Source: a virus
DNA length: 64,000 bases
IMG/VR virus record: IMGVR_UViG_3300009593_000016
Location: 1 to 64,000 of that record
Reading direction: 5' to 3' (one strand)
Part shown: piece after piece, positions 1 through 64,000 of the stretch
Layout of the letters: every line of letters begins with the position of its first letter
Position numbering within the stretch: the first letter of the stretch is position 1
The notes under the pieces: generated by a model
Seen by the model: only the letters and a program-made list of their open reading frames with translations
The model's database searches: none
Told to the model about the DNA's origin: nothing
Program-made: the position numbers and the translations under genes

Positions 1-1
1 A

Positions 2-562
2 TTAGAATGGTCCTGCAATTTGATCAGTTGTAGTTCCGTGTCCCAACTCAGGAAGTGGATCACCTACACTAGGTTCTATGACATCATCGATGTCTGGTGG
101 TGGAGGTAGTGTACCTAGTTCGTATCTAATATCTCTTAACTCTTGAAAATCTTTTTGCTTTGTACCTCCATCATATGCCCAAGCATATCCTTCTTCGATC
201 ATCTGTTCATTCAAAGAAACTAATTCCTCATTAATATACAACCAGCCAAGGAGTCTACCATACTTACCCATACCACCTTTAAGTTCAGTACGGATTGTAA
301 GTTCATCTCCATCACCTGCAATAGTATCTTCTAACTTCTGCTTTAACCAATTAGTAGCATCAATTCCTAATGCTTTCTCTTCTAAATCCCTTGTCCTCTT
401 CTCTGGGGTGTCTACTCCCGCAATTCTTACCCGTTCTTTCTTGTATAAATCGAATCCAAGATCTATGGTGACATCTATCGTGTCTCCGTCCAGTACCTTG
501 TTGATCTCCGTCACTCGGAAGTTGTAACAACTCTTCCTTGATGGGGGGGTCATCGCTCCCAT
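2..562 (-). CDS. thermonuclease (staphylococcal nuclease-like)
   Basis: The 186-aa protein has the SNase fold motifs: VTEINKVLDGDTIDVTIDLG (D25, D27), ERVRIAGVDTPE (R44/R46, D51, E54), GKYGRLLGWLYI (R103) and LNEQMIEEGYAWAYDGGTK. All catalytic positions of staphylococcal nuclease (Asp21, Arg35, Asp40, Glu43, Arg87) have counterparts. It is a Ca2+-dependent DNA/RNA hydrolase. Homologues are frequent in T4-like cyanophages, where host DNA degradation for nucleotides is the presumed job. GGAG stands 7 nt before ATG 562, supporting that start. The C-terminus is Pro/Asp-rich and ends one base inside the window. Confidence 0.85.
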   Translation of the reverse strand: MGAMTPPSRKSCYNFRVTEINKVLDGDTIDVTIDLGFDLYKKERVRIAGVDTPEKRTRDLEEKALGIDATNWLKQKLEDTIAGDGDELTIRTELKGGMGKYGRLLGWLYINEELVSLNEQMIEEGYAWAYDGGTKQKDFQELRDIRYELGTLPPPPDIDDVIEPSVGDPLPELGHGTTTDQIAGPF

Positions 563-716
563 AATCTAGCTCCAAATTATCTATCGCACTATTTATACTC
601 TGTTCTACTGGTGTCCTATTCTGCTCCGACTGGTAGTCCCTGATCTTCTGCTGCCATTCGTTCCCCAGTTGAGTGGGGCTGGTCGCTAATAACGGGATTA
701 GGATACCAATCATCAT
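360..716 (-). CDS. overlapping frame with signal-like N-terminus; possible upstream half of the nuclease gene
   Basis: The frame starts ATG at 716 with MMIGILIPLLATSPTQLGNE, hydrophobic like a short signal or anchor, followed by a polar region up to about residue 55 (EQSINSAIDNLELDYGSDDP). Beyond that it lies inside the thermonuclease gene in another frame and turns into non-protein-like Arg/His-rich sequence. Removing one C from the C7 tract at 549-543 would join its first 55 residues to the nuclease. It may therefore be a leader, joined by frameshift or broken by a single-base error, or an independent overlapping gene. Confidence 0.35.
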   Translation of the reverse strand: MMIGILIPLLATSPTQLGNEWQQKIRDYQSEQNRTPVEQSINSAIDNLELDYGSDDPPIKEELLQLPSDGDQQGTGRRHDRCHHRSWIRFIQERTGKNCGSRHPREEDKGFRRESIRN

Positions 717-771
717 ACTTGAAAATTATGTAGATACAAATAGATACACCGATTAGGAGAATCCCAATCAT
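616..771 (-). CDS. small single-pass membrane protein (51 aa)
   Basis: ATG at 771, TAG at 618-616. The product has one hydrophobic segment right at the start (MIGILLIGVSICIYIIFKY) and a polar tail (DDWYPNPVISDQPHST). It would sit N-out or N-in in the inner membrane with a 30-residue soluble end. Another frame (360-716) overlaps its second half. A tiny membrane protein beside a nuclease could belong to lysis or superinfection control; neither is shown. Confidence 0.5.
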   Translation of the reverse strand: MIGILLIGVSICIYIIFKYDDWYPNPVISDQPHSTGERMAAEDQGLPVGAE

Positions 772-791
772 AATGTTAATCGACCATAGTA

Positions 792-974
792 TCATAGCAC
801 GGAAGAGTAATCGTTTCCTTCCTTAAAAATACTATACACGCTATGCGGGTGATTGTGAATATATTCAACGTCTTCTACGGCAATCATTCTTGCTTCGAAG
901 GAATCTTCGGCAGTTACACAAACCTCTTGTCTGTGTCTGGTATCGTCAAGATAACCAACGGTATAATGGGACAT
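792..974 (-). CDS. small conserved phage protein (60 aa)
   Basis: The product MSHYTVGYLDDTRHRQEVCV, then TAEDSFEARMIAVEDVEYI and HNHPHSVYSIFKEG, resembles small proteins common in marine T4-like phages. They share Y-T-V-G-Y-x-D and A-V-E-D-V-x-Y-I-x-x-H-P. No function is known to me. It lies alone behind a late-type octamer. Confidence 0.7.
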   Translation of the reverse strand: MSHYTVGYLDDTRHRQEVCVTAEDSFEARMIAVEDVEYIHNHPHSVYSIFKEGNDYSSVL

Positions 975-997
975 TACGATCTTTCGAGTGTCCCAAT

Positions 998-1005
998 TAT
1001 TTATT
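998..1005 (-). promoter_or_regulatory. T4-type late promoter (AATAAATA) overlapping the zinc-knuckle stop
   Basis: AATAAATA contains the TAA stop of the zinc-knuckle gene and stands 24 nt upstream of the ATG at 974. Confidence 0.5.
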
Positions 1006-1099
1006 CCTTCTTAGGGCATTGTGTGGAAATATGGTCATAGCTTCCACACTTCTTACAGCAGTCTTTTTTCTCTGCTATGAACTCCTTAAAGGACTTCAT
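1001..1099 (-). CDS. 32-aa CCHC zinc-knuckle protein with capsid-targeting-like N-terminus
   Basis: ATG at 1099 overlaps the TGA of the histone-like gene (ATGA); TAA at 1003-1001. MKSFKEFIAE is almost the T4 internal-protein targeting sequence (MKTYQEFIAE) and ends in the I-x-E cleavage rule. The remaining 22 residues contain C-K-K-C-G-S-Y-D-H-I-S-T-Q-C. This is a perfect C-x2-C-x4-H-x4-C zinc knuckle of the retroviral nucleocapsid type, followed by PKKE. If processed, a 22-residue zinc-knuckle peptide would stay with DNA in the head. AAGG precedes the start only weakly; coupling to the gene before is the more likely mode. Confidence 0.65.
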   Translation of the reverse strand: MKSFKEFIAEKKDCCKKCGSYDHISTQCPKKE

Positions 1100-1812
1100 T
1101 TTCCTGATACTGCTTTGTATGCTTTCTTAGCAAATGATACTGTGTCCTTGACACCTTCCTTTGCTCCTTTAGCAAATTCCTTAGCACGTTTCTCAGGTGC
1201 TTTACCCTTAGCACGTTGCTTCTTGTATGCTGCTTTAGCATCTCCTACTGCTTTGTTATGCTTCTCAACACCCTTCTTAACATAGGATGTTACCTTACTT
1301 AGAACACCTTCTTTCTTAGCAGGTTTCTTAGGTTGCTTAGCTTTCACTGTCTTAACAGTAGCAACAACCTTCTTCTGTGTAGCAGCTTTCTTCTTAGCAG
1401 GAGCCTTCTTGACAGCAGCTTTCTTAGGTGCGTCATCTTCATAATTTGTATTGTCTTCGTCACCATACTTATTCTTGGCAGCAGTGGTCTTAGCATACTC
1501 ACCTTTACCTGCTGTCTTACGTGCAGCATCACCAGCATCAACCTTTGCTTTAACCTTCTCATATGAAGGTGCATTTGCTGCTGCTTTCTTTGCTGCTCTT
1601 ACTGCTTCCTCAAGATATTCTGTTGGAGGATTTACTACAAAGTCAGTAAATTCTTCTAGTCCAATCTCTTCTACGATGAGATCGATACCTTCTTCGTTTA
1701 TACCTTCCTCAACAAAGAAATCAGTAGCTACTTCTATGCTTGATTGTACCCATTCCTCAGTCAATACTGCCTCAGGATTAGAGTCTACTAGGTACCGTGA
1801 AAAACTTTTCAT
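1096..1812 (-). CDS. histone-H1-like Lys/Ala-rich protein with capsid-targeting-like N-terminus (238 aa)
   Basis: The start at 1812 (TAATG, with AAAGGAG upstream) gives MKSFSRYLVDSNPEAVLTE. This resembles the capsid-targeting sequence of T4 internal proteins, and L-T-E at residues 17-19 fits the gp21 protease rule L/I-x-E. Residues 20-80 are acidic and helical (DFFVEEGINEEGIDLIVEEI). From residue 80 the chain turns into Lys/Ala/Pro repeats (PKKAAVKKAPAKKKAATQKK, QPKKPAKKEG) like the tail of eukaryotic H1 or bacterial HU-like histones. A basic helix (AYKKQRAKGKAPEKRAKEFA) ends it. The likely role is DNA binding inside the head. Its stop and the next start overlap (ATGA). Confidence 0.7.
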   Translation of the reverse strand: MKSFSRYLVDSNPEAVLTEEWVQSSIEVATDFFVEEGINEEGIDLIVEEIGLEEFTDFVVNPPTEYLEEAVRAAKKAAANAPSYEKVKAKVDAGDAARKTAGKGEYAKTTAAKNKYGDEDNTNYEDDAPKKAAVKKAPAKKKAATQKKVVATVKTVKAKQPKKPAKKEGVLSKVTSYVKKGVEKHNKAVGDAKAAYKKQRAKGKAPEKRAKEFAKGAKEGVKDTVSFAKKAYKAVSGK

Positions 1813-1958
1813 TAAGCTGCTCCTTTGTTGTGGTCTGGGTGTCTGGGACAATTCTTTTCGTGTTTATCTATCCAAGCCTTAGAGTTCCAATGATTCTTTG
1901 GAGACTTAAGACCGCAGTATACACACTCGTACTGTCCACTTTCTAACAGTTTAGCCAT
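1812..1958 (-). CDS. small zinc-finger-like protein (48 aa)
   Basis: The ATG at 1958 overlaps the preceding stop (ATGGCTAA) and is chosen over an upstream start within that gene. The product AKLLESGQYECVYCGLKSPK then has K-A-W-I-D-K-H-E-K-N-C. This gives C-x2-C followed by H-x4-C about 17 residues later, a single C2HC zinc finger, with a basic His-rich tail (PRHPDHNKG). It likely binds nucleic acid. TAATG couples it to the histone-like gene. Confidence 0.65.
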   Translation of the reverse strand: MAKLLESGQYECVYCGLKSPKNHWNSKAWIDKHEKNCPRHPDHNKGAA

Positions 1959-2187
1959 TAGCCAATTCCTCTGCTTTCTGATTCCATTCGGCAAATGATG
2001 AACTGCAATCAGGGGGTTGTGGGTATTTATATCCTTTCATCTTCCTCCATTTATTATGGAGTGCTCCCATCATCCAAGACTGACTGAGACTCTTTGGTCC
2101 ATTCTCAAGAAGATCTAGTTCGTACCTACTGCTAGTGTACCCTTTATACTCTTCTCTCCAATTGGAATCGTCCCACTCAGTTGTCAT
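1951..2187 (-). CDS. small hypothetical protein (78 aa)
   Basis: The ATG at 2187 has AAAAGGAG 8 nt upstream, whereas the longer frame to 2259 lacks such a site. The product is Trp-rich (WDDSNWREEY, QSWMMGALHNKWRKM, FAEWNQKAEEL) with a run GYKYPQPPDCSSS. It overlaps the previous gene by 11 nt and the next by 8 nt, so it is part of a tightly coupled late cassette. No family recognised. Confidence 0.65.
   Translation of the reverse strand: MTTEWDDSNWREEYKGYTSSRYELDLLENGPKSLSQSWMMGALHNKWRKMKGYKYPQPPDCSSSFAEWNQKAEELANG
2024..2031 (-). promoter_or_regulatory. TATAAATA late-promoter match inside the 78-aa gene
   Basis: A perfect octamer lies 66 nt before the zinc-finger gene and about 210 nt before the histone-like gene. 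It sits in coding sequence (Gly-Tyr-Lys-Tyr), so chance is possible, but it would boost the next three genes. Confidence 0.4.
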
Positions 2188-2962
2188 AATGAAAGCTCCT
2201 TTTCTTAGTGTTTTTAGGATGTTTAGCACTTCTGACTTTATTGTCAGTAGTTTCACCATCTCCTCTAGGATGCTGACCTGCTTTTGTCTTACCTATATTG
2301 TAAGATGAACCAGGTTTCTTGGACTGAGTATCGTGTAAGCGTGCAGGTTTGTCCTTATCTTTTGTGATAACAGATTCCTGTCCGTGTTTTCTACCAAACC
2401 TACGAATGAGTTTGCCGTGCTTACGCTTTGACATTCCCTTACCAGGAGTGGTATGATACGATACTTCACTGCCCTGTTTGCCATCATCGTACTTATACTT
2501 TCCAACACTCTTCTTGTAACCGATACCCTTCTTCTTAAGATCTTTCTCAAGACCCTTTCGTTTCTTGCGGTTCTCGGTCTCACTGTCACCACGGTCAGCA
2601 GAAATGTGACCAGTGACTTGAGTCTTGGATTTGCTTACGGCTCTGGCTAGTCCTCCTTCGGAGATGAACTTCCCAAATGATAGCATACTATACCCCTGAG
2701 TGTGAAGGTTCATATCCACCCCCTTGACATCATTCCCCTTCTGGGCTTGCTGTACCTTAAGTCTTTGCTGTTGAATTTTCTTAATATTTAACATTAGCTG
2801 CCTTCTATCAAGCATCGCACCCTTCTTCTGGATGAGATTCAATCTTGCACTTGAACTAGATGGTGCTGCATTATTAGATGCTGCCCTAGCAGGAGGACGC
2901 TTTTCCTTCTGTGGTTTGATTGTTAAATTTTCTGTGGGTGATTTACCGTTAGCGTCTGGCAT
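2177..2962 (-). CDS. basic protein with internal capsid-targeting-like start (261 or 169 aa)
   Basis: Two in-frame starts both have ribosome-binding sites: ATG at 2962 (GGGAGG) and ATG at 2686 (CAGGGG, 6 nt spacing). The shorter form begins MLSFGKFISEGGLARAV, like the capsid-targeting sequence of T4 internal proteins, with I-S-E as a gp21-type cut site. The 92-residue N-terminal extension is disordered with a Gln/Lys helix. Next comes a basic domain: TGHISADRGDSETENRKKRK, GIGYKKSVGKYKYDDG, SKRKHGKLIRRFGRKHGQES. Its order (R-G-D, N-x-x-R, G-x-G-Y, G-Q-E-S-V-I) reminds me of DUF3293-type modules; that is a weak resemblance. A Lys-rich tail follows. It is probably a DNA-associated head protein. 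Confidence 0.6.
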   Translation of the reverse strand: MPDANGKSPTENLTIKPQKEKRPPARAASNNAAPSSSSARLNLIQKKGAMLDRRQLMLNIKKIQQQRLKVQQAQKGNDVKGVDMNLHTQGYSMLSFGKFISEGGLARAVSKSKTQVTGHISADRGDSETENRKKRKGLEKDLKKKGIGYKKSVGKYKYDDGKQGSEVSYHTTPGKGMSKRKHGKLIRRFGRKHGQESVITKDKDKPARLHDTQSKKPGSSYNIGKTKAGQHPRGDGETTDNKVRSAKHPKNTKKRSFHYDN

Positions 2963-2963
2963 A

Positions 2964-3509
2964 TCAGCCTCCCACTACTTGTACCTGTTCTACTACAACA
3001 CCACCGCTTCCAGATCCTGCGGTTAGTTTAACCACTCTGGAAATTACAGGTATGTTACCAGCAGTAGCATCAGCAGCAGATAATGCATAATCACCTGACG
3101 ATGAAGATGAATCAATATCAGTTGTAATAGTAGTGGCAGTAATAGCAGTTACTTTCTTTCCGTCAGCAATAGCAGATTCATATGCAGCGACAAACCCATC
3201 AGTATCTCCACCGTCTAGGGTCTCTACATAATCTCCAACACTAAATGTGTGGCGACCACCATTCGAATATCCTTCAACGGTTATTACTGAACCGTTAGCA
3301 TCAGTTGCACCAACAATCTTGGAGTGCTTTGCTTTACCTGCAGAAATTAATAATGCTTCTCCAGCTGCAAGTGTGATAGCAGGACCCGCGTCAACTTGAA
3401 TACTAGATGCTGCAGCGCAGTAACATCGTAGTGTACCCGTCTTCACTTTGATATAACCAGAACCTGAGGCACTGATTGTTTGCGTATCTAATACATTTAA
3501 TACTGACAT
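2964..3509 (-). CDS. putative structural protein (181 aa)
   Basis: The product begins SVLNVLDTQTISASGSGYIK. It is beta-rich, Ser/Ala/Thr/Gly-rich and free of Lys clusters, with AAASSIQVDAGPAITLAAGE, a GGRHTFSVGDYVETLDGGD loop and KVTAITATTITTDIDSSSS. Such composition is typical of capsid decoration, fibre or adhesive small proteins. It lies first in the cassette behind gene 16 and its late promoter. I recognise no named family. The stop is 2 nt from the next start. Confidence 0.6.
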   Translation of the reverse strand: MSVLNVLDTQTISASGSGYIKVKTGTLRCYCAAASSIQVDAGPAITLAAGEALLISAGKAKHSKIVGATDANGSVITVEGYSNGGRHTFSVGDYVETLDGGDTDGFVAAYESAIADGKKVTAITATTITTDIDSSSSSGDYALSAADATAGNIPVISRVVKLTAGSGSGGVVVEQVQVVGG

Positions 3510-3530
3510 CGATTTCCTACCTATACTAGA

Positions 3531-3986
3531 TTATTTATCCTGTTGGGACTTTAGAAATTTAGCAAGATCAGCTGTGCTCCCAACGAACATAGTATTATTT
3601 GTAACTGGACCAGAGATTTTAGCTGGACCCTCCTCAAGTTCTTGCATTTTCTTTTGGAGATCTATTAACTTATCCGTGGTATCTGCCACGTTCTTGATTA
3701 AGTTACCAGCAACTTCATATGATCTAGGTGAATCAGTCTGTCCAGCAACTTCAAGAATACCATCAACAGCCTCCTGTCCTTTCTCTATAAGAGAATAGAG
3801 ATTGCCTCTAGTGTACTCATAATCTTTGCTGACCTGTTCCTGCTTCTGTAAGATGCTAGGGTCTGGTCCGACATCAACGATATCAGTCTTTTCTTTAGGT
3901 ATAATAGATGTTTCTATATCGAGAGCATCTTCCATACCCTTAAACTTATTCGTCAACTCCTGTGACTGGGTTTCTTGAGAGTCCAT
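3531..3986 (-). CDS. 16: small terminase subunit gp16
   Basis: The 151-aa protein has the family core DYEYTRGNLYSLIEKGQEAV, then ILEVAGQTDSPRSYEVAGNL and IKNVADTTDKLIDLQKKMQE, with the C-terminal VTNNTMFVGSTADLAKFLKS. This is typical of gp16, which recognises phage DNA and stimulates gp17 for packaging. The ATG at 3986 is chosen over a GTG at 3998. The large subunit gene is not within the window and should lie to the left of the small-gene cassette. Confidence 0.88.
   Translation of the reverse strand: MDSQETQSQELTNKFKGMEDALDIETSIIPKEKTDIVDVGPDPSILQKQEQVSKDYEYTRGNLYSLIEKGQEAVDGILEVAGQTDSPRSYEVAGNLIKNVADTTDKLIDLQKKMQELEEGPAKISGPVTNNTMFVGSTADLAKFLKSQQDK
3532..3539 (-). promoter_or_regulatory. 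T4-type late promoter (GATAAATA) of the left small-gene cassette
   Basis: GATAAATA overlaps the gp16 stop and stands 23 nt before the ATG at 3509, with GTAGGAAA as ribosome-binding sequence between. Confidence 0.65.
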
Positions 3987-4755
3987 CCTGGAAATCACTA
4001 GTTAGTTCATTAAATCCGAAGTTATCATCTGGGTCTGCATCAACAGGATCAGGTGTAACAGTATACCTGACTTCTCTTGCAGCAGTTACCTTACTGTCGG
4101 TTGCAGTATCGACAATAGCCTTCTTAATAAGTCCTCCAGCAGATGTGACAGGACCGTATAAGTATGTCTTACAGGTAAAGGACATTGTATATATCAGAGT
4201 TCTTCTCGTTGTATAGTCACCTTCGTAATCATCTTCATAAGAACAAGAGTTTAATACAACTGGGAAGTCTTTAACATCACCAAGTTCAGGTACCAACTTA
4301 ATAGTTAGACTGAATACTGGTTGAAAATATGGTAAGATCTGCTCAATAATTTGCAGACCATCATCCTGATTCTTAGCAAGAATTGCTAATTCAAAATCTA
4401 TATTATAAGGTACTGGCATAAATGCCTTCTTCACTGCAGCAGTACCTTGTGTTTCTGGCGGTGAATACCTTATAGTTTGTGTTGGTGAAACCTTTCTTGT
4501 ACTATCATATGCAAAGTTTGTTATCTCAAATGATATTCTAGGTAAGGTAATCTGTGTAGCTTGCTTACCAGTAAGGTTTCCAGTTTGTTGGAGACGTGCT
4601 AAAAACTTTTGCTTTGGACCATATGCCAAAGGCACTTTCATATATTCATAATCCGTAGCAGTTTTCTTCCTACGTATTTCAATATTATTGAATAGTGTAC
4701 CGAAGGCGACAACGGTCTTTCTGAATATTTCGTTGTATGTATACGTACCTAACAT
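3946..4755 (-). CDS. 15: tail sheath stabiliser / tail completion protein gp15
   Basis: The 269-aa protein (T4 gp15 is 272) shows LGTYTYNEIFRKTVVAFGTL, FNNIEIRRKK, KVPLAYGPKQKFLARLQQ and ITLPRISFEITNFAYDSTRK. It also shows PYNIDFELAILAKNQDDGLQ, IIEQILPYFQPVFSLTIKL and DDYEGDYTTRRTLIYTMSFT. gp15 forms the hexameric ring that caps tube and sheath and binds the neck. The C-terminus overlaps the gp16 start by about 40 nt. Confidence 0.95.
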   Translation of the reverse strand: MLGTYTYNEIFRKTVVAFGTLFNNIEIRRKKTATDYEYMKVPLAYGPKQKFLARLQQTGNLTGKQATQITLPRISFEITNFAYDSTRKVSPTQTIRYSPPETQGTAAVKKAFMPVPYNIDFELAILAKNQDDGLQIIEQILPYFQPVFSLTIKLVPELGDVKDFPVVLNSCSYEDDYEGDYTTRRTLIYTMSFTCKTYLYGPVTSAGGLIKKAIVDTATDSKVTAAREVRYTVTPDPVDADPDDNFGFNELTSDFQDGLSRNPVTGVDE

Positions 4756-4757
4756 AG

Positions 4758-5624
4758 TTAATTAGCCTGTCCGAATTCGCCAAATGGATTTCCTTCACTA
4801 AAGTCAAGGATACCATCTGCCTGTGTTTCAAGTGTAAAGTTCTGATCAAAGTCAGAGCTAGTATTATTTAGGGTATTATATGAAGCTGTAGTCCAAGCAG
4901 CACCAGATGTTTGACCAGTAATGGTCTCTGGTATTGAGAATATTCCAGTTCTATTAAACAATTGAAGTTGTCTATTAGTACTATCCCAAGCCTTAACTTC
5001 AGCAGTTACATTAGATGTACCACCAGCAACTACCTCACCAACAGTGAAGTCATTGGTACCACCCTCAGCAAAGTTGACTGTAATAGCAACAGAGAAGTCC
5101 TGTTCGATCTTATCTATAGCAGCAACACCAGTTGCAATGGTCTCATCACCGAACTCGAAGAGTTCACAACGTAATGTCCAAGTATGGATCTTACCTAACT
5201 GGAAGAACGGTTGCTCATAATCAACGTATTGTATTTGAAATAATTTATTTGCTAGAGGGAAGTAAACTAAATCTCCTTCATTTGGTCTACCCTCTACTAT
5301 TAATGTAGCATTATCATCAACTGCAGCAGTGAATCTAGTACGTGATATAACAAAGTTAACCTGATCTGATATACGTACACCAAACTTACTGTACATATCT
5401 CCATCACCACCAAACCCATTCACACTCTCTACGTATGCTTCTATTTCATATGCAGCATTAAACGCAGATAAACTATCCTCAGTAAATACCGTATTCTGGT
5501 TTACTAAGGATCGTGGCATATAGTACACATTTTTACCGAACATTTTTATCTGTTCTATAACAAGTTCTCCAACGAGATCCTGTTCACCAGTAGTACCTTG
5601 TGTAAAATAAGTGTTAGTTGCCAT
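4758..5624 (-). CDS. 14: neck protein gp14 with an inserted GE-G-SG module
   Basis: Residues 1-165 match gp14: EQDLVGELVIEQIKMFGKNV, YYMPRSLVNQNTVFTEDSL, KFGVRISDQVNFVISRTRF, EGDLVYFPLANKLFQIQYV and LGKIHTWTLRCELFEFGDE. T4 gp14 has 256 residues; here there are 288. The extra part is mainly residues 192-243 (FTVGEVVAGGTSNVTAEVKA, WDSTNRQLQLFNRTGIFS), a beta module repeated in gp8, the DUF4815, the 624-aa and the giant proteins. The usual gp14 end (FDQNFTLETQADGILDFSEG, NPFGEF) follows. gp14 forms the lower neck ring. Confidence 0.92.
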   Translation of the reverse strand: MATNTYFTQGTTGEQDLVGELVIEQIKMFGKNVYYMPRSLVNQNTVFTEDSLSAFNAAYEIEAYVESVNGFGGDGDMYSKFGVRISDQVNFVISRTRFTAAVDDNATLIVEGRPNEGDLVYFPLANKLFQIQYVDYEQPFFQLGKIHTWTLRCELFEFGDETIATGVAAIDKIEQDFSVAITVNFAEGGTNDFTVGEVVAGGTSNVTAEVKAWDSTNRQLQLFNRTGIFSIPETITGQTSGAAWTTASYNTLNNTSSDFDQNFTLETQADGILDFSEGNPFGEFGQAN

Positions 5625-6424
5625 TAGCCAATCATATCTAGTGGTGGAGTTTCATAAGTAAGTCTCAACTCTTCTTCTAACTTAGTAAGTTCCTCTACTG
5701 CATCACTATAAATCTTTTCACCGTTAAGAGTAACTCCGCCAGGAAGTTGTACATTCTGGAATTTAGTGAGGTTCATTCCCCACTGCTTCTTAATCATAGA
5801 AGTCGAATAATCCTTTAACCAAACTGCATTGTATATCTTAGTCCAGTTAGTAGGATCTAATGCACGTACACAATCTATAATTACATAGTCACCTTCTATC
5901 ACATCAGTGTCAGCATCAAAGTCCATATAGAGACGACCTTGAGTTGGCATAAATCTGGTAGGTTTCATTCCTTCTAAGAGGAAGTTAATAGTTTCCAAAT
6001 GAGTTTGGATCATAAAGTAATGATAGAACTGTGTAGATGTAAAATCATACAAGTCATTCAATCTTATCTGATACCTAATATCAAACATATTAGGTGTACC
6101 CTTATCTTGGAAAGTAAATATGCCATTCACACTTCTAATATGATCAGGCATTATTATGTAATTATTCTGAGTTTTAAACTCAGTAGTATTATCAGCACCA
6201 AGTTCAGTAGTATCAGCAGCAAAATTAGCTACATCAGCTGCTGTAAATTGATGTTTTAAATAAACTTTTTCAGCACCTTCGTAATGAAATTCTTGGAATT
6301 TTTCAATAGAATAATCTAGAGCATCATCTATCTGGTCATCGGAAACATTAATCTCCAATACTGGTTTACCCAGTCTCCGAAGACAATACTCCTTAAGAGT
6401 TGCTTTTGAATTTGGTTGTGCCAT
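5624..6424 (-). CDS. 13: neck protein gp13
   Basis: The 266-aa protein starts AQPNSKATLKEYCLRRLGKP, followed by LEINVSDDQIDDALDYSIEK and FQEFHYEGAEKVYLKHQ, the conserved head of gp13 in T4-like phages. Further on, GIFTFQDKGTPNMFDIRYQI, FLLEGMKPTRFMPTQGRLYM and DPTNWTKIYNAVWLKDYSTS fit the family. T4 gp13 has 309 residues. With gp14 it seals the filled head and makes the collar that docks the tail. Order 13-14-15-16 is as in T4. The stop overlaps the gp14 start (TAATG). Confidence 0.92.
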   Translation of the reverse strand: MAQPNSKATLKEYCLRRLGKPVLEINVSDDQIDDALDYSIEKFQEFHYEGAEKVYLKHQFTAADVANFAADTTELGADNTTEFKTQNNYIIMPDHIRSVNGIFTFQDKGTPNMFDIRYQIRLNDLYDFTSTQFYHYFMIQTHLETINFLLEGMKPTRFMPTQGRLYMDFDADTDVIEGDYVIIDCVRALDPTNWTKIYNAVWLKDYSTSMIKKQWGMNLTKFQNVQLPGGVTLNGEKIYSDAVEELTKLEEELRLTYETPPLDMIG

Positions 6425-6428
6425 TTAC

Positions 6429-9400
6429 TTATCTTGTGAGAGCAGCGAGTGCAGCCTTAATATGTGCAACGGTTGTTACACTAGCGTCATTACCAATAGC
6501 ATTTAATTCAGTGTAAATTGCGTCAATGTCAGTGTCGTTAGTACCTGACTGAGTACCTTGTGCAGCAGTTGCATATGCAGTTGCAGCAGTGGTAGCAGCA
6601 GTGCCGAGTCCAAGGGTTGTCCTTGCAGCAGCAGCGTCTGCGTCATCAATTAAAGTTCCACCAAAGGTGCTTACAGCAGATGCAGCAAGAGCATTATCAG
6701 CAGTGGTACCCTGTGCAGCAGTAGCGAAGTCTCCTGTAGCAGAAACAGCAGCAGTTCCAAGACCAAGAGTGGTTCTGGCAGCAGCAGCGTCTGCGTCATC
6801 AATTAGAGTTACACCGAATGCACTGACAGTAGAAGCAACGAGTGCATTGTCTGCCTTAGTACCTTGAGCAGCAGTTGCGTATGCAGTGCTTGCAGTGGTA
6901 GCAGCAGTGCCTAAACCAAGAGTGGTTCTAGCAGTAGCAGCGTCAGCATCATCAATCAGAGTGCCACCGAAGGTGCTTACAGCAGACGCAGCGAGTGCGT
7001 TGTCAGCAGTGGTACCTTGAGCAGCCGTTGCATAACTGGATGCAGCAGCAGCGACCTTAAGGTCTGCTCTTGCATCAGCACGTGCGTTGGTGTAGTAAAG
7101 ATTGGTTGACCCTTCTGATAGATCATCAGTGTCAGCAGCAGCAATTCTTGCGTCTGCCCTAGCATCTGTATAGTAAAGGTTACTACCCTCACTAAGATCT
7201 CCAGTATCAGCAGCAGCAATACGTGCGTCTGCTCTTGCGTCGGTGAAGAATATGTTAGTAGATCCTTCAGTAACGTTATCAGTATTGATGTCTCCCTGAG
7301 TAACACTTAGAGTACCAGAACTGTGTGTGATACCTGTGCCGTATGTAAAGTGTGTCCTCGTGCGAGCAGCAGTAGTGAATAGATTTGTGCTTCCCTCTGT
7401 TACATTGTCTGTATCAATATCTGCCTGTGTGACAGTAATAGTTCCAGAAGAAATACCAATACCAGTACCGCCTGTAAAGTGTGCCCTTACTTCAGCAGCA
7501 GATGGTCCTGTATATGTAATTACACCTGATGTACTGTTATATGCAAGTGATCCGTCTCCACCACCATCTGTAACTGAAACAGATGCTCTTGCTCGTGCAG
7601 TTGTATGGAATAGATTTGATGTTCCTTCTACTACATCGTCAGTGGTAAATTCACCAAAGTCTGCAGATAATGTATATGTACCAGCAGTATCATCATATAC
7701 TTTAGCGATACCAGCACCAGCAACAAATAGGGCATCAATCCTATCATCCACTCTTTCGTTAGTGAAGTATAGATTTGTAGAACCCTCACTCAAAGCATCT
7801 GTATCGTGGTTAGCAATACTACCAACCTCTGACTCGTGGAATGTTAAGTTACCAGTAACGTTTAAGTTACCCTGAACCTCAAAGTTCGTAATTGAAACGA
7901 AGTTAGAAACTTCAAGTGTGTTAGAACTTGGATTGTACTTTAAGTTATCTGAGTCAGTACGTACCTCAGTGTATCCTGATGTAGCAGATACAAATGTTGG
8001 ATAGTAAGTAAGGTTAGTAGAAGTGGTGTTTGTAATATCAACTAGGTCTGACTTATCTGCAGTACCAGTTAAATCACCAGTTACATTACCCGTGATCTGT
8101 CCCGTTACACCGAGTGTTCCACCGATAGTGGTGTTACCTGTAACGCCAAGAGAACCAAGAGTTGAAGCACCAGTAATCTCAGCATTACCACTTGTTGAAT
8201 GGAATGTAATCTTATCTTGGCTTGATCCATTTTGTAATATTAAAGTCTTAGATGCACCACGTAGGACTACATTGTCCTTAAAGAGTGATGTACTGTTCTG
8301 TGTGATAGTTCCATTAAAGGTGGAGTTGCCATCTACATTCAGAGTGGTATCAAAGTCAACTGCACCTGTTACATTAAGGTCAGCAGTGACTGTTGTGTTC
8401 TCATCAACATCAAGTGTACCATCGATAACTGTGTTACCAGTTGCAGAAGCAATAGTAAACTTGGTACCGTTAACGGCAAAGTTACCACCAACAGTTAAGG
8501 TAGAATCAAGTACGGCAGTAGAAGTTACATTTACTGATGATAATGTTGTTGCTTGAGTTACTCCAAGAGTACCAGCAATTAATGTGTTACCTGTGTTTCC
8601 AACAACAGTAAAGTTACCAGCACCGACATTCAAGTCTGTACCAATATATGCTTTCTTAGTTACTGCAATACCACCAGCAGTGAATACAGAAGCAGAGTTA
8701 TTATTTGCTGCTGTAGCATCTGAGGTATTATCAAATCTAGATTTACCTGTATGAGTCTGTGTTCCTTCGGTGTCAACGTTACCATCTAGTTTCGTTGTAC
8801 CATATACTCTTAAATTTGTACCAAGGTTAAGGTTCTTAGCAATAGATATACCACCAGCAGTCTGTATTGCACCACTAGCAGCGTATGTTCCTGCTGCTAT
8901 TGAAGCGTCTGCAGTATTTGTTACCGTTGCAACACCAGTAACATCGAGAGTGTTGGTTACATTTGTTGCACCGTTTACATCCAAAGTTCCATCAACTGCT
9001 GTATTACCAGTAGCAGATGCAACCGTAAACTTAGTTGCGTTAATACTAAAGTCACCTGTGATAGATCCAGTACCACCAACAGTTAAGTTAGAAGATCCAC
9101 CAACAATATTAACTGTAGAATTTAATGTAGAAACACCAGTAACACCAAGGGTTCCTGATGATAGTACATTACCAGATGAAGCAGCAACACTAAACTTATT
9201 AGATACTGCGAAGTCATTTGTGACATCTAAGGTACCTGTGATATCTACGTCACCACCAACGGATGCATCATCAGTTACTACGAGATCATCACCCACATAC
9301 AGATCAAGACCAATAGAAGCACCACCCCCGACAATGAGAGCACCACTTGAGTTATTAGTTGCATTAGTGGTATCAAAAAGTTTAATACTACCTGCATCAA

Positions 9401-12400
9401 TACCTGAACGATTACCAGAGAATACTTCAGAAGAGTTAGTAGCACCGTCATAAAGTGCGAACCTAGATGCTGACTCATCCCATCCAAAGAAACCAATACG
9501 TGCTTGTGAATCATAATATCTAAATTCTATACCACGATCTTTCTGATCATTAGAACCAGGAGCAGTATCTCCACCCAAAGTCATTATAGGATCATCAACC
9601 GTGATTACAGTGCTGTTAAATGTAGTAGTGGTACCTTGAACTGTAAGGTTACCTGTTATTTCTGCGTTACCACCTACTAATAAATTCTGTCCAGCAGCAA
9701 GAGTTACGGGGGAATTAAACGTAGAAGTCGCTTCTACTGTTAAAGCATCACCAGTTGCATCACCAATAGTGACTTGAGATCCGTTAAATGATACTTCACG
9801 GTTAAATGTTGCATCACCGTGTACAAGTAAAGTACCAGCAGATGATGTACCCTGTCCTGTACGTCCAATTGTTGTATTACCAGACTCACCTAATACTTCA
9901 AATTCGTATGTATCAGTAGTAAGATCCTTACCAATATAAAGATCATCACCCACATAGAGGTCAGTACGTATACCAGCACCACCTTGTACTACCAAGTTGT
10001 TTGCTGTATCAGATGCGAACGTACCTGTATGTGCTGTACCAGAACCAATGCGTACCTTATAACGTACATCGTTATAGTTAGAGGTATTAAAGTTCTCAGT
10101 ATTTCCTAGGTCCTTTTCAGAAATGACCCCATTCAGACTTACGTTTCCATTAAGAAGTAAGTTACCAGCAACGTAACCACCACCATCTAATCTGAATGTA
10201 CCATAATCACCACCACTAATTACAAAATTATCGCTTCCATCTGTACTGATAGTAGGATCATCAACCTTCTCAAAGTGGATCAATCCAGCAGCATTAATGG
10301 AACCTTCTATGTCAGTATTACCATTGGTACTACTAACAACAAACTTGTTTGCACTACCATTTGTGATAGTAAATGTCTTTCCAGTGACATCCATTAGGAA
10401 GTCATTATGGAATACTACATCACCATCTACATCTAATTCTGCATTGAGGGTAACATTGTTATCTACATCCAACGTGCTGTTGAATGTTACTCCACCGTCT
10501 ACGTCAAGAGTACCATCACTATGTGTGTTACCGTTGTCAGTATCTACATCAAATACGCTAACACCAGCAGCAGTTTGAATATCAAATTTCTTATTGTCTG
10601 CTTTGATAATAAGGTTGTCTGTGATCTCAGTTTCTAACTGAACATCTAGTGTACCTTCTATTACTGTATTACCATTATCATAATCAACAGTAAACTTATC
10701 TACTCCAGCAGCAGTCTGTATATTAAATGACTTATTATCTGCTTTTAATAGGAAGTTATTATTAATCTCGGACTGTCCTGCAGTAGTAACAGTTCCACCA
10801 ATATGAACATTCTCAGAGAAACCTGCACCACCTGTTACGACAAGAGTACCTGAAGTGGTGGACGTGGATCCTGTGTTAGTGGTAAGCCTGAGGTTACCAG
10901 CGATAAGAGGAGAGTCTGTGCCAGCGAATACTTCAGAGGTGTTAGTGGCAGAGTCGATAAACCTATATCCACCAGTGCCAGACCATAAATTAGCGTCTGC
11001 ATAGTCCTCATCCCATCCAAAGAAACCTATCTTAGCAGATCCATCATAGTATCTGAACTCAATACCACGGTCTTTATTATCATCTGAACCTGGAGCAGTA
11101 TCACCACCCAGTGTAAAGATAGGATCATCAATGGTTACAACAGTTGAATTAACTGTAGTTGTTGTACCATCTACCTGTAAATCTCCACGGACTTGGACTA
11201 GACCTGAGACAGCATCGTCATCATTAGGGTCTAATACTAGAGTAGCATTAGTACTACTTAAAGTATTATCTTGGAATTGGAATCCTTCTACATTAACTCT
11301 ATTACTTACATTAGTAGCAGAGATTGTAATGTCATTATCTGCAGTAATATTTAAAGCTGCAGTACCACCACCTGCATTTGTGATAGCAATATCAAATGTA
11401 CGTGCAGATCCAGAGTTCTGAGTTGACTGGAATGTTAAGTTACCGTCTCCAGTCTTGTCTAGAGTTTGGTTAACCCCTCCGTCGAGGGTAATGTCCGCAT
11501 CACTGAAATAAAGTCTCGCGTTAATATCAACCTCTCCAGCACCACCATCACCCGTATTATTTGCCCCAAACAGTAGATTACCACTGGTGTCATTAACTTT
11601 AACATAATTAAGATAGTTGAAACCTCTGTAACCAGTACTAGCATCTAGTTCCTGGTCTAATTCAAAGTCTTCCTTGGTGTTACCATCTGCAAAGGAAACT
11701 CTATTGTTTTGAAGTTGAGTGTTATCAACACCCATTAATGCAATGCCTACGTGTCCGTTAGCATCAACATCAAAATCTTCTTGTGCAAAGGATGCTAATC
11801 CTTTCTGTTCTACAGCAACGTTATTGCAGAATCTCCAACTGCCTACGGTACCACTGGTATGAGATGGTTCTCCACCACCAGCAGCGATGTCAGCAATTGC
11901 TTGATATACTTTACCGTTTGCTTCTAATATATCATATCTACTATATGTCGTACCAGCACCATAAGTATCGTACTTAGAACCTTCTGTTGCTGTGGCAATA
12001 GGTACGTTAGTTGCTGTAGTAATTCTTCCGTATCTGTCTACACTAAATTTAACAGCGTTAACAGTTTCGGTACCATATGGTTCACCGTTTGAACCACCTG
12101 CAGCTACAGATATTAATGCTTCTGTATTATAGTTACCAACAACAACTGCTGTGTCAGCAAGATCAATAAATGGGTTTGATGTAGCACCGTCAGCATCAGT
12201 AAATATAACTCTACCAGCACCACCAGTTAGATTTCTAGTTACAATTTGACCTGCAGCTTGTCTAGCAAGAAGACCAAATGTGGTCATTCCAGCAAGAGAA
12301 GTTAGATCAGTATCTAAAGGCTGTGCGTCAATAATACCATATTCAGATAACGTAGCAGCAAGAGATGCACCAACTACCCTACCTCTTGAGTCAACCGTAA

Positions 12401-12833
12401 CCATCGAATAGTTAGCAGTTGCATCAGGATCATTAGGATTATAATGAGGTAATGATGGTACCAGTTCTAAGTTAGTCGCAAGGTTTAAGTTAGCAGAACC
12501 ATCAAACGATCCTGAACCTGTAATAGAACCAGTTAATTGAATTTGGCGAGCGTTGGCAAGACGTGTCGCAGTAGAGGCATTACCAATTAATGTAGCAGAT
12601 ATTGCACCAGCTTCGAAGTTACCGTCAGCGTCTCTCTTTACAAGTGTATTAGCAGCGTTTGATTCTGTCTCCAAAGGTCGCTCATATTTTAATGAGTTCC
12701 AAGGGGTTACTCCATCACCAATTTTGATACGTGACGTATCTATCTCAATTCCAAGTTCTCCTTGGGCTAGTATCGGGTTAATGTTTGCCCACTGCTGAGC
12801 ACCATCACGCCTTAATTGAATTCTATTTGCCAT
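6429..12833 (-). CDS. giant tail-fibre-like protein with Mtd_N-type N-terminus (2134 aa)
   Basis: Residues 1-52 (ANRIQLRRDGAQQWANINPI, LAQGELGIEIDTSRIKIGDG, TPWNSLKY) match the N-terminal attachment domain of phage major tropism determinants. The long shaft consists of short beta units such as STLDVDNNVTLNAELDVDGD and TLGVTGVSTLNSTVNIVG. A larger module (GGDTAPGS-x-D-x-KDRGIEF, RYYD, IGFFGWDE) occurs twice, near residues 555-640 and 1070-1150. The C-terminus has repeats EGSTNLYYT-[ND]-ARADARI and three 51-residue units (ATAAQGTTADNALAASAVST, FGGTLIDDAD). No enzymatic or intramolecular-chaperone domain is evident. It is a host-contact fibre by architecture; the receptor is unknown. Confidence 0.8.
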   Translation of the reverse strand: MANRIQLRRDGAQQWANINPILAQGELGIEIDTSRIKIGDGVTPWNSLKYERPLETESNAANTLVKRDADGNFEAGAISATLIGNASTATRLANARQIQLTGSITGSGSFDGSANLNLATNLELVPSLPHYNPNDPDATANYSMVTVDSRGRVVGASLAATLSEYGIIDAQPLDTDLTSLAGMTTFGLLARQAAGQIVTRNLTGGAGRVIFTDADGATSNPFIDLADTAVVVGNYNTEALISVAAGGSNGEPYGTETVNAVKFSVDRYGRITTATNVPIATATEGSKYDTYGAGTTYSRYDILEANGKVYQAIADIAAGGGEPSHTSGTVGSWRFCNNVAVEQKGLASFAQEDFDVDANGHVGIALMGVDNTQLQNNRVSFADGNTKEDFELDQELDASTGYRGFNYLNYVKVNDTSGNLLFGANNTGDGGAGEVDINARLYFSDADITLDGGVNQTLDKTGDGNLTFQSTQNSGSARTFDIAITNAGGGTAALNITADNDITISATNVSNRVNVEGFQFQDNTLSSTNATLVLDPNDDDAVSGLVQVRGDLQVDGTTTTVNSTVVTIDDPIFTLGGDTAPGSDDNKDRGIEFRYYDGSAKIGFFGWDEDYADANLWSGTGGYRFIDSATNTSEVFAGTDSPLIAGNLRLTTNTGSTSTTSGTLVVTGGAGFSENVHIGGTVTTAGQSEINNNFLLKADNKSFNIQTAAGVDKFTVDYDNGNTVIEGTLDVQLETEITDNLIIKADNKKFDIQTAAGVSVFDVDTDNGNTHSDGTLDVDGGVTFNSTLDVDNNVTLNAELDVDGDVVFHNDFLMDVTGKTFTITNGSANKFVVSSTNGNTDIEGSINAAGLIHFEKVDDPTISTDGSDNFVISGGDYGTFRLDGGGYVAGNLLLNGNVSLNGVISEKDLGNTENFNTSNYNDVRYKVRIGSGTAHTGTFASDTANNLVVQGGAGIRTDLYVGDDLYIGKDLTTDTYEFEVLGESGNTTIGRTGQGTSSAGTLLVHGDATFNREVSFNGSQVTIGDATGDALTVEATSTFNSPVTLAAGQNLLVGGNAEITGNLTVQGTTTTFNSTVITVDDPIMTLGGDTAPGSNDQKDRGIEFRYYDSQARIGFFGWDESASRFALYDGATNSSEVFSGNRSGIDAGSIKLFDTTNATNNSSGALIVGGGASIGLDLYVGDDLVVTDDASVGGDVDITGTLDVTNDFAVSNKFSVAASSGNVLSSGTLGVTGVSTLNSTVNIVGGSSNLTVGGTGSITGDFSINATKFTVASATGNTAVDGTLDVNGATNVTNTLDVTGVATVTNTADASIAAGTYAASGAIQTAGGISIAKNLNLGTNLRVYGTTKLDGNVDTEGTQTHTGKSRFDNTSDATAANNNSASVFTAGGIAVTKKAYIGTDLNVGAGNFTVVGNTGNTLIAGTLGVTQATTLSSVNVTSTAVLDSTLTVGGNFAVNGTKFTIASATGNTVIDGTLDVDENTTVTADLNVTGAVDFDTTLNVDGNSTFNGTITQNSTSLFKDNVVLRGASKTLILQNGSSQDKITFHSTSGNAEITGASTLGSLGVTGNTTIGGTLGVTGQITGNVTGDLTGTADKSDLVDITNTTSTNLTYYPTFVSATSGYTEVRTDSDNLKYNPSSNTLEVSNFVSITNFEVQGNLNVTGNLTFHESEVGSIANHDTDALSEGSTNLYFTNERVDDRIDALFVAGAGIAKVYDDTAGTYTLSADFGEFTTDDVVEGTSNLFHTTARARASVSVTDGGGDGSLAYNSTSGVITYTGPSAAEVRAHFTGGTGIGISSGTITVTQADIDTDNVTEGSTNLFTTAARTRTHFTYGTGITHSSGTLSVTQGDINTDNVTEGSTNIFFTDARADARIAAADTGDLSEGSNLYYTDARADARIAAADTDDLSEGSTNLYYTNARADARADLKVAAAASSYATAAQGTTADNALAASAVSTFGGTLIDDADAATARTTLGLGTAATTASTAYATAAQGTKADNALVASTVSAFGVTLIDDADAAAARTTLGLGTAAVSATGDFATAAQGTTADNALAASAVSTFGGTLIDDADAAAARTTLGLGTAATTAATAYATAAQGTQSGTNDTDIDAIYTELNAIGNDASVTTVAHIKAALAALTR
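6570..7030 (-). repeat. three tandem 153-bp repeats at the fibre C-terminus
   Basis: Three copies encode the 51-residue unit with DDADAA-[TA]-ARTTLGLGTAA. The same DNA words recur at 6629, 6782 and 6935, exactly 153 bp apart. The first and third copies are nearly identical in protein. A shorter repeat (ADARIAAADT) follows at 7070-7270. Tandem DNA identity here gives a substrate for copy-number change by recombination. Confidence 0.8.
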
Positions 12834-12876
12834 TGTTTATACTGTGAACCGTACGGATGGGTAGTAGCCTCTGAGA

Positions 12877-12884
12877 TATTTATA
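12877..12884 (-). promoter_or_regulatory. perfect T4 late promoter (TATAAATA) for the fibre gene
   Basis: TATAAATA lies immediately downstream of the terminator's T run and 44 nt before the fibre ATG at 12833. Terminator and promoter together insulate fibre expression from read-through. Confidence 0.75.
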
Positions 12885-12889
12885 ACCGT

Positions 12890-12917
12890 AAAAAAGGGAC
12901 TTCGTAGAGTCCCCCTT
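12890..12917 (-). terminator. rho-independent terminator
   Basis: On the minus strand GGGACT and AGTCCC form a perfect 6-bp stem around CTACGA. It is extended by GG upstream and followed by TTTTTT. It closes the coiled-coil mini-operon and separates it from the fibre gene. Confidence 0.85.
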
Positions 12918-12919
12918 GA

Positions 12920-13138
12920 TTATTCTGTTGTTTCTTCTTGAGTTACAGGTTCAGGAGACTCTTTTTGCTTAAGATAATTTAAGGTCTCCATTGCACCTTG
13001 CAACTTTAACATCTGTTGTTCGTTTTCTCGAACCTTATTTGCAAGTTGACCATTCTCTTCTCGGAAGGCATTAAACCTATCGGTGAAATCCTTCAATAAA
13101 TCCTCTTGGGACATAAATTCACTATCGGTTGCTGGCAT
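12920..13138 (-). CDS. small coiled-coil protein (72 aa)
   Basis: The ATG at 13138 has GGAG 7 nt upstream. An internal ATG at 13114 lacks one. The product has a long helix (FTDRFNAFREENGQLANKVR, then ENEQQMLKLQGAMETLNYLK) and an acidic tail. It is the third coiled-coil protein in a row and the last before a strong terminator, so the three form a closed late mini-operon just ahead of the giant fibre gene. Confidence 0.65.
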   Translation of the reverse strand: MPATDSEFMSQEDLLKDFTDRFNAFREENGQLANKVRENEQQMLKLQGAMETLNYLKQKESPEPVTQEETTE

Positions 13139-13361
13139 AATTAGACTCCATCATTTGTTTTAGTAAAGACTTGATCTCAGTCATTTCAGATTTTAGCACA
13201 TCTAGATCACTTTTCATAGTGTCGATACGCATTTCCTTTTTAGCTCTCGCTTGTTTCAAGAGACCAGTTGGGCTGTCTTTAGTATTTAGTACCGCTTGAG
13301 AATGGGTATCCCGAACCCATTCGGGGTGCCCTTCAACAAACTGAAATTTAGGTTTCGTCAT
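13122..13361 (-). CDS. small hypothetical protein with C-terminal coiled coil (79 aa)
   Basis: The ATG at 13361 (KPKFQFVEGHPEWVRDTHSQ) is preferred over a start four codons upstream, because it preserves the overlap pattern with the preceding gene. The first 40 residues are polar with VLNTKDSPTGLLKQAR; the rest is a heptad helix (LDVLKSEMTEIKSLLKQMME). The V-x-D-x-x-S-x-A-[IV]-[IL]-[NS]-x-[DN] pattern is seen in small cyanophage proteins near tail genes; no function is known to me. Coupled to the next gene by a 17-nt overlap. Confidence 0.6.
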   Translation of the reverse strand: MTKPKFQFVEGHPEWVRDTHSQAVLNTKDSPTGLLKQARAKKEMRIDTMKSDLDVLKSEMTEIKSLLKQMMESNYASNR

Positions 13362-13521
13362 ATTCAGGAGCAAGAAAGGATTTATAATCGAGCTGTTCAG
13401 TGAGGAAGGCTATTTCCTCCTTCAGCTCTTTCTTTTCTTTTTCTAAGGTGGAGATTTCTTCTTGGTAGATGATAATCATATCTTGAAGTTTAGAATTTTC
13501 CAGCTCTAAGTCCCAGTCCAT
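13348..13521 (-). CDS. small coiled-coil protein (57 aa)
   Basis: ATG at 13521, TAA at 13350-13348. The product is nearly one continuous charged coiled coil (LELENSKLQDMIIIYQEE, then STLEKEKKELKEEIAFLTEQ) with a short C-terminal tail (SFLAPEYDET). It is the first gene behind a late promoter and hairpin leader. Its stop overlaps the next start by 14 nt. Such small late proteins next to fibre genes may be fibre chaperones or trimerisation helpers; that is inference from position and shape. Confidence 0.65.
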   Translation of the reverse strand: MDWDLELENSKLQDMIIIYQEEISTLEKEKKELKEEIAFLTEQLDYKSFLAPEYDET

Positions 13522-13524
13522 AAC

Positions 13525-13560
13525 GAGACGGAACCCCTTGCACTAAAAGGGTTAAGTCTC
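13525..13560 (-). other. 5'-leader hairpin between late promoter and start codon
   Basis: On the minus strand GAGAC (13560-13556) pairs with GTCTC (13529-13525). Inside, AACCCTT pairs with AAGGGGTT (one bulge), leaving a loop of about 6-7 nt. No T run follows, so it is not a normal intrinsic terminator. It stands between promoter and ATG (13521) and would be the very 5' end of the mRNA. An mRNA-stabilising cap or a translation-control element is likely. Confidence 0.55.
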
Positions 13561-13563
13561 AAT

Positions 13564-13571
13564 TATTTATA
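13564..13571 (-). promoter_or_regulatory. perfect T4 late promoter (TATAAATA) of the coiled-coil mini-operon
   Basis: TATAAATA on the minus strand overlaps the last codons and stop of the DUF4815 gene. By T4 spacing the transcript would start close to 13557-13560, directly at the base of the hairpin described next. Confidence 0.7.
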
Positions 13572-16500
13572 GATCGGAGAGTGCAATCACTCTCAAGTTC
13601 TTAACTATAGGAACGAAAGATTGGTTGGAAGAACTAAGTAAGATCTTAATCTGAGCTATTGTAAACTCTGGTGTATCTAAAGAATATTCGAAGTCTCTAT
13701 ATAAAAGATCTTCGGTCTTCTGTATACTCTTATCTTCTAAACCATTACCATTGAAGTATGTAAAACCTATTTCATCTACAGAGAGTGTAGTTCCGATAGG
13801 TACTATCTTATACATTACACGAATCTCAGTAGCAGGATGCCTCCAAGCTTCGAAACGTACCTTCAATGAGTTTGCTGGATTGAGCAAGTTAATAAGTTTG
13901 GTAATGTAGACTGCATCAGTCTTATCACCAGTATTCTTCTCAGCATCATTCTCACCAATTCCAAGGTTATTAACCCTGTTCATAGTGGTGATTAGAGAAC
14001 AACGGTCTGTATCAATAACAGGAGAAATACTCTTGTTAGTGGTTGTTAAAAGCATCTGAACGTTCAGAGACTTAGAACCAGACAGTCTAGCGTCCTCGTT
14101 TACTTGAGAGCATACCAATTTAGGAGAATCAAAATAATTATCCTCATTGGCAATCATATCATAATATACACCATCATTAATAAATGATGCCTCGTCAAGA
14201 TTAGATCCATTTCTAATTGAGGTACCACTAACAATATTAATTCTAGGATCAATAGTTGTTTCAGGATACACTGTCATTTGAAGTTGTGGATACACCTGAT
14301 CGATCTGTACGTTCTGTGTAGCAGTTACATTACCACCACCAGTTGTAATACCAGATGTAGATACAGATGTTACAGCTAATTTATAGGAGTCTATAGTTGG
14401 AGCTCCAATTGCAGTGTGCAATTTGTTAATCTCCGTTAATGGAATACCATCTAAGTTATAACATTCAATAATACTAGATGAACTATGTGCCAAAGCAGCA
14501 GTTCCACCTAATCCTCTTGAACCTGAAGGTAGAGTTATGATCTTACCGTCAGCAGAGATAGCACTATACTCACAGATCTCCCAATGCTGTGTTGGAATCT
14601 CAGGATCCCTAATAATAATAAAACCTTTGTTTGATGATCCAATTACTTCACCATTAATAATGGTATGGAAAGCAGCTGCATCAGCAACGTGAAGGGAGAA
14701 TGTACTAGACACACCATCCGTGGCAGTAATACCATTGGTATGATATGCAGAGTCAATTACTGTTGGTGAGACTTCAGAAACAACTCCTTCTAACTTAACT
14801 GAGTTAGAAACATCGTGCATACAATGGTTTGCGTGACGTACTGTAACTTCTGTTGCCTTATTGTAGTAAGAAATTGGAGCAGAAGGATACCTATTAATAT
14901 CATCGCCACCAGCAACAACACCACTGGAAGCGATGGTACCCGATGCAACGGTTACTGAATCTACAACTTGTGTGATTGGATCTGCGTCAGCGAATGTACC
15001 AGTTACAGACTTGATAGTTACCTTAGAGGTACCAGCATCCCAAGCAGTAACGGTACCAGATGCACCAGATCCATTAGTAATTTGTTCAGCTAACTGGAAT
15101 GTACCAGATACACCAGTTAACGTAATCTCAGCAGTTGATCTAGAAGATACCAAACGATAAATGTATGTTGAACCTGATGCAACACCTTGACGGAATGCTC
15201 CGACTAGATCATCAAGAATCAAATATGCATTAGATGAACCAGATACACCCTGCACAACCTCTCTGACAATAGCAGATGGTGCAGGTGAAGTATCAGTCTG
15301 TGTAAGTTCAGCACCAATAGTGAAGTTAGCTAAGTGATTATCAAGGATAACCTTAACTTCTGGTTTAGTAGTCTCAACTGGATTGAGTCTTAATGGAGCA
15401 ATACCACCGTTACCAATTGCTAGTTCAGCATTATTGAACCACGCTGTACCAGTCTGGTTTGGTGTAAACTCCGCTTTATATAATATAAACTTAAGGTCTT
15501 CGTACTGGTCAGCAGTCCAAGTAGATGCGTTCTGTGACTTGAATAGTACACCAGCATAAGGCTGTTCAGATATGGTTCTATCACTGGTTACATCGTCTTC
15601 ACCCATTCGAGAGATCCAAAGCTTATACTCGTTGGAGTCAGATAGAACAACAACGCAATAATCACGATTCTCTGTAGTATAGACTGGAGAAGGGAAGGTA
15701 AACTTCGTAGGAATTGTACCATTTTCTGATAGATTTATTTGGCTAGGAAGTAGAGTAACGTCAGAGAAAGCAAGAACTTTAGTGGTAGGATAACCATTAG
15801 CCATTTCCCTAACCTGTACCGAGACAGGAATTCTTTCATCTCTTGTTCTGAAGTAAAGGTCTACTGATGTTATGAATGCACCACCCTTAGATTCAACCAA
15901 GAATGATTGTGCAAGAGGGTCATACCAACCTGTGTCTCTAACACTGGTTGTTGTAGCATTAACAACTCTATCCTGAGTTACTGTATCTCTTACAATATCT
16001 GCATTTCTAACTGCAAGGATGGTCTGTTGCTTGGTCTCGATAACTCCAGATGCAACATAATTGTGTTGTGCAGCAGAATCAACTTCACCAGGTACTCTAG
16101 AGTCAGTAGGAGAAGTGGTAATACGTACAACACGAGTACCAGTTGCAAATCTTGGGTTAGTAGATACAGCAGGATTAGGAATCCAGATAATACCATCAAG
16201 GTTACCATTAGTATCTGATATCAAACGCTTAGGTTTAACAACAGAACGAGCACCAGAGGTAGAACCAACTAGGATCTCACCCTCTAATGGGTTACCATAA
16301 TATGCACCAGCAACTGTCTCAGACATTGTTTGTATATCAATGTTGAGTAATGGTGTAGTAGATGCATAAGATGTTGGTAGATCTGAAGTATCGTATGGTG
16401 ATTTACCATCATCAAATCCTGTCTCAGGACTGATCAACTTCAATCTACATCCAGATGTCTGTCCAACAACTGTCTCTCCAACAACATAAGGAGTATCATT

Positions 16501-19500
16501 TGTTCTAATATCCTCGACAGTATTCTTAATAACCTCAATCAACTTAGGAGTTGTATAGAAGTTAATATTAACGTTATCAATAAATGCGTAGAACCTAGTA
16601 TTAGGCTTCAAACGCTGAATCTTATATGCAATATTTCTTGAACGTACAAATGGTACTACTGTTCTTTCAATAGTTCTATCACCTAATGACTGTCTGTCAA
16701 TACGTGGTGTAACACGAGTCCTTAAACCAGAACGTACTTGTGAACTTGTAGTTCTTGTAGTTGTAGTATGAATCCATCTGATTCCTGGTCCTCTAAAGAA
16801 CTGAGAGTTAGTTGAAGATGTAGAAGCAGACCACTGTGTCCTCCAAGAGTTCCACTGTGTAGGAACAAGACCTGTGTTAACATCTCCACCAAGACGTTGA
16901 ATCTGTGCGTTGAAGTCACCTTCTATATTAACAACACGATCTCCTGCACGTCTTGTATCAATCCAGTCATCTGATGATGGATATAAATCAAGTCTACCAA
17001 TATAAGCAAACACGTTGAATGGGTTTACATTCTCAACACGTGATGCATATGGTTGTTTAATAAAGACAGTTTCAGTATATGGAAGTAATATTGTACCTGT
17101 TTCAGTTAAGGTTACACCAGAAGAACCAGCAGCATTATATTTTAAAGATACGTTAGTAGTATAATGAGAAGGACGTAGTGTACCTTCCTTAAAGTCTAAT
17201 GCAGCAGAGAAATCTTCGTGTGTCTTTGCTGTAGAGTCGAAAGAAGTAAAGTTGTCAACTAAGAAACCATTCTTAAATTTATCGAAACCATCAGCATCCT
17301 TAATAGGTAATGATGATGTTTCTAACTCAAGCATTGACAGTGAGGTATAGAACTCTAATTGGTCAACACGTTTTTCAATAGCACCGATATCACGCATAGT
17401 GAATCGTCTATTATTCTCTCTAGAAATAGCAACATCTTCAGGACCATATCCATATGGTTTGTGAACCATCGTTGCTAGTAACATAGCATTATCAATATTT
17501 GCTGGAAGTTCACCAGCTTCACCAGATATACCCTTAACGATCTTAAATGTTTGCTGATCAGTTAGGAATAGTTTATCTGTACGTCCAAGATAGAAATCAT
17601 AGTCACAACGGAAGTCAGACTCTGGCTTAGGAATGTCAATAATAGTAGCGTTATTTGCAACACCACCTGACGCAAATCCCCTATCTTTAAAGTCTAAGGA
17701 TGCACAGTTAACAAAGTAAGGTGCTGTTACAGTACCTGAACCAGATAGTACAGGTGTTACAGCAGGTCTAAAGTCAAGAACATCTCTTAATTGCTTAGTC
17801 TCACCATCCTGTGTGAATGATGGGATCTTATCATAATCAATACCAATGTAAGATTCGGAAGCAAAGTAGTCACCAGTTGTTTCGTGAACGAATCTATCAA
17901 ATACAATCATCAATTTCCTTAGAGGTTTGGTTGATGATGCATATCTAATTAGTTTACCAATATCATAATAGTGACCTTGCTGGTTAGAATCAAGGAAGAA
18001 TGATGGAGTAATATTCTTACTACCATTAACAATAGATCCTTCAGCATCATTAACAATACCAGTTAATGTAGCATCGTTAGCATCAAAACCACGTACACTC
18101 TCACCTAAGAGGAAGAACTGATCGTTCTCATATACGTAATGACAGACATACGAAACAGGGTTAAAGTTGATAACACGAGCTTTTGCCTTGGATGTAAGTC
18201 CCTCAATGATAGTTCCTTTTTTAAAGATTGTTGCGTCCTGGAATGTTGCATTAGGAATCTGTGCAGCATTATCATCGAGTGACTCGTAGACGGCGTGTAC
18301 TTTGTAGACATCAGTAGCTCCCAATGAAATTTCTTCGTCTTCAATACGGGTACCATAAAGTGAACCGTATGACAGACCATATTTCTGAGCATCAGAAGAA
18401 ATAGCGGTTCTCTCAACCTTCATTACTTCCATCTCAGTAGCATTCTTTAACTTCTTCTCTGCCTGGTTCTTGGAAACAGATGTATGTAAACGACAAGAAG
18501 TGATACCTGTTAAACCCGTAACCGTTAGAGAGGTTCTAGGTGTACCAGTAGTGTTAAATGTTAAGTTAGGTTCTATATCAATAGTTGTACCAGTAGCAAC
18601 AGATCCTCCAAGAACTGTCAAACTATAATGATCCTTATCATATGAAAGGAACTGTTCATCTGCTGGTAGTGAGATCGTAAAGTCACTAGCACCAGTAACA
18701 GTTATATCATCAAAGGTACGTGCAATGATTGCTGATTCGTCAGCAATAGATTTAATAGACTCTTTAGGCATCTCAATCAGCATATCTGCTGTTGCCTTAT
18801 CATATATCTGTGCTCTCGTTCTAATAAGTGCAGGGAAATCTCCATTACCTACACCAGTGGCAGTACCAGATGCTGTTAAAGCACTAGTTACTTCACCCTG
18901 GATACTACCACCAGTAGTATCAATACGGTTTATAGTGTATGTATTTGTACCATCAGGAGTTAAGATATCACCAGGACGTAGGTCGATGGTGAAGTTTGAC
19001 TTGGTACCAGTAAGTGTACCAGTATTAATATTGAATGATGTACCTGAAATAACTCTTACATCATCAAGTACTAAGTCTCCAGAGAAGATGATTGCGTTAG
19101 TATCAGGATCTCTACCTGTTACACCTTTAGCATCAGTAAGCTGGAACTGGAAATGGTTGGTTAATGAACCTACTTCAACACCATCTCTCTCAATTATTTC
19201 ACTATCACGGAATGTACCATAGACCTGGTACACCATAAAAATATCATTGTTAACAACATCATTAACAACAAATGCTTTTGCTTTTGATGTTCTTCCACGA
19301 ATGACAGCACCCTGACTCATTGTGGCATTCTGATTCAAATGGAATGCTGTTAATGGTTGAATATCAAATAGATAAGTCTTATAAACACAATCTGCTGCAG
19401 TTACATTAGTACCACTATGATATTCAAATGCAGCAGTACGAGCATATCCAACGATCTGTCCTGAAGCATTCAAACCATTAGGTCTTACATCACGAAATTC

Positions 19501-20760
19501 AAGTACCTGATAGTTAGCAGTAATACTATCACCATTAAGAATAGGATTACCTTTAATATTATTCATCAACATATAGTTACCGAGTTCGAACGGTACTATA
19601 GAGTTCTGAAGTGCTTTAGTTTCTCTTGGTTTTGCTAAGTCTAGGTAGCTAGGAGTTAAAGTTTCAACTTCATATCCTCTTACATATGCTTTACCTGGAC
19701 TTGCTTCTAGTGCATAGTAGGCAGAACTAGATGCGGTACCTTGTTTAGATATCTCTCCTGGAAGATATACACCACCATTCAAACCATCATTCTGGTGCTC
19801 TCTTATACGAACATCAAAATCTCTAACAGTATAGTCACCTGACTCATCAAAAGTACGACGTGCTAATTCTTTAGCAAATTCATTATATGCAGTTCTGTCT
19901 ACGAAACTTTCTATAGTTGCATTATTAATACGCAACAATTCTAAGAAGTTCTTATCAGTATCGTCATCGATTACCTTCTTAGTTAAGGTAGCACGTACCC
20001 TAAAACGGTGTCCACCTGGAGCAGAGTAGTTAGATGTACCAGTCGCATTATCATTCAGACTAGGATCATCTTCAGGAGTTACAATAGATTCAAATACTTC
20101 TAAACCAATTCTATAAGATGGGTTGTTTGTATACTGATCAAGTATGATTGTTTGTTCTGCAATATCAACGAAATAACCACGAATGAAATAAACACCATTA
20201 GCTACTGTAGCAGTAGAACCAACTGCTGTTGCTTCTGTAGGAAGTAACTGTGCAAATGGAGTTCCGATCTCAATTAGTGTACTACCAAACGTTAATTCTG
20301 CATCGCAAACTAACTGTTCATTGTTTACGAACGTATTGGTATCACTATCGTCACCACCAGAAGTAATGTACTTAAGATATAGTGTGATATAACCACGATC
20401 AGATGTAGTAGCTGATATAGAAGATATAATTTTTGCTTTAATTCCTGTAGTTAGACCAGTTATAATACGTCCATCCAACTGTTCACGATATAATTCAACA
20501 CTTGTACCTAAGAAATTACCTTGTAGTAGAACTGCTTTAGCATCTAAGTCATAACCAACCTGACCAGGAATGACCATTGCGCCATCCTTGAACATATGAG
20601 ATCCCATCGACTCCAGCTGATTCTGCAGAAGGGATTGCATCGTAGTAAGTTCCCTAGCTTGGATAGGATATCCAGGTCTATAGAGAACTTTATAGAAGTT
20701 ATTTTCCTTATTGAAATCATCAAAATAAGGAGATATATTCAGATTGGTATTCTGTGGCAT
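13567..20760 (-). CDS. DUF4815-type virion structural protein (2397 aa)
   Basis: The N-terminus (NISPYFDDFNKENNFYKVLY, PGYPIQARELTTMQSLLQNQ, FKDGAMVIPGQVGYD) is the DUF4815 signature of marine T4-like phages. This module is found in very large baseplate/fibre-anchoring proteins downstream of gene 8. Later parts: about 1080-1140 a block with NRRFTMRDIGAIEKRVDQLE; about 1480-1530 QRLKPNTRFYAFIDNVNINF; about 1640-1800 a beta domain with GWYDPLAQSFLVESKGGAFI and PVSVQVREMANGYPTTKVL. A GE-G-SG module (FQLAEQITNGSGASGTVTAW) lies at about 1890. It is likely an outer wedge or fibre adaptor that takes the place of T4 gp9/gp10. Start codon ATG, no clear Shine-Dalgarno sequence. Confidence 0.8.
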   Translation of the reverse strand: MPQNTNLNISPYFDDFNKENNFYKVLYRPGYPIQARELTTMQSLLQNQLESMGSHMFKDGAMVIPGQVGYDLDAKAVLLQGNFLGTSVELYREQLDGRIITGLTTGIKAKIISSISATTSDRGYITLYLKYITSGGDDSDTNTFVNNEQLVCDAELTFGSTLIEIGTPFAQLLPTEATAVGSTATVANGVYFIRGYFVDIAEQTIILDQYTNNPSYRIGLEVFESIVTPEDDPSLNDNATGTSNYSAPGGHRFRVRATLTKKVIDDDTDKNFLELLRINNATIESFVDRTAYNEFAKELARRTFDESGDYTVRDFDVRIREHQNDGLNGGVYLPGEISKQGTASSSAYYALEASPGKAYVRGYEVETLTPSYLDLAKPRETKALQNSIVPFELGNYMLMNNIKGNPILNGDSITANYQVLEFRDVRPNGLNASGQIVGYARTAAFEYHSGTNVTAADCVYKTYLFDIQPLTAFHLNQNATMSQGAVIRGRTSKAKAFVVNDVVNNDIFMVYQVYGTFRDSEIIERDGVEVGSLTNHFQFQLTDAKGVTGRDPDTNAIIFSGDLVLDDVRVISGTSFNINTGTLTGTKSNFTIDLRPGDILTPDGTNTYTINRIDTTGGSIQGEVTSALTASGTATGVGNGDFPALIRTRAQIYDKATADMLIEMPKESIKSIADESAIIARTFDDITVTGASDFTISLPADEQFLSYDKDHYSLTVLGGSVATGTTIDIEPNLTFNTTGTPRTSLTVTGLTGITSCRLHTSVSKNQAEKKLKNATEMEVMKVERTAISSDAQKYGLSYGSLYGTRIEDEEISLGATDVYKVHAVYESLDDNAAQIPNATFQDATIFKKGTIIEGLTSKAKARVINFNPVSYVCHYVYENDQFFLLGESVRGFDANDATLTGIVNDAEGSIVNGSKNITPSFFLDSNQQGHYYDIGKLIRYASSTKPLRKLMIVFDRFVHETTGDYFASESYIGIDYDKIPSFTQDGETKQLRDVLDFRPAVTPVLSGSGTVTAPYFVNCASLDFKDRGFASGGVANNATIIDIPKPESDFRCDYDFYLGRTDKLFLTDQQTFKIVKGISGEAGELPANIDNAMLLATMVHKPYGYGPEDVAISRENNRRFTMRDIGAIEKRVDQLEFYTSLSMLELETSSLPIKDADGFDKFKNGFLVDNFTSFDSTAKTHEDFSAALDFKEGTLRPSHYTTNVSLKYNAAGSSGVTLTETGTILLPYTETVFIKQPYASRVENVNPFNVFAYIGRLDLYPSSDDWIDTRRAGDRVVNIEGDFNAQIQRLGGDVNTGLVPTQWNSWRTQWSASTSSTNSQFFRGPGIRWIHTTTTRTTSSQVRSGLRTRVTPRIDRQSLGDRTIERTVVPFVRSRNIAYKIQRLKPNTRFYAFIDNVNINFYTTPKLIEVIKNTVEDIRTNDTPYVVGETVVGQTSGCRLKLISPETGFDDGKSPYDTSDLPTSYASTTPLLNIDIQTMSETVAGAYYGNPLEGEILVGSTSGARSVVKPKRLISDTNGNLDGIIWIPNPAVSTNPRFATGTRVVRITTSPTDSRVPGEVDSAAQHNYVASGVIETKQQTILAVRNADIVRDTVTQDRVVNATTTSVRDTGWYDPLAQSFLVESKGGAFITSVDLYFRTRDERIPVSVQVREMANGYPTTKVLAFSDVTLLPSQINLSENGTIPTKFTFPSPVYTTENRDYCVVVLSDSNEYKLWISRMGEDDVTSDRTISEQPYAGVLFKSQNASTWTADQYEDLKFILYKAEFTPNQTGTAWFNNAELAIGNGGIAPLRLNPVETTKPEVKVILDNHLANFTIGAELTQTDTSPAPSAIVREVVQGVSGSSNAYLILDDLVGAFRQGVASGSTYIYRLVSSRSTAEITLTGVSGTFQLAEQITNGSGASGTVTAWDAGTSKVTIKSVTGTFADADPITQVVDSVTVASGTIASSGVVAGGDDINRYPSAPISYYNKATEVTVRHANHCMHDVSNSVKLEGVVSEVSPTVIDSAYHTNGITATDGVSSTFSLHVADAAAFHTIINGEVIGSSNKGFIIIRDPEIPTQHWEICEYSAISADGKIITLPSGSRGLGGTAALAHSSSSIIECYNLDGIPLTEINKLHTAIGAPTIDSYKLAVTSVSTSGITTGGGNVTATQNVQIDQVYPQLQMTVYPETTIDPRINIVSGTSIRNGSNLDEASFINDGVYYDMIANEDNYFDSPKLVCSQVNEDARLSGSKSLNVQMLLTTTNKSISPVIDTDRCSLITTMNRVNNLGIGENDAEKNTGDKTDAVYITKLINLLNPANSLKVRFEAWRHPATEIRVMYKIVPIGTTLSVDEIGFTYFNGNGLEDKSIQKTEDLLYRDFEYSLDTPEFTIAQIKILLSSSNQSFVPIVKNLRVIALSDL

Positions 20761-20764
20761 TGTT

Positions 20765-22300
20765 TTAGAACTCTACTACGATCTTGATGTCTTCAATTTG
20801 GTCGCCAGCACGGGAGATTGCTCTCCTATTGTCTATGTAGATGACTTTTCCAGAGTCCTTTTTCACTTCAGGTTTGGCGTAACCAGAGGTGAATGACATA
20901 CCGAGATCGTACTCAGTGTTATTAATAACACGAGTTGCTTCACCAGGTACCACAGGGAAGTTAATGTCTGGATCAACGGATGTACCAGATCCAGAACCTA
21001 CAATGGTGTTACCACCAGAGAATTCCACTTTGTTACCTGTAATTTCAGGGAAGATACCATCAACCCTGTTTTGGAAATACTTTAGAACTTTAGTAACACT
21101 GTTCCAGGAAACAACTCGACCACGAGCAGTAACCTGTTGTCCACCAACAGTTCTTGTTTGTGTGATAATTTCATCAGTGTTAAATGTACCTGTAAAATCT
21201 GGGGAGAATATTACAGCATTTGTAACTGACAATGTAATAGCATCTGCTAATTCTTCAGTACCGTACTTGAATGGATTAAGTGTTAATCCAATACGACGAT
21301 AATCGTTGTCAGTTGGGAAGTCACCTGAACCTTCAGAGTAGGTAAACTTCGTGTTAATCATTACACGAAAACCACCCAGTTCGATTGAGGGGGATGATCC
21401 GTGTCCTCCCTTCGGAGCGATGATGACATCGATAGCACCACCGCTACCAGTACCAGCACCAATACCATTGACTTCATCAATAATTACCTTACCAAAGGAA
21501 TAATTAGAACCACCAGAGGTTACAGTAGCACTAACAATGCGACCGCCGTCCACAACGATACTAATCCGACCGCCCGTGCCATCTCCCTTGATCGTAATAT
21601 TTTCGTATGTACCATTGTTGTAACCAGAACCAGATGATTGTATAACCACTGTATCTATCTCACCACCAACGGCATCAGATTGTACAGCAGTATCAACTAA
21701 CACAGGCATATAATCGCCTGAGAAGAATTTCAGTACCTGACCAACAGGGATCGTAAACATATACTTCCAACGGTAACCGTCAGCAGTTGTGATAATCGAA
21801 GTGGAGGTGCCAGTAGGCTCAACAGTACTAGGTTTACCGTTAGGATCAGAAGGACTTGTCCCGTTGTAGATACACTTGTAAACCTGATAAGACGAGTTAA
21901 CAACATAGAAATCAGCATCATATAGTTTAGTAGCACCAGAAGAAGCAGTCTTACTGGAACTATAATCGTGACGGTACATATCGTACACGTAACCCAAACC
22001 ACCAGTGGTTTGTTCTGGGGGTATCCAGTCTATACGACGTATGACTTGAATAGAGTCATTAGCTAAGACTCTCTTCATAGAGATCATATCATCATATGAG
22101 TCTGAAAATTCTTGGAAAGAATCAATAGGAGTAGGAGGATTGTTCTCATTGTCCCACTCTTGCGGTCTACCAATGAAAACATACAGACGATCACGATTTG
22201 CACCAGCAGCTATATCGCTCTGAGTTTTATCGGGACCTTCCAGCGATTTGATGAATTTTTCTGCGGTGAAAATTCTAAATTGATCGGTAAGTAATGCCAT
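20765..22300 (-). CDS. 8: baseplate wedge subunit gp8 with C-terminal extension
   Basis: Residues 1-200 match the gp8 of T4-like marine phages: LLTDQFRIFTAEKFIKSLEG, RLYVFIGRPQEW, a P-x-P-x-D-x-F block, GYVYDMYRHDYSS, YKCIYNGTSPSDPNGKPS and DGYRWKYMFTIP. gp8 forms dimers that tie gp6/gp7 and gp10 in the wedge. T4 gp8 has 334 residues; this one has 511. The extra part, about 215-420, consists of beta repeats (SSGSGYNNGTYENITIKGDG) and a GE-G-SG-like module that also occur in the giant protein. The stop lies 4 nt before the next ATG. Confidence 0.85.
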   Translation of the reverse strand: MALLTDQFRIFTAEKFIKSLEGPDKTQSDIAAGANRDRLYVFIGRPQEWDNENNPPTPIDSFQEFSDSYDDMISMKRVLANDSIQVIRRIDWIPPEQTTGGLGYVYDMYRHDYSSSKTASSGATKLYDADFYVVNSSYQVYKCIYNGTSPSDPNGKPSTVEPTGTSTSIITTADGYRWKYMFTIPVGQVLKFFSGDYMPVLVDTAVQSDAVGGEIDTVVIQSSGSGYNNGTYENITIKGDGTGGRISIVVDGGRIVSATVTSGGSNYSFGKVIIDEVNGIGAGTGSGGAIDVIIAPKGGHGSSPSIELGGFRVMINTKFTYSEGSGDFPTDNDYRRIGLTLNPFKYGTEELADAITLSVTNAVIFSPDFTGTFNTDEIITQTRTVGGQQVTARGRVVSWNSVTKVLKYFQNRVDGIFPEITGNKVEFSGGNTIVGSGSGTSVDPDINFPVVPGEATRVINNTEYDLGMSFTSGYAKPEVKKDSGKVIYIDNRRAISRAGDQIEDIKIVVEF

Positions 22301-22321
22301 TGCTAGCTTGTGCCTTCTTTT

Positions 22322-22329
22322 TATTTATA
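22322..22329 (-). promoter_or_regulatory. perfect T4 late promoter (TATAAATA) for gene 8
   Basis: TATAAATA on the minus strand, 22 nt upstream of the gp8 ATG, is followed by an AAGAAGG ribosome-binding sequence. This is the cleanest promoter-RBS-gene unit of the window. Confidence 0.75.
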
Positions 22330-22335
22330 CTGGGT

Positions 22336-24210
22336 TTAATCAGGCTCGTTTCGAACGGATGATGGATATACAATTCCACTTAGAGTGCCTGACGCTCCAG
22401 AGGCTTGTCCATTGATAGATTCATTCTTATTCCAGAGGTAATTACCACCGTTAGCAACAGGGTCTTTACACACTAGTACCTTATTTGATGAGTCCCAAGA
22501 GACTACAGTTGCCTGTACACCACTAAGACTACCAAGGACAGTTTCACCAATGCCAAAGTTATATGCATTTGCCATTGTCATAAATGTAAACTCAATAGTT
22601 GATAAATGCAATTCACCATCACCTAGAGCACCAGCAACAGAAACTGTTGGGGATCTAGAAGGTAAACTAGCATCACTCATCTGATCACCATTAGCAAACA
22701 GAGAAGTATTCTGTCCACCAAGGGTCTCTTCTAATCCATATAAAGATGTTGCAATACCACCATCTAGGTTAATTGCACCTTCAAAATCTGTACCCGTATT
22801 AACTAAGTCAGGTATACCATCACCAGCACCAGATAATTCATCATCATCTTCAAATGCCTTATCTTGTATGATCTGTATAGGATCTGTTAACTGGTATATC
22901 TTTGAACCAATTTCATCAACTAGAACGTGTGGTTCGATACCAGTAGCACTAGATGCTGCAATACCAGCAGTAAAGTCAATAACCTGTGATGTTACCATTG
23001 ATGACCCACCATCAATGAACGCTAGTTTATCAACCTCAAATACCAGGTACAATGCTTTCTCAGCAGGTACCCAGTCATATACACGTGCAATCTTATTACT
23101 AGAACTCTCAGATGTTCTAATGACACGATCTCCTACATTAAATATGTAAGTTGAAATGCCAGTATTAGGATCATCTGCTAATGCATCAAGAGTTATCTTT
23201 TGATCATACCTAAAGTTAACTGCTCTATCACATCCAGTAAATGATGTAGATGTCTTACCTGTGTATCTTATTACTTCTCTTCCAATAAGGATTTTTCCAG
23301 ATCCAGGAAACGGATCTGTAGTTTCAACATATATTGACTGGTCTGTAATTCCAACATCTGTAAGTAACCCTGTAAGGTTATAGATAGTCGAGTTAAACGC
23401 TTGTCTGTTGCGACTCTTTTTGATGAGATCAGTTTTTCTTGTAAATATAACTTGTGGTGCAACAGCATAACCGCCCCCAGGGTCAAGTATGTCGATGCCC
23501 GTGATAGCACCCAAATTAACCGTCGCTTGAGCTCTGGCACCACCTCCACCACCTCCATTTAGCAAGATAACAGGTGGAGTTTCAAAGAATTCACCAGCAT
23601 TAGTTACATTGACCTGTTTGATAATACCAAACTGATCAACATCAGCAACACCAGTAGCACCTTGTCCACCACCTCCAGAAACAATTAAATTTATATCTCC
23701 ATTTTCATAGTTAGCACCAGCCTGTTCTAATGACAAACCAGTAACCAAACCTGTGACAGGTCGTAGTTCAGCACCAGATCCACCACCACCATTTATGACA
23801 GCAGTAGTTTCACCTGTAAAAAAGTTGTCTCCATTAGACAACATTTGAATATAATTAATAGATCCAGCAGGTGCTAGTACATTTCCCTGTGTATCTATTT
23901 GATCTTCTGCCCAAAGGAATGCCTTTGCATTTGCACCATATCCTCCTCCATCATTATTAATATTAATTCTGAATGGATCATATCCTTCTCCAGGATGCAG
24001 TACCTTAACAGCAGCAATCTGACCATTAGTAATTATCGGCTCCAAAATAGCCTCAACAAGAGGCGTACCGCAATTTCCTATAGTTAATTTTGGTGGATCT
24101 GTGGCAACATATCCTGAACCACCATCTTCTACAAATACGTCCTTTACACCATACGTACTGTTAAAGACTGGTTCGATTACTGCACCTGACCCTGGGACTG
24201 TTCTTGTCAT
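22336..24210 (-). CDS. GGxGY beta-repeat structural protein (624 aa)
   Basis: The first 270 residues are at least six repeats of the type VEDGGSGYVATDPPKLTI, then a Gly-rich strand and A-x-A. Gly runs such as INGGGGSGAE and LNGGGGGGARAQA recur. Residues about 300-350 (GSGKILIGREVIRYTGKTST) form a module also seen in the giant protein. The C-terminal FGIGETVLGSLSGVQATVV is the GE-G-SG module shared with gp14, gp8 and the DUF4815 protein. This looks like a baseplate-peripheral or fibre-connecting protein placed between fibre and gp8 genes. I recognise no T4 counterpart. Confidence 0.65.
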   Translation of the reverse strand: MTRTVPGSGAVIEPVFNSTYGVKDVFVEDGGSGYVATDPPKLTIGNCGTPLVEAILEPIITNGQIAAVKVLHPGEGYDPFRININNDGGGYGANAKAFLWAEDQIDTQGNVLAPAGSINYIQMLSNGDNFFTGETTAVINGGGGSGAELRPVTGLVTGLSLEQAGANYENGDINLIVSGGGGQGATGVADVDQFGIIKQVNVTNAGEFFETPPVILLNGGGGGGARAQATVNLGAITGIDILDPGGGYAVAPQVIFTRKTDLIKKSRNRQAFNSTIYNLTGLLTDVGITDQSIYVETTDPFPGSGKILIGREVIRYTGKTSTSFTGCDRAVNFRYDQKITLDALADDPNTGISTYIFNVGDRVIRTSESSSNKIARVYDWVPAEKALYLVFEVDKLAFIDGGSSMVTSQVIDFTAGIAASSATGIEPHVLVDEIGSKIYQLTDPIQIIQDKAFEDDDELSGAGDGIPDLVNTGTDFEGAINLDGGIATSLYGLEETLGGQNTSLFANGDQMSDASLPSRSPTVSVAGALGDGELHLSTIEFTFMTMANAYNFGIGETVLGSLSGVQATVVSWDSSNKVLVCKDPVANGGNYLWNKNESINGQASGASGTLSGIVYPSSVRNEPD

Positions 24211-24214
24211 CTAG

Positions 24215-25885
24215 TTATCTAACATCAATTGAACCAGTCATATTAGTGTGAGCTGTACACTGATAATATAAGGTAGTTGGTGCGTCAAAAGGTACCGTCC
24301 AAGTCTGTAGAGCTTCCTTATCACCTGAAACACCTGTAGTATATTCAGTACCAGATGTACCAGTTGTAGACTGAATTCTTAATGGGTGTGCAGAACCTGA
24401 TTGATTGTCAAGGTCATATGTAAATCCTCTGTACACAATAAGAGTAACGTTATTGGTACCAGCAACAGGAAGTCCAGGTCCTTTAACATTATAGTTATTC
24501 ATATCAGGAGCAGTAAACCTATACAACGTTGTTGGAGAAGGTTTAAAGATGGTTGTGTTGTTATGTCCTTTAATAATGGATGCACCAGCAGGAGCATTAC
24601 CAATTTGAGTCTGGAATCCACCACCAACTTCATTGAAGTTAGTACCATCATTTGCAACATCAAGTGTACCGTTAGTACCAATCTTTAGTCTCTTAGTACC
24701 AATCTTGATCTCACCATCAGCAGCAAGTTCAAGGTTTCCACTAGCATCAACTTTAATCGTTCTACCAGCAGCACCGAAACGCAATTCAGCATCAGGTAAC
24801 GTTAGGTTACCACTTGCATCCATACTAAGTTTATTGGCAGCAGTAGAACCAAACTGTATCTCAGTACCTTGAGCAAGTACTACATTGTCGTTACCATCAA
24901 AATCGATAGTCTTATTAGATCCAGTAGCACCAAATCTAATACCACCTGCAGATGGAAGTTCTAATATACCGTCACCATCAATTTCTAAAGACTTACCACC
25001 ACCGAAATCAAGTTTCTGTCCAATATCAACCTTACCAGTTTCATCCTCACTTACAATTCTACTCTTAGATGTAATGTGAATATCAGCTGCTGTTGAAATT
25101 GCTTGTGATTGGTTAGCACCAGCAGCAGTAACAGTAATGAAACCACGTGCACCACCATTCTCAGCAGTAAATGCAGCAAACTCAACTTCTGCTTTAGCAC
25201 CAAGAGAGTCTTCAACATCTAGCTTAGTACCAGCCTTCATATCAACGAAACGAAGACGGAACTTCTCTTCTTGTGTTGAGTTCTCAGATGCTAGTTTTGA
25301 ACTTATAGTACGAGTAGCACCAGTGTCTATACTTTGTACAGTATGTACCTGCTTCTTCTTTCTTTGGAATTCTTGTGTGGTCTCATCACTTGAGATAGCA
25401 GTATCACCAAGCCATAGAGAAGCATTGACTAAGTATGCATCCCTGAAACGTAGTGTACTAGAACCTAAGTCATAAGTATTGTCACTATTAGGAAGGAAGT
25501 TTGTAGAAATAACAACCTCATCACTACCATTGTTGGTAAGATTATTGATAGAAGAACCACCGCCACCACCGCCTTGCAAGTCATCCCCTGGCTGAAAGCG
25601 TGAGTTAGCAGTATTCCACTTAAGTACTTGTCCGTTAGTTATACCTGAAATATCAACGTCTGTTAAATTCGCAGCAGCAAGTTGTCCCTCAGTAAATACT
25701 GAACCATTCCATTTAAGGACTTGATTGGTTGAAGGAGATCCTACTGAGATCTGGAGGTTCGTCTGGTCTCCAAGGTAATCATACAACTCATTAATAACAT
25801 TATTGAGTTTGATAGCACCGTCTCGTAAGGTATCACCAGTTCCATCATTGGCACTTACACCAATGTTTACATTTTGCTTAGCCAT
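24215..25885 (-). CDS. fibre-like structural protein with cupredoxin-like C-terminus (556 aa)
   Basis: The N-terminus (VNIGVSANDGTGDTLRDGAI, KLNNVINELYDYLG) is a recurrent start of tail-fibre-like proteins in marine myoviruses. The middle is built of short beta units (DGDGILELPSAGGIRFGATG-like) of fibre type. Residues about 470-556 form an independent beta domain with RGFTYDLDNQSGSAHPLRIQ, then WTVPFDAPTTLYYQCTAHTN. H500 and C543-x2-H546-x2-M549 reproduce the ligand order His...Cys-x2-His...Met of blue-copper (cupredoxin) proteins, with a tighter last spacing than plastocyanin. Such domains recur in pelagic phage structural proteins; copper binding is not shown. A late promoter lies directly upstream. 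Confidence 0.75.
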   Translation of the reverse strand: MAKQNVNIGVSANDGTGDTLRDGAIKLNNVINELYDYLGDQTNLQISVGSPSTNQVLKWNGSVFTEGQLAAANLTDVDISGITNGQVLKWNTANSRFQPGDDLQGGGGGGSSINNLTNNGSDEVVISTNFLPNSDNTYDLGSSTLRFRDAYLVNASLWLGDTAISSDETTQEFQRKKKQVHTVQSIDTGATRTISSKLASENSTQEEKFRLRFVDMKAGTKLDVEDSLGAKAEVEFAAFTAENGGARGFITVTAAGANQSQAISTAADIHITSKSRIVSEDETGKVDIGQKLDFGGGKSLEIDGDGILELPSAGGIRFGATGSNKTIDFDGNDNVVLAQGTEIQFGSTAANKLSMDASGNLTLPDAELRFGAAGRTIKVDASGNLELAADGEIKIGTKRLKIGTNGTLDVANDGTNFNEVGGGFQTQIGNAPAGASIIKGHNNTTIFKPSPTTLYRFTAPDMNNYNVKGPGLPVAGTNNVTLIVYRGFTYDLDNQSGSAHPLRIQSTTGTSGTEYTTGVSGDKEALQTWTVPFDAPTTLYYQCTAHTNMTGSIDVR

Positions 25886-25909
25886 AATTGGGGACTATTT
25901 CTACAGGAG

Positions 25910-25917
25910 TATTTATG
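25910..25917 (-). promoter_or_regulatory. T4-type late promoter (CATAAATA) before the 556-aa gene
   Basis: CATAAATA on the minus strand is followed by CTCCTG and a short leader to the ATG at 25885. It overlaps the last codons of the YHYH gene. Confidence 0.6.
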
Positions 25918-27286
25918 TCATATCAAAGTTTTCTGAGGTATTGTCAAATCTTACGTTATTTCTTGTAAAATCAGGGTTGTTATTATCCCTTGATACATCA
26001 ACTGGAGTCATATCAAATGTACCAACGTTACTATCCCATTTTTGGATAGAAGCATAATCAATTCCAGAACCAGAACCTGTAACAGTAAGAATTGCCAAAT
26101 TAGATGCAAGTGGTGAGTTGTCTGCAGGAGTTGCAGCACCAACTGGACCCGTCAATATGCATCTATAACGATAACCTGTCATATAGGCTACCGCTAAAAT
26201 AGTTAGTGTACTATTAGTATCACCACTAAGGTTTGACCACGCAAATCCACCATCAGTTGATACTTGCCATTGATATGCAATAGTACCATCTTCGGGTTGA
26301 ATTTCTGCGACTACATTAAAGTTTTGTGTATTACCAGCAGCAACTGTTGCATTAACAGGCTGGTAAGTAATAACAAGAGTTGGAGTTTGAGTACCTCCTC
26401 CTCCATCGTCGCCACCACCTTGTTCAGGAGGGGCTGCATAGCCATCATTATCAGGTTTATCTAATGCTTGCTTCGAAGTAAACCCAACCATAAATGGAAA
26501 AATAGGATTACCACTTCCGTCCTCAGTGACGAAATATGCAAACGTACCACTTGGAAACTCAGGTGTCTTACACCATCTACCATTATGTGTATCTAATGCA
26601 CCAGCATTAGCACCTGTGTACTCCCAATCTTCTACAAAACAACCTGCAGGGTATGTTAGATCATACGCAGGTCTGCTAGGAGCTTCCGCTACTCTTATAC
26701 TGTATCCACTTACCATCCTCTGTACAGCAGATGTATTGATATTAGGGTCTTGATAACCCCAAGGACCGTAAACTGGATATCCATCAAAACAAAAACCTAT
26801 AATTTTTGAATGTCCATCAGGATGACGCATATTATCGCCATTGTATTGTGATGTACCATAATAATCATTGTAACCAGATATGATCTGATTATTTTTAAAG
26901 CATTCTATAAATCTACTATCATCATAAAAATACTGGTTATTGGTATTAGGTGTACCACCACAGGAGTCTTCTCCTAAGTTTATAGGAGCATTATTACCTG
27001 CTGCCACATAGTGAAATCCAGCAGGAGGAGAACCAGCATCACCCCCAGAAGGGTTGAAAATGACTACACCATTAGAAGCAACACCAATGGCACCTATTTG
27101 TACCGTAGTTGCTCCTGAAGTATTCTCACCACCACGATATACAAAATCGTGGTTAAACGTATATGCTGCAATAGTATTTGCGTTATTTCCATTAGGAAAT
27201 GTACCAGCAGATACTGGGGTGGGCATACCATCCCCTGTAACTGTCAGCACTTTTGTCCCTGGATTGTAAGAACCTGTGGCTGCCAT
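25913..27286 (-). CDS. YHYH-domain protein with C-terminal Ig-like domain (457 aa)
   Basis: Residues about 60-268 show the YHYH family signature: HPDGHSKIIGFCFDGYPVYG, PAYDLTYPAGCFVEDWEY, LDTHNGRWCKTPEFPSGTFA and FPFMVG. An acidic/Gly linker (PPEQGGGDDGGGG) leads to a bacterial Ig-like domain at 300-405 with YQWQVSTDGG and YRCILTG. The giant upstream protein contains both the same YHYH domain and, at its very C-terminus, the same Ig type. The two genes therefore share modules through duplication or recombination. The YHYH family has no firm function. In this location a surface tail or baseplate protein is likely. The start follows the giant gene's stop by 8 nt without a clear ribosome-binding site. 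Confidence 0.8.
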   Translation of the reverse strand: MAATGSYNPGTKVLTVTGDGMPTPVSAGTFPNGNNANTIAAYTFNHDFVYRGGENTSGATTVQIGAIGVASNGVVIFNPSGGDAGSPPAGFHYVAAGNNAPINLGEDSCGGTPNTNNQYFYDDSRFIECFKNNQIISGYNDYYGTSQYNGDNMRHPDGHSKIIGFCFDGYPVYGPWGYQDPNINTSAVQRMVSGYSIRVAEAPSRPAYDLTYPAGCFVEDWEYTGANAGALDTHNGRWCKTPEFPSGTFAYFVTEDGSGNPIFPFMVGFTSKQALDKPDNDGYAAPPEQGGGDDGGGGTQTPTLVITYQPVNATVAAGNTQNFNVVAEIQPEDGTIAYQWQVSTDGGFAWSNLSGDTNSTLTILAVAYMTGYRYRCILTGPVGAATPADNSPLASNLAILTVTGSGSGIDYASIQKWDSNVGTFDMTPVDVSRDNNNPDFTRNNVRFDNTSENFDMT

Positions 27287-27294
27287 ATGTTTAT

Positions 27295-30200
27295 TTAGTT
27301 GTCATCAAAGATTTGATCAGGTGTGAAGTTATCAACGGTTGATGCACCGACGTTAACTGTGAGGACTGCGGCAGTAGATAGAACTGGAACTGCGCCAGGT
27401 GATGTAATACCAACACGATATTCATCTCCACCATCACCCTGTTGAGTAGATGTAATACTGATTGAATCAGTTGTTGCTCCATCAACGTTGAGCCAGCTAT
27501 CGGTACCGTATTCCTTCTTCTGCCACTGGTAGGAGAGGGTAGAACCGTTAGAGGAAGTAGCAATTATTACGAATGCAGCACTCTGACCTTGGTTAACTGT
27601 TACACTAACAGGTGGGGTACTAATGGTAATAAATTGCTCGTCAGGAGTTGAACCGCCCTCAGGATCTTGCCAGCCTGGATCGTAGATGTCTATACCACCG
27701 TTTAGAGCAGCACCTGTAGGTCCGAGGAAACTATCTTCAACAGTTGTTTCTACTTGAACAATTGGTTGTACATAACCTTGACCTGCGTTCTTAACATCAA
27801 TACGTGCGAGACCAACTAATGCTTTAATCTTAGCTCCGAATCCAGAGGAAGAAATAACATCAACGTTTGGACGTGTACTATAACCATCACCAGATCCAGT
27901 AAGAACTGCCTTGGTAACACGACCCTTCTCTATAGTTGCGAGAGCGTCTGCGTTACGTCCCTTAACTGCACCAGAGTATTCGAAGGTAATTAGTGAGTTA
28001 GAAGACTCAATTAGAGCAACAGTTCTGTTCTCTTCCTCACCCTCAATTATTAGATCGTCACCAGCTTCAATTGGAGGTACGACTGTAGCAGCGATAACGT
28101 CAACGTCAGAACCAATGTAGGAGAATGCAACGAATGTTGAACCTGCACGAGGTACTTCAGAGAAGATTATACGTGAACCAACGATCTCAAAACCGATACC
28201 TGGTTCCTGTATAACACCGTTCAACTGACAAATAATGTTGTTCTCAGGTCTAATCGTGTTGGACTGTACACCTTCAGTCAATGTTAGTGAGTAGAATACT
28301 CCACCTAACTTCAAGTTGAAGGAGTTACGTAATGAATCAAAGTCGAATCCAATATCATCTAACTGTCTTAACTTACCAACGTATACACCGTGGAAACTAG
28401 ATCCAGCAGCAGGTGCTTCAGTGAACTGAACGTTATCAGAGAATGCAGTGAAGGAGTAATCAGCGCCAGGTGGCTGCAAGATTCCGTTCACGAAGATCAT
28501 CATATGACCTGCGGGATCTGGGAAGTATGGGGTACCGTTATTCTCAGTTAACTTGAAGTTCATCTGAGTTCCATCAAATCCTCTGAAGTATCTTCTTACA
28601 CGACCACGTAAAGTTCTAGCAGCAGAACAAGCACCTTGGAATCCATTGTCACCAATGATTTGTGCGTTCTTCTGGAAGCTTCCCTCACTATCACCTAGGT
28701 GTAAGGTTGCCTTAGTACCTAACTGAGTAATCTTCTCGATTCTACCGTACGCTGTGGTAGAAGTAACCTGAGCAGCAGCAATAAGAGTCCAAACACTTGG
28801 GAAGTTAGAACCTTCAGGTAACTTACCTAAAGTGTACTGTGAGTTACTTGCGATATCAGAAACAGTAACACCCTCAGGAGCGTTGGTACTATTACATACG
28901 AAGAGGTAATTATTGTCCTCATTCTTCTCAGTTATAGTAACTGTCCAGTTAGGAGATAGAACAGCACCACCAGAGAAGACCTGACATACATCACCAACCT
29001 CAATACTATCTGTTACACCAGTATCAGTAATGAATGCAGAGTAAGTTAACCTTGTAATATCTCTTGCGTGTACATACTCACCGAAGTTTGGTAGAGAAGC
29101 GAACGCTTCAATCTCAATAATCTGATCAGTAACTGAACCGTAGATAACATCGTTAGGAGCAAACTCACCAGTAATTGTATCGATATCGAATGTAACACGA
29201 CCTCTTTGGTTATCAAGTAGTGCACCATTGTTATTTCTAACGATCAATGCATTTGCCTTAGAACCAGAATCAGCAGAGTATATCTTATCATTAGCGAAGA
29301 ACTCACCCTGACGGAAGTTAACTAGGATTCTACTATGTGTAGAAACTACAGTTGCGGTACCACCAGATGTTACACCTTCTAGTACGTCTGCTGCATTGAA
29401 TGAACCTACAGGGTTAACAACCTTGATGTAAGTAGCATTATCTGTAGCAAGAACAGATGCAGTATTACCTGTTGCACCTTGTACAACAACTGCTTCACCA
29501 TTAACCAACTTAGGAGATGCTGAGAAGGTGTTACACTCAATGTAAGTAACAACGTAGTAAATGTCTGCGTGATTATCTGCAATTCTTACAATCTCACCAG
29601 TTGCACCAGTGGTTGTACCGTAACATACGTCAGCGAGGTTAATACCACCGTTAATAGGAGTAGGAACATCACGTGAACCGTAAGTTGTTGGTATTCTATC
29701 AATTCCATCAACCCTTGTTAACGCAAGACTATGAGTCTCACCAGTTTGACCAGGATTAATATAAACTGCTTCACCATCAATATACTCGCATAAGAATACT
29801 CTATCTGCAGTAGTATGTGGGTGTACATAATAGTTTTCTCTATCAAGTTCTGCTATCATTGCACCCAATGCAATATACTTGACTTGATCGTAAGCTTCAA
29901 ACCTATGTCCAACAATATCAATACCACCGTTAGATACACTGTTACCAGGATCAAAAGTATGTGATACGTAAGTTGTTGGGTAAGTTGATCTGTTTAAAGC
30001 AACATCTATTAAGTGACACAACGAGTTGAGTTTATCTACAGCAGTCTTTGAAACACGAAGTTCTTTGTCAGTATATGCAGGGGTATTCTCAAAAGCACCA
30101 GGATCTATAGCATCTTGCTCTAGAACATTGATCATATATCTCTTGACAGCTTCAAAGTGGAAGATAACACGAGTTCTGAATAGTTCAGGGAATGCAATGA

Positions 30201-33200
30201 AGGTACCTTCAGAGTCAAACCAGCTACTTACTAATCCAAGTGTCTTAGCATTACCAGCAGTAATAAAGTCGTAAATGAATGCCTTAAGAATATCATCGGA
30301 GAATGTATTGACTCCAGCGTACCCAGGATAGGTACCTAAAGTCTCTGACATAGACTCATCTCTGATATAAACATTGTTATACATCAACAGACGTGCTGCC
30401 TGTTTACCCATTTCAGTACCACCACCAAGTGTATCAAGGATGATATTGAATAATGTGTGTGATGCAGAGGTAACGTTATAGCAGGTACCACCAATATAAT
30501 TTGTGTTGGTAGTAGTAGGAGCAGTTCTAGTTACAGTACTAAGATGACTTGAGTTACCTTGTGCTGCCTGATCCACAGTGTTGATAACTATATCCCACAG
30601 GGTATTAACTGCAGATTGCTCTGTCTGGCAGAATGAAGTACCATCATAGGTTATTGATATGTCTCTACGTACAGCACGATCACCAGTAGTAGGCCACTCA
30701 CCTGGGATGGTCTTCGTAATACCAGCCATATAAGAGTTAGGATTAGAAGCACCAGAACCAAATAGATTGATAGGAATACCCATCAATGTTGTAATACCAG
30801 AAGCTTCATTACTACATCTAGTACCACCAGCATTAGCATAAGTTGTAATAGAGTTGTTATTAGAACTAATGAATGTGTGTGAATAATTACCACCAGTAAT
30901 TACAGATGCCTTAGTTACACAATGTGCTTCAGCAGATATGAATGTATGTGCGTCTGTGTTTGTGGAAGGAGCAGATGCAAGAACCTGTACACTAATATTA
31001 TCCTGATCAACAACAGTGATAGGCATAAATGAGTTGCTAGCTGGGTCAGTAGAACGAGGATATGACTTGTTAACCTGTCCTCCTCCACCAAATCCACAAC
31101 TGAATACTAGTGAATTGTCAGCAATCTTAATATAATCACCAGCAACCATTCCGTGACCATTAATGGTCAATGTCATTACACCTGTTGTTGGGTTATATGC
31201 AGCATCTCTAGGTGTCTTAGTTACATTTGCTTCAAACTCGTGTGAGTAAGCACCACCAGAACGTACTGGGAATTTCTCAGCTCTTATAAACTTATGAGTA
31301 TAAGATCCACCAGCAATGATTGCATTAGCTGTTGCACTCTGCCAAGTATGTGGAGATACGTTAGAAGATGTACCAACGTTAATTTGTATAGTACCATCAG
31401 GTCTTGTAATACCACCAGAGGTAGCAGATACAAATGTATGAGGTGTCTTATCTAAGTTTGCACGACCAACAAATACATCAAACTGATGAGTAGACACATT
31501 AGAAAGTGGTAACCACTCATTATGTGAAGGATCTGTTGCTCTTGGATATGCGTGATCTGTAGCATAATCATCTTTACCACATCTGAATGTGATAGATCCG
31601 TCTGCCATCTTGATCTTATCATTTGCCTTCTCAATACCATCTGTTGTAGCAGATACGAATGTATGAGTTGTGGTATTAGAGATTGGACCTTGACCGAAGA
31701 AGTAACCTACATTGACATCAAATTCATCAGTACCATTCTGATTCATTACAGTCAACCACTTATTACTTGCAGGGTCGGTTGTACGTGGATAAGAATGATT
31801 ACCACCTGCCTGTGTGCAAGTAAAGGTTAATCCATTATCAGCAATCTTAATCTTGTCACCATTAACGAATCCGTGGTTATTGGTTGTCTTAATAGTAAGA
31901 ATACCAGTAGTAGGATTGTAAGAGGTACCTGTAGTTGCAGTCTTCGTAGTAGTAGCACTGAATCCGTGACTTGGGATGGTGAGAGTCATCACACCAGTCT
32001 CAGGTCTGTAGATAGCGTTAGTTAATGTGTGTGAACTAGTTCCAACATTAGTAATTCTTTGTCCTTTCTCGAAGGATGGGTCTCTCTTCTGCTTAACACA
32101 GTTAGTAGCAGCACCAACATAAGTGTGATTGTAAATACCACCACCCTTAATAGCTCCTCTACTAATACTATGAGCAACACCAGATTTGAATGTGTGTACT
32201 GTCTGGTTGGTAGAAGGAATAACATCTAGGACGTTAATATCAAATCCACTGGATGTTACGTTCTGAACCTTAATCCAGTTACCACTAACAGGGTCGTGTG
32301 CTCTAGGATATGTGTGATCAGTCTGATGACCATCCTGTGCACAAGTAAATGTAAGTGCATCGTTATCAATTCTAATATGATCTCCATTCTTAACCCAGTG
32401 GTTACCAACAGTCAGTGTCATAAATCCTGTTGTTGGATTGTACACTGCATTTGTTGGACTCATCTTCTCATATCCAGGTTGGAATGTATGAGTATAACCA
32501 GCACCACCAGCTACAACTGCACCAGATAAAGCACTCTGGAATACGTGAGTTGTTATGTTTGAAGAAGGTGCTTCCTTCAGTACATTAATAACAATCTGAT
32601 TATTAGTAGGAACATCAACAATAGGAATTGATGTATCGTACATTGAGTCACGCTTTTGCTTAATAGCGTTAGTTGCACCAGATATAAAGATGTGTGGAGT
32701 TGTATTAGACTGAGGTACAATCTTATTAACTACAACCTTAAAGGTGTCAGATGTTACATCAAATACCTGTATCCACTTACCTGCAAATGGGTCAGAAGGA
32801 CGTGGATAAGTATGGTTTGTTTGATGATTATCTTGAGCACAAGTAAATGTTAATGCATTGTTATCAAACTTAACCCAGTCTCCATTACCCATTGCGTGAG
32901 CAGCAGATGTCTTAATCTGTAGTACACCTGTCTGTGGGTTATGGTAAGTACCACCAGTGATTACTGCACCAGCATCAGCACTTGACCAAGTGTGAGTATA
33001 GTTACCACCAGTAATTACTGCACCAGCAGTTGCTGAAATAAAGTTGTGAGTTGTAAGGTCAGTAATAGGACCTTGACCACCGTTAACATTAATAGTAATT
33101 GTAGTATCAGTTGCTGCAATAATTGGTAGAGCAGTTCTGTATGCGTAGTCTTCACCATCTCCAGTAGCAGCACCAGAAGCACGTGGATAAGTCTTCTGAG

Positions 33201-36200
33201 TCTGATAGTTATTCAACTGATAGTCACAAGTGAATGTCAATGAATCATCAGCAAGTCTAATACTATCTCTGTTAGCAGTTAAGGTATGAGCACCAATAGT
33301 AAGTACTAAATTACCACCTTGAGGATCGTAAACTGCATTAGAAACGTTGTAACTTACAATAGGTGAAGTACCAACGAATACTGTTACTGTATTACCAGCC
33401 TTAGCAATAATTTCATACTCGTGACCGTAAGTTGGATCAGTAGAACGTGGATAAGACTTAATAGTACTATTACCATCCATCTCACAAGTAAACTTGATAG
33501 CCTCTTCATTAATTCTGATCCTATCTCCAATTGCTAATGAGTTAGATCCAAGGTCAAGTACCAAGTTACCAGTTGTGGCATCATAAGAACCATCAGTAGG
33601 AGTGAAGGAAGTACCAACAATTGCAGTATGTGTATCCTCTAAGTTTCTAGGATATGCGTGATCTGAACTCTGTCCATCCTCATCGCAACGGAATGTTAAT
33701 GCATTAGGAAGTAACTTAATACTATCAACTTCCTTCATAATACCGTTAGTGAGACCACTTACGAATGTATGGGCAGTAGTGTTAGTAGAAGGTATAGCAG
33801 GTAGAACTTGAACTTCAAAACTATTTGATAATACATTATGAACCTGCATCCACTCACCGTGTACCCTATCTGTAGGTCTTGGGTAAGCGTGGTTGGTTTG
33901 ATGACTGTCCTTAGCACAAGTAAATGTTACTGCATAATCATCCATTTTAATTCTGTCACCTGCAACCAAACCGTGTGTAACTGCAGTTTGAATCTTCATT
34001 ACACCTGTAGTTGGGTCGTAAGTAGTGCCAGAAGATGCTGTAATTCTTGTACCACCAACTAAACCGTGTACACCACCAAGAGTAAGAGTCATATCACCCG
34101 TTGTAGGATCATATGCTGCATTAGTTACATCGTGTGAAACTGTAGGAGTTGACCCAACGTTCACAGTGATCGTACTATCAGTCTTAGCAATGATAGGTAC
34201 TCTTGTGTTATGAACAGGATCAGTAGGACGTGGATATGAGTGTACACTATAGTGATCATCCATTGAGCAAGTAAATGCTAAGGAATGATCTCCAATCCAT
34301 ACACTATCACCAACTTCCCAATCGTGAGCACCAATGGTCATTTCTAAGTAACCATTAGAGGGATTAAACGTAGCCGCTGACGGATCGAAAATTCTAGTAG
34401 GTGTTTTACCAACGAAGATATCGAATCCATTTGTACTTACATTCTGAATCTGAATCCATCTGTCTGCGATAGGATCATCAGCACGAGGATAAGGATGGTT
34501 AGTAGCGTGACCGTCCATATCACAAGTAAATGTGATACATTCTTGGTTTAACTTAACCCAGTCACCTGTACCCATTCCGTGATTGGTAATGTTAAGACTT
34601 AATATACCTGTCTCACCATCATAAGAAGCACCAGTTGGTGTATGAGTTAATAAAGCAGCACGAGGATAAGCGTGATCCGTTTGGTAGTTATCCATACCAC
34701 AACGGAATACTAATGAATCAGGAGCAACTCTAATGTTGTCACCTTCATTTAACCAATGGTTACCAAGGGTTAACTGCATTACACCTGTGAGGGGAGTAAA
34801 GACTCCAGTGCTCGGAGTGTAATTTACTGTAGGAGTTGAACCAACGTTAACAGTTACAGTACCTGTCTGTCTCTTAAGTCCATTAGCTGCGAATGCCTGA
34901 TATGTATGTGTTCCTGTGTAAGAAGATATACCAACATCAACAGTGAATGTATTTGTATCAGCAGCTGCAACTTCTAACCATTCTCCAGAAGCAGGGTCAG
35001 TAGGACGAGGATATGTATGGTCACTACCGTAACTATCCTTAGCACATCTGAATGTTATAGCATTATCTTCGAATCTTACATAATCACCAGCAACAGTAAT
35101 ACCATTAGTGGTAGCACCATAGAATCTATGACTTGTAGTATTAGAAGATGTACCAACATTAACTTCAAACTTATCTTGAGAAGCGTTAGTAACAACTAAC
35201 CAGTTACCACTAGCAGGGTCTGATGCTCTTGGATATTGGTGATCGGTAGAGTACTGGTCTTGTGAACATCTGAATGTGATACCAGCATCTTGAATCTTAA
35301 TACTTTGACCGTTCTGAAGACCGTGATTCTTAATGAAGATCTCCATTACACCACTAGTAGTGGTGAATCTTGCACCCTCAGGTGTCATATGAGACTTAGT
35401 TTTAAAGTCGTGTCCATTTAAGGTACAAACTAAGTGACCATTTGAAGGATTATATGTTGCATCAGTTATACTATGCTGTGACTCAGATACATCTTTAATT
35501 ACTAATGCTTCACCTGCAGATGGATCAGTAGCTCTAGGATAAGTATGCTCACTATTGTGATCATCCATATCACAGGTATAGATCAATGAATCATTTGCAA
35601 TCTTGAGGGTGGTACCTTCCTTAAGATGGTGAGTACCAACAGTTAATGTTAAATCACCTGTAGCAGCATCATAAGTAGAATTTTGTACATTATAATGATT
35701 CTCTGGAGTAGTACCAACGTTGACAGTAACAGATCCGTTCTGTAGTTCTACACCGTGATCAACAGCACTAACAAATATATGGTCATAATTACCACCAGTA
35801 ATAACAGCACCTGGAGTTGCAGATACAAATGTATGCTGTGTCTCATTGGTAGATGGTATACGTCCTTCAGCAAGAACCTTAATACTAATAGTAGATAGTG
35901 TGGTACCGATTATTTCAAGAGGATAATCATATGCGATATCCTTCTTCCAAGTGATACCATTGGTAGATGATGAAACATATGTATGATCGTAGTTACCACC
36001 AGCCTTAATAGCACCAGAGGTAGCAGAAACAAATATATGTGGTGTGATATTAGAAGCAATACCAACGTTAAGAGTTATTGTATTATCTTTTCTTATAATT
36101 CCGTTAGCTGTTCCAGAAACGAATGTATGAGCAGTTACGTTTGTGGAAGGAATGTTGTCTAGAACCTGAACTTGGAATGTTGTGTTAGTTACATTAGATA

Positions 36201-39200
36201 CCTGTACCCACTCACCGTTAATTGGGTCAGAAAGACGAGGATAAGAATGATTACCACCACCTTGAGTACAAGTAAAGGTTACTGAATCAGTTCTGAACTT
36301 GACGTAATCACCATCAACCATACCGTGATAACCACTGGTTGTAATGGACATAATACCTGTATTAGGATCATATGTTGTACCAGATACAGCAGTTAATGGG
36401 GTACCTTCATAAACAACATCAACTGATTGATCGAATGATCTATCTTGCTTAGAACTTAATGAACCAGCAACAGCAGATACAAATGCGTGAGTATAGTCAC
36501 CACCAGTCTGTACAGCGTTAGCAGTAGCAGAAACGAATGTATGGGCAGTAGTATTAGTAGAAGGAATCGAGTTAAGAACCTGTACACTGATTGTCGTTGC
36601 AGTTACAGCAGTGATTGGACAAGCAGTATCATAGAATGGGTCAGTAGCACGAGGATATGTATGGTTAGTCTGATGATCGTCCTCTGCACAAGTGAATGTT
36701 AATCCGTTTGCAGCAAACTTAATGCTATCACCAATAATATGGTTATGAGCACCAATGGTCATCTCCATAATACCTGTAGTAGGATTATAGTTAATACCAG
36801 TTGGTTGATAGTTTACTATAGGTGAAGTACCTACATTTACATCAAATGTTGTAGAACCTACGTTAGAAATCTCAAGATACTTACCACTAACAGGGTCAGT
36901 AGATCTTGGATATGTCTTATTAGCTGTACCACCATCCATCGTACAAGTCATTGTGATGGCACCATCAGCAAACTTGACGTAATCTCCTGCTAATAAGCTG
37001 TGAGCAGCAGTAGTTGTAACAGATAAGACACCAGTTGTTGCTGTATAGGAAGCAGTCTGAATATCGTGTGTATTAATCTGATTTCTAGGATATGGGTGTA
37101 GAGTCTGATGACTATCCTGATTACAAGTAAATGTTAATCCACCTTCCTCAATCTTAACGTTATCACCCTCTGTCAAATGGTGTGGTCCAATTGTAAGCTT
37201 CAATTCACCTGTTGTAGGCTCATAAGCAGCATCAGTTGGAGTAAATGGTACTATAGGTGAAGTACCAACATTAACTTTAAACTGATCTGTACCCACCCAA
37301 GTAATTGGTAACCAAGCACCAGATGCAGGGTCAGATGATCTTGGATATGCGTGATCAGTTGCGTGACCATCCATAGCACAAGAGAAGGTCATTGAGTTAT
37401 CAGCGAACTTAACGTGATCGCCTTTAACGAATGTGTGACCAGGTACCCATACGGTCATTAGACCAGTAGCAGCATCATAGTCACCACCAGTAGCAGTATG
37501 TTGTGTTGTAGTAGTTCTAGGATAGGAGTGATTAGTTTGGTTATCGTCCTCTTCACAAGTAAATGTGACAGCGTTGGGTAGTAAACGAATCTTCGCTCCA
37601 GAATTTAAACTATGAGATCCTATAGTAAGAATCATAGTACCCGTAGTTGGGTTGTATGATGCATTACTTACTGCATAGTTAGAGATAGGAGTTGATCCTA
37701 CGTCAATAGTAAATGAATTATGAGTTACACCAGTAGCAGTTAACCAAGTACCAGATGCATCATCAGTTGATCTTGGATAAGAATGTAAGGTATAGTTACT
37801 ATCCATACCACAACTGAATACAAGAGAATTATCAATAAGTCTTACTTTGTCACCATTAGCGAATCCGTGATCAGGAACAGTAACAGTCAAACGACCATTA
37901 ACAGGATTATAATCAGCGTGAGTAGCTGTATGGGACGTAGCACCAATACTTACAATATCTAATGCTTGTTGTGAAGCAGGGTCAGTTGCTCTTGGATAAG
38001 AGTGAATAGTACGATAGTTATCTTGTGAACATCTGTATAGTAATGAATGATCTGAGATGTTTAGAGTTGTACCTGCTTTCAACTTATGGGATCCAACATC
38101 TAATGTTAGAAGACCTGTAGCAGGATCATAGGTAGAATTAGAAACACTGAATGGTACTGTTTCAGTAGGTCCAACGTTAACCTTGAAGTTATTAGCATCA
38201 ATTACCTGTGTAACTGGTAGTATTGCTGTAGATGCAGGGTCACTAGCACGAGGATATGCGTGAGTAGTTTGATGTTGGTCTTGACTACAAGTAAAGATTA
38301 ATGAATTGGTAGCAATTCTAATAGTATCATTAGTAGACAAGTTATGCTGAGGTACATTGATTATCAAATCACCTGTAGCAGGATCATAGGTAGCACCACT
38401 AGGAGTATACTGTACACTAGCAGTTTGTTGATCGATAGTAATTGTCTGATCGTAATCAGCATCACCTTCTGTATAACCGTTCTTAGTAATAAGTAACTGT
38501 CTAACTACCTCAATAGCAATGTCTCTTGCTTGCTCAAAGATGTACTTAACCTCTGCAGATTGACCAGATACGTGCTGTACAGCATTAGCATCGGTAACAT
38601 AAAGTTCAGTTGCATATAAAGTCTTATTATTACCACCGTGCTTAAGGTTGAATGCCATTGCTTCAAGCATATCAACAACGTCATCAACACAAGACTGATA
38701 ACCATATCCAGCAAATGCTAGTGAAGGATACTGTGAAACACCACGTCCAACAGCAGTGGTAGCAATGAATCTTAGGTTATTAAGGATTTCATTACCAGCA
38801 TCATAGAACTTGTTACCAGAAGCATTATCATAGTAATCAGGTCTGAATGTTTGCTGTCCTTGACCAGTTTGTCCCTCATCTTCGTAGGGTAGGAAACCAA
38901 ATTTGTTCTTGACGGCGAGTTGTGACATATCTCTTGCTACCTTGAAGGCATAGAGAGTCTCAGCAGATTGGTCAGTAACGTGCTTCAAACCAGCAGTAGT
39001 ATTAAGGTACAATGCAGAAGCATCCCACATTGAACTGTTACCACCGAAACGAAGGTCGTGAGCAATAGATTCTAGCAAATCTACTATGTCATCTTCACAA
39101 TTATGCTTACCACCTTTAACTCTAAAGTTATAATGCTGGAATGCACTAAGTTTTGTGGTTAGATCAACTGCTTCACCAGCAATTGCACGAGCATTTGTAA

Positions 39201-42200
39201 CAAGAATATCAGCAGCATCTAGTGCTTTATCAGTACCAGTGTATGCTTTAGGATCTTTAACGATCTGATCATCACGATGAACTGCCTCATCAGACCACTG
39301 CATCTGATAATAATCAGAGAAATCAGCAGCAACATCAGCAGGGTTCTCGTTTCTAGCGATTAAGAGGTTACTAATTGCCTTTTCAGCCAACATTTTGGCA
39401 AACTCGATAGCATCGAGCATAGGAAGTAACTCATCTTCAACGTGATTGATATTATCTTGATTATCAATATAGTAATCAATCTGAGCATTTGTCTGATTGT
39501 TACCACCAGTTAGCAAGTCACCAGAAATAGCAGGTAAAATATGATCCCTAAGGTCTCTTACACACTTATTTCTATCAGGGATTTGTAGCTTCTGATCCTG
39601 ACTGAATCCAACAGTAATGTTATATTTGTTTTCGATATGGTAAACTGCTTCATCAGCAATTACCTTTCTGTTAAAGTATATTAAATCAGCACCATCTCTG
39701 AATCTTTGTCCTGTAGGACCGAGAAGATCTAATAGATCAGAAATCAGATTATTAATAAAATCTTGTACAGGTTGTGATGCAGGAGTTGCGAAGTAGTTAG
39801 GAACACGTACTCTAGTCGAATATGTACCAGTTAGAGTAGTCTCATCCTGTGTAATAACATCAATACAGAGTTTTGCAACCTCACCCCAAGTGTAAATTGA
39901 TTGTAGAACTTCACCATTAATATGCTGTAGAGCACCAGATCCTGTTAGATATGCTCTTGCCTGTACAACAGTGTTATAGTTACCACCATCAATAAGGTCT
40001 TGAATAATAGCAGGAATAATATACTCTCTAGTATCACGTAAACATACGTTAGTACCATAATTAGATTGTCCACCATCACCAGGGATGATAAAGTCTGGAT
40101 ATCTAACCTTCAGACGACCAACTGCTTCTTCAGCAATCCAGTCACGGTTCTTATAGATGATATCAGCACAATCTCTATATTCTGATCTACCTAAGTCAAC
40201 ACCCTCACATTGCAATTCTTGTTCGAATAGTTCAACGTAATCAACGTCTGCACTAGAAATAGTAGTAGCAACCCAGTTAGCATAGATGGCACCAACTTCT
40301 AAAGGCATTGGTGCGTCACCAAGAAGTGCCCAAGAGATAGTATTATCATTAGTAGGATAAACTACGGGGGCATTAAAGGTTCCAGAGTACTGGGCGATTC
40401 CTTTGCGGATAATGATACTATCAATGTTACCTGCGAAAGTATCACCAGCATTCCAAGAAGAACCTATTCTAATAGTACTATCAGTGTAATTATTAGTATC
40501 AGTGTAGTTAGCACCAACCTGAACACCAGCAACAAACAGTTTAGTTACGCTGGAGGAACGAGATAGTGCAAAATGATACCAAGCATCAGCAGCACCTATT
40601 TGAGCAGAACTGATTTGATCGGTTCCTGCAATAGCAAGCTTGATACTAGTACCAGAAAGTAAAACTTGTACCTTGGTATCAGAAGTAGATCCACGAAGAT
40701 CTATTAAAGTCTGAGTACCAGCAACTGTTGAAGGTCTAAACCAACCTTCAATTGTATAATCACCAGTACCAAAAGCAACCTTATCACTTGATGGATATAG
40801 TAAATTGGTAGCAGTTCCACTAAATGCTAGTGATCCAGTACCAGTTCTAAAGATTAATGAGTCTGCTACAACGTTAGAGTTGGTAATCTTAGAGTTAGTG
40901 ATGTATTCATCAGCTTGGAAGACACCAGTAACATCCTTAGAGTAGATCCACTTGTTACCAGCATTAGATCCAATAACATCGAATGATGCACCAGATGTTA
41001 CACCCTTAACGTTATCTTCAAATACGAAGAATCCACCAGATGACTTACCCTTATAAGCGTGCTTAGTACAACGAATTGTCTCTTCTTGGAACGCATAAGG
41101 AGGTTCAACACGAGATACATTACCAATAGACCACTGATAAGTAGCAGGATCAGCGAATGTAGGATCTTGTAAAGTATCTGTAATTATGTTGATGAAACTT
41201 GTAATTGCAGATGACTGGTTCATACATCCATTTACATATCCAGTCTTAGCAGTAGATGGAACAGTATTTGTATAAGCAGCTTCAAATGTTGCAACGGTTC
41301 CAGGAGATGCAGTAGTACCAAGTCCAGCGATAATGATATCGCACAAAGTACCAATAGTTGATGCTACACCGTTACAAACAGGTGATCCAGTATCAACAGT
41401 GATTCCACTATCAGTTACCTGAACCCAACCGTGTGAACTATCTGCTTTAGCAACAGCAACGTTCTTCATAATATCAAGTGCCATAGCCTTCGCTTTAGTG
41501 TAAGCGTGAACCATAGTATCAATATCACCAGTTACAGTACCGTACTGTACAATTCTATGACCAGCTTCATAGATGAAGTTATTACCACCGTGAGCAGTGT
41601 TATATGCTAATGCTTCAATAACATCTACTACGTCAGATAAACAATGAACATCTCCACCAGTTACGTTATAACCTGGGTTCTGCTGCTTGGCATAGTATAA
41701 AGATTCGTGAGCAATATACCACTTGTTAGCAAGAAGTAAAGATCTAGCGTCAGCGTGACTGTTATCTACAGGATCATACTCATTAGTAACAGTAGGATCT
41801 CTATATTGCTGTATTCCAGTGTATAGTGCAGTATGTACTTCATTACGGATACACTTAATCATTAGATCACGTGCAGCATTCATTGTATAGACAACTTGAG
41901 GTACTTCACCATCAATATGGTAAATTACTCCACTTTGAACATACTTGTATGCAGTATCCCAAACTTCAGAGTTACCATCGTACTCTAACTGCCAAGCAAT
42001 AACATTACAGATATCAACGATGTCATCGTGGCAATCTTTGTCGTGGTTTAGACCAGGAACGGTAAATGAAGGATAGTAATTCTTCATAATACCTACTGCT
42101 TCCTCAGCAATGAATAAAGCATTCTTACGTAGAAGAACAGCAGCATCATAGGAACGGTTATCGTGTACCGTTCTCATTGAAGAGTTAGCAAAGTAAAGCT

Positions 42201-45200
42201 TCTTATTTCTAATTGAGTCGCCAATAACGAACTGAGAACCCTGTAAGTTCTTATATCTAATTTCTTGGTTCCTTACTTCTTCAAAGTCAAGGAAATCTTG
42301 GTTATTTGCTGTCTCACTGTATAGTTCAGTTGGATTAACAACAGTTTCAGAGATATTATCAAGAATCTTATTAGGGAAGGTAATTGAAGGTACTCTCTGG
42401 AATACTAGACCAAAGAAGAATGATGGAGGTGATAAGTCAACAGTATCAATGATTTGCTGTGTATTATCATCTTGATAAGGTGCAATAGTAGTAATTCTTG
42501 CACATATCTTAGAACGTGCAGAATATACAATGTCATTGTACTTAAGATCAAACTCACCAGTTTCAAACTCAGAAGTACCAGATGTACGAGAAACAACTAA
42601 GTCAGTAGTTACAGTACCATCTATTAGGTTAGTTTCTTCAATAACTGCGAAATCAGGGATAGTATCAAGGTTTGTGATTGTTTCACCCTGTTCAAAGATA
42701 GTATTGCTAGTAAGTGGAGTTACAGAAGCTAAAACACCATCAAAACCAGTTGCAGAAGATAAAACATTATCATTTGTCAAGAATGAACCTGATATATCAA
42801 CAACATCAATAGAATCTACAAGTGAGTCAATTACAATAGCTGTACCTTCATTCTGAAGACTACGTACAATCTTACCTGCAGGAGGGAAGATACCACTAGT
42901 AGAACTAAAGGTAAAACGAGTAATATTAATCTGACTGAAGCCTATTTCACGGAATTTGATCCTAGAAGGTGCTTTAGGTGGTTCATCAAATACAATACTA
43001 GGTCCAGAAGTAGTAAATGATACTCCAGGAGACTGTGCAATACCATTAATCAGAATCATCATCTGATCATCAGTTGCTGTGATTGATTCACCCTCAACAG
43101 TTAGAGGGAACTGGGTTTTAATCCCATCAAAATCATCAGAGATATTATCAAGTTTCTTAACGATAGAAGTTAAGATTTCCTCTGAGTTAGTCAGTCTCTT
43201 CTGTCTGAACAGTACCTCAGTATTGTTGAACTGAGTGTATATTGGTTGTGCGTTAGCAAAAGAGGTAATCTTATTAATATTAGTTGCACTAAAGATATTA
43301 ACTTCCTTAACTAGGTCAGAAACGACCTTTCTTCCTGAAATATCCTTACCACCAGTAAGTGCTAGTTCACCAAACATATTGAAACCAACTGGGTGGTTAG
43401 TTTCAAGGATTGACTTCCTCCAACTATTAATAGGTGTCTGAGACTTAATAACGTAAGAGAAGTTCTGATAGAAGTAAGAGTCTTGGATCTTCTGTACAAT
43501 TTCAGATGGTTTACCAACGTCATCGATAAATTGACCAGTAGTTGTTGTTAAAGCATCAATATTCAGTGTACCCTTAGCGATTGATAGATTATCAATCAAA
43601 CCAGATGCACGAGATACCTCACCAGTTACCCTCTCACCAATAGTCCAATTACCTGTATAGTTCTCAAGTTTAAGAATTCTAGGTCCAATCTGCCATCCTT
43701 GGTTCTCAGAAACATATCCTACAGCAGATGCAGTTTCAATAAAACTTCCTTGATAAACCTTTTCACCTTGTAAGAAACGAGAAGTTTCTACAACAGCTGT
43801 TGCTTTACCACCGAATACCTCGGTTAGTAGTACCTGTCTACCATCACCCTGTGTTAAGAAGGTAATGAAGCTACCAGATTCAGCATCAACAGGGGTTAGT
43901 GCGATCCTTAACTGGTCTGGTTCAAGTGAATTTGCCTCACCAGCAATAGCATAATAAGTAGTGTTCTCACTTAAACTGATCAAACCTGCAGAAGCTGGTT
44001 TTGGTAGGATACCTACAGTAGATCCAAGGTCTTCTGCACGTAAATTAACAGCAGCACCGTTTGTGATACCGTGTGGGAAGTTAAACTGTAAATATCCTAA
44101 GTCAATGTTAACAACGTAGTTAAATTCTGATTTAAGGGTAACTATTGGTTCAGAACTGTATCCTGAGCCTGGTTCCTTAACTTGAATCTCAGAAAGACGA
44201 TTATTCTTAACAATCGCTAATGCTTCAGCACCTATACCTCCACCACCTTCAATTACAACACGAGGAACGCTAGTATATCCAGAACCTGGGTCAGTTATTT
44301 TAATTTCTGTTAGAATAGCGGTATTAAATAACTGAAGGTTCACAGGGAAAGTTATTTCAGGTCTCAACGTATAGTCGTGAGAGTACCCGAAACCAAATTC
44401 GTTGTTCTTCAGTTTCTTAATCTTACCAATGCTTAGACCTTGTAAGAATACAGATGCACCTGATCCTTCAGCAGGAATGATAACATCTAATACTCCACCA
44501 GAACCTTGTAGTAAACTACCTAATATTCCAGGAATACCATCAATATCTACAGATGCAAAGGTATATCCCTTACCAGCAGATATAAGTTCTACTCCAGTAA
44601 TAACACCTTCTAGGTCACCATCATCAGCAACTGTGATGTTACATAGAGCACCTTCACCGTCTCCAGCGATAGGAACGTTGAAATAGGTACCATTTACATA
44701 CTCAGTACCACCAGAAGTTATCTTAATCTTCTCAATTTCTCTGTTTGAAGCAATATCAGTAACAATTGGTAGTTTCTGATAGAATCCACCTGGGTTTACC
44801 AGTTTAATAGATGAAATAGGACCAACTGCCTTAACAGAAGTGGTAGAGTATGATGATCTTGGAATACCAACCTCAGTGTTACCTAATGGTGCAGTTGTAT
44901 TCTCTGGCTCACGAAGTAATGGGAATTTAAACTCCTTATCGTCTGGTACACTAGAAATTGTAAATATACCCTTATATGGAGTCTGAACAACGTCAATAAA
45001 GGAATCTATACCAACTGGATTATCATTAACACTTGTTCTTGAAGGGTCAAAGTAGTAAGAAATATTAGTTACAGCGTCTGTAACCAAGAATTTAACCAAT
45101 GGAGTAGGTGAACTCTCATCAGTCATACCTGGTGTACCTTCTCTAATGATGTTTGTGAATGGATATTCTAGTTTATACTGATTATCCTTAGAGAAACTCA

Positions 45201-48200
45201 AGAAATATCCTGCGTTTGAAGTGTCATCAAGGTCAAATACGTACTGATGACCTCTTACAAAGAGTAATTTAGGATGTTTTGCGTAAATATTGACACTAGC
45301 AATCACACCTTGACTGAATACAGGGTCTTGAATCGCTGTAGATCTCAATCTATAGGTAAATTGCCTTGAACTGAACAGTTCTTCAACAAAGAATGAACCA
45401 TTATACTCATTTGTGGAGAATCCTTCGACAAATATGATCTCATTTGTTTCAAAATTGTTCTTAGTAGTAGCATTAGCAAATACTAAGTCGGTATATGTTA
45501 GTGCACCTGTAGGAATAATGTCCTTATCAAGGTTAGCAGTCAGTTTAAACTCTTTAACACCAACTAAATTACCAAATGTTGCTATATTTCCTGTCGCATC
45601 AACACTAAATGTTAGACCAACAGCATCAGCATCGATGATATCACCCTTAATGTAGGTAGAATCTTCATAAATCTCCTCAATCTTGATGATATAATCAGAT
45701 CCAGAGAATGCTTTCCACCTAGCAAACTGATCTAATGTACCACTACTATAAGAAGTATTAACTAAATCAACATCAAATGATCCAGCAACTCTGGTATATA
45801 CCCAGTTTACGGTACCATCAGAGACAGTTCCTACATTATGTACAGGAGCAGTAGCACCAGAAGTACCAGCACTAGATGCTGTATAGATCTTTCCAGCGTT
45901 ATATACTTCATCACTGACAGCATATACAGTATTTGTAGTCCACTGAGGAATAGTGGTTGTTACTGTAAAGTCATATGCAATGACGTTGATGTCATTTCCA
46001 GTAGATTTAATTAGTTTTGTAGTATCAAATGTACCAACAATATTACCAATCTTACAATTATTAGTTCCAGCTTCAACAATGGTACCGTATGCACTAATAA
46101 CATCAGCTCCACCAATTACAGAATATTGTTGTAATCTATCACCTTTAGTGAAGGTAGCATTCTGATTGAATGTAATAGTCTTAACAGCGTCAATAGTAGT
46201 ATACTTGGCATCTCTTAGGTAGAACTTAGGAATAACTGTTGTTGACATCAACAGTTTCTTACCATTTGGAGTAGGAATGGTTGCTGTTCTAGTAGCATAA
46301 GGTTCATCAGTAGAAGTGAACGTATATGAACCTTCAACGTTGTTTGAGATAACATCAGCATAATCAAGGATCTGAATACCAGCAGGACCCAATACCCAAT
46401 CATTTGATGTGGTAGCAAGGGCATTAAAGGTGAAATCGTTGATGGCAGCGGCGTTTGTTACCTGAATACCTGTCTCTACGTTATTGAGAGTAAAGGTTCC
46501 AAGTTTTGTCTGATCCTTATCAATCTTGTAAGTAAATGCGTGAGTAATCTTTGTGCTACCAACTGCCTGAGCAGGAGTGAAGTTAGCATCATATTTGGTG
46601 ACAGTAGATATTGAAAGGTTATCTAACCATCCACCAACAGATGTTGTTGTAGCAGGAGTCTCTAAACCAAGAACAATTGCTTTCTTAATAGCAGTGTTAA
46701 CTGTTGTACTGGTATGAGAAATCTCTTCGTTACCGTTAATATACACTTTATAAGTGTAATTACCAACACCAATGTTCTGCTTAACGTATGCTACGTGTAC
46801 AAATGCTTCTGCAGCAAATCTAGTCCAGTTAGTAGTTGTAGTGGAGAAATATGTACCTGATCCAACATCTATACTTAACTTTCCAAAGTTAGGACTTGTA
46901 GAATCACCATCTACAGACAATACAGTTGCATCACCAGTATTAGGTGTAATTTTGAATAGAGTTGGTTTGGAAGACTGTGCATTGTACTGTGACTGTCCAA
47001 TAGCAATATATCCTTCAATTGTCCAATCTGTACCTTGATCAGCAGCCCAATCAATCTCTAAAGCGTTGGCAGCAGCAGTTGTTGCAACTGAACTGTTACC
47101 AAACTTGGGTTTTGCATTATCAAGTGCTTCACCTGTACCTTTCCAAGCAATAGTTGAAATATCGTTATATGTGTCATCACCACTAACATCTGTATCAAAG
47201 TTTAGGATTGCAATCTCATTTGCTTCTACTTTGTTACCAACAACTATAGTATCAGCAGAACTATCATTAGTAATAGCAATAGGATGGAATCCAATACCAG
47301 AAGTCTCCTTAACAGAAGCTGCTGTTATAACATTATCGGTATTCCAAGAAACCTTCCAAGCAATAATACGGTTATCATTGAATGCATATCTAACATAAGC
47401 ACCAACATCAATGTTACCAAAGAGGTCAAATTTAACTCCAGTAGATTGAATTTCTTCAAATGCTGTATTTGGAGCAAATAATTTCTGTGCAGCAGGTGTT
47501 TGTAAGTTAGATGAAAGGAATTTCCAATATGCAACACCAGCAGTCTTACCAGTAGCTACAGTAGTAGCAGTAGCTGTAATGTATACAGTACCATAATCAT
47601 CTACAGTTAATTTTGGATTAGAGTACCTATAGGCAGTATTGGAGAATTTACGAGTCCAATTAACCTCAATAGTGGCACTATCATAGTATGTTTCACCAAA
47701 TATGATATTACCAGAACCAGTAGGATCCTCAATACCAACAAACAATACCTTATTATTACCAATAAATTTAATATCATTTAACTGCTCATCACCAGCAGCA
47801 GAAGCAATCTTACGTTTTTCTTCTAAAGCACCATCAGTATTCAACAAACCAATCCACATATCACTTGGATTTGGAGAGTTTGTATCAGTAGTACCAGCAA
47901 TATATAAGTATCCGTTAGAATCTAAATCAACTGAAGAAATATAGTCTCTACGAGTAGATCCAGATATACCAGCAAGTTCTCTCTGCCACTTAATTACAGC
48001 AGTTGGATTGTTGTTTGCATCAAATCCTGACTCAAACTTAGCAACAACAAGATCTGGGTTGTAAGCAAGGTTTGCTGTATGAGGAATAGTTTCACCAACA
48101 ACGTATATTGTATGAGGATTAGTATTAGCAACGTGAATACTATTAAATACACACCTCTTATCACCTGCAGCAGGTTGAATAGGTAACATTGTACGTGTCC

Positions 48201-51200
48201 ACAGCAATCTACCATCACTGTTAAACTTAGCAATCATACCTGCTGAATCACCAGTAGAATCATCTGCTTCACCTACAACGTAGAAAGTACGATCATCAGC
48301 AATGGCGACATCTTTAATTTTTGTTACAGTGGTATTCTCTTTCAAGAATGACAGTGCATATGCAGCTTTCTTATACCTTTGTGGGTGACTGACGCGAATC
48401 TCTGGTGGAGAATCCTTATCATATGCAGAACCTGAGTTTATAATGTTAACCTTATTAACCGCACCAGACTCTTCTCTTACAATATTAAGTTTGAAATCTT
48501 GACCTTGACCACTAATAATCTCGTATGTAGGTGGAATATCCTCTGAATATCCTAATCCTTGCTGTAAAACATCAATTCTTTCAACACCAGCAACAACCTT
48601 TACCTTAAATGTCTTATTAGTTGAATCGATTTGAGGTATACTTTCAACAATAACCTCATCACCAGCTCTAAGATCGTGTTCTTCAGTAGTTGTTATTGTA
48701 CCGAAAGATACGTCATTTTCTAATGTGGAACTGTAAGATAGGACATCTTGTCCCTTAACTGACTCAACTTTAGCAGAAGCACCATATCCACCAGTGTCTG
48801 TATTGTCAAAATATAGTTTATCAGTAACTTTATAAGAGGTACCTGGGTTCTCAACAACAAATCCACTAACTTTAGCGTCTTCAAACTTGGTAGTAGTCTC
48901 AACTTCAATATCAACCTGTGATCTAGTAGAGACTCTAGGGTAGTAATCAAATAATTGCAGTACAGGTTCTTCCGAGATGTATGTTAAAGCAACCGCCTCT
49001 TCTGCATCTAAGATACCATCTTTGTTTAAATCTTCAAGTTCAAATACAAATTCTTCACCGAACTCAGTTACAAGAGTATCAGTTGCCTTATTTGGTTGAC
49101 GCTCAATATCAATGTCAACATCCTCATAAGGATCACGGAATCTAACAACACCTGAAGGAATATTAGTCTGTATAGCATCTTGACTATAGTTCCACTTATC
49201 AGGTACTGAGTATAGTTGAGGACCACAAACATAAGGGAATACAGGTAAACCTGCTTCAGATGCATCAATAGAAACGAAATAAGCATACACACCTTCTGGG
49301 TATTGAGGTGTCTTACAATATCTACCGTTATATTGGTCTAAATCACCATTTTGGAAGACATATTCATAGTCTTCAATGAATGTACCAGCAGCATACTCAC
49401 TTAACAAAGGACCATCAGCACGAATTGGAGTTGGGTTCGTTGCTTCGTCATATATCAATGCTAATTTAATTCTATAAGAAGATACAATCCTTTTAATACC
49501 AGAAGACTGATCATCTGCTTTAATGTACCCATAAGGACCGTAAATTGGGTTTCCATCAAATGACCAACCTATAATTGGTGAGTGTGATAATCCAGCATCC
49601 AATTCTCTAAGATTGCCTGTAGCAGGATCTCTATAGACATTATCACCAAGAACAAATCTTAATTGTTTAGGATCGGATACGTGTGCGTATTCACCACCAT
49701 ACTGAGTGTTATATCCAGCAAATACGTATCCTCTAGCAGGGTCTAAGTTACCATATTGCTCTGTTTCTAAGTTCTTAGTCCACTCAAATACATTTGCAGT
49801 AAATGTGGCAAGTTCACCAACTGCTTCTAATCTAATAGTTGTTGTACCAGTATTATATCCAACACCACGGTTTTCAACGGAAACAGTAAGTACCTTACCT
49901 TTATCTTCTCCACTAGTACCAATAGTTGCTTTACCAACAGCACCATATCCTTCACCATTAATAATAACTTTTGGAGGTGAAGTATATCCATCACCAGAAG
50001 CAATAACAGCGATTGAAACAATACGACCGTTAATAACGATTGGTTGTGCAACAGCACCTTCACCAGAGTTCAGTTTGATTGTTGGTGAAGAAGTATATGA
50101 TTGTCCTGCATTAGTGACTGCAATGCTCTTAATAGGACCACGTACAGCAGCACTTGCAGTTGCACCTGCTCCATCACCACCAGATATAGAAACTAGTGGT
50201 TCTGAAGTGTACTCTTGACCAGGATCTCCGACAAGAATCTTAGTTACTACACCATTAGTAATAACAGCAGTAGCAGTAGCACCAAATCCACCACCACCTA
50301 CAATACTAACAAGAGGACTAGAAGTGTACCCAGTACCACCTGAGGTGACATCAATTTCATATAGTGAACCATTTACTACAACAGAAGCAGCAGCACCAGC
50401 TCCACCACCACCTGTAATTTCGATAGCAGGAGTCGCTGCAGCGTCATATCCTTTACCAACATTGGTAATATCGATACCTGTAACACCACCATACTTAATC
50501 TTGCTCTCAGACTTATAAGACCAAGCAGCAACACCATTAACCCAGGTACCTATAGGTCCAAATTCAGTTAAGGGACGTTCTGATACAGTTTCTACTATTC
50601 TTGGAATTCTACTTAATTTTCTTTGGTTACCTGGAATTAGGGCAGATCCTATGAAAGGTCCAACCTTATAGTTTGGTATACCAGTCGTTGCAACATAAGA
50701 ATAGTTGTCATTGAAGAAAACATTCTGTATATTGGTAGTAAAGTCTTTTATAGTACCACTAATACTCTCAACATCAGACTTACCTCTGTTCAAGTCAACT
50801 GACATCAAGATATTACCCTGTGGAGGGTTCGGTGAAGGAGCCTCTATCTGATAGGAGAACGTAGTAGCATTAATACGTGATGTTACTTCAAACGTACCAT
50901 TGAAGATCGTTGGGTTAGCACCATAGATGGTTACAGCATCTCCAACTAACAAACCGTGATTATTAACGCTATAAACGGTTGCAGTCTGATTATTCAGACC
51001 ACCTGGCTCAATATTAGTAACTGAGATCAGTTTCTTGACGTTATAAAGCCAAGATGTTATCTTTTTATCAGTAGTAGAAGAACCAAGCGATGCAACGTTT
51101 AGTTTATCACCAGCCAAGTAATAAGAACCAGTGTCAGACAGAACGGTTCCAGTTGCTTCAGCAATACCCAAAATACGAAGTTTTACTTCAGTATCAAGCC

Positions 51201-53883
51201 CTCGATCAACATAACAGAAAATATCTGAGTAAATCGTCGTACCACTATCCCAATCCTCAACAATACCGTTCTTAGAACGTGTACACTCAATAAACTGGTT
51301 TAATGATTTCTCTTTGTACTGTACATACTCACTATCACCCATTATGATAAGACCATTTCTCTCTGGCCAACCAATAGTAGAGTCAACAGTAATGATTGAA
51401 TCTATTGTATCAATTGGTTCTACAAGAGTAGTTTTGTAGGGTATGGTGAATTTACCAAGTAAAGTTTCTTCAGATATGGATAATTCGTATATTGTACCTA
51501 CACCAGTATTGATTGCAATTACGTTTTCAACCAAACAACTAGCATCTTTTACGCTAGTGTCTACAGCATCAGCAAATTGGAATAACTGAGAATCCTGGAT
51601 ATTTCTTGAATCACCACTAATAAGTTCAACACGAATAATTGTGTCTACACTCCAAGTAGCAGCAGATGGAGTAATTAACTCATTTTTAGGATAAGATACA
51701 TCAACTGTCTCAGAAAATAGTATTTTAAAGAGATACTCTGTAGCAGTTTTGGTACCTTTTGAGATATAAAAGTCCTTGATCGTTTTAATGATCTGAGGAG
51801 CATTTACCTTAGTATAATCAATTGGAGCATTAGGTAAAAACTGATTTACAAAACGCTGATACAATTCCTTAGAGAATAAAGAATCTAAGTTAGTAATTGC
51901 AGTATCTTTAGTATGAGAAGACTGAGTACTATCAACTTCTTTAGTGAATATTTGATTTCCTCTCTGATCAAACTCAGTTACACCAGAAACCCCTCTCTTA
52001 CAGTCTCTAAACTGAGATGGTTGGTATTCTTCACCTGGGTTATGAATAGTAAATCCTGTTACTTCACCAAATCCAACATCACAAGATGCTGCAGCAGATT
52101 TTGGTTCAGCAATAACAACTGTTGGAGGCTCAGTAGATGAATATCCACTTCCAAAACTGGTTATATTAATATCAGTAATCTCACCATTAAAGATGGTAGC
52201 AACAGCAGTTGCACCTATACCACCTACAGGATTTCCAGAAAGATCCTTTCTATTATCAACAATATAAACAGAAGGAGGATCAGTGTACCCTCTACCACCA
52301 AATAATAATTCGATATCAACTAATTTACCACCACTTACTGATACATCAAGAATTTGAGCACCAACAGGGTCGATTATACGGCATCTAGGAGGAGTTGTAT
52401 AACCTTTACCTGGAGCAACGATAGTTACACCATTTACCCTACCAACAGCGTCTAGAGTCGATATAGCAGATGCCTGGATAGAGTTAACAGCAGTAGGAGC
52501 TTCAATCCAAACTGTAGGAGCAGTCTTATAATTTAAACCACCTTCAGTTACAGTAATAGACCCAGGATTTACTGATCCTTCAGCATCAATAGTTGCATCA
52601 GATATCTTTGCACCTGATGGGTTTGTAAATGAGATAGATGGAATAGTATCATATCCAGAACCTGAAGAAGTTACATTTATTGTAGATACTTGTCCAGTTT
52701 CAGAATCAACAACTACAGTTGCTTTTGCTAAAACTCCTGAACTGTCTGCAGGAGGGTCAAATATTACTATAGGAGGGTTATCTGGTGTATAACCTTGTCC
52801 ACCATCAATTAAACTAATATCCTTAATACCATTAACAAGTGCTTCAGCAGTTCCTAAAGTACCTTTTGTACCAGCAGGAGATAGAATAGTCGTCTTTGGA
52901 GTGAAGTTTAACCTATATCCACTACCACCTTTCTTTACAATTATATCGTTTATCTTACCATCTTCAACTTTAGTGATTGCAGCAGCACCTTTACCGAATT
53001 CTGGAGCAATTAGTTCTACAGCACGTACTGCAATCTTATCATCTAGATCTAATCCTGTATTGAAGATTATTTGATCTTCATAAACAGTAAAATCAATAAA
53101 TGGATTTTTTGGAACTCCATTTATAGCAACTAAACAAGAAACAGTAGAAAGTGGAGTATATTTTGATGTATTCTCCTTTAAATGAAATATCTTCTGATAT
53201 GCTGTACCTACTGTAATGGTATCCAGTACTATTACAGGTACACTGGTATAACCAATCAAGTATTCTATAGTAGTTGGAGCACTAGACCCTTGAGGGATGC
53301 TTGGAGCGGTGTCTCCTATGAACCGTATAGTAGCACCTTCTACCACATACTGTGTGGTAGGCTCATACTGAATACCATTAATAATTACACGAAGATATTC
53401 AGGAGCAGATGGCGATATTGGAGTACCAAGAAGATTCAGATTGAATTGTGTCTTTACACCATCAACTTGAGTTGCAATACTCTCAAGTAATTGAATCTTT
53501 CTATTAAATTCTAAGTTATTAACACCAGGAGTGAAAACTACCTCTGGTGACTTTGTTGTGGTCTCATAATATATGATCTCATCGTCAATCTTTATAGTAC
53601 CATCTCTGTCTAAGAAATAGTCAACAGTTTCTACGGTTATATTGTTATCAGTCGGTGTTATATCCGATAATACTACCGATGATGAAGATATGAAATTAGG
53701 ATCATATTCATCGGAACTGATATCAGTATAACTGAGAATATTGTTCAGAACATCATAAGGTCTACCAGACTTTTCTTGCGATTTGTAGTATTGAACCATC
53801 AAATCGACAAAAGCCTGATCCTCCTCCTTTATAAATGCAGGAATCTGATCCTGGAGTCTTTGGGAAACCTTAACTGCCTTCAT
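27295..53883 (-). CDS. giant modular baseplate/tail protein (8862 aa)
   Basis: One uninterrupted frame of 26.6 kb encodes about 0.95 MDa. It holds the place of gene 7 behind gene 6. Approximate order: 1-290 baseplate-type N-terminus (VSQRLQDQIPAFIKEEDQAF); 314-633 and 1131-1344 GGxGY beta repeats; 1430-1560 YHYH domain (FDGNPIYGPYGY); 1618-1629 EF-hand loop (DLNKDGILDAEE); 1834-2144 propeller-like repeats (FYVVGEADDSTG); 2234-2444 LamG-like; 3048-3140 a domain shared with gp8; 3914-5137 six helical modules with a second LamG-like domain at 4351-4504; 5140-7680 an array with 24 YPR motifs; 7814-7955 a seventh helical module; 8748-8862 Ig-like domain. Large adhesin-like gp7-position proteins occur in marine T4-like phages; this one seems exceptionally expanded. 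Likely roles are wedge initiation (N-terminus) and host contact (remainder). Both roles are inferred. Confidence 0.85.
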   Translation of the reverse strand: MKAVKVSQRLQDQIPAFIKEEDQAFVDLMVQYYKSQEKSGRPYDVLNNILSYTDISSDEYDPNFISSSSVVLSDITPTDNNITVETVDYFLDRDGTIKIDDEIIYYETTTKSPEVVFTPGVNNLEFNRKIQLLESIATQVDGVKTQFNLNLLGTPISPSAPEYLRVIINGIQYEPTTQYVVEGATIRFIGDTAPSIPQGSSAPTTIEYLIGYTSVPVIVLDTITVGTAYQKIFHLKENTSKYTPLSTVSCLVAINGVPKNPFIDFTVYEDQIIFNTGLDLDDKIAVRAVELIAPEFGKGAAAITKVEDGKINDIIVKKGGSGYRLNFTPKTTILSPAGTKGTLGTAEALVNGIKDISLIDGGQGYTPDNPPIVIFDPPADSSGVLAKATVVVDSETGQVSTINVTSSGSGYDTIPSISFTNPSGAKISDATIDAEGSVNPGSITVTEGGLNYKTAPTVWIEAPTAVNSIQASAISTLDAVGRVNGVTIVAPGKGYTTPPRCRIIDPVGAQILDVSVSGGKLVDIELLFGGRGYTDPPSVYIVDNRKDLSGNPVGGIGATAVATIFNGEITDINITSFGSGYSSTEPPTVVIAEPKSAAASCDVGFGEVTGFTIHNPGEEYQPSQFRDCKRGVSGVTEFDQRGNQIFTKEVDSTQSSHTKDTAITNLDSLFSKELYQRFVNQFLPNAPIDYTKVNAPQIIKTIKDFYISKGTKTATEYLFKILFSETVDVSYPKNELITPSAATWSVDTIIRVELISGDSRNIQDSQLFQFADAVDTSVKDASCLVENVIAINTGVGTIYELSISEETLLGKFTIPYKTTLVEPIDTIDSIITVDSTIGWPERNGLIIMGDSEYVQYKEKSLNQFIECTRSKNGIVEDWDSGTTIYSDIFCYVDRGLDTEVKLRILGIAEATGTVLSDTGSYYLAGDKLNVASLGSSTTDKKITSWLYNVKKLISVTNIEPGGLNNQTATVYSVNNHGLLVGDAVTIYGANPTIFNGTFEVTSRINATTFSYQIEAPSPNPPQGNILMSVDLNRGKSDVESISGTIKDFTTNIQNVFFNDNYSYVATTGIPNYKVGPFIGSALIPGNQRKLSRIPRIVETVSERPLTEFGPIGTWVNGVAAWSYKSESKIKYGGVTGIDITNVGKGYDAAATPAIEITGGGGAGAAASVVVNGSLYEIDVTSGGTGYTSSPLVSIVGGGGFGATATAVITNGVVTKILVGDPGQEYTSEPLVSISGGDGAGATASAAVRGPIKSIAVTNAGQSYTSSPTIKLNSGEGAVAQPIVINGRIVSIAVIASGDGYTSPPKVIINGEGYGAVGKATIGTSGEDKGKVLTVSVENRGVGYNTGTTTIRLEAVGELATFTANVFEWTKNLETEQYGNLDPARGYVFAGYNTQYGGEYAHVSDPKQLRFVLGDNVYRDPATGNLRELDAGLSHSPIIGWSFDGNPIYGPYGYIKADDQSSGIKRIVSSYRIKLALIYDEATNPTPIRADGPLLSEYAAGTFIEDYEYVFQNGDLDQYNGRYCKTPQYPEGVYAYFVSIDASEAGLPVFPYVCGPQLYSVPDKWNYSQDAIQTNIPSGVVRFRDPYEDVDIDIERQPNKATDTLVTEFGEEFVFELEDLNKDGILDAEEAVALTYISEEPVLQLFDYYPRVSTRSQVDIEVETTTKFEDAKVSGFVVENPGTSYKVTDKLYFDNTDTGGYGASAKVESVKGQDVLSYSSTLENDVSFGTITTTEEHDLRAGDEVIVESIPQIDSTNKTFKVKVVAGVERIDVLQQGLGYSEDIPPTYEIISGQGQDFKLNIVREESGAVNKVNIINSGSAYDKDSPPEIRVSHPQRYKKAAYALSFLKENTTVTKIKDVAIADDRTFYVVGEADDSTGDSAGMIAKFNSDGRLLWTRTMLPIQPAAGDKRCVFNSIHVANTNPHTIYVVGETIPHTANLAYNPDLVVAKFESGFDANNNPTAVIKWQRELAGISGSTRRDYISSVDLDSNGYLYIAGTTDTNSPNPSDMWIGLLNTDGALEEKRKIASAAGDEQLNDIKFIGNNKVLFVGIEDPTGSGNIIFGETYYDSATIEVNWTRKFSNTAYRYSNPKLTVDDYGTVYITATATTVATGKTAGVAYWKFLSSNLQTPAAQKLFAPNTAFEEIQSTGVKFDLFGNIDVGAYVRYAFNDNRIIAWKVSWNTDNVITAASVKETSGIGFHPIAITNDSSADTIVVGNKVEANEIAILNFDTDVSGDDTYNDISTIAWKGTGEALDNAKPKFGNSSVATTAAANALEIDWAADQGTDWTIEGYIAIGQSQYNAQSSKPTLFKITPNTGDATVLSVDGDSTSPNFGKLSIDVGSGTYFSTTTTNWTRFAAEAFVHVAYVKQNIGVGNYTYKVYINGNEEISHTSTTVNTAIKKAIVLGLETPATTTSVGGWLDNLSISTVTKYDANFTPAQAVGSTKITHAFTYKIDKDQTKLGTFTLNNVETGIQVTNAAAINDFTFNALATTSNDWVLGPAGIQILDYADVISNNVEGSYTFTSTDEPYATRTATIPTPNGKKLLMSTTVIPKFYLRDAKYTTIDAVKTITFNQNATFTKGDRLQQYSVIGGADVISAYGTIVEAGTNNCKIGNIVGTFDTTKLIKSTGNDINVIAYDFTVTTTIPQWTTNTVYAVSDEVYNAGKIYTASSAGTSGATAPVHNVGTVSDGTVNWVYTRVAGSFDVDLVNTSYSSGTLDQFARWKAFSGSDYIIKIEEIYEDSTYIKGDIIDADAVGLTFSVDATGNIATFGNLVGVKEFKLTANLDKDIIPTGALTYTDLVFANATTKNNFETNEIIFVEGFSTNEYNGSFFVEELFSSRQFTYRLRSTAIQDPVFSQGVIASVNIYAKHPKLLFVRGHQYVFDLDDTSNAGYFLSFSKDNQYKLEYPFTNIIREGTPGMTDESSPTPLVKFLVTDAVTNISYYFDPSRTSVNDNPVGIDSFIDVVQTPYKGIFTISSVPDDKEFKFPLLREPENTTAPLGNTEVGIPRSSYSTTSVKAVGPISSIKLVNPGGFYQKLPIVTDIASNREIEKIKITSGGTEYVNGTYFNVPIAGDGEGALCNITVADDGDLEGVITGVELISAGKGYTFASVDIDGIPGILGSLLQGSGGVLDVIIPAEGSGASVFLQGLSIGKIKKLKNNEFGFGYSHDYTLRPEITFPVNLQLFNTAILTEIKITDPGSGYTSVPRVVIEGGGGIGAEALAIVKNNRLSEIQVKEPGSGYSSEPIVTLKSEFNYVVNIDLGYLQFNFPHGITNGAAVNLRAEDLGSTVGILPKPASAGLISLSENTTYYAIAGEANSLEPDQLRIALTPVDAESGSFITFLTQGDGRQVLLTEVFGGKATAVVETSRFLQGEKVYQGSFIETASAVGYVSENQGWQIGPRILKLENYTGNWTIGERVTGEVSRASGLIDNLSIAKGTLNIDALTTTTGQFIDDVGKPSEIVQKIQDSYFYQNFSYVIKSQTPINSWRKSILETNHPVGFNMFGELALTGGKDISGRKVVSDLVKEVNIFSATNINKITSFANAQPIYTQFNNTEVLFRQKRLTNSEEILTSIVKKLDNISDDFDGIKTQFPLTVEGESITATDDQMMILINGIAQSPGVSFTTSGPSIVFDEPPKAPSRIKFREIGFSQINITRFTFSSTSGIFPPAGKIVRSLQNEGTAIVIDSLVDSIDVVDISGSFLTNDNVLSSATGFDGVLASVTPLTSNTIFEQGETITNLDTIPDFAVIEETNLIDGTVTTDLVVSRTSGTSEFETGEFDLKYNDIVYSARSKICARITTIAPYQDDNTQQIIDTVDLSPPSFFFGLVFQRVPSITFPNKILDNISETVVNPTELYSETANNQDFLDFEEVRNQEIRYKNLQGSQFVIGDSIRNKKLYFANSSMRTVHDNRSYDAAVLLRKNALFIAEEAVGIMKNYYPSFTVPGLNHDKDCHDDIVDICNVIAWQLEYDGNSEVWDTAYKYVQSGVIYHIDGEVPQVVYTMNAARDLMIKCIRNEVHTALYTGIQQYRDPTVTNEYDPVDNSHADARSLLLANKWYIAHESLYYAKQQNPGYNVTGGDVHCLSDVVDVIEALAYNTAHGGNNFIYEAGHRIVQYGTVTGDIDTMVHAYTKAKAMALDIMKNVAVAKADSSHGWVQVTDSGITVDTGSPVCNGVASTIGTLCDIIIAGLGTTASPGTVATFEAAYTNTVPSTAKTGYVNGCMNQSSAITSFINIITDTLQDPTFADPATYQWSIGNVSRVEPPYAFQEETIRCTKHAYKGKSSGGFFVFEDNVKGVTSGASFDVIGSNAGNKWIYSKDVTGVFQADEYITNSKITNSNVVADSLIFRTGTGSLAFSGTATNLLYPSSDKVAFGTGDYTIEGWFRPSTVAGTQTLIDLRGSTSDTKVQVLLSGTSIKLAIAGTDQISSAQIGAADAWYHFALSRSSSVTKLFVAGVQVGANYTDTNNYTDSTIRIGSSWNAGDTFAGNIDSIIIRKGIAQYSGTFNAPVVYPTNDNTISWALLGDAPMPLEVGAIYANWVATTISSADVDYVELFEQELQCEGVDLGRSEYRDCADIIYKNRDWIAEEAVGRLKVRYPDFIIPGDGGQSNYGTNVCLRDTREYIIPAIIQDLIDGGNYNTVVQARAYLTGSGALQHINGEVLQSIYTWGEVAKLCIDVITQDETTLTGTYSTRVRVPNYFATPASQPVQDFINNLISDLLDLLGPTGQRFRDGADLIYFNRKVIADEAVYHIENKYNITVGFSQDQKLQIPDRNKCVRDLRDHILPAISGDLLTGGNNQTNAQIDYYIDNQDNINHVEDELLPMLDAIEFAKMLAEKAISNLLIARNENPADVAADFSDYYQMQWSDEAVHRDDQIVKDPKAYTGTDKALDAADILVTNARAIAGEAVDLTTKLSAFQHYNFRVKGGKHNCEDDIVDLLESIAHDLRFGGNSSMWDASALYLNTTAGLKHVTDQSAETLYAFKVARDMSQLAVKNKFGFLPYEDEGQTGQGQQTFRPDYYDNASGNKFYDAGNEILNNLRFIATTAVGRGVSQYPSLAFAGYGYQSCVDDVVDMLEAMAFNLKHGGNNKTLYATELYVTDANAVQHVSGQSAEVKYIFEQARDIAIEVVRQLLITKNGYTEGDADYDQTITIDQQTASVQYTPSGATYDPATGDLIINVPQHNLSTNDTIRIATNSLIFTCSQDQHQTTHAYPRASDPASTAILPVTQVIDANNFKVNVGPTETVPFSVSNSTYDPATGLLTLDVGSHKLKAGTTLNISDHSLLYRCSQDNYRTIHSYPRATDPASQQALDIVSIGATSHTATHADYNPVNGRLTVTVPDHGFANGDKVRLIDNSLVFSCGMDSNYTLHSYPRSTDDASGTWLTATGVTHNSFTIDVGSTPISNYAVSNASYNPTTGTMILTIGSHSLNSGAKIRLLPNAVTFTCEEDDNQTNHSYPRTTTTQHTATGGDYDAATGLMTVWVPGHTFVKGDHVKFADNSMTFSCAMDGHATDHAYPRSSDPASGAWLPITWVGTDQFKVNVGTSPIVPFTPTDAAYEPTTGELKLTIGPHHLTEGDNVKIEEGGLTFTCNQDSHQTLHPYPRNQINTHDIQTASYTATTGVLSVTTTAAHSLLAGDYVKFADGAITMTCTMDGGTANKTYPRSTDPVSGKYLEISNVGSTTFDVNVGTSPIVNYQPTGINYNPTTGIMEMTIGAHNHIIGDSIKFAANGLTFTCAEDDHQTNHTYPRATDPFYDTACPITAVTATTISVQVLNSIPSTNTTAHTFVSATANAVQTGGDYTHAFVSAVAGSLSSKQDRSFDQSVDVVYEGTPLTAVSGTTYDPNTGIMSITTSGYHGMVDGDYVKFRTDSVTFTCTQGGGNHSYPRLSDPINGEWVQVSNVTNTTFQVQVLDNIPSTNVTAHTFVSGTANGIIRKDNTITLNVGIASNITPHIFVSATSGAIKAGGNYDHTYVSSSTNGITWKKDIAYDYPLEIIGTTLSTISIKVLAEGRIPSTNETQHTFVSATPGAVITGGNYDHIFVSAVDHGVELQNGSVTVNVGTTPENHYNVQNSTYDAATGDLTLTVGTHHLKEGTTLKIANDSLIYTCDMDDHNSEHTYPRATDPSAGEALVIKDVSESQHSITDATYNPSNGHLVCTLNGHDFKTKSHMTPEGARFTTTSGVMEIFIKNHGLQNGQSIKIQDAGITFRCSQDQYSTDHQYPRASDPASGNWLVVTNASQDKFEVNVGTSSNTTSHRFYGATTNGITVAGDYVRFEDNAITFRCAKDSYGSDHTYPRPTDPASGEWLEVAAADTNTFTVDVGISSYTGTHTYQAFAANGLKRQTGTVTVNVGSTPTVNYTPSTGVFTPLTGVMQLTLGNHWLNEGDNIRVAPDSLVFRCGMDNYQTDHAYPRAALLTHTPTGASYDGETGILSLNITNHGMGTGDWVKLNQECITFTCDMDGHATNHPYPRADDPIADRWIQIQNVSTNGFDIFVGKTPTRIFDPSAATFNPSNGYLEMTIGAHDWEVGDSVWIGDHSLAFTCSMDDHYSVHSYPRPTDPVHNTRVPIIAKTDSTITVNVGSTPTVSHDVTNAAYDPTTGDMTLTLGGVHGLVGGTRITASSGTTYDPTTGVMKIQTAVTHGLVAGDRIKMDDYAVTFTCAKDSHQTNHAYPRPTDRVHGEWMQVHNVLSNSFEVQVLPAIPSTNTTAHTFVSGLTNGIMKEVDSIKLLPNALTFRCDEDGQSSDHAYPRNLEDTHTAIVGTSFTPTDGSYDATTGNLVLDLGSNSLAIGDRIRINEEAIKFTCEMDGNSTIKSYPRSTDPTYGHEYEIIAKAGNTVTVFVGTSPIVSYNVSNAVYDPQGGNLVLTIGAHTLTANRDSIRLADDSLTFTCDYQLNNYQTQKTYPRASGAATGDGEDYAYRTALPIIAATDTTITINVNGGQGPITDLTTHNFISATAGAVITGGNYTHTWSSADAGAVITGGTYHNPQTGVLQIKTSAAHAMGNGDWVKFDNNALTFTCAQDNHQTNHTYPRPSDPFAGKWIQVFDVTSDTFKVVVNKIVPQSNTTPHIFISGATNAIKQKRDSMYDTSIPIVDVPTNNQIVINVLKEAPSSNITTHVFQSALSGAVVAGGAGYTHTFQPGYEKMSPTNAVYNPTTGFMTLTVGNHWVKNGDHIRIDNDALTFTCAQDGHQTDHTYPRAHDPVSGNWIKVQNVTSSGFDINVLDVIPSTNQTVHTFKSGVAHSISRGAIKGGGIYNHTYVGAATNCVKQKRDPSFEKGQRITNVGTSSHTLTNAIYRPETGVMTLTIPSHGFSATTTKTATTGTSYNPTTGILTIKTTNNHGFVNGDKIKIADNGLTFTCTQAGGNHSYPRTTDPASNKWLTVMNQNGTDEFDVNVGYFFGQGPISNTTTHTFVSATTDGIEKANDKIKMADGSITFRCGKDDYATDHAYPRATDPSHNEWLPLSNVSTHQFDVFVGRANLDKTPHTFVSATSGGITRPDGTIQINVGTSSNVSPHTWQSATANAIIAGGSYTHKFIRAEKFPVRSGGAYSHEFEANVTKTPRDAAYNPTTGVMTLTINGHGMVAGDYIKIADNSLVFSCGFGGGGQVNKSYPRSTDPASNSFMPITVVDQDNISVQVLASAPSTNTDAHTFISAEAHCVTKASVITGGNYSHTFISSNNNSITTYANAGGTRCSNEASGITTLMGIPINLFGSGASNPNSYMAGITKTIPGEWPTTGDRAVRRDISITYDGTSFCQTEQSAVNTLWDIVINTVDQAAQGNSSHLSTVTRTAPTTTNTNYIGGTCYNVTSASHTLFNIILDTLGGGTEMGKQAARLLMYNNVYIRDESMSETLGTYPGYAGVNTFSDDILKAFIYDFITAGNAKTLGLVSSWFDSEGTFIAFPELFRTRVIFHFEAVKRYMINVLEQDAIDPGAFENTPAYTDKELRVSKTAVDKLNSLCHLIDVALNRSTYPTTYVSHTFDPGNSVSNGGIDIVGHRFEAYDQVKYIALGAMIAELDRENYYVHPHTTADRVFLCEYIDGEAVYINPGQTGETHSLALTRVDGIDRIPTTYGSRDVPTPINGGINLADVCYGTTTGATGEIVRIADNHADIYYVVTYIECNTFSASPKLVNGEAVVVQGATGNTASVLATDNATYIKVVNPVGSFNAADVLEGVTSGGTATVVSTHSRILVNFRQGEFFANDKIYSADSGSKANALIVRNNNGALLDNQRGRVTFDIDTITGEFAPNDVIYGSVTDQIIEIEAFASLPNFGEYVHARDITRLTYSAFITDTGVTDSIEVGDVCQVFSGGAVLSPNWTVTITEKNEDNNYLFVCNSTNAPEGVTVSDIASNSQYTLGKLPEGSNFPSVWTLIAAAQVTSTTAYGRIEKITQLGTKATLHLGDSEGSFQKNAQIIGDNGFQGACSAARTLRGRVRRYFRGFDGTQMNFKLTENNGTPYFPDPAGHMMIFVNGILQPPGADYSFTAFSDNVQFTEAPAAGSSFHGVYVGKLRQLDDIGFDFDSLRNSFNLKLGGVFYSLTLTEGVQSNTIRPENNIICQLNGVIQEPGIGFEIVGSRIIFSEVPRAGSTFVAFSYIGSDVDVIAATVVPPIEAGDDLIIEGEEENRTVALIESSNSLITFEYSGAVKGRNADALATIEKGRVTKAVLTGSGDGYSTRPNVDVISSSGFGAKIKALVGLARIDVKNAGQGYVQPIVQVETTVEDSFLGPTGAALNGGIDIYDPGWQDPEGGSTPDEQFITISTPPVSVTVNQGQSAAFVIIATSSNGSTLSYQWQKKEYGTDSWLNVDGATTDSISITSTQQGDGGDEYRVGITSPGAVPVLSTAAVLTVNVGASTVDNFTPDQIFDDN
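30850..38460 (-). repeat. array of 24 'YPR' Cys/His repeats within the giant gene
   Basis: I count 24 copies of a segment whose core reads like FTCAQDNHQTNHTYPR followed by x-x-DP. Each sits after a beta strand region (Y-[DN]-x-x-[TS]-G-x-[LM], then H-x-[LM]-x-x-G-D) and is followed by F-x-V-x-V-G. Many units also carry one or more HTFVSATA-like insertions with x-G-G-[NS]-Y. Spacing varies from about 60 to 180 residues. The repeats have diverged at DNA level but keep Cys, Asp, His and Y-P-R, so they are under protein-level selection. Confidence 0.85.
38470..42170 (-). repeat. six tandem helical modules within the giant gene
   Basis: Each module of about 110-130 residues has the pattern D-A-[AG]-x-[IL]-[IL]-x-x-N-[RK]-x-[FW]-I-A-x-E-A-V, then x-P-x-[FY], then C-x-[DR]-D-[IV] or C-[LV]-R-D, L-x-x-G-G-N, a Tyr-rich helix and a HI/HV motif. 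A LamG-like domain (40370-40830) splits the series after the second module. A seventh, weaker copy lies at 30020-30440. No catalytic pattern is evident. Confidence 0.7.
49850..50490 (-). repeat. GGxGY beta repeats, second block of the giant gene
   Basis: About six units of 35-40 residues each read like TSGGTGYTSSPLVSIVGGGG and then GATATAVITNGVV. A first block of similar, more diverged units lies at 51985-52940. The same unit builds much of the 624-aa protein (22336-24210) and occurs in gp8 and the 1258-aa protein. Confidence 0.75.
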
Positions 53884-53897
53884 TTGTTGTTATCGTC

Positions 53898-55991
53898 TTA
53901 GAAGCAGGTATCGAAGTCTGGATATTCGAATACCGTGGTTGGATAATCAATGATATTTATCGAGGTTCCATCGAAGTTAATTGCGGTAAAGTCGAATGGA
54001 TCGAATGTTGGAATATTACTTCCATCAATTGTGTAATCAATAGTAATTACTTGTGGGTTAAAGATAGTAGGATCGACACCTGTACCGATGTTGACATTAC
54101 CAGCAGAAAGAATTACTGTAATGGGAATACGATCTGTACCATCTGGAGTTTGCTGTACACTTATAGGACCCAAACAAACTTGTCCAGTCTTATAGTTAAC
54201 TGTTCCAACCCCTTGCTTCAAAACAACTTCTGCCTCATCCAGTTTAGTAACCATAATCAAAGAACCTTTACCGTCATCGCGAACGTTGACAGGTAAAAGT
54301 GCTGAAGTATCATTCTCAATGAATGTACTTGTACTTAAAACAGAATTGGTAGTAAGTTGTTGACTCTGTACGGCAAGATTAAGTAAATTCTCCGTATATC
54401 CTGTAGAATAGAAAATACCTGATTTAACAGCCGAGAATTTGGGTTCACAGGTAGATCCTGTACCACCTGCACCAGTAGTACCACCTGAAACATCACTAGG
54501 ATTCAAAATTTCATTACCAAAGTCAACGCACTGAGTAAATGTTGACCCAAATGGGAACCCAGTAACGTTCATACCCAATGTCATCGTAGTAGTATTACCA
54601 CTGATAGCATTATCAGAAGAATCAACCATAGTCTGAAATGCAGAACCATCGATTCTTCCATTAAATCTATTCGCTGACCCTTGAGAATTGTATTGATCTA
54701 TAGCACCCAGTACCTTCGTAGCAACTTCGTTATTGGATTGTGCTGTCTTAGTTCCGTCAAAGAAGACATAAGACTTAGGACGAATGTACAATGTTGTAGG
54801 ATCAATGATGACTGGCTCAATAGCAGCCATTGAATACTTCAAAAGATCTGTTTTTATGCGCTTCTTGGTAGTTTCGTTTAAATTTGCACCGCTCTTAGTT
54901 CTTATGGCAATGTAAACCTTCCCATATACGGGTGGATATACACGCTCACCACCATATGCCGTTACAGACTTTGCTGATGGATAAACGTTTTTAGTGATAT
55001 ATTCGTAGTCAGACTCTGTGACTGCCCTATTCTGGGATGAATATGCCCTTGGAGCGTTATACTTGATGCTTATAATATCTTCTCCTTCTTCACCAGACTG
55101 TGACGCATCTACAGTTGCCAATGATATGTTACCAGCTGGTACTAAGCGTCCTGTATTGTCAACTACGCGCCCAATAAAGTTAAATTTCTTACATCCGTTT
55201 GCTGCTGAACCATCTGTGCGTACATAGCGCATCTTAATAACTTCACCTGCAATCAGTTCGCGGCAAATAATACCATCTCCGAAAATAACCTGATATCTAA
55301 GGTCATCAGTTTCCTCAAGGAAGTAACCACGAGTAGTTCCATCGACATTAACAATGTTGGTAACACGATTATAAGTGTCGATCTCCTCTGACTGTGCGTT
55401 AGGTGAGATAGAAACATACAGTAACTCTGTATCAACATTATCAACAGGAATCTCATACTTACGTTGTTTTACATCAGTTACGGTATACTTGTATTCTAAT
55501 AGGTTACCTTGATATATTACTGTCTTCTTGAAATTAGCAATACCACTAGATTGATCTACAGCAGCACTAATATCATTAGGTACAGTAAAGATGTATGATT
55601 GACCATCTACCGCAGACATAAAGACATCTCCTTTAGGGAGTGTACACTGTGCGGGATATATGGCACTATCACCAACAAATGTTGTTTGTACAGAGAAATT
55701 GATACACGCTTTAGATGCTTTAATAGATCTTGGTGTGTAATTTAACTGCTTTGCTATCTTAACTACGTTATCACGAATAGTGGCAGACTCAAGGAATGCC
55801 TCGTTCATACTCATATTCGCGTTAAACGAAGAGTAGTATGTGTTATATGCTAAAACATCTAATAGGTATGAAGCGGCTGAACCATCAAAGTCGTAATCGG
55901 TAAACTCTGTTCTAGTTCGAAGGTACGACCTAATAGACTCTTTAATTTCACTAAAGTCTAGGGATGTTAAATTGGATGGTATCGCAGCCAT
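53898..55991 (-). CDS. 6: baseplate wedge subunit gp6
   Basis: The 697-aa protein (T4 gp6 is 660 aa) starts with LTSLDFSEIKESIRSYLRTR, FDGSAASYLLDVLAYNTYY and NMSMNEAFLESATIRDNVV. That is the conserved N-terminus of gp6 / baseplate_J-type proteins. The middle part with RAVTESDYEYITKNVYPSAK and VYGKVYIAIRTKSG is the Baseplate_J core. In the virion it forms the dimeric inner ring of wedges with gp7 and gp25. The start lies 3 nt after gp25 and has no clear Shine-Dalgarno sequence, like most of the large genes here. Confidence 0.95.
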   Translation of the reverse strand: MAAIPSNLTSLDFSEIKESIRSYLRTRTEFTDYDFDGSAASYLLDVLAYNTYYSSFNANMSMNEAFLESATIRDNVVKIAKQLNYTPRSIKASKACINFSVQTTFVGDSAIYPAQCTLPKGDVFMSAVDGQSYIFTVPNDISAAVDQSSGIANFKKTVIYQGNLLEYKYTVTDVKQRKYEIPVDNVDTELLYVSISPNAQSEEIDTYNRVTNIVNVDGTTRGYFLEETDDLRYQVIFGDGIICRELIAGEVIKMRYVRTDGSAANGCKKFNFIGRVVDNTGRLVPAGNISLATVDASQSGEEGEDIISIKYNAPRAYSSQNRAVTESDYEYITKNVYPSAKSVTAYGGERVYPPVYGKVYIAIRTKSGANLNETTKKRIKTDLLKYSMAAIEPVIIDPTTLYIRPKSYVFFDGTKTAQSNNEVATKVLGAIDQYNSQGSANRFNGRIDGSAFQTMVDSSDNAISGNTTTMTLGMNVTGFPFGSTFTQCVDFGNEILNPSDVSGGTTGAGGTGSTCEPKFSAVKSGIFYSTGYTENLLNLAVQSQQLTTNSVLSTSTFIENDTSALLPVNVRDDGKGSLIMVTKLDEAEVVLKQGVGTVNYKTGQVCLGPISVQQTPDGTDRIPITVILSAGNVNIGTGVDPTIFNPQVITIDYTIDGSNIPTFDPFDFTAINFDGTSINIIDYPTTVFEYPDFDTCF
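53954..53961 (-). promoter_or_regulatory. T4-type late promoter (GATAAATA) before the giant gene
   Basis: GATAAATA on the minus strand lies 71 nt upstream of the giant gene's ATG, inside the 3' end of gene 6. Confidence 0.5.
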
Positions 55992-55994
55992 TGA

Positions 55995-56408
55995 TTATGC
56001 ACGTTCTAGTAGGAATTCAACAGATTGTACGAGAGTTTCACCTATAATTGTATAATCAATCTCTATATGTAGTGTGTTTTCGTCTGACCTGTCTGGAAAT
56101 AGTCTGACCTGATTTAAACCTACTCTTGGTTCGAATCTAGTGACAACGTTCTTGATTTCCTCTTTAATTTCTTCAGCTACGAAGACATCAAAGGGTTCAA
56201 ACAACATTTCTCTTAGACGAGAACCTTTCTTAGGTTGAAAAGGTCTTTCTGTATATCCTGTACTGACAAGATTACGAATAGACTGTTTTATGGCATTCTC
56301 GTTTTTCACCATAGAGAAGTCTTCGGTATTAGGGTTTGGTTTGAAACCAATGCTAAAATCCCGAAATGCTCTGCTGAGAGATCTATCTGCCCTAAAGCGA
56401 TATGCCAT
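55995..56408 (-). CDS. 25: baseplate wedge subunit gp25
   Basis: The 137-aa protein is close in length to T4 gp25 (132 aa). It has the family pattern: N-terminal basic turn (AYRFRADRSLSRAFRDFSIG), NENAIKQSIRNLVSTGYTER, the conserved P-G/K-x-R-x-L-F-E-P region (GSRLREMLFEP), and a beta-rich C-terminus IEIDYTIIGET. This is the gp25/lysozyme-like fold that links gp6, gp53 and the sheath in the baseplate wedge and seeds sheath assembly. It is followed after 3 nt by gene 6, as in many T4-like marine phages. Confidence 0.93.
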   Translation of the reverse strand: MAYRFRADRSLSRAFRDFSIGFKPNPNTEDFSMVKNENAIKQSIRNLVSTGYTERPFQPKKGSRLREMLFEPFDVFVAEEIKEEIKNVVTRFEPRVGLNQVRLFPDRSDENTLHIEIDYTIIGETLVQSVEFLLERA

Positions 56409-56573
56409 TTAGTCTTTGTTATGTTTTTGCAGATATTTATCTGATCTTGGATCAGTTATTAGATACTTGCAATGTTCCCACCCATTCTCCTTGAATTCCT
56501 CACTCATATCGACAGGTCGCCTTACGGGACCTTTTGTCCATTCTGGAGGTACTTCTGGTTTAGAATTCTTCAT
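56409..56573 (-). CDS. small hypothetical protein (54 aa) preceding gene 25
   Basis: The ATG at 56573 is preferred over an upstream start because GGAG stands 12 nt upstream and the promoter-like element lies before it. The product is Pro/Lys/Glu-rich (PEVPPEWTKGPVRRPVDMS), then EFKENGWEHCKYLITDPRSD. It matches no family I recognise. It ends one base before the gp25 start, and the gp25 late promoter lies within it. Confidence 0.55.
   Translation of the reverse strand: MKNSKPEVPPEWTKGPVRRPVDMSEEFKENGWEHCKYLITDPRSDKYLQKHNKD
56434..56441 (-). promoter_or_regulatory. T4-type late promoter (GATAAATA) for gene 25
   Basis: GATAAATA on the minus strand, 26 nt upstream of the gp25 ATG, matches the NATAAATA octamer recognised in T4 by the gp55 sigma factor with gp33 and gp45. 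Confidence 0.6.
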
Positions 56574-56592
56574 AATTACCACACTCCACACT

Positions 56593-56600
56593 ATTTAGCG
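56593..56600 (-). promoter_or_regulatory. late-promoter-like GCTAAATA before the 54-aa gene
   Basis: GCTAAATA on the minus strand lies 20 nt before the ATG at 56573 and is followed by GTGTGGAGTG, which contains a GGAG ribosome-binding sequence. It lies in the only divergent intergenic region, which makes a promoter role more credible than for copies inside genes. Confidence 0.5.
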
Positions 56601-56607
56601 AGTTCTG

Positions 56608-56616
56608 TGCTATAGT
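56608..56616 (+). promoter_or_regulatory. extended -10 element (TGCTATAGT) for the plus-strand gene
   Basis: TGC-TATAGT fits an extended -10 box 22 nt before the ATG at 56638; no good -35 is seen. The whole divergent spacer is only 64 bp (56574-56637). It also holds the late-type element of the minus-strand gene, so opposing early and late transcription may start here. Confidence 0.4.
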
Positions 56617-56637
56617 ACCTATAGTTAGTTAGAGAAA

Positions 56638-56790
56638 ATGCCAGTTAAGTCAAAAGCAGGATCTTGGGGTTCAAACATTTACATTGATCCACCAGCCAAA
56701 AAGACCAGACAAGGAAATAGCAAAAATACAAAATATGCTGCTACTAGCCGAAATAGTGCTAGAAAAGCATATAAAGGGCAGGGACATTAA
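56638..56790 (+). CDS. small basic conserved phage protein (50 aa), opposite strand
   Basis: ATG at 56638 to TAA at 56790 encodes a 50-aa basic protein: MPVKSKAGSWGSNIYIDPPA, then KKTRQGNSKNTKYAATS, then basic residues ending KGQGH. I recognise this as a small protein type often found in T4-like cyanophages: S-W-G-S-N-I-Y-I-D-P-P, then K-K-T-R-Q-G. No function is known to me. It is the only convincing plus-strand gene in the window. It runs divergently from the 54-aa gene before gp25 and convergently into the PAAR-like gene, so it must have its own promoter. Confidence 0.7.
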   Translation: MPVKSKAGSWGSNIYIDPPAKKTRQGNSKNTKYAATSRNSARKAYKGQGH

Positions 56791-57320
56791 CCTGCCAGTA
56801 CTGTAGCAGAGCCAAAAGCAACTACAGAACTACAAGGCCAACTCAATTTAGGTTTACCTGCTCCCAGAGGGTCGATTATTCGTATCACACGCCTCTTTAA
56901 GGCGAATACGGTAAAAGTAGTCGATTCAGCTACTCGGACGTGTCCTACGCCTCCCATATCCTCCATTGTGAGCAATCCACATAGTATAGGTGTTGGAATG
57001 ATACAAGTTAACTTACCACAAGGACACAGATAGTTAATAATATTAGTTGTAACCGAAATGTGAGGTGTAAACGTATCCATTTCGAGCATAATCGGTAGTC
57101 TATGGACTAAAACCGTTGCTCGGAGTGGATTCATTGCTTCTAGAGGTATTAGTGGTTGTGGTGGCCACCAACAAGTCTTATCTTTTATCGTAATACTATA
57201 TGGAATCGGTGGAGATCCACAAGGTTGTGTACTATGAATAGTCGCAGGAATAGGTATCCCGTGTCCCGAACACGGAAGTCCATTATGAAATGAAACTGGT
57301 CGTAAAACTCCTAATGCCAT
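56787..57320 (-). CDS. putative PAAR-like tail-spike tip protein
   Basis: The 177-aa product is rich in Cys, His, Pro and Gly with regular short beta stretches. It starts MALGVLRPVSFHNGLPCSGH and continues IPIPATIHSTQPCGSPP; later come TCWWPPQPLIP, HISVTTNIINYL and a CPCGKLTC pair. A compact beta protein with an early G-x-P/H-G-x-P pattern and potential metal-binding Cys/His fits the PAAR family. In T4 that role is played by gp5.4, which sharpens the gp5 spike tip. Its place just before gp25 and gp6 agrees with a baseplate role. The canonical P-A-A-R string is absent, so this is tentative. It ends tail-to-tail with the only plus-strand gene (4-nt overlap). Confidence 0.45.
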   Translation of the reverse strand: MALGVLRPVSFHNGLPCSGHGIPIPATIHSTQPCGSPPIPYSITIKDKTCWWPPQPLIPLEAMNPLRATVLVHRLPIMLEMDTFTPHISVTTNIINYLCPCGKLTCIIPTPILCGLLTMEDMGGVGHVRVAESTTFTVFALKRRVIRIIDPLGAGKPKLSWPCSSVVAFGSATVLAG

Positions 57321-60300
57321 TACTTAACGTCAAATGTTAAATCGCACTCATCAAAATATGGGTTACCAAAAGTATTTAGTGAATCGTCTAATAATGTTGC
57401 ACCTGCGCCGCCCCAGTTCCTATAGTTGAGAGACCCCTCATAAGGTCCCATTTCCATATGATTCTCTGCATTAACCAATTTAGGGGGAACAGCAATTGCA
57501 GCGTGTGTAACCTCTTCTAGTGCCTTTCCACAAGGTGATGCTACAACAGGTGGTGAAGAACAAGGATTATCTGCTGCTATTGCATTACCATCGCTATCAT
57601 AACCTGCATTTACATCCAAAACACCATCTACAACAAAATTGTGCCAGCACGGATTAGGGAATTTACCACCAGAACAACTTGATAAGGTTACACTATTGTA
57701 GGTTACCTCATTAGTTTGTCCCGTAGGTTGACCGTTACCATCAACTTCTTGCTGTGTAATAGTCTGTGTAGCCCATCCAGTGTAATTTCCCGCACCAGCC
57801 CACGTCTCAAACTGCTCAAGTTCGGTCATATTTGAAAGTCCGTAATCATATGTCTGCTCATCCCCTCCAATTGGAGCAAAAGTGTACTGTCCTGGAGAAG
57901 ATTCGTAACATCTTCCCTTTGCTTGACCATTACTACAAGGGTGTGAGTTCTTAATATCACCTGAAATCTCGGTAACACGTGGTCTTAATGTGGCAGGATC
58001 ACCCATACTCTTCAAGAAATTAAGAAAAGCGGTGTTTGTAGCTGCTCCAGCACCAGAAACATCACCTTCAAATTGTATACTAACTCGAATTCTTGCCATT
58101 TCTCGCTTAGAACCGCAATATTTAAAGGGCATATACCCAAATACCTTCTCAACTCCGTTCTCATCTAATGAAGTATATGGACAAGGTATGTCAAAAAAGC
58201 GTCTAACCTGATACATTTTAGGTTGTCCCACCTCTACACATCCGCTAGGGTAGATTCCTGCCATCCCAGAAGACATTTTTTTCTCTACGGTACCTGAAAC
58301 TGGTGCAGATTGCTTCCAAGTATTGCCAATCCACTCATTATTGGTGTTCCAATCTGGCGCAAGTGTCCTTAGTTGTCCAAAAACTGCCTCTTCATCCCAA
58401 TTTCTAGCCCAATCTGTCCAACCTACACCTGAATCTGGCTGAAAACAGTTATTTGGAATAACTTCACCACAGAATTTCGTCTTTTCTTCTGTATCAACAT
58501 CCGTCATTGTCAAATATCCACGCTTTACACTCGTTTCTTTGTTCTTATTGTACTCTTCGAACATACCTTGCATATCTTTTCTGTTCGATTCTAGTTTTTG
58601 GTTGGCTTCAGGAGCATCTCCACCAAATTTCTCAGTAGATTTAGCAAATTCTTCCTCATATGGCATATTTGCTTCACCCACAAAGGTATCAACACGGGTA
58701 TCTGACTCTCTATCAACCACAACAATACGAGGTACAAAGTTAGGAGGGTACCCATCACCAGCATCCGTAATTATAACTTGATCAATACAACCTAATTCAT
58801 CCACTGTTGCTCTAACTTTAGCTTGTTTTAGCACTCCAGTGAAGTCTGACTCAGTAGTGTACTGTTGATTACTAATATCTGCAGCAGTTTGACGGAAATT
58901 ATCTTCAGAACGTCCGTAATCAAGTGTATTAGTCATCTCTAACTGCACTTCTGTCGAAGAATCGCTAGTAAAAGACTCATTTACGTTTTTTGCGGGATCT
59001 ATGAACCCCTGATCACGTAAAACTTCGGGAATTTCAATAGAAATCTCTGGAGACTTGTATCCAGACCCCGCATTAATGATTTGTATACTCGCTAACTTAC
59101 CCTGAGCATTTGTAATTCCGTGCATTTCTGCTACATCAATAGATCTTTGAGGAATTAGTGCATCTGGGTCAACATTGACTCTAGTATATGCTACTTTCTT
59201 CGGAAATTCATATACACCAAATACTGCACCTTTATCTTGTATACCAAAACCAGCTAGCGCAATAATAGTACCACTATTTTGTGAGGTATACGTATTATTG
59301 TACACAAATGCGCCACCATTGCCTTCTGCTTGTAATTGTGTCAATTCCATATACCCACAATTCATCTCATCACCAAAATATCGCACTGCAGTAATCATCC
59401 ATCCGTTAATACGCTCTCCTATAGCAAAGAATCCCGTAGATGAAGTATATCTGAAGAATAAACGATGATCATCAGTACCAGCAGTCCAAAATGACTCTGC
59501 TCCACCTGGAGTTTGGTCTGGAACGTCCACAAATAGCCTTGTTTTCTTCGTTACCCACGCAGATTCCTTAATTTGGTAATTATATGAGTGAAAATCACGT
59601 GTTACTGTACAAGGATCTTGATCATAATTTTGTTCGCAACAATTTGCATCAGAAGTAACCATATTGATGCCATATATGGGTCCATTCCACGGATATGACG
59701 CATCATAGAGGTAATATACGAATTGACCCTCAAAAGCGTCGTGAAAACCGAGGAATTTGGGCACAGCTGCCTTAACTGCCCCATTTTTGCCATAAAACCA
59801 CTCAAAATGGGCAGAATCGGTCAATATTTCGGCATTATCGGGGTCTCCCCACCCTTTTACGCAAGGAACGTCCCCTTTTTCGAGCAAATAGTCGTCTTCA
59901 GTGAAGGTTCCGTTCTGTTGGTAGTCCCAATCGTACCATCCACTCCTATTAACTTCACCAGTGTCGTGTGGTTTTCCAACTTCTATGATTCTTGCACTCT
60001 TTCTTGGTCCAGTTGAAGTCATCACATAACCCACTATCCCAACATATTGGTACTCTTCATTCATAGGCTCTTTGGGGTCAGCGACACCAGGAACACCTGT
60101 CTGAAGGTTAACCTCGAATTGTGGTCTTAGAGTATAGAAGTGATCTGGACCTTTGTAGTTGGCAGGAGCAAGGTACTCGTATAATGGTAAGACTTGTTCT
60201 CCTGGTACCAGTGTCCCAGATGCTACTGCTGCTGCTTCAGATGTGAAAATATGTCCTAGTAGTTCTTGTCCTGATCCTGTGGTCATATATGTGTCATTGC

Positions 60301-61096
60301 CTGTACCATTCCAATTATTGTATAACGGTGTAGTACCGCCTATTGGTTCATCCTCTACAGTGAAATAGAATTTACTCTTTTGTCTGGGTTCTCTATTGTA
60401 TGATCTATGTTCGTGTTTGACCTCTCTTACCTCCTTCTCCTTATAGTATGCGTGATCTCTTAGCAATCCACTGTAGTAACGGTATATTACTGTACGCTCT
60501 GTACCACACGTGTTACCAACACCTACGATCATTACTCGCGCATTACAATCACTGCCGTGGTTATCTTTGAAGCATAATTTCTTATTACTGTCCTGCACCA
60601 GAAGACCACCATAGCCTGTACCACCAGTTATAGTAGCATTGTATGTTGTACCACCTACTACGTTCATAGTAGCCGAAGCAGAACCAGAGTAGTTACTGCC
60701 TTGGGTAAATGTTATATCTCCGACTTGATACGTACCTAAAGCGGTACCTGCTGTATTTGGGTTATCACTCCACGCGAAATCCAGTTGTATTGTACTATTA
60801 CCAGTACCACCACATACAAGATTACCACTAGCATCAAATGTAGCGGTAACGTTAGTAGCATTATTACCAGGTAAGGGTAAGCATATCTCTTCCTTCTCTC
60901 CAATATAAAACACTTCATCTTTACCTAGGCGATATCCTCCCTCACCTTCTCCATCAAAGGTAATCTTATAATTTGCGGGTACGTTCTTTAATCCGTCATT
61001 AGGACCACCGCCACCATCATTATAGGTGACTTTATAGTCCTGTGAATCAATCGGGTTCTTGAAGCTCCTGCCCGTCTCTAGGATGTACGCTGGCAA
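57320..61096 (-). CDS. large virion structural protein (1258 aa), TTG start
   Basis: The product begins MPAYILETGRSFKNPIDSQD, a start familiar from large structural proteins upstream of the baseplate genes in marine T4-like phages. The only usable start is TTG at 61096: an in-frame stop lies just upstream and no Met follows for over 100 residues. Around residues 270-330 it has a segment LYEYLAPANYKGPDHFYTL resembling DUF5648-type modules (aromatic-rich, D-H-F-Y-T). Around residues 660-680 it has one beta repeat with NAGSGYKSPEISIEI, the GGxGY type also found in its neighbours. The middle and C-terminal parts are Cys-containing and aromatic. It probably belongs to the tail or baseplate periphery. 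The stop overlaps the next ATG by 1 nt. Confidence 0.75.
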   Translation of the reverse strand: MPAYILETGRSFKNPIDSQDYKVTYNDGGGGPNDGLKNVPANYKITFDGEGEGGYRLGKDEVFYIGEKEEICLPLPGNNATNVTATFDASGNLVCGGTGNSTIQLDFAWSDNPNTAGTALGTYQVGDITFTQGSNYSGSASATMNVVGGTTYNATITGGTGYGGLLVQDSNKKLCFKDNHGSDCNARVMIVGVGNTCGTERTVIYRYYSGLLRDHAYYKEKEVREVKHEHRSYNREPRQKSKFYFTVEDEPIGGTTPLYNNWNGTGNDTYMTTGSGQELLGHIFTSEAAAVASGTLVPGEQVLPLYEYLAPANYKGPDHFYTLRPQFEVNLQTGVPGVADPKEPMNEEYQYVGIVGYVMTSTGPRKSARIIEVGKPHDTGEVNRSGWYDWDYQQNGTFTEDDYLLEKGDVPCVKGWGDPDNAEILTDSAHFEWFYGKNGAVKAAVPKFLGFHDAFEGQFVYYLYDASYPWNGPIYGINMVTSDANCCEQNYDQDPCTVTRDFHSYNYQIKESAWVTKKTRLFVDVPDQTPGGAESFWTAGTDDHRLFFRYTSSTGFFAIGERINGWMITAVRYFGDEMNCGYMELTQLQAEGNGGAFVYNNTYTSQNSGTIIALAGFGIQDKGAVFGVYEFPKKVAYTRVNVDPDALIPQRSIDVAEMHGITNAQGKLASIQIINAGSGYKSPEISIEIPEVLRDQGFIDPAKNVNESFTSDSSTEVQLEMTNTLDYGRSEDNFRQTAADISNQQYTTESDFTGVLKQAKVRATVDELGCIDQVIITDAGDGYPPNFVPRIVVVDRESDTRVDTFVGEANMPYEEEFAKSTEKFGGDAPEANQKLESNRKDMQGMFEEYNKNKETSVKRGYLTMTDVDTEEKTKFCGEVIPNNCFQPDSGVGWTDWARNWDEEAVFGQLRTLAPDWNTNNEWIGNTWKQSAPVSGTVEKKMSSGMAGIYPSGCVEVGQPKMYQVRRFFDIPCPYTSLDENGVEKVFGYMPFKYCGSKREMARIRVSIQFEGDVSGAGAATNTAFLNFLKSMGDPATLRPRVTEISGDIKNSHPCSNGQAKGRCYESSPGQYTFAPIGGDEQTYDYGLSNMTELEQFETWAGAGNYTGWATQTITQQEVDGNGQPTGQTNEVTYNSVTLSSCSGGKFPNPCWHNFVVDGVLDVNAGYDSDGNAIAADNPCSSPPVVASPCGKALEEVTHAAIAVPPKLVNAENHMEMGPYEGSLNYRNWGGAGATLLDDSLNTFGNPYFDECDLTFDVK
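57373..57380 (-). promoter_or_regulatory. late-promoter-like ACTAAATA before the PAAR-like gene
   Basis: ACTAAATA lies 53 nt upstream of the ATG at 57320 inside the 3' end of the preceding gene. It is the same variant as at 61121-61128. It lies inside coding sequence, so chance is possible. Confidence 0.3.
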
Positions 61097-61391
61097 GTTG
61101 GTCTATACGCTGTTCAAGAGTATTTAGTCTGTCGAATAGAGTATCAAATAACTGAGTTAGGTTACTATGTTTATCATCTCCAGGTATCTTATACTGTATC
61201 ATATCTGCACCACGTCCTAACATCTGCTCCATACCTGCTATACGTTCAGCTAGGTTAGTTGCAGTCTTTGCTATCATCTCAAATCTCCATTCGTTCTCTT
61301 CCTCTATATTAGCGAACTCAGGGATCTGTACCTGGGGTTGAGCAGGTTGTTGGTAGTTTGGTTGTTGATCACTAGGATACTTTATGTCCAT
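61047..61391 (-). CDS. hypothetical coiled-coil protein (114 aa)
   Basis: The N-terminal third is Pro/Gln-rich and disordered (SDQQPNYQQPAQPQVQIPE). It is followed by two helical segments, the last with a clear heptad pattern (LFDTLFDRLNTLEQRIDQL). A small, coupled, coiled-coil protein immediately before large virion genes may be a tail or baseplate assembly factor; this is inference from position. Its last 50 nt overlap the start of the 1258-aa gene. Confidence 0.65.
   Translation of the reverse strand: MDIKYPSDQQPNYQQPAQPQVQIPEFANIEEENEWRFEMIAKTATNLAERIAGMEQMLGRGADMIQYKIPGDDKHSNLTQLFDTLFDRLNTLEQRIDQLASVHPRDGQELQEPD
61121..61128 (-). promoter_or_regulatory. late-promoter-like ACTAAATA before the 1258-aa gene
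   Basis: ACTAAATA stands 25 nt upstream of the start codon on the minus strand. It differs by one base from the T4-type octamer NATAAATA. The same ACTAAATA or GCTAAATA form also precedes the genes at 57320 and 56573, so the variant may be functional here. Confidence 0.4.
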
Positions 61392-61963
61392 TAGAAATAA
61401 TTAATGTTGAGTACAACACGGAATTTCTCATCCGTGCAAGATGTTCCAGCGTGCGGAGTACCTACGGGGAACTTAATCACCCTATTAGCAACCGACTCTA
61501 CCTTGGGACCATCCTGGAAGAATGTATATCCATTATTATCATTTAGGTAGAAGATTGCTGTTGTAGCACCACAAAACTCATCTGAACCATACTCTCCACA
61601 GTCAGTATGGTAATCATATTCTATCATATTATCAGTATGGTGGTTTAGGTTTGCTTTTATTCTTATCAGTGCTCTGGGCTTCAATGCATTAATTATAGGT
61701 AACAGGTATTCGTAAAACTCGTTCTGGGGTTGTCCTCCTGCATACAGATAGTTTACCATCTGCCAATTATAGATCTCCTTCGCTTGTAACTCAGGATCTA
61801 CCATACGTGCTACGTGCATCACCTTCGCTTGGTTCACATACCACGGAAAGTCCTGCCCACAGAAGCACGCTTGCATCTTAAGAAACTCTTCCGTTTTAAG
61901 GAAGTTATCTTTCTTCAGGATAATATTATCCTTTACTATATCAACAGTTTCGAAAATTTCCAT
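61391..61963 (-). CDS. 2-oxoglutarate/Fe(II)-dependent oxygenase (prolyl-4-hydroxylase-like)
   Basis: The 190-aa protein carries the full jelly-roll metal and cosubstrate set: H119-x-D121 (YHTDCGEYG), a distal H171 (GTPHAGTSC) and R182 (KFRVVLNINYF). These are the Fe(II) triad and the residue that holds 2-oxoglutarate. Single-domain enzymes of this type are frequent in marine T4-like phages. Targets are unknown and may be protein Pro/Lys residues or nucleic acid bases. A GTG at 61990 would add nine residues, but the ATG at 61963 gives the usual N-terminus. The stop overlaps the next start (TAATG). Confidence 0.85.
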   Translation of the reverse strand: MEIFETVDIVKDNIILKKDNFLKTEEFLKMQACFCGQDFPWYVNQAKVMHVARMVDPELQAKEIYNWQMVNYLYAGGQPQNEFYEYLLPIINALKPRALIRIKANLNHHTDNMIEYDYHTDCGEYGSDEFCGATTAIFYLNDNNGYTFFQDGPKVESVANRVIKFPVGTPHAGTSCTDEKFRVVLNINYF

Positions 61964-62006
61964 AATAGTTACGACGCTCGCGGGGTACACTTCAAAGGGT
62001 ATTAGT

Positions 62007-62192
62007 TTATTCTAAGAAATCATCGCCAGCCTCCAATTTCTCTCGTATACTTCTCCACGTTGCTTGTACCTTTCTAAGGGGGTTTCCACCACAAACTTCA
62101 GCCTTATACAACAGACACCACTTGCCTGAATTGCAAATAAGCTGACGTTCTTCCTTTGTAAAAGTGGCTGTCCACTCAGTCTGGTCGGGCAT
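62007..62192 (-). CDS. hypothetical protein (61 aa)
   Basis: The ATG at 62192 opens a 61-codon frame directly downstream of a good promoter. The product (MPDQTEWTATFTKEERQL, then CNSGKWCLLYKAE, then a basic helix RKVQATWRSIREKLE) has three Cys and a helix-turn-basic-helix look. It matches no family I recognise. A competing frame starting with TTG at 62203 gives a less protein-like product and was not chosen. Confidence 0.5.
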   Translation of the reverse strand: MPDQTEWTATFTKEERQLICNSGKWCLLYKAEVCGGNPLRKVQATWRSIREKLEAGDDFLE

Positions 62193-62213
62193 CCTTTAAA
62201 CAATCACAGAATC

Positions 62214-62242
62214 ATTATAACACATAATTGAGTGTTAGTCAG
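62214..62242 (-). promoter_or_regulatory. extended -10 sigma70-type promoter
   Basis: A perfect TATAAT at 62219-62214 is preceded by TGT (extended -10, TGnTATAAT). With 17-nt spacing, CTGACT (62242-62237, four of six to TTGACA) stands as a -35. The predicted start is about 15 nt before the ATG at 62192, so the 61-aa gene and the 2OG oxygenase may have their own early or middle promoter. Confidence 0.55.
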
Positions 62243-62399
62243 TATCTTTGACAAATTTGGCAGTACTGTCATCAATCTCATATGTGAGGACATCAGATGG
62301 TAACCATCCCAAATCTTCGGTTAAGTCATCTGGTAGAATGATGTACAATTCGCCTGTGTGATCGTTTTCTTGGATTGTAGTAGTAAATCTTCTAGACAT
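62235..62399 (-). CDS. AbrB/MazE-like small protein (54 aa)
   Basis: The ATG at 62399 opens a 54-codon frame ending in TAA at 62235. The product reads like small proteins common in T4-like cyanophages: MSRRFTTTIQE, then TGELYIILPDDL, EDLGWLPSDVLTYE. The order beta strand - 'G-E-L-x-I-x-L-P' - 'L-G-W-x-x-G/S-D-V-L' is that of the swapped-hairpin AbrB/MazE DNA-binding fold. In that fold the short protein is a dimer that binds DNA as a transition regulator or antitoxin. No toxin gene lies next to it. Overlap with the preceding gene suggests coupled translation. Confidence 0.7.
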   Translation of the reverse strand: MSRRFTTTIQENDHTGELYIILPDDLTEDLGWLPSDVLTYEIDDSTAKFVKDTD

Positions 62400-62811
62400 T
62401 CTTTTTTCGTATTACATACCTGATCAAAGGTATATAGGTATCTATCTTTTCAACTTTACTGATATCATATGCTTTATGGTGTATCATATACCTGTCTCCG
62501 ATATACGCTGCACCGTGTGAAACTCTTTTTCCTGTGAAGTCCATTAGCAACAAATCGAAGACGTTAAGAGAATCTACGTCTAGGGTATCCTTCGAACTGT
62601 CATAGGTACACTCCCAGTCTTCTCCTTCCCACAGATCCTTCATAAAACGTCTAGCGGTGAAAGAGTAGTCTTCTTTACATTCGTGGTAACCGAGGTCTAC
62701 ACCCATATCGTACAATAGCGTGAAGCATCCCCCACCCTTCTGTTTCTTCCAAGGGCGACCAAGGTACTTCGAGTACTGCTCCTCATATTTTTTGATTAAC
62801 TTATCTGACAT
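62392..62811 (-). CDS. NlpC/P60-like (papain-fold) putative cell-wall peptidase
   Basis: The 139-aa protein has the order expected of an NlpC/P60 domain. A Cys in a helix start (GGGCFTLLYDMG, C29) is followed about 70 residues later by a beta-hairpin with His (KRVSHGAAYIGDRYMIHH, H99 and H111). In the family the Cys/His pair hydrolyses gamma-D-Glu-diaminopimelate or related peptide bonds. The usual D-C-x-G motif around the Cys is not perfect (GGGC), so the assignment is by pattern, not strict motif. In tailed phages such enzymes often sit with tail genes and open the wall during entry; lysis is the other option. AGGG stands 8 nt before the ATG. Its stop overlaps the start of the next gene by 8 nt. 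Confidence 0.6.
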   Translation of the reverse strand: MSDKLIKKYEEQYSKYLGRPWKKQKGGGCFTLLYDMGVDLGYHECKEDYSFTARRFMKDLWEGEDWECTYDSSKDTLDVDSLNVFDLLLMDFTGKRVSHGAAYIGDRYMIHHKAYDISKVEKIDTYIPLIRYVIRKKNV

Positions 62812-62878
62812 TTTTTACCCTGGGAAATTTTTTTGTATATAGGGGGACCCTAATCGCGATTTCGATAATATGCTCGTC

Positions 62879-62908
62879 CCTATACTTTTGTAGGTTACAC
62901 TAATGCAA
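62879..62908 (-). promoter_or_regulatory. candidate sigma70-type promoter before the NlpC/P60-like gene
   Basis: In the 144-bp gap between two genes, TTGCAT (62908-62903) and TATAGG (62884-62879) are separated by 18 nt. A 10-bp perfect palindrome AATCGCGATT (62852-62861) lies just downstream and could be an operator. The gap otherwise holds only AT-rich sequence. Confidence 0.4.
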
Positions 62909-62955
62909 CTTTTTTAATATGCCAAAATGTTACTTAGTGCCTACACGAGTTTGTG

Positions 62956-63189
62956 TTACTCTGCCTCATCATATTGCACGTCATAACATAACCCTTCCGC
63001 TATGAAATAGTCACACAGTTGTTGATACTGAAGGAGTTCATTATGTAGGTCACAATCTATTAAGAACTGTGCACACTCTATTTGTTCATCAGGTGGCAAA
63101 TTACCCTCATCAAGTAACTCTAACCACACTGCAATCTTACTGGGAATGTGTGTAGTCAATGTCCAAATCTCCAAAGGATTGATCTTCAT
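62956..63189 (-). CDS. hypothetical protein (77 aa)
   Basis: The product begins MKINPLEIWTLTTHIPSKIA and continues as a mostly helical acidic protein (LELLDEGNLPPDEQIE, QFLIDCDLHNELLQYQ). The pattern of a residue-rich first helix, 'DeGnLpp-dEqie', then short helices resembles small conserved phage proteins of unknown function. The start overlaps the upstream acidic gene by 53 nt; no internal Met offers a shorter form. It is probably co-transcribed with the two preceding genes. Confidence 0.55.
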   Translation of the reverse strand: MKINPLEIWTLTTHIPSKIAVWLELLDEGNLPPDEQIECAQFLIDCDLHNELLQYQQLCDYFIAEGLCYDVQYDEAE

Positions 63190-63283
63190 ATTCTATCATA
63201 GATTGTCCATCTTCGCTATCATCTTCATCTAACATATTGTCAATCCAATCTTTACTATTAATAAGGCGTAATTTGTCATCCAT
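63137..63283 (-). CDS. small acidic hypothetical protein (48 aa)
   Basis: The start chosen is the ATG at 63283, because GAGGG stands 9 nt upstream and the start overlaps the previous stop. A longer frame to 63340 lies inside the previous gene and is unlikely. The product is strongly acidic (LDEDDSEDGQ, SFGDLDIDYT) with no recognised domain. A short acidic protein in an early-type operon could bind a host enzyme, but nothing shows that. Confidence 0.55.
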   Translation of the reverse strand: MDDKLRLINSKDWIDNMLDEDDSEDGQSMIEYEDQSFGDLDIDYTHSQ

Positions 63284-63476
63284 TTGTGTTACCCTCAGTG
63301 TTGTAATTAGTGTTTGATTGTTGATACTCACTGCTCTCATAATGCGTGGAGTTTGTGTTAGTAACTCGACCCTTATTACGGTTCGAATTGTTTCTCTTTT
63401 CCCTCAAAGATTTAGGTCTATTTGACTTATACGTGTCGTTACGTTTGTAAGTCCTTCCCATTGGAAATTGTGCCAC
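63276..63476 (-). CDS. small basic hypothetical protein
   Basis: An open frame of 66 codons starts with GTG at 63476; an in-frame ATG five codons later (63461) is an alternative start. Neither has a clear Shine-Dalgarno sequence. The product is rich in Asn, Ser, Arg and Lys in its first half (RTYKRNDTYKSNRPKS) and in Asn, Thr and Ser in its second half. It has no hydrophobic segment and no recognised family. It is the first gene after the strong sigma70-like promoter. Its stop overlaps the start of the next gene (ATGGATGA), which favours a genuine coupled gene. Confidence 0.5.
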   Translation of the reverse strand: MAQFPMGRTYKRNDTYKSNRPKSLREKRNNSNRNKGRVTNTNSTHYESSEYQQSNTNYNTEGNTNG

Positions 63477-63503
63477 TATGTGACATTGTAGTGTACAACG
63501 CTA

Positions 63504-63532
63504 ATTATACAGAATTAAAGGCATATTGTAAA
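63504..63532 (-). promoter_or_regulatory. sigma70-type promoter (TTTACA-17-TATAAT)
   Basis: On the minus strand TTTACA (63532-63527) is followed after exactly 17 nt by a perfect TATAAT (63509-63504). It lies about 30-45 bp upstream of the first small gene of the right-hand operon. In T4-like marine phages such host-type promoters drive early genes, whereas structural genes use the late octamer. It therefore probably drives the small genes from 63476 leftwards early in infection. Confidence 0.7.
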
Positions 63533-63679
63533 CCCTTTTGTGTCATTTTGTGTACATCCCCTATGTGTTGACAACTCGTGCGTTACTAGATAGACTCCTA
63601 AGGTTGCTAATCCTCCGCTAGTTTATAACATTTAGTATGACCTTATTGTAGTGCTTATTATATACTTAATAGTACATAG

Positions 63680-63723
63680 TTTTCCACAATTAGATGATAC
63701 TTTTCCACACATATTGTGGAAGA
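63680..63723. promoter_or_regulatory. DnaA-box-like cluster with inverted repeat
   Basis: TTTTCCACA occurs at 63680-63688 and again at 63701-63709, exactly 21 bp apart (two helical turns). Both fit the relaxed DnaA box TTWTNCACA. An inverted near-copy, TGTGGAAGA, lies at 63715-63723. The second and third copies form a perfect 7-bp inverted repeat (TTCCACA / TGTGGAA) around CATAT. AT-rich DNA follows at once. T4-type phages are not known to depend on DnaA, so this could instead be an operator for a repressor or a binding site for a phage protein. Confidence 0.4.
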
Positions 63724-63800
63724 GATAAAATTACATAGTATATTTAATTTACCATTTATTTATTATAGCGGGGGATACTAATATGGGGGTCTATTTGATA

Positions 63801-64000
63801 CTAACTCCACTTGAGATTGTTATAATTATCATTCAATTTATCACCGTCTATATGTAAAACATTCCTGCAATCGTTCGTAGTTGGTATAAATGCGGAAGCA
63901 CATAATCGGGCAATTCTTCTTACTACGGTCTTACCATTTTGTCTTAATGTAACACGTCTATATCCATTTTCATTTAAATGTGTCTTTAATTGCCTCCATT
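63801..64000 (-). CDS. HNH endonuclease, 3' part (runs off the window)
   Basis: Only the last 65 codons are visible; the frame is open to the window edge and ends in TAG at 63803-63801. The visible residues contain GYRRVTL, a basic stretch RRIARLCASAF, then VLHIDGDKLNDNYNNLKW. That is the HNH_3 / NUMOD-associated signature (His, Asp, spaced Asn, then NL-W) of phage-borne homing-type endonucleases. The protein stops one residue after the NLKW motif, which is common for free-standing members. It probably acts as a site-specific DNA nickase or endonuclease that spreads its own gene. The N-terminus lies outside the window, so intactness cannot be judged. Confidence 0.85.
   Translation of the reverse strand, partial: WRQLKTHLNENGYRRVTLRQNGKTVVRRIARLCASAFIPTTNDCRNVLHIDGDKLNDNYNNLKWS

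Follow-up and report, generated by a model that had tools for sequence, protein, structure and literature searches.

A cassette of three neighbouring genes in a T4-related marine cyanophage probably encodes head cargo that would be released by cleavage of the gp21 type and would deliver an S-adenosylmethionine (SAM) lyase homologue to the host. The window is the whole stretch of 64,000 nucleotides presented above; the record analysed comprises 77,079 bases and is an incomplete fragment. Downstream of gp16, three neighbouring frames bearing leader-type segments occupy positions 1001-2962 on the minus strand:

1001..1099, minus strand: P0001, 32 aa, leader and zinc knuckle (zf-CCHC)
1070..1099, minus strand: P0001 leader MKSFKEFIAE, residues 1-10 (sequence, motif search)
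1096..1812, minus strand: P0002, 238 aa, leader, acidic domain and Lys/Ala-rich tail (sequence, relatives, composition)
1756..1812, minus strand: P0002 residues 1-19, MKSFSRYLVDSNPEAVLTE, T4 ipI-like leader with D10 and L-T-E at 17-19 (T4 comparison)
1588..1755, minus strand: P0002 residues 20-75, conserved domain (shares one ORF with the SAM lyase in relatives)
1099..1548, minus strand: P0002 residues 89-238, basic Lys/Ala-rich tail (composition)
2177..2962, minus strand: P0003, 261-aa ORF, putative cargo precursor with SAM lyase homology (ORF, Pfam, coding conservation)
2687..2962, minus strand: P0003 residues 1-92, N-terminal extension (coding conservation from codon-position bias versus L010 and L011-L013)
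2657..2686, minus strand: P0003 residues 93-102, MLSFGKFISE, leader-like segment with predicted gp21-type site, predicted cut after E102 (site conservation)
2180..2656, minus strand: P0003 residues 103-261, SAM lyase domain and tail (PF23780, fold searches, active-site residues)

The first-pass annotation had placed T4-like capsid-targeting segments on these three frames, and all of them were located on the minus strand in this interval. According to the leader map of T4 IPIII reported in PMC9026906, the aromatic residues 4 and 7 serve targeting, while I/L at 8 and E at 10 serve processing. The segments of the cassette agree with this mutational map and with the T4 leaders at positions 4, 7, 8 and 10, apart from D10 in P0002. 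P0001 carries F4, F7 and I-A-E at 8-10 at its own N-terminus (MKSFKEFIAE/KKDCC; the slash marks the predicted cut), P0002 carries F4 and Y7, also at its own N-terminus, together with L-T-E at 17-19 (MKSFSRYLVDSNPEAVLTE/EWVQ), and P0003 carries F4, F7 and I-S-E within its segment at residues 93-102 (MLSFGKFISE/GGLAR). In the T4 record, ipII and ipIII start with MKTYQEFIAE and ipI reads MKTFKEFTSTTTPVSTITE, which carries I-T-E. I-A-E, I-S-E and the second site at 17-19 therefore all have T4 counterparts; residue 10 of P0002 is D instead of E.

The zinc knuckle ascribed to P0001 was confirmed by a match to PF00098 (21.0 bits, cut-off 20.8) and by the C-x2-C-x4-H-x4-C spacing (CKKCGSYDHISTQC). For the P0002 tail, the earlier label H1-like describes the composition of residues 89-238 well (27% K, 20% A, pI 10.6) and does not extend to homology, as no Pfam family matched the tail at E 0.1 or better. 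The P0002 leader was rejected as a family-wide conserved site, since the stretch ahead of the EWxxxxxxVA domain differs among the 34 loci listed. In one relative (L045), all three window modules lie in a single ORF. A search for leader genes directly downstream of the SAM lyase, using a Shine-Dalgarno filter, returned 3 of 200 candidates, all of the P0002 type; this filter skipped the 3 bases before the ATG and misses P0001-like starts.

The domain of P0003 that had been described as strongly basic is, by sequence profile and modelled fold, a phage SAM lyase homologue. It matched PF23780 with 31.9 bits (cut-off 28). Fold searches with AlphaFold models of modest confidence (pLDDT 62.7 and 68.2) placed SAM lyases first in Foldseek (rank 1: 6znb, 5.6e-4) and in VIA-align, where they led with Z scores of 10.8, 10.7 and 9.1 compared with 8.4 for the next rows. 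Across 24 sequences of two clades, G62, Y64, E74 and Q103 are invariant and position 104 is E or D. These residues follow the order of Svi3-3 G56, Y58, E69 and Q104 (E105), a match by order and spacing rather than by residue alignment. Searching the PDB by sequence gave no match for P0003, weak unrelated matches for the profile A1, and one weak unrelated match for the first 45 residues of the S-CREM2 homologue ORF6. The protein is indeed basic (pI 10.7); its membership in an enzyme family argues against a mere condenser, and plain DNA condensation was dropped as the full account for P0003 after its SAM lyase score.

Strong basicity, which P0003 shares with the P0002 tail, would also suit prohead core or scaffold accessory proteins that are cut by gp21 and serve assembly or DNA packing, with the SAM-lyase fold acting as a structural or DNA-binding element and without any action on the host. 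The position beside gp16 and the reported influence of T4 IPIII on head assembly (PMC9026906) point in the same direction. We nevertheless regard this explanation as rather unlikely, because a purely structural role would not demand active-site residues that are invariant in two clades, and because other virion proteins with a leader have enzyme annotations.

The leader-like segment of P0003 had been assigned to an internal start at position 2686. This is probably not the main start here, because the preceding 92 codons show the conservation of a coding sequence, with 10/6/25 changes at codon positions 1/2/3 in comparison to L010 and 12/9/20 in comparison to L011. The claim is correct for the relatives L015, L056 and L076, in which the ORF begins at MLSF. 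Judged from the sequence, the segment's most likely role is that of a cleavage site inside a 261-aa precursor. A gp21-type site, [ILMVF]-x-E/[GSTA], precedes the SAM lyase domain in 113/113 distinct contexts (the residues at P3 and P1' were left free in this search), either near a start or within ORFs of up to 1046 codons. Directly after the predicted cut, P0001 has K and P0002 has E, in contrast to G/S/T/A at the SAM lyase sites.

Virion data are available from related cyanophages. In S-CREM2 virions, the SAM hydrolase ORF6 was detected with 19 unique peptides, and its authors propose that it protects from restriction (PMC10665884). ORF6 belongs to the PF23780 family like P0003 (40% identity over 121 aligned positions) and its N-terminus reads MKDFDSFLEE, whereas it differs from P0003 in its length of 414 aa, an extra C-terminal part and a different place in the genome. 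The relevant sections of that paper make no mention of a leader or of cleavage of ORF6. The leader motif is also present on the S-CREM2 kinase, cytidylyltransferase, ORF13 and an ORF annotated as Cas9, and the virion kinase of S-CRM01 begins with MISFDQFLSE. Virion mass spectrometry by other groups thus includes leader-bearing SAM lyase (PF23780), kinases and cytidylyltransferases. Among the 30 detected virion proteins of S-SZBM1, the SAM-lyase polyprotein gp082 and the leader proteins gp084 and gp085 were all absent, and the motif was not enriched (1/30 versus 2/188, descriptive p 0.36). Taken together, T4-type targeting segments on neighbouring genes beside head genes are supported, and leader-bearing homologues or analogues occur in the virion mass spectrometry of S-CREM2, S-SZBM1 and S-CRM01.

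The S-CREM2 authors caution that virion enzymes may be carry-over (PMC10665884), and the SAM lyase could accordingly be active only in the producing cell. The T3 SAM lyase, described in the pertinent part of PMC8406200 as an expressed early protein and not known as packaged, agrees with such a scenario, as does the missing gp082 in S-SZBM1. We consider it unlikely, since it leaves both the conserved [IL]-x-E site in all 113 contexts and the leader on unrelated virion enzymes unexplained, and since the SAM lyase gene adjoins head genes.

The motif patterns of the 30-mer counts, the S-CREM2 and S-SZBM1 tests and the 113 contexts were set after the first leaders had been seen, and the p-values and controls are descriptive. 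Within the first 12 residues of the S-CREM2 N-termini, 5 motif matches were found compared to a shuffled mean of 0.25 and a shuffled maximum of 3; over the first 40 residues, shuffled N-termini reached 7 matches. The pattern M-x(1-3)-[FY]-x2-[FY]-[ILMV]-x-E yielded 71 distinct 30-mers in 199 related loci (1.6 Mb), compared with 1-20 for each of nine altered patterns in which the M was retained. This excess is partly built in because the loci were fetched by queries with cassette genes and an S-CREM2 homologue. Replacing M by L, I or K resulted in 33, 22 and 80, the high K count being due in part to in-frame internal copies such as LKRFSDFIQE. The motif was present in 62/62 distinct cytidylyltransferases (of 100 relatives, 80 were retained, from which L251, L259 and L299 were removed before counting because their N-terminus was not complete), with zero entropy at positions 4, 7, 8 and 10 and residue 9 the most variable among the first 14. 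Although the motif is short and shuffles produced some matches, the S-CREM2 excess, the 199-locus counts, the 113/113 sites and the cytidylyltransferase entropy make a chance likeness of short, degenerate segments very improbable, and we set it aside.

A loose leader pattern placed shortly after M occurred 6 times in frames of at least 30 codons across the entire 77,079-base record: in the three cassette segments, twice within other frames and once in a 30-codon frame. A search of the incomplete record for gp21 found none, and the control genomes of that search were likewise without match; the complete genomes of the relatives S-CREM2 and S-SZBM1 do encode gp21. The late-promoter word TATAAATA gave 5 matches versus 6.0 expected, the sigma-70 and terminator scans returned no usable result, and PADLOC gave no match for P0002, P0003 and S-CREM2 ORF12. 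Judging by gene position, the cassette would be expressed late.

For this phage we infer packaging, cleavage, ejection, enzyme activity and an anti-defence effect along the following lines. As in T4 IPIII, the leader segments would use aromatic residues 4 and 7 to draw the proteins into the prohead core, where a gp21-type prohead protease would cleave after [IL]-x-E and free the mature proteins. These may stay DNA-associated and pass into the host upon infection. The delivered SAM lyase homologue could then lower S-adenosylmethionine ahead of phage gene expression, which would weaken either host methylation or the defences that depend on SAM (Type I or III restriction, BREX). This presumed mechanism may be mistaken, because mutations in T3 SAMase can abolish SAM cleavage and leave anti-restriction intact. 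Its partners, packaged alongside it, would be the zinc-knuckle protein and the Lys-rich protein, both of which probably bind nucleic acids.

More tentatively, marine T4-like cyanophages possibly share one capsid-loading code, in which the T4 leader and gp21-type sites serve both single enzymes and polyproteins. A late, fused and perhaps inactive SAM lyase precursor would spare the phage's own DNA methylation, be freed by gp21 in the prohead only and become active only at entry into the next host. If true, capsid-travelling cyanophage proteins would be predictable from sequence, the kinases, cytidylyltransferases and SAM hydrolases in cyanophage virion proteomes would be explained, and injected anti-restriction proteins, a T4 idea, would extend to marine phages. 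The predicted cuts after named glutamates are checkable in already existing mass-spectrometry data.

P0003 falls in phrog_26015 (4.9e-71) and phrog_12788 (5e-66), for which no function is given there; here they are read as a SAM lyase homologue preceded by a cleavage site, which offers a function for both families. With Svi3-3 and T3 SAMase, the cyanophage form has the fold and the G-x-Y, E and Q-E/D residues in common. Unlike them, it stands behind a predicted cleavable leader or within a polyprotein and is without a detectable PDB sequence match. The closest model for the whole cassette is T4, whose Ip1-3 are described as injected inhibitors of GmrSD enzymes (PMC12373910). IPI, IPII and IPIII share with the cassette the leader residues 4, 7, 8 and 10, the second-site variant at 17-19 and basic, non-homologous mature parts behind a common leader. 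In contrast to the T4 proteins, the proposed cargo of the cassette includes a SAM lyase homologue, its leader may be internal (P0003), and in relatives further enzymes occur, as do polyproteins that contain internal sites.

The record containing the window is 77,079 bases long, the window being its first 64,000. Of 50,697 phage records, 466 match its first 6.5 kb; 441 of these 466 bear the name Synechococcus phage, Prochlorococcus phage or cyanophage. The genes of this stretch are arranged as follows:

3531-6424, minus strand: gp13-gp16 homologues, named from matches in P-TIM40
2964-3509, minus strand: DUF7243 protein, after the gp13-gp16 homologues
2177-2962, minus strand: 261-aa ORF (P0003), following the DUF7243 protein and followed by two small proteins
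1096-1812, minus strand: P0002 (238 aa, with a Lys/Ala-rich tail), after the 261-aa ORF
1001-1099, minus strand: P0001 (32 aa, with a zinc knuckle), last of the listed genes

The counterpart stretch sits between gp16 and gp17 in P-TIM40, S-SZBM1 and P-SSM7. A small protein containing CVYC and HEKNC (1812-1958, minus strand) looks zinc-finger-like and by eye resembles S-SZBM1 gp083, which occupies the same place. The word TATAAATA occurs five times in the window (590, 2024, 12877, 13564 and 22322, minus strand), always on the coding strand, a count not above chance. The window also holds an 8862-aa open reading frame (27295-53883, minus strand); in S-SZBM1, a virion protein of 6619 aa, gp068, is encoded at a similar genome position.

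In the T4 record, ipII and ipIII begin with MKTYQEFIAE and ipI with MKTFKEFTSTTTPVSTITE. Targeting of IPIII is reported to depend on residues 4 and 7 and processing on residues 8 and 10, with Asp at position 10 abolishing cutting while targeting is kept (PMC9026906). All four features are present in P0001 and in the MLSFGKFISE segment of P0003, which bears out the fit of I-A-E and I-S-E to the T4 leaders proposed in the first-pass annotation. P0002 has F4, Y7, L8 and D10 together with L-T-E at 17-19, the place where T4 ipI has I-T-E. As propeptides are stated to be 10-19 residues long, we infer that T4 IPI is cut at this I-T-E. Near relatives of P0002 (loci L010 and L011) keep F4, Y7, L8, D10 and LTE but differ at residues 5, 6 and 9.

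The domain behind MLSFGKFISE is a SAM lyase homologue with putative enzyme activity, scoring 31.9 bits against the Pfam S-AdoMet lyase family (cut-off 28). Two AlphaFold models, one from 30 sequences (pLDDT 62.7) and one of the predicted mature part, built on 53 sequences drawn from two clades (pLDDT 68.2), both have the order beta-alpha-beta-beta-alpha-beta, and Foldseek ranked the phage SAM lyase 6znb first for each (E 4.3e-3 and 5.6e-4). With VIA-align, SAM lyases lead for the first model (7.6, 7.5, and 6.7 at rank 4) and for the second (10.8, 10.7 and 9.1), where designed proteins come next (8.4). Active SAM lyases are reported to conserve G56, E69 and Q104 strictly, and Y58 and E105 also belong to the active site (PMC7877911). 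Judged by order and spacing only, G62, Y64, E74, Q103 and E104 correspond to G56, Y58, E69, Q104 and E105 of Svi3-3; G62, Y64, E74 and Q103 are invariant across 24 sequences from two clades.

MLSFGKFISE had been placed at an internal start. The segment is indeed there, at residues 93-102 of the ORF, but coding constraint over the 92 codons upstream favours a 261-aa precursor as the product. GGGAGG precedes the start at 2962 and AGGGG the ATG at 2686, and an additional internal start at the latter is possible.

In one relative (L045), all three modules are joined in a single 695-codon ORF: a zinc knuckle, the SAM lyase, and the P0002 domain together with its Lys/Ala-rich tail. Four others (L064, L070, L178 and L180) have the P0002 domain with tail and the SAM lyase in one ORF. 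The three genes of the window therefore correspond to parts of a single polyprotein, an argument for their working together.

Proteomes of other cyanophages bear on packaging. Mass spectrometry of S-CREM2 yielded 52 virion proteins, including the SAM hydrolase ORF6 with 19 unique peptides (PMC10665884). ORF6 belongs to the same family as P0003 (48/121 identical positions, with E 6e-13 from one pairwise comparison; PF23780, E 2.3e-19) and begins with MKDFDSFLEE. Similar N-termini occur in the virion kinase ORF14 (VKRFDAFLTE, 21 peptides), cytidylyltransferase ORF154 (MKNFSSFLTE, 3 peptides) and ORF13 (MKDLHSFLTE, 1 peptide), and ORF12, annotated as Cas9 (28 peptides), carries LRFASFMAE around residues 18-26. 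Counted over the first 12 residues, the motif occurs in 4/52 virion proteins versus 1/167 others (p 0.012; shuffled mean 0.25, maximum 3). Extending the count to the first 40 gives 5/52 versus 2/167 (p 0.009), and the shuffled maximum of 7 (mean 1.6) equals the observed total; a looser first pattern gave 4/52 versus 2/167 (p 0.029). The S-CREM2 authors suggest that ORF6 may shield incoming DNA from restriction, and they caution about carry-over (PMC10665884). ORF12 (L085 7704-10313) matched no Pfam family at E <=0.01 and gave no PADLOC hit; by eye, a stretch of the type LGL..GhG.Y.D....IVA.T..GELVF that follows its leader recurs in the kinase and the cytidylyltransferases.

Among the 30 virion proteins listed for S-SZBM1 (PMC9146016), one, a cytidylyltransferase, carries the motif, versus 2/188 others (p 0.36). 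This list contains neither the leader proteins gp084 and gp085 nor the SAM lyase polyprotein gp082, an absence that counts against packaging, though the list is short. The S-CRM01 kinase, cited by PMC10665884 as present in virions, begins with MISFDQFLSE. The cytidylyltransferase family T4-GC190 was reported from S-SM1 virions (PMC3037559), and its members in S-SM2, P-SSM7, S-RIM2 and S-SCSM2R have a leader. The S-PM2 enzyme, as annotated, has none and went undetected in S-PM2 virions; the same analysis, however, also failed to pick up known structural proteins (PMC3037559). We fetched 80 relatives of the P-SSM7 cytidylyltransferase, of which 77 with a full N-terminus represent 62 distinct proteins. 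The leader matched in 62/62; entropy is zero for residues 4, 7, 8 and 10, and residue 9 has 2.1 bits.

Judging from position, the genes would be expressed together with the head genes; the leader would load the cargo, gp21 would cut after [IL]-x-E, and ejection along with the DNA would lead to SAM loss in the newly infected host. T3 SAMase is reviewed as blocking BREX through SAM cleavage and binding of host MAT; since mutants unable to cleave SAM can retain anti-restriction (PMC12707154), the effect may not be only SAM loss. In S-H34 (L218 5449-7448) and S-CREM2 (L085 3837-6135), a single small gene separates the SAM lyase gene from a gene for DNA adenine methylase, an enzyme that would itself use SAM. 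Beyond the window, at about 72.0-73.0 kb of the same record that encodes the SAM lyase (L004 12033-12971), an ORF resembles, on inspection by eye, a DNA methyltransferase (TSPPYYGLRDYG). Among the open-access matches listed, PMC10665884 is the one joining SAM hydrolase with cyanophage virions, so the presence of a SAM hydrolase in cyanophage virions is already published. None of these open-access listings describes a T4-type leader in cyanophages, and neither the conserved gp21-type site nor the polyprotein arrangement was found in them.

For the predicted cleavage site, SAM lyase domains with the active-site signature were collected from 182 loci, giving 113 distinct contexts, which share descent and are not independent events. 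The glutamate at a set distance upstream, which the search required, is found in 113/113. The free positions were I (53), L (41), M (9), V (7) or F (3) two residues before it, and G (57), S (32), T (22) or A (2) directly after. An aromatic pair is present in 95 contexts, 70 of which have M within 3 residues before the pair, not always as a start. Three of the 18 pair-less contexts are of the P-SSM7 type (MYYKDFINLVE/GN, the slash marking the predicted cut), and most others are longer ORFs retaining YIDE, LSE, EIDE or LVSE. Several of these have an N-terminal leader of their own: MKTFQQFTTE (L099), MKTYQEFTTE (L101), MRTYQEFVSE (L115), MKTYKEFIRE (L134) and MKTFQEFMIE (L167). Such a pattern would be expected if targeting and cutting depended on separate signals. 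By eye, the major capsid proteins of S-CREM2 and S-SZBM1 carry LLTE/A (E56) and ILTE/A (E52), near where T4 gp23 sheds 65 residues.
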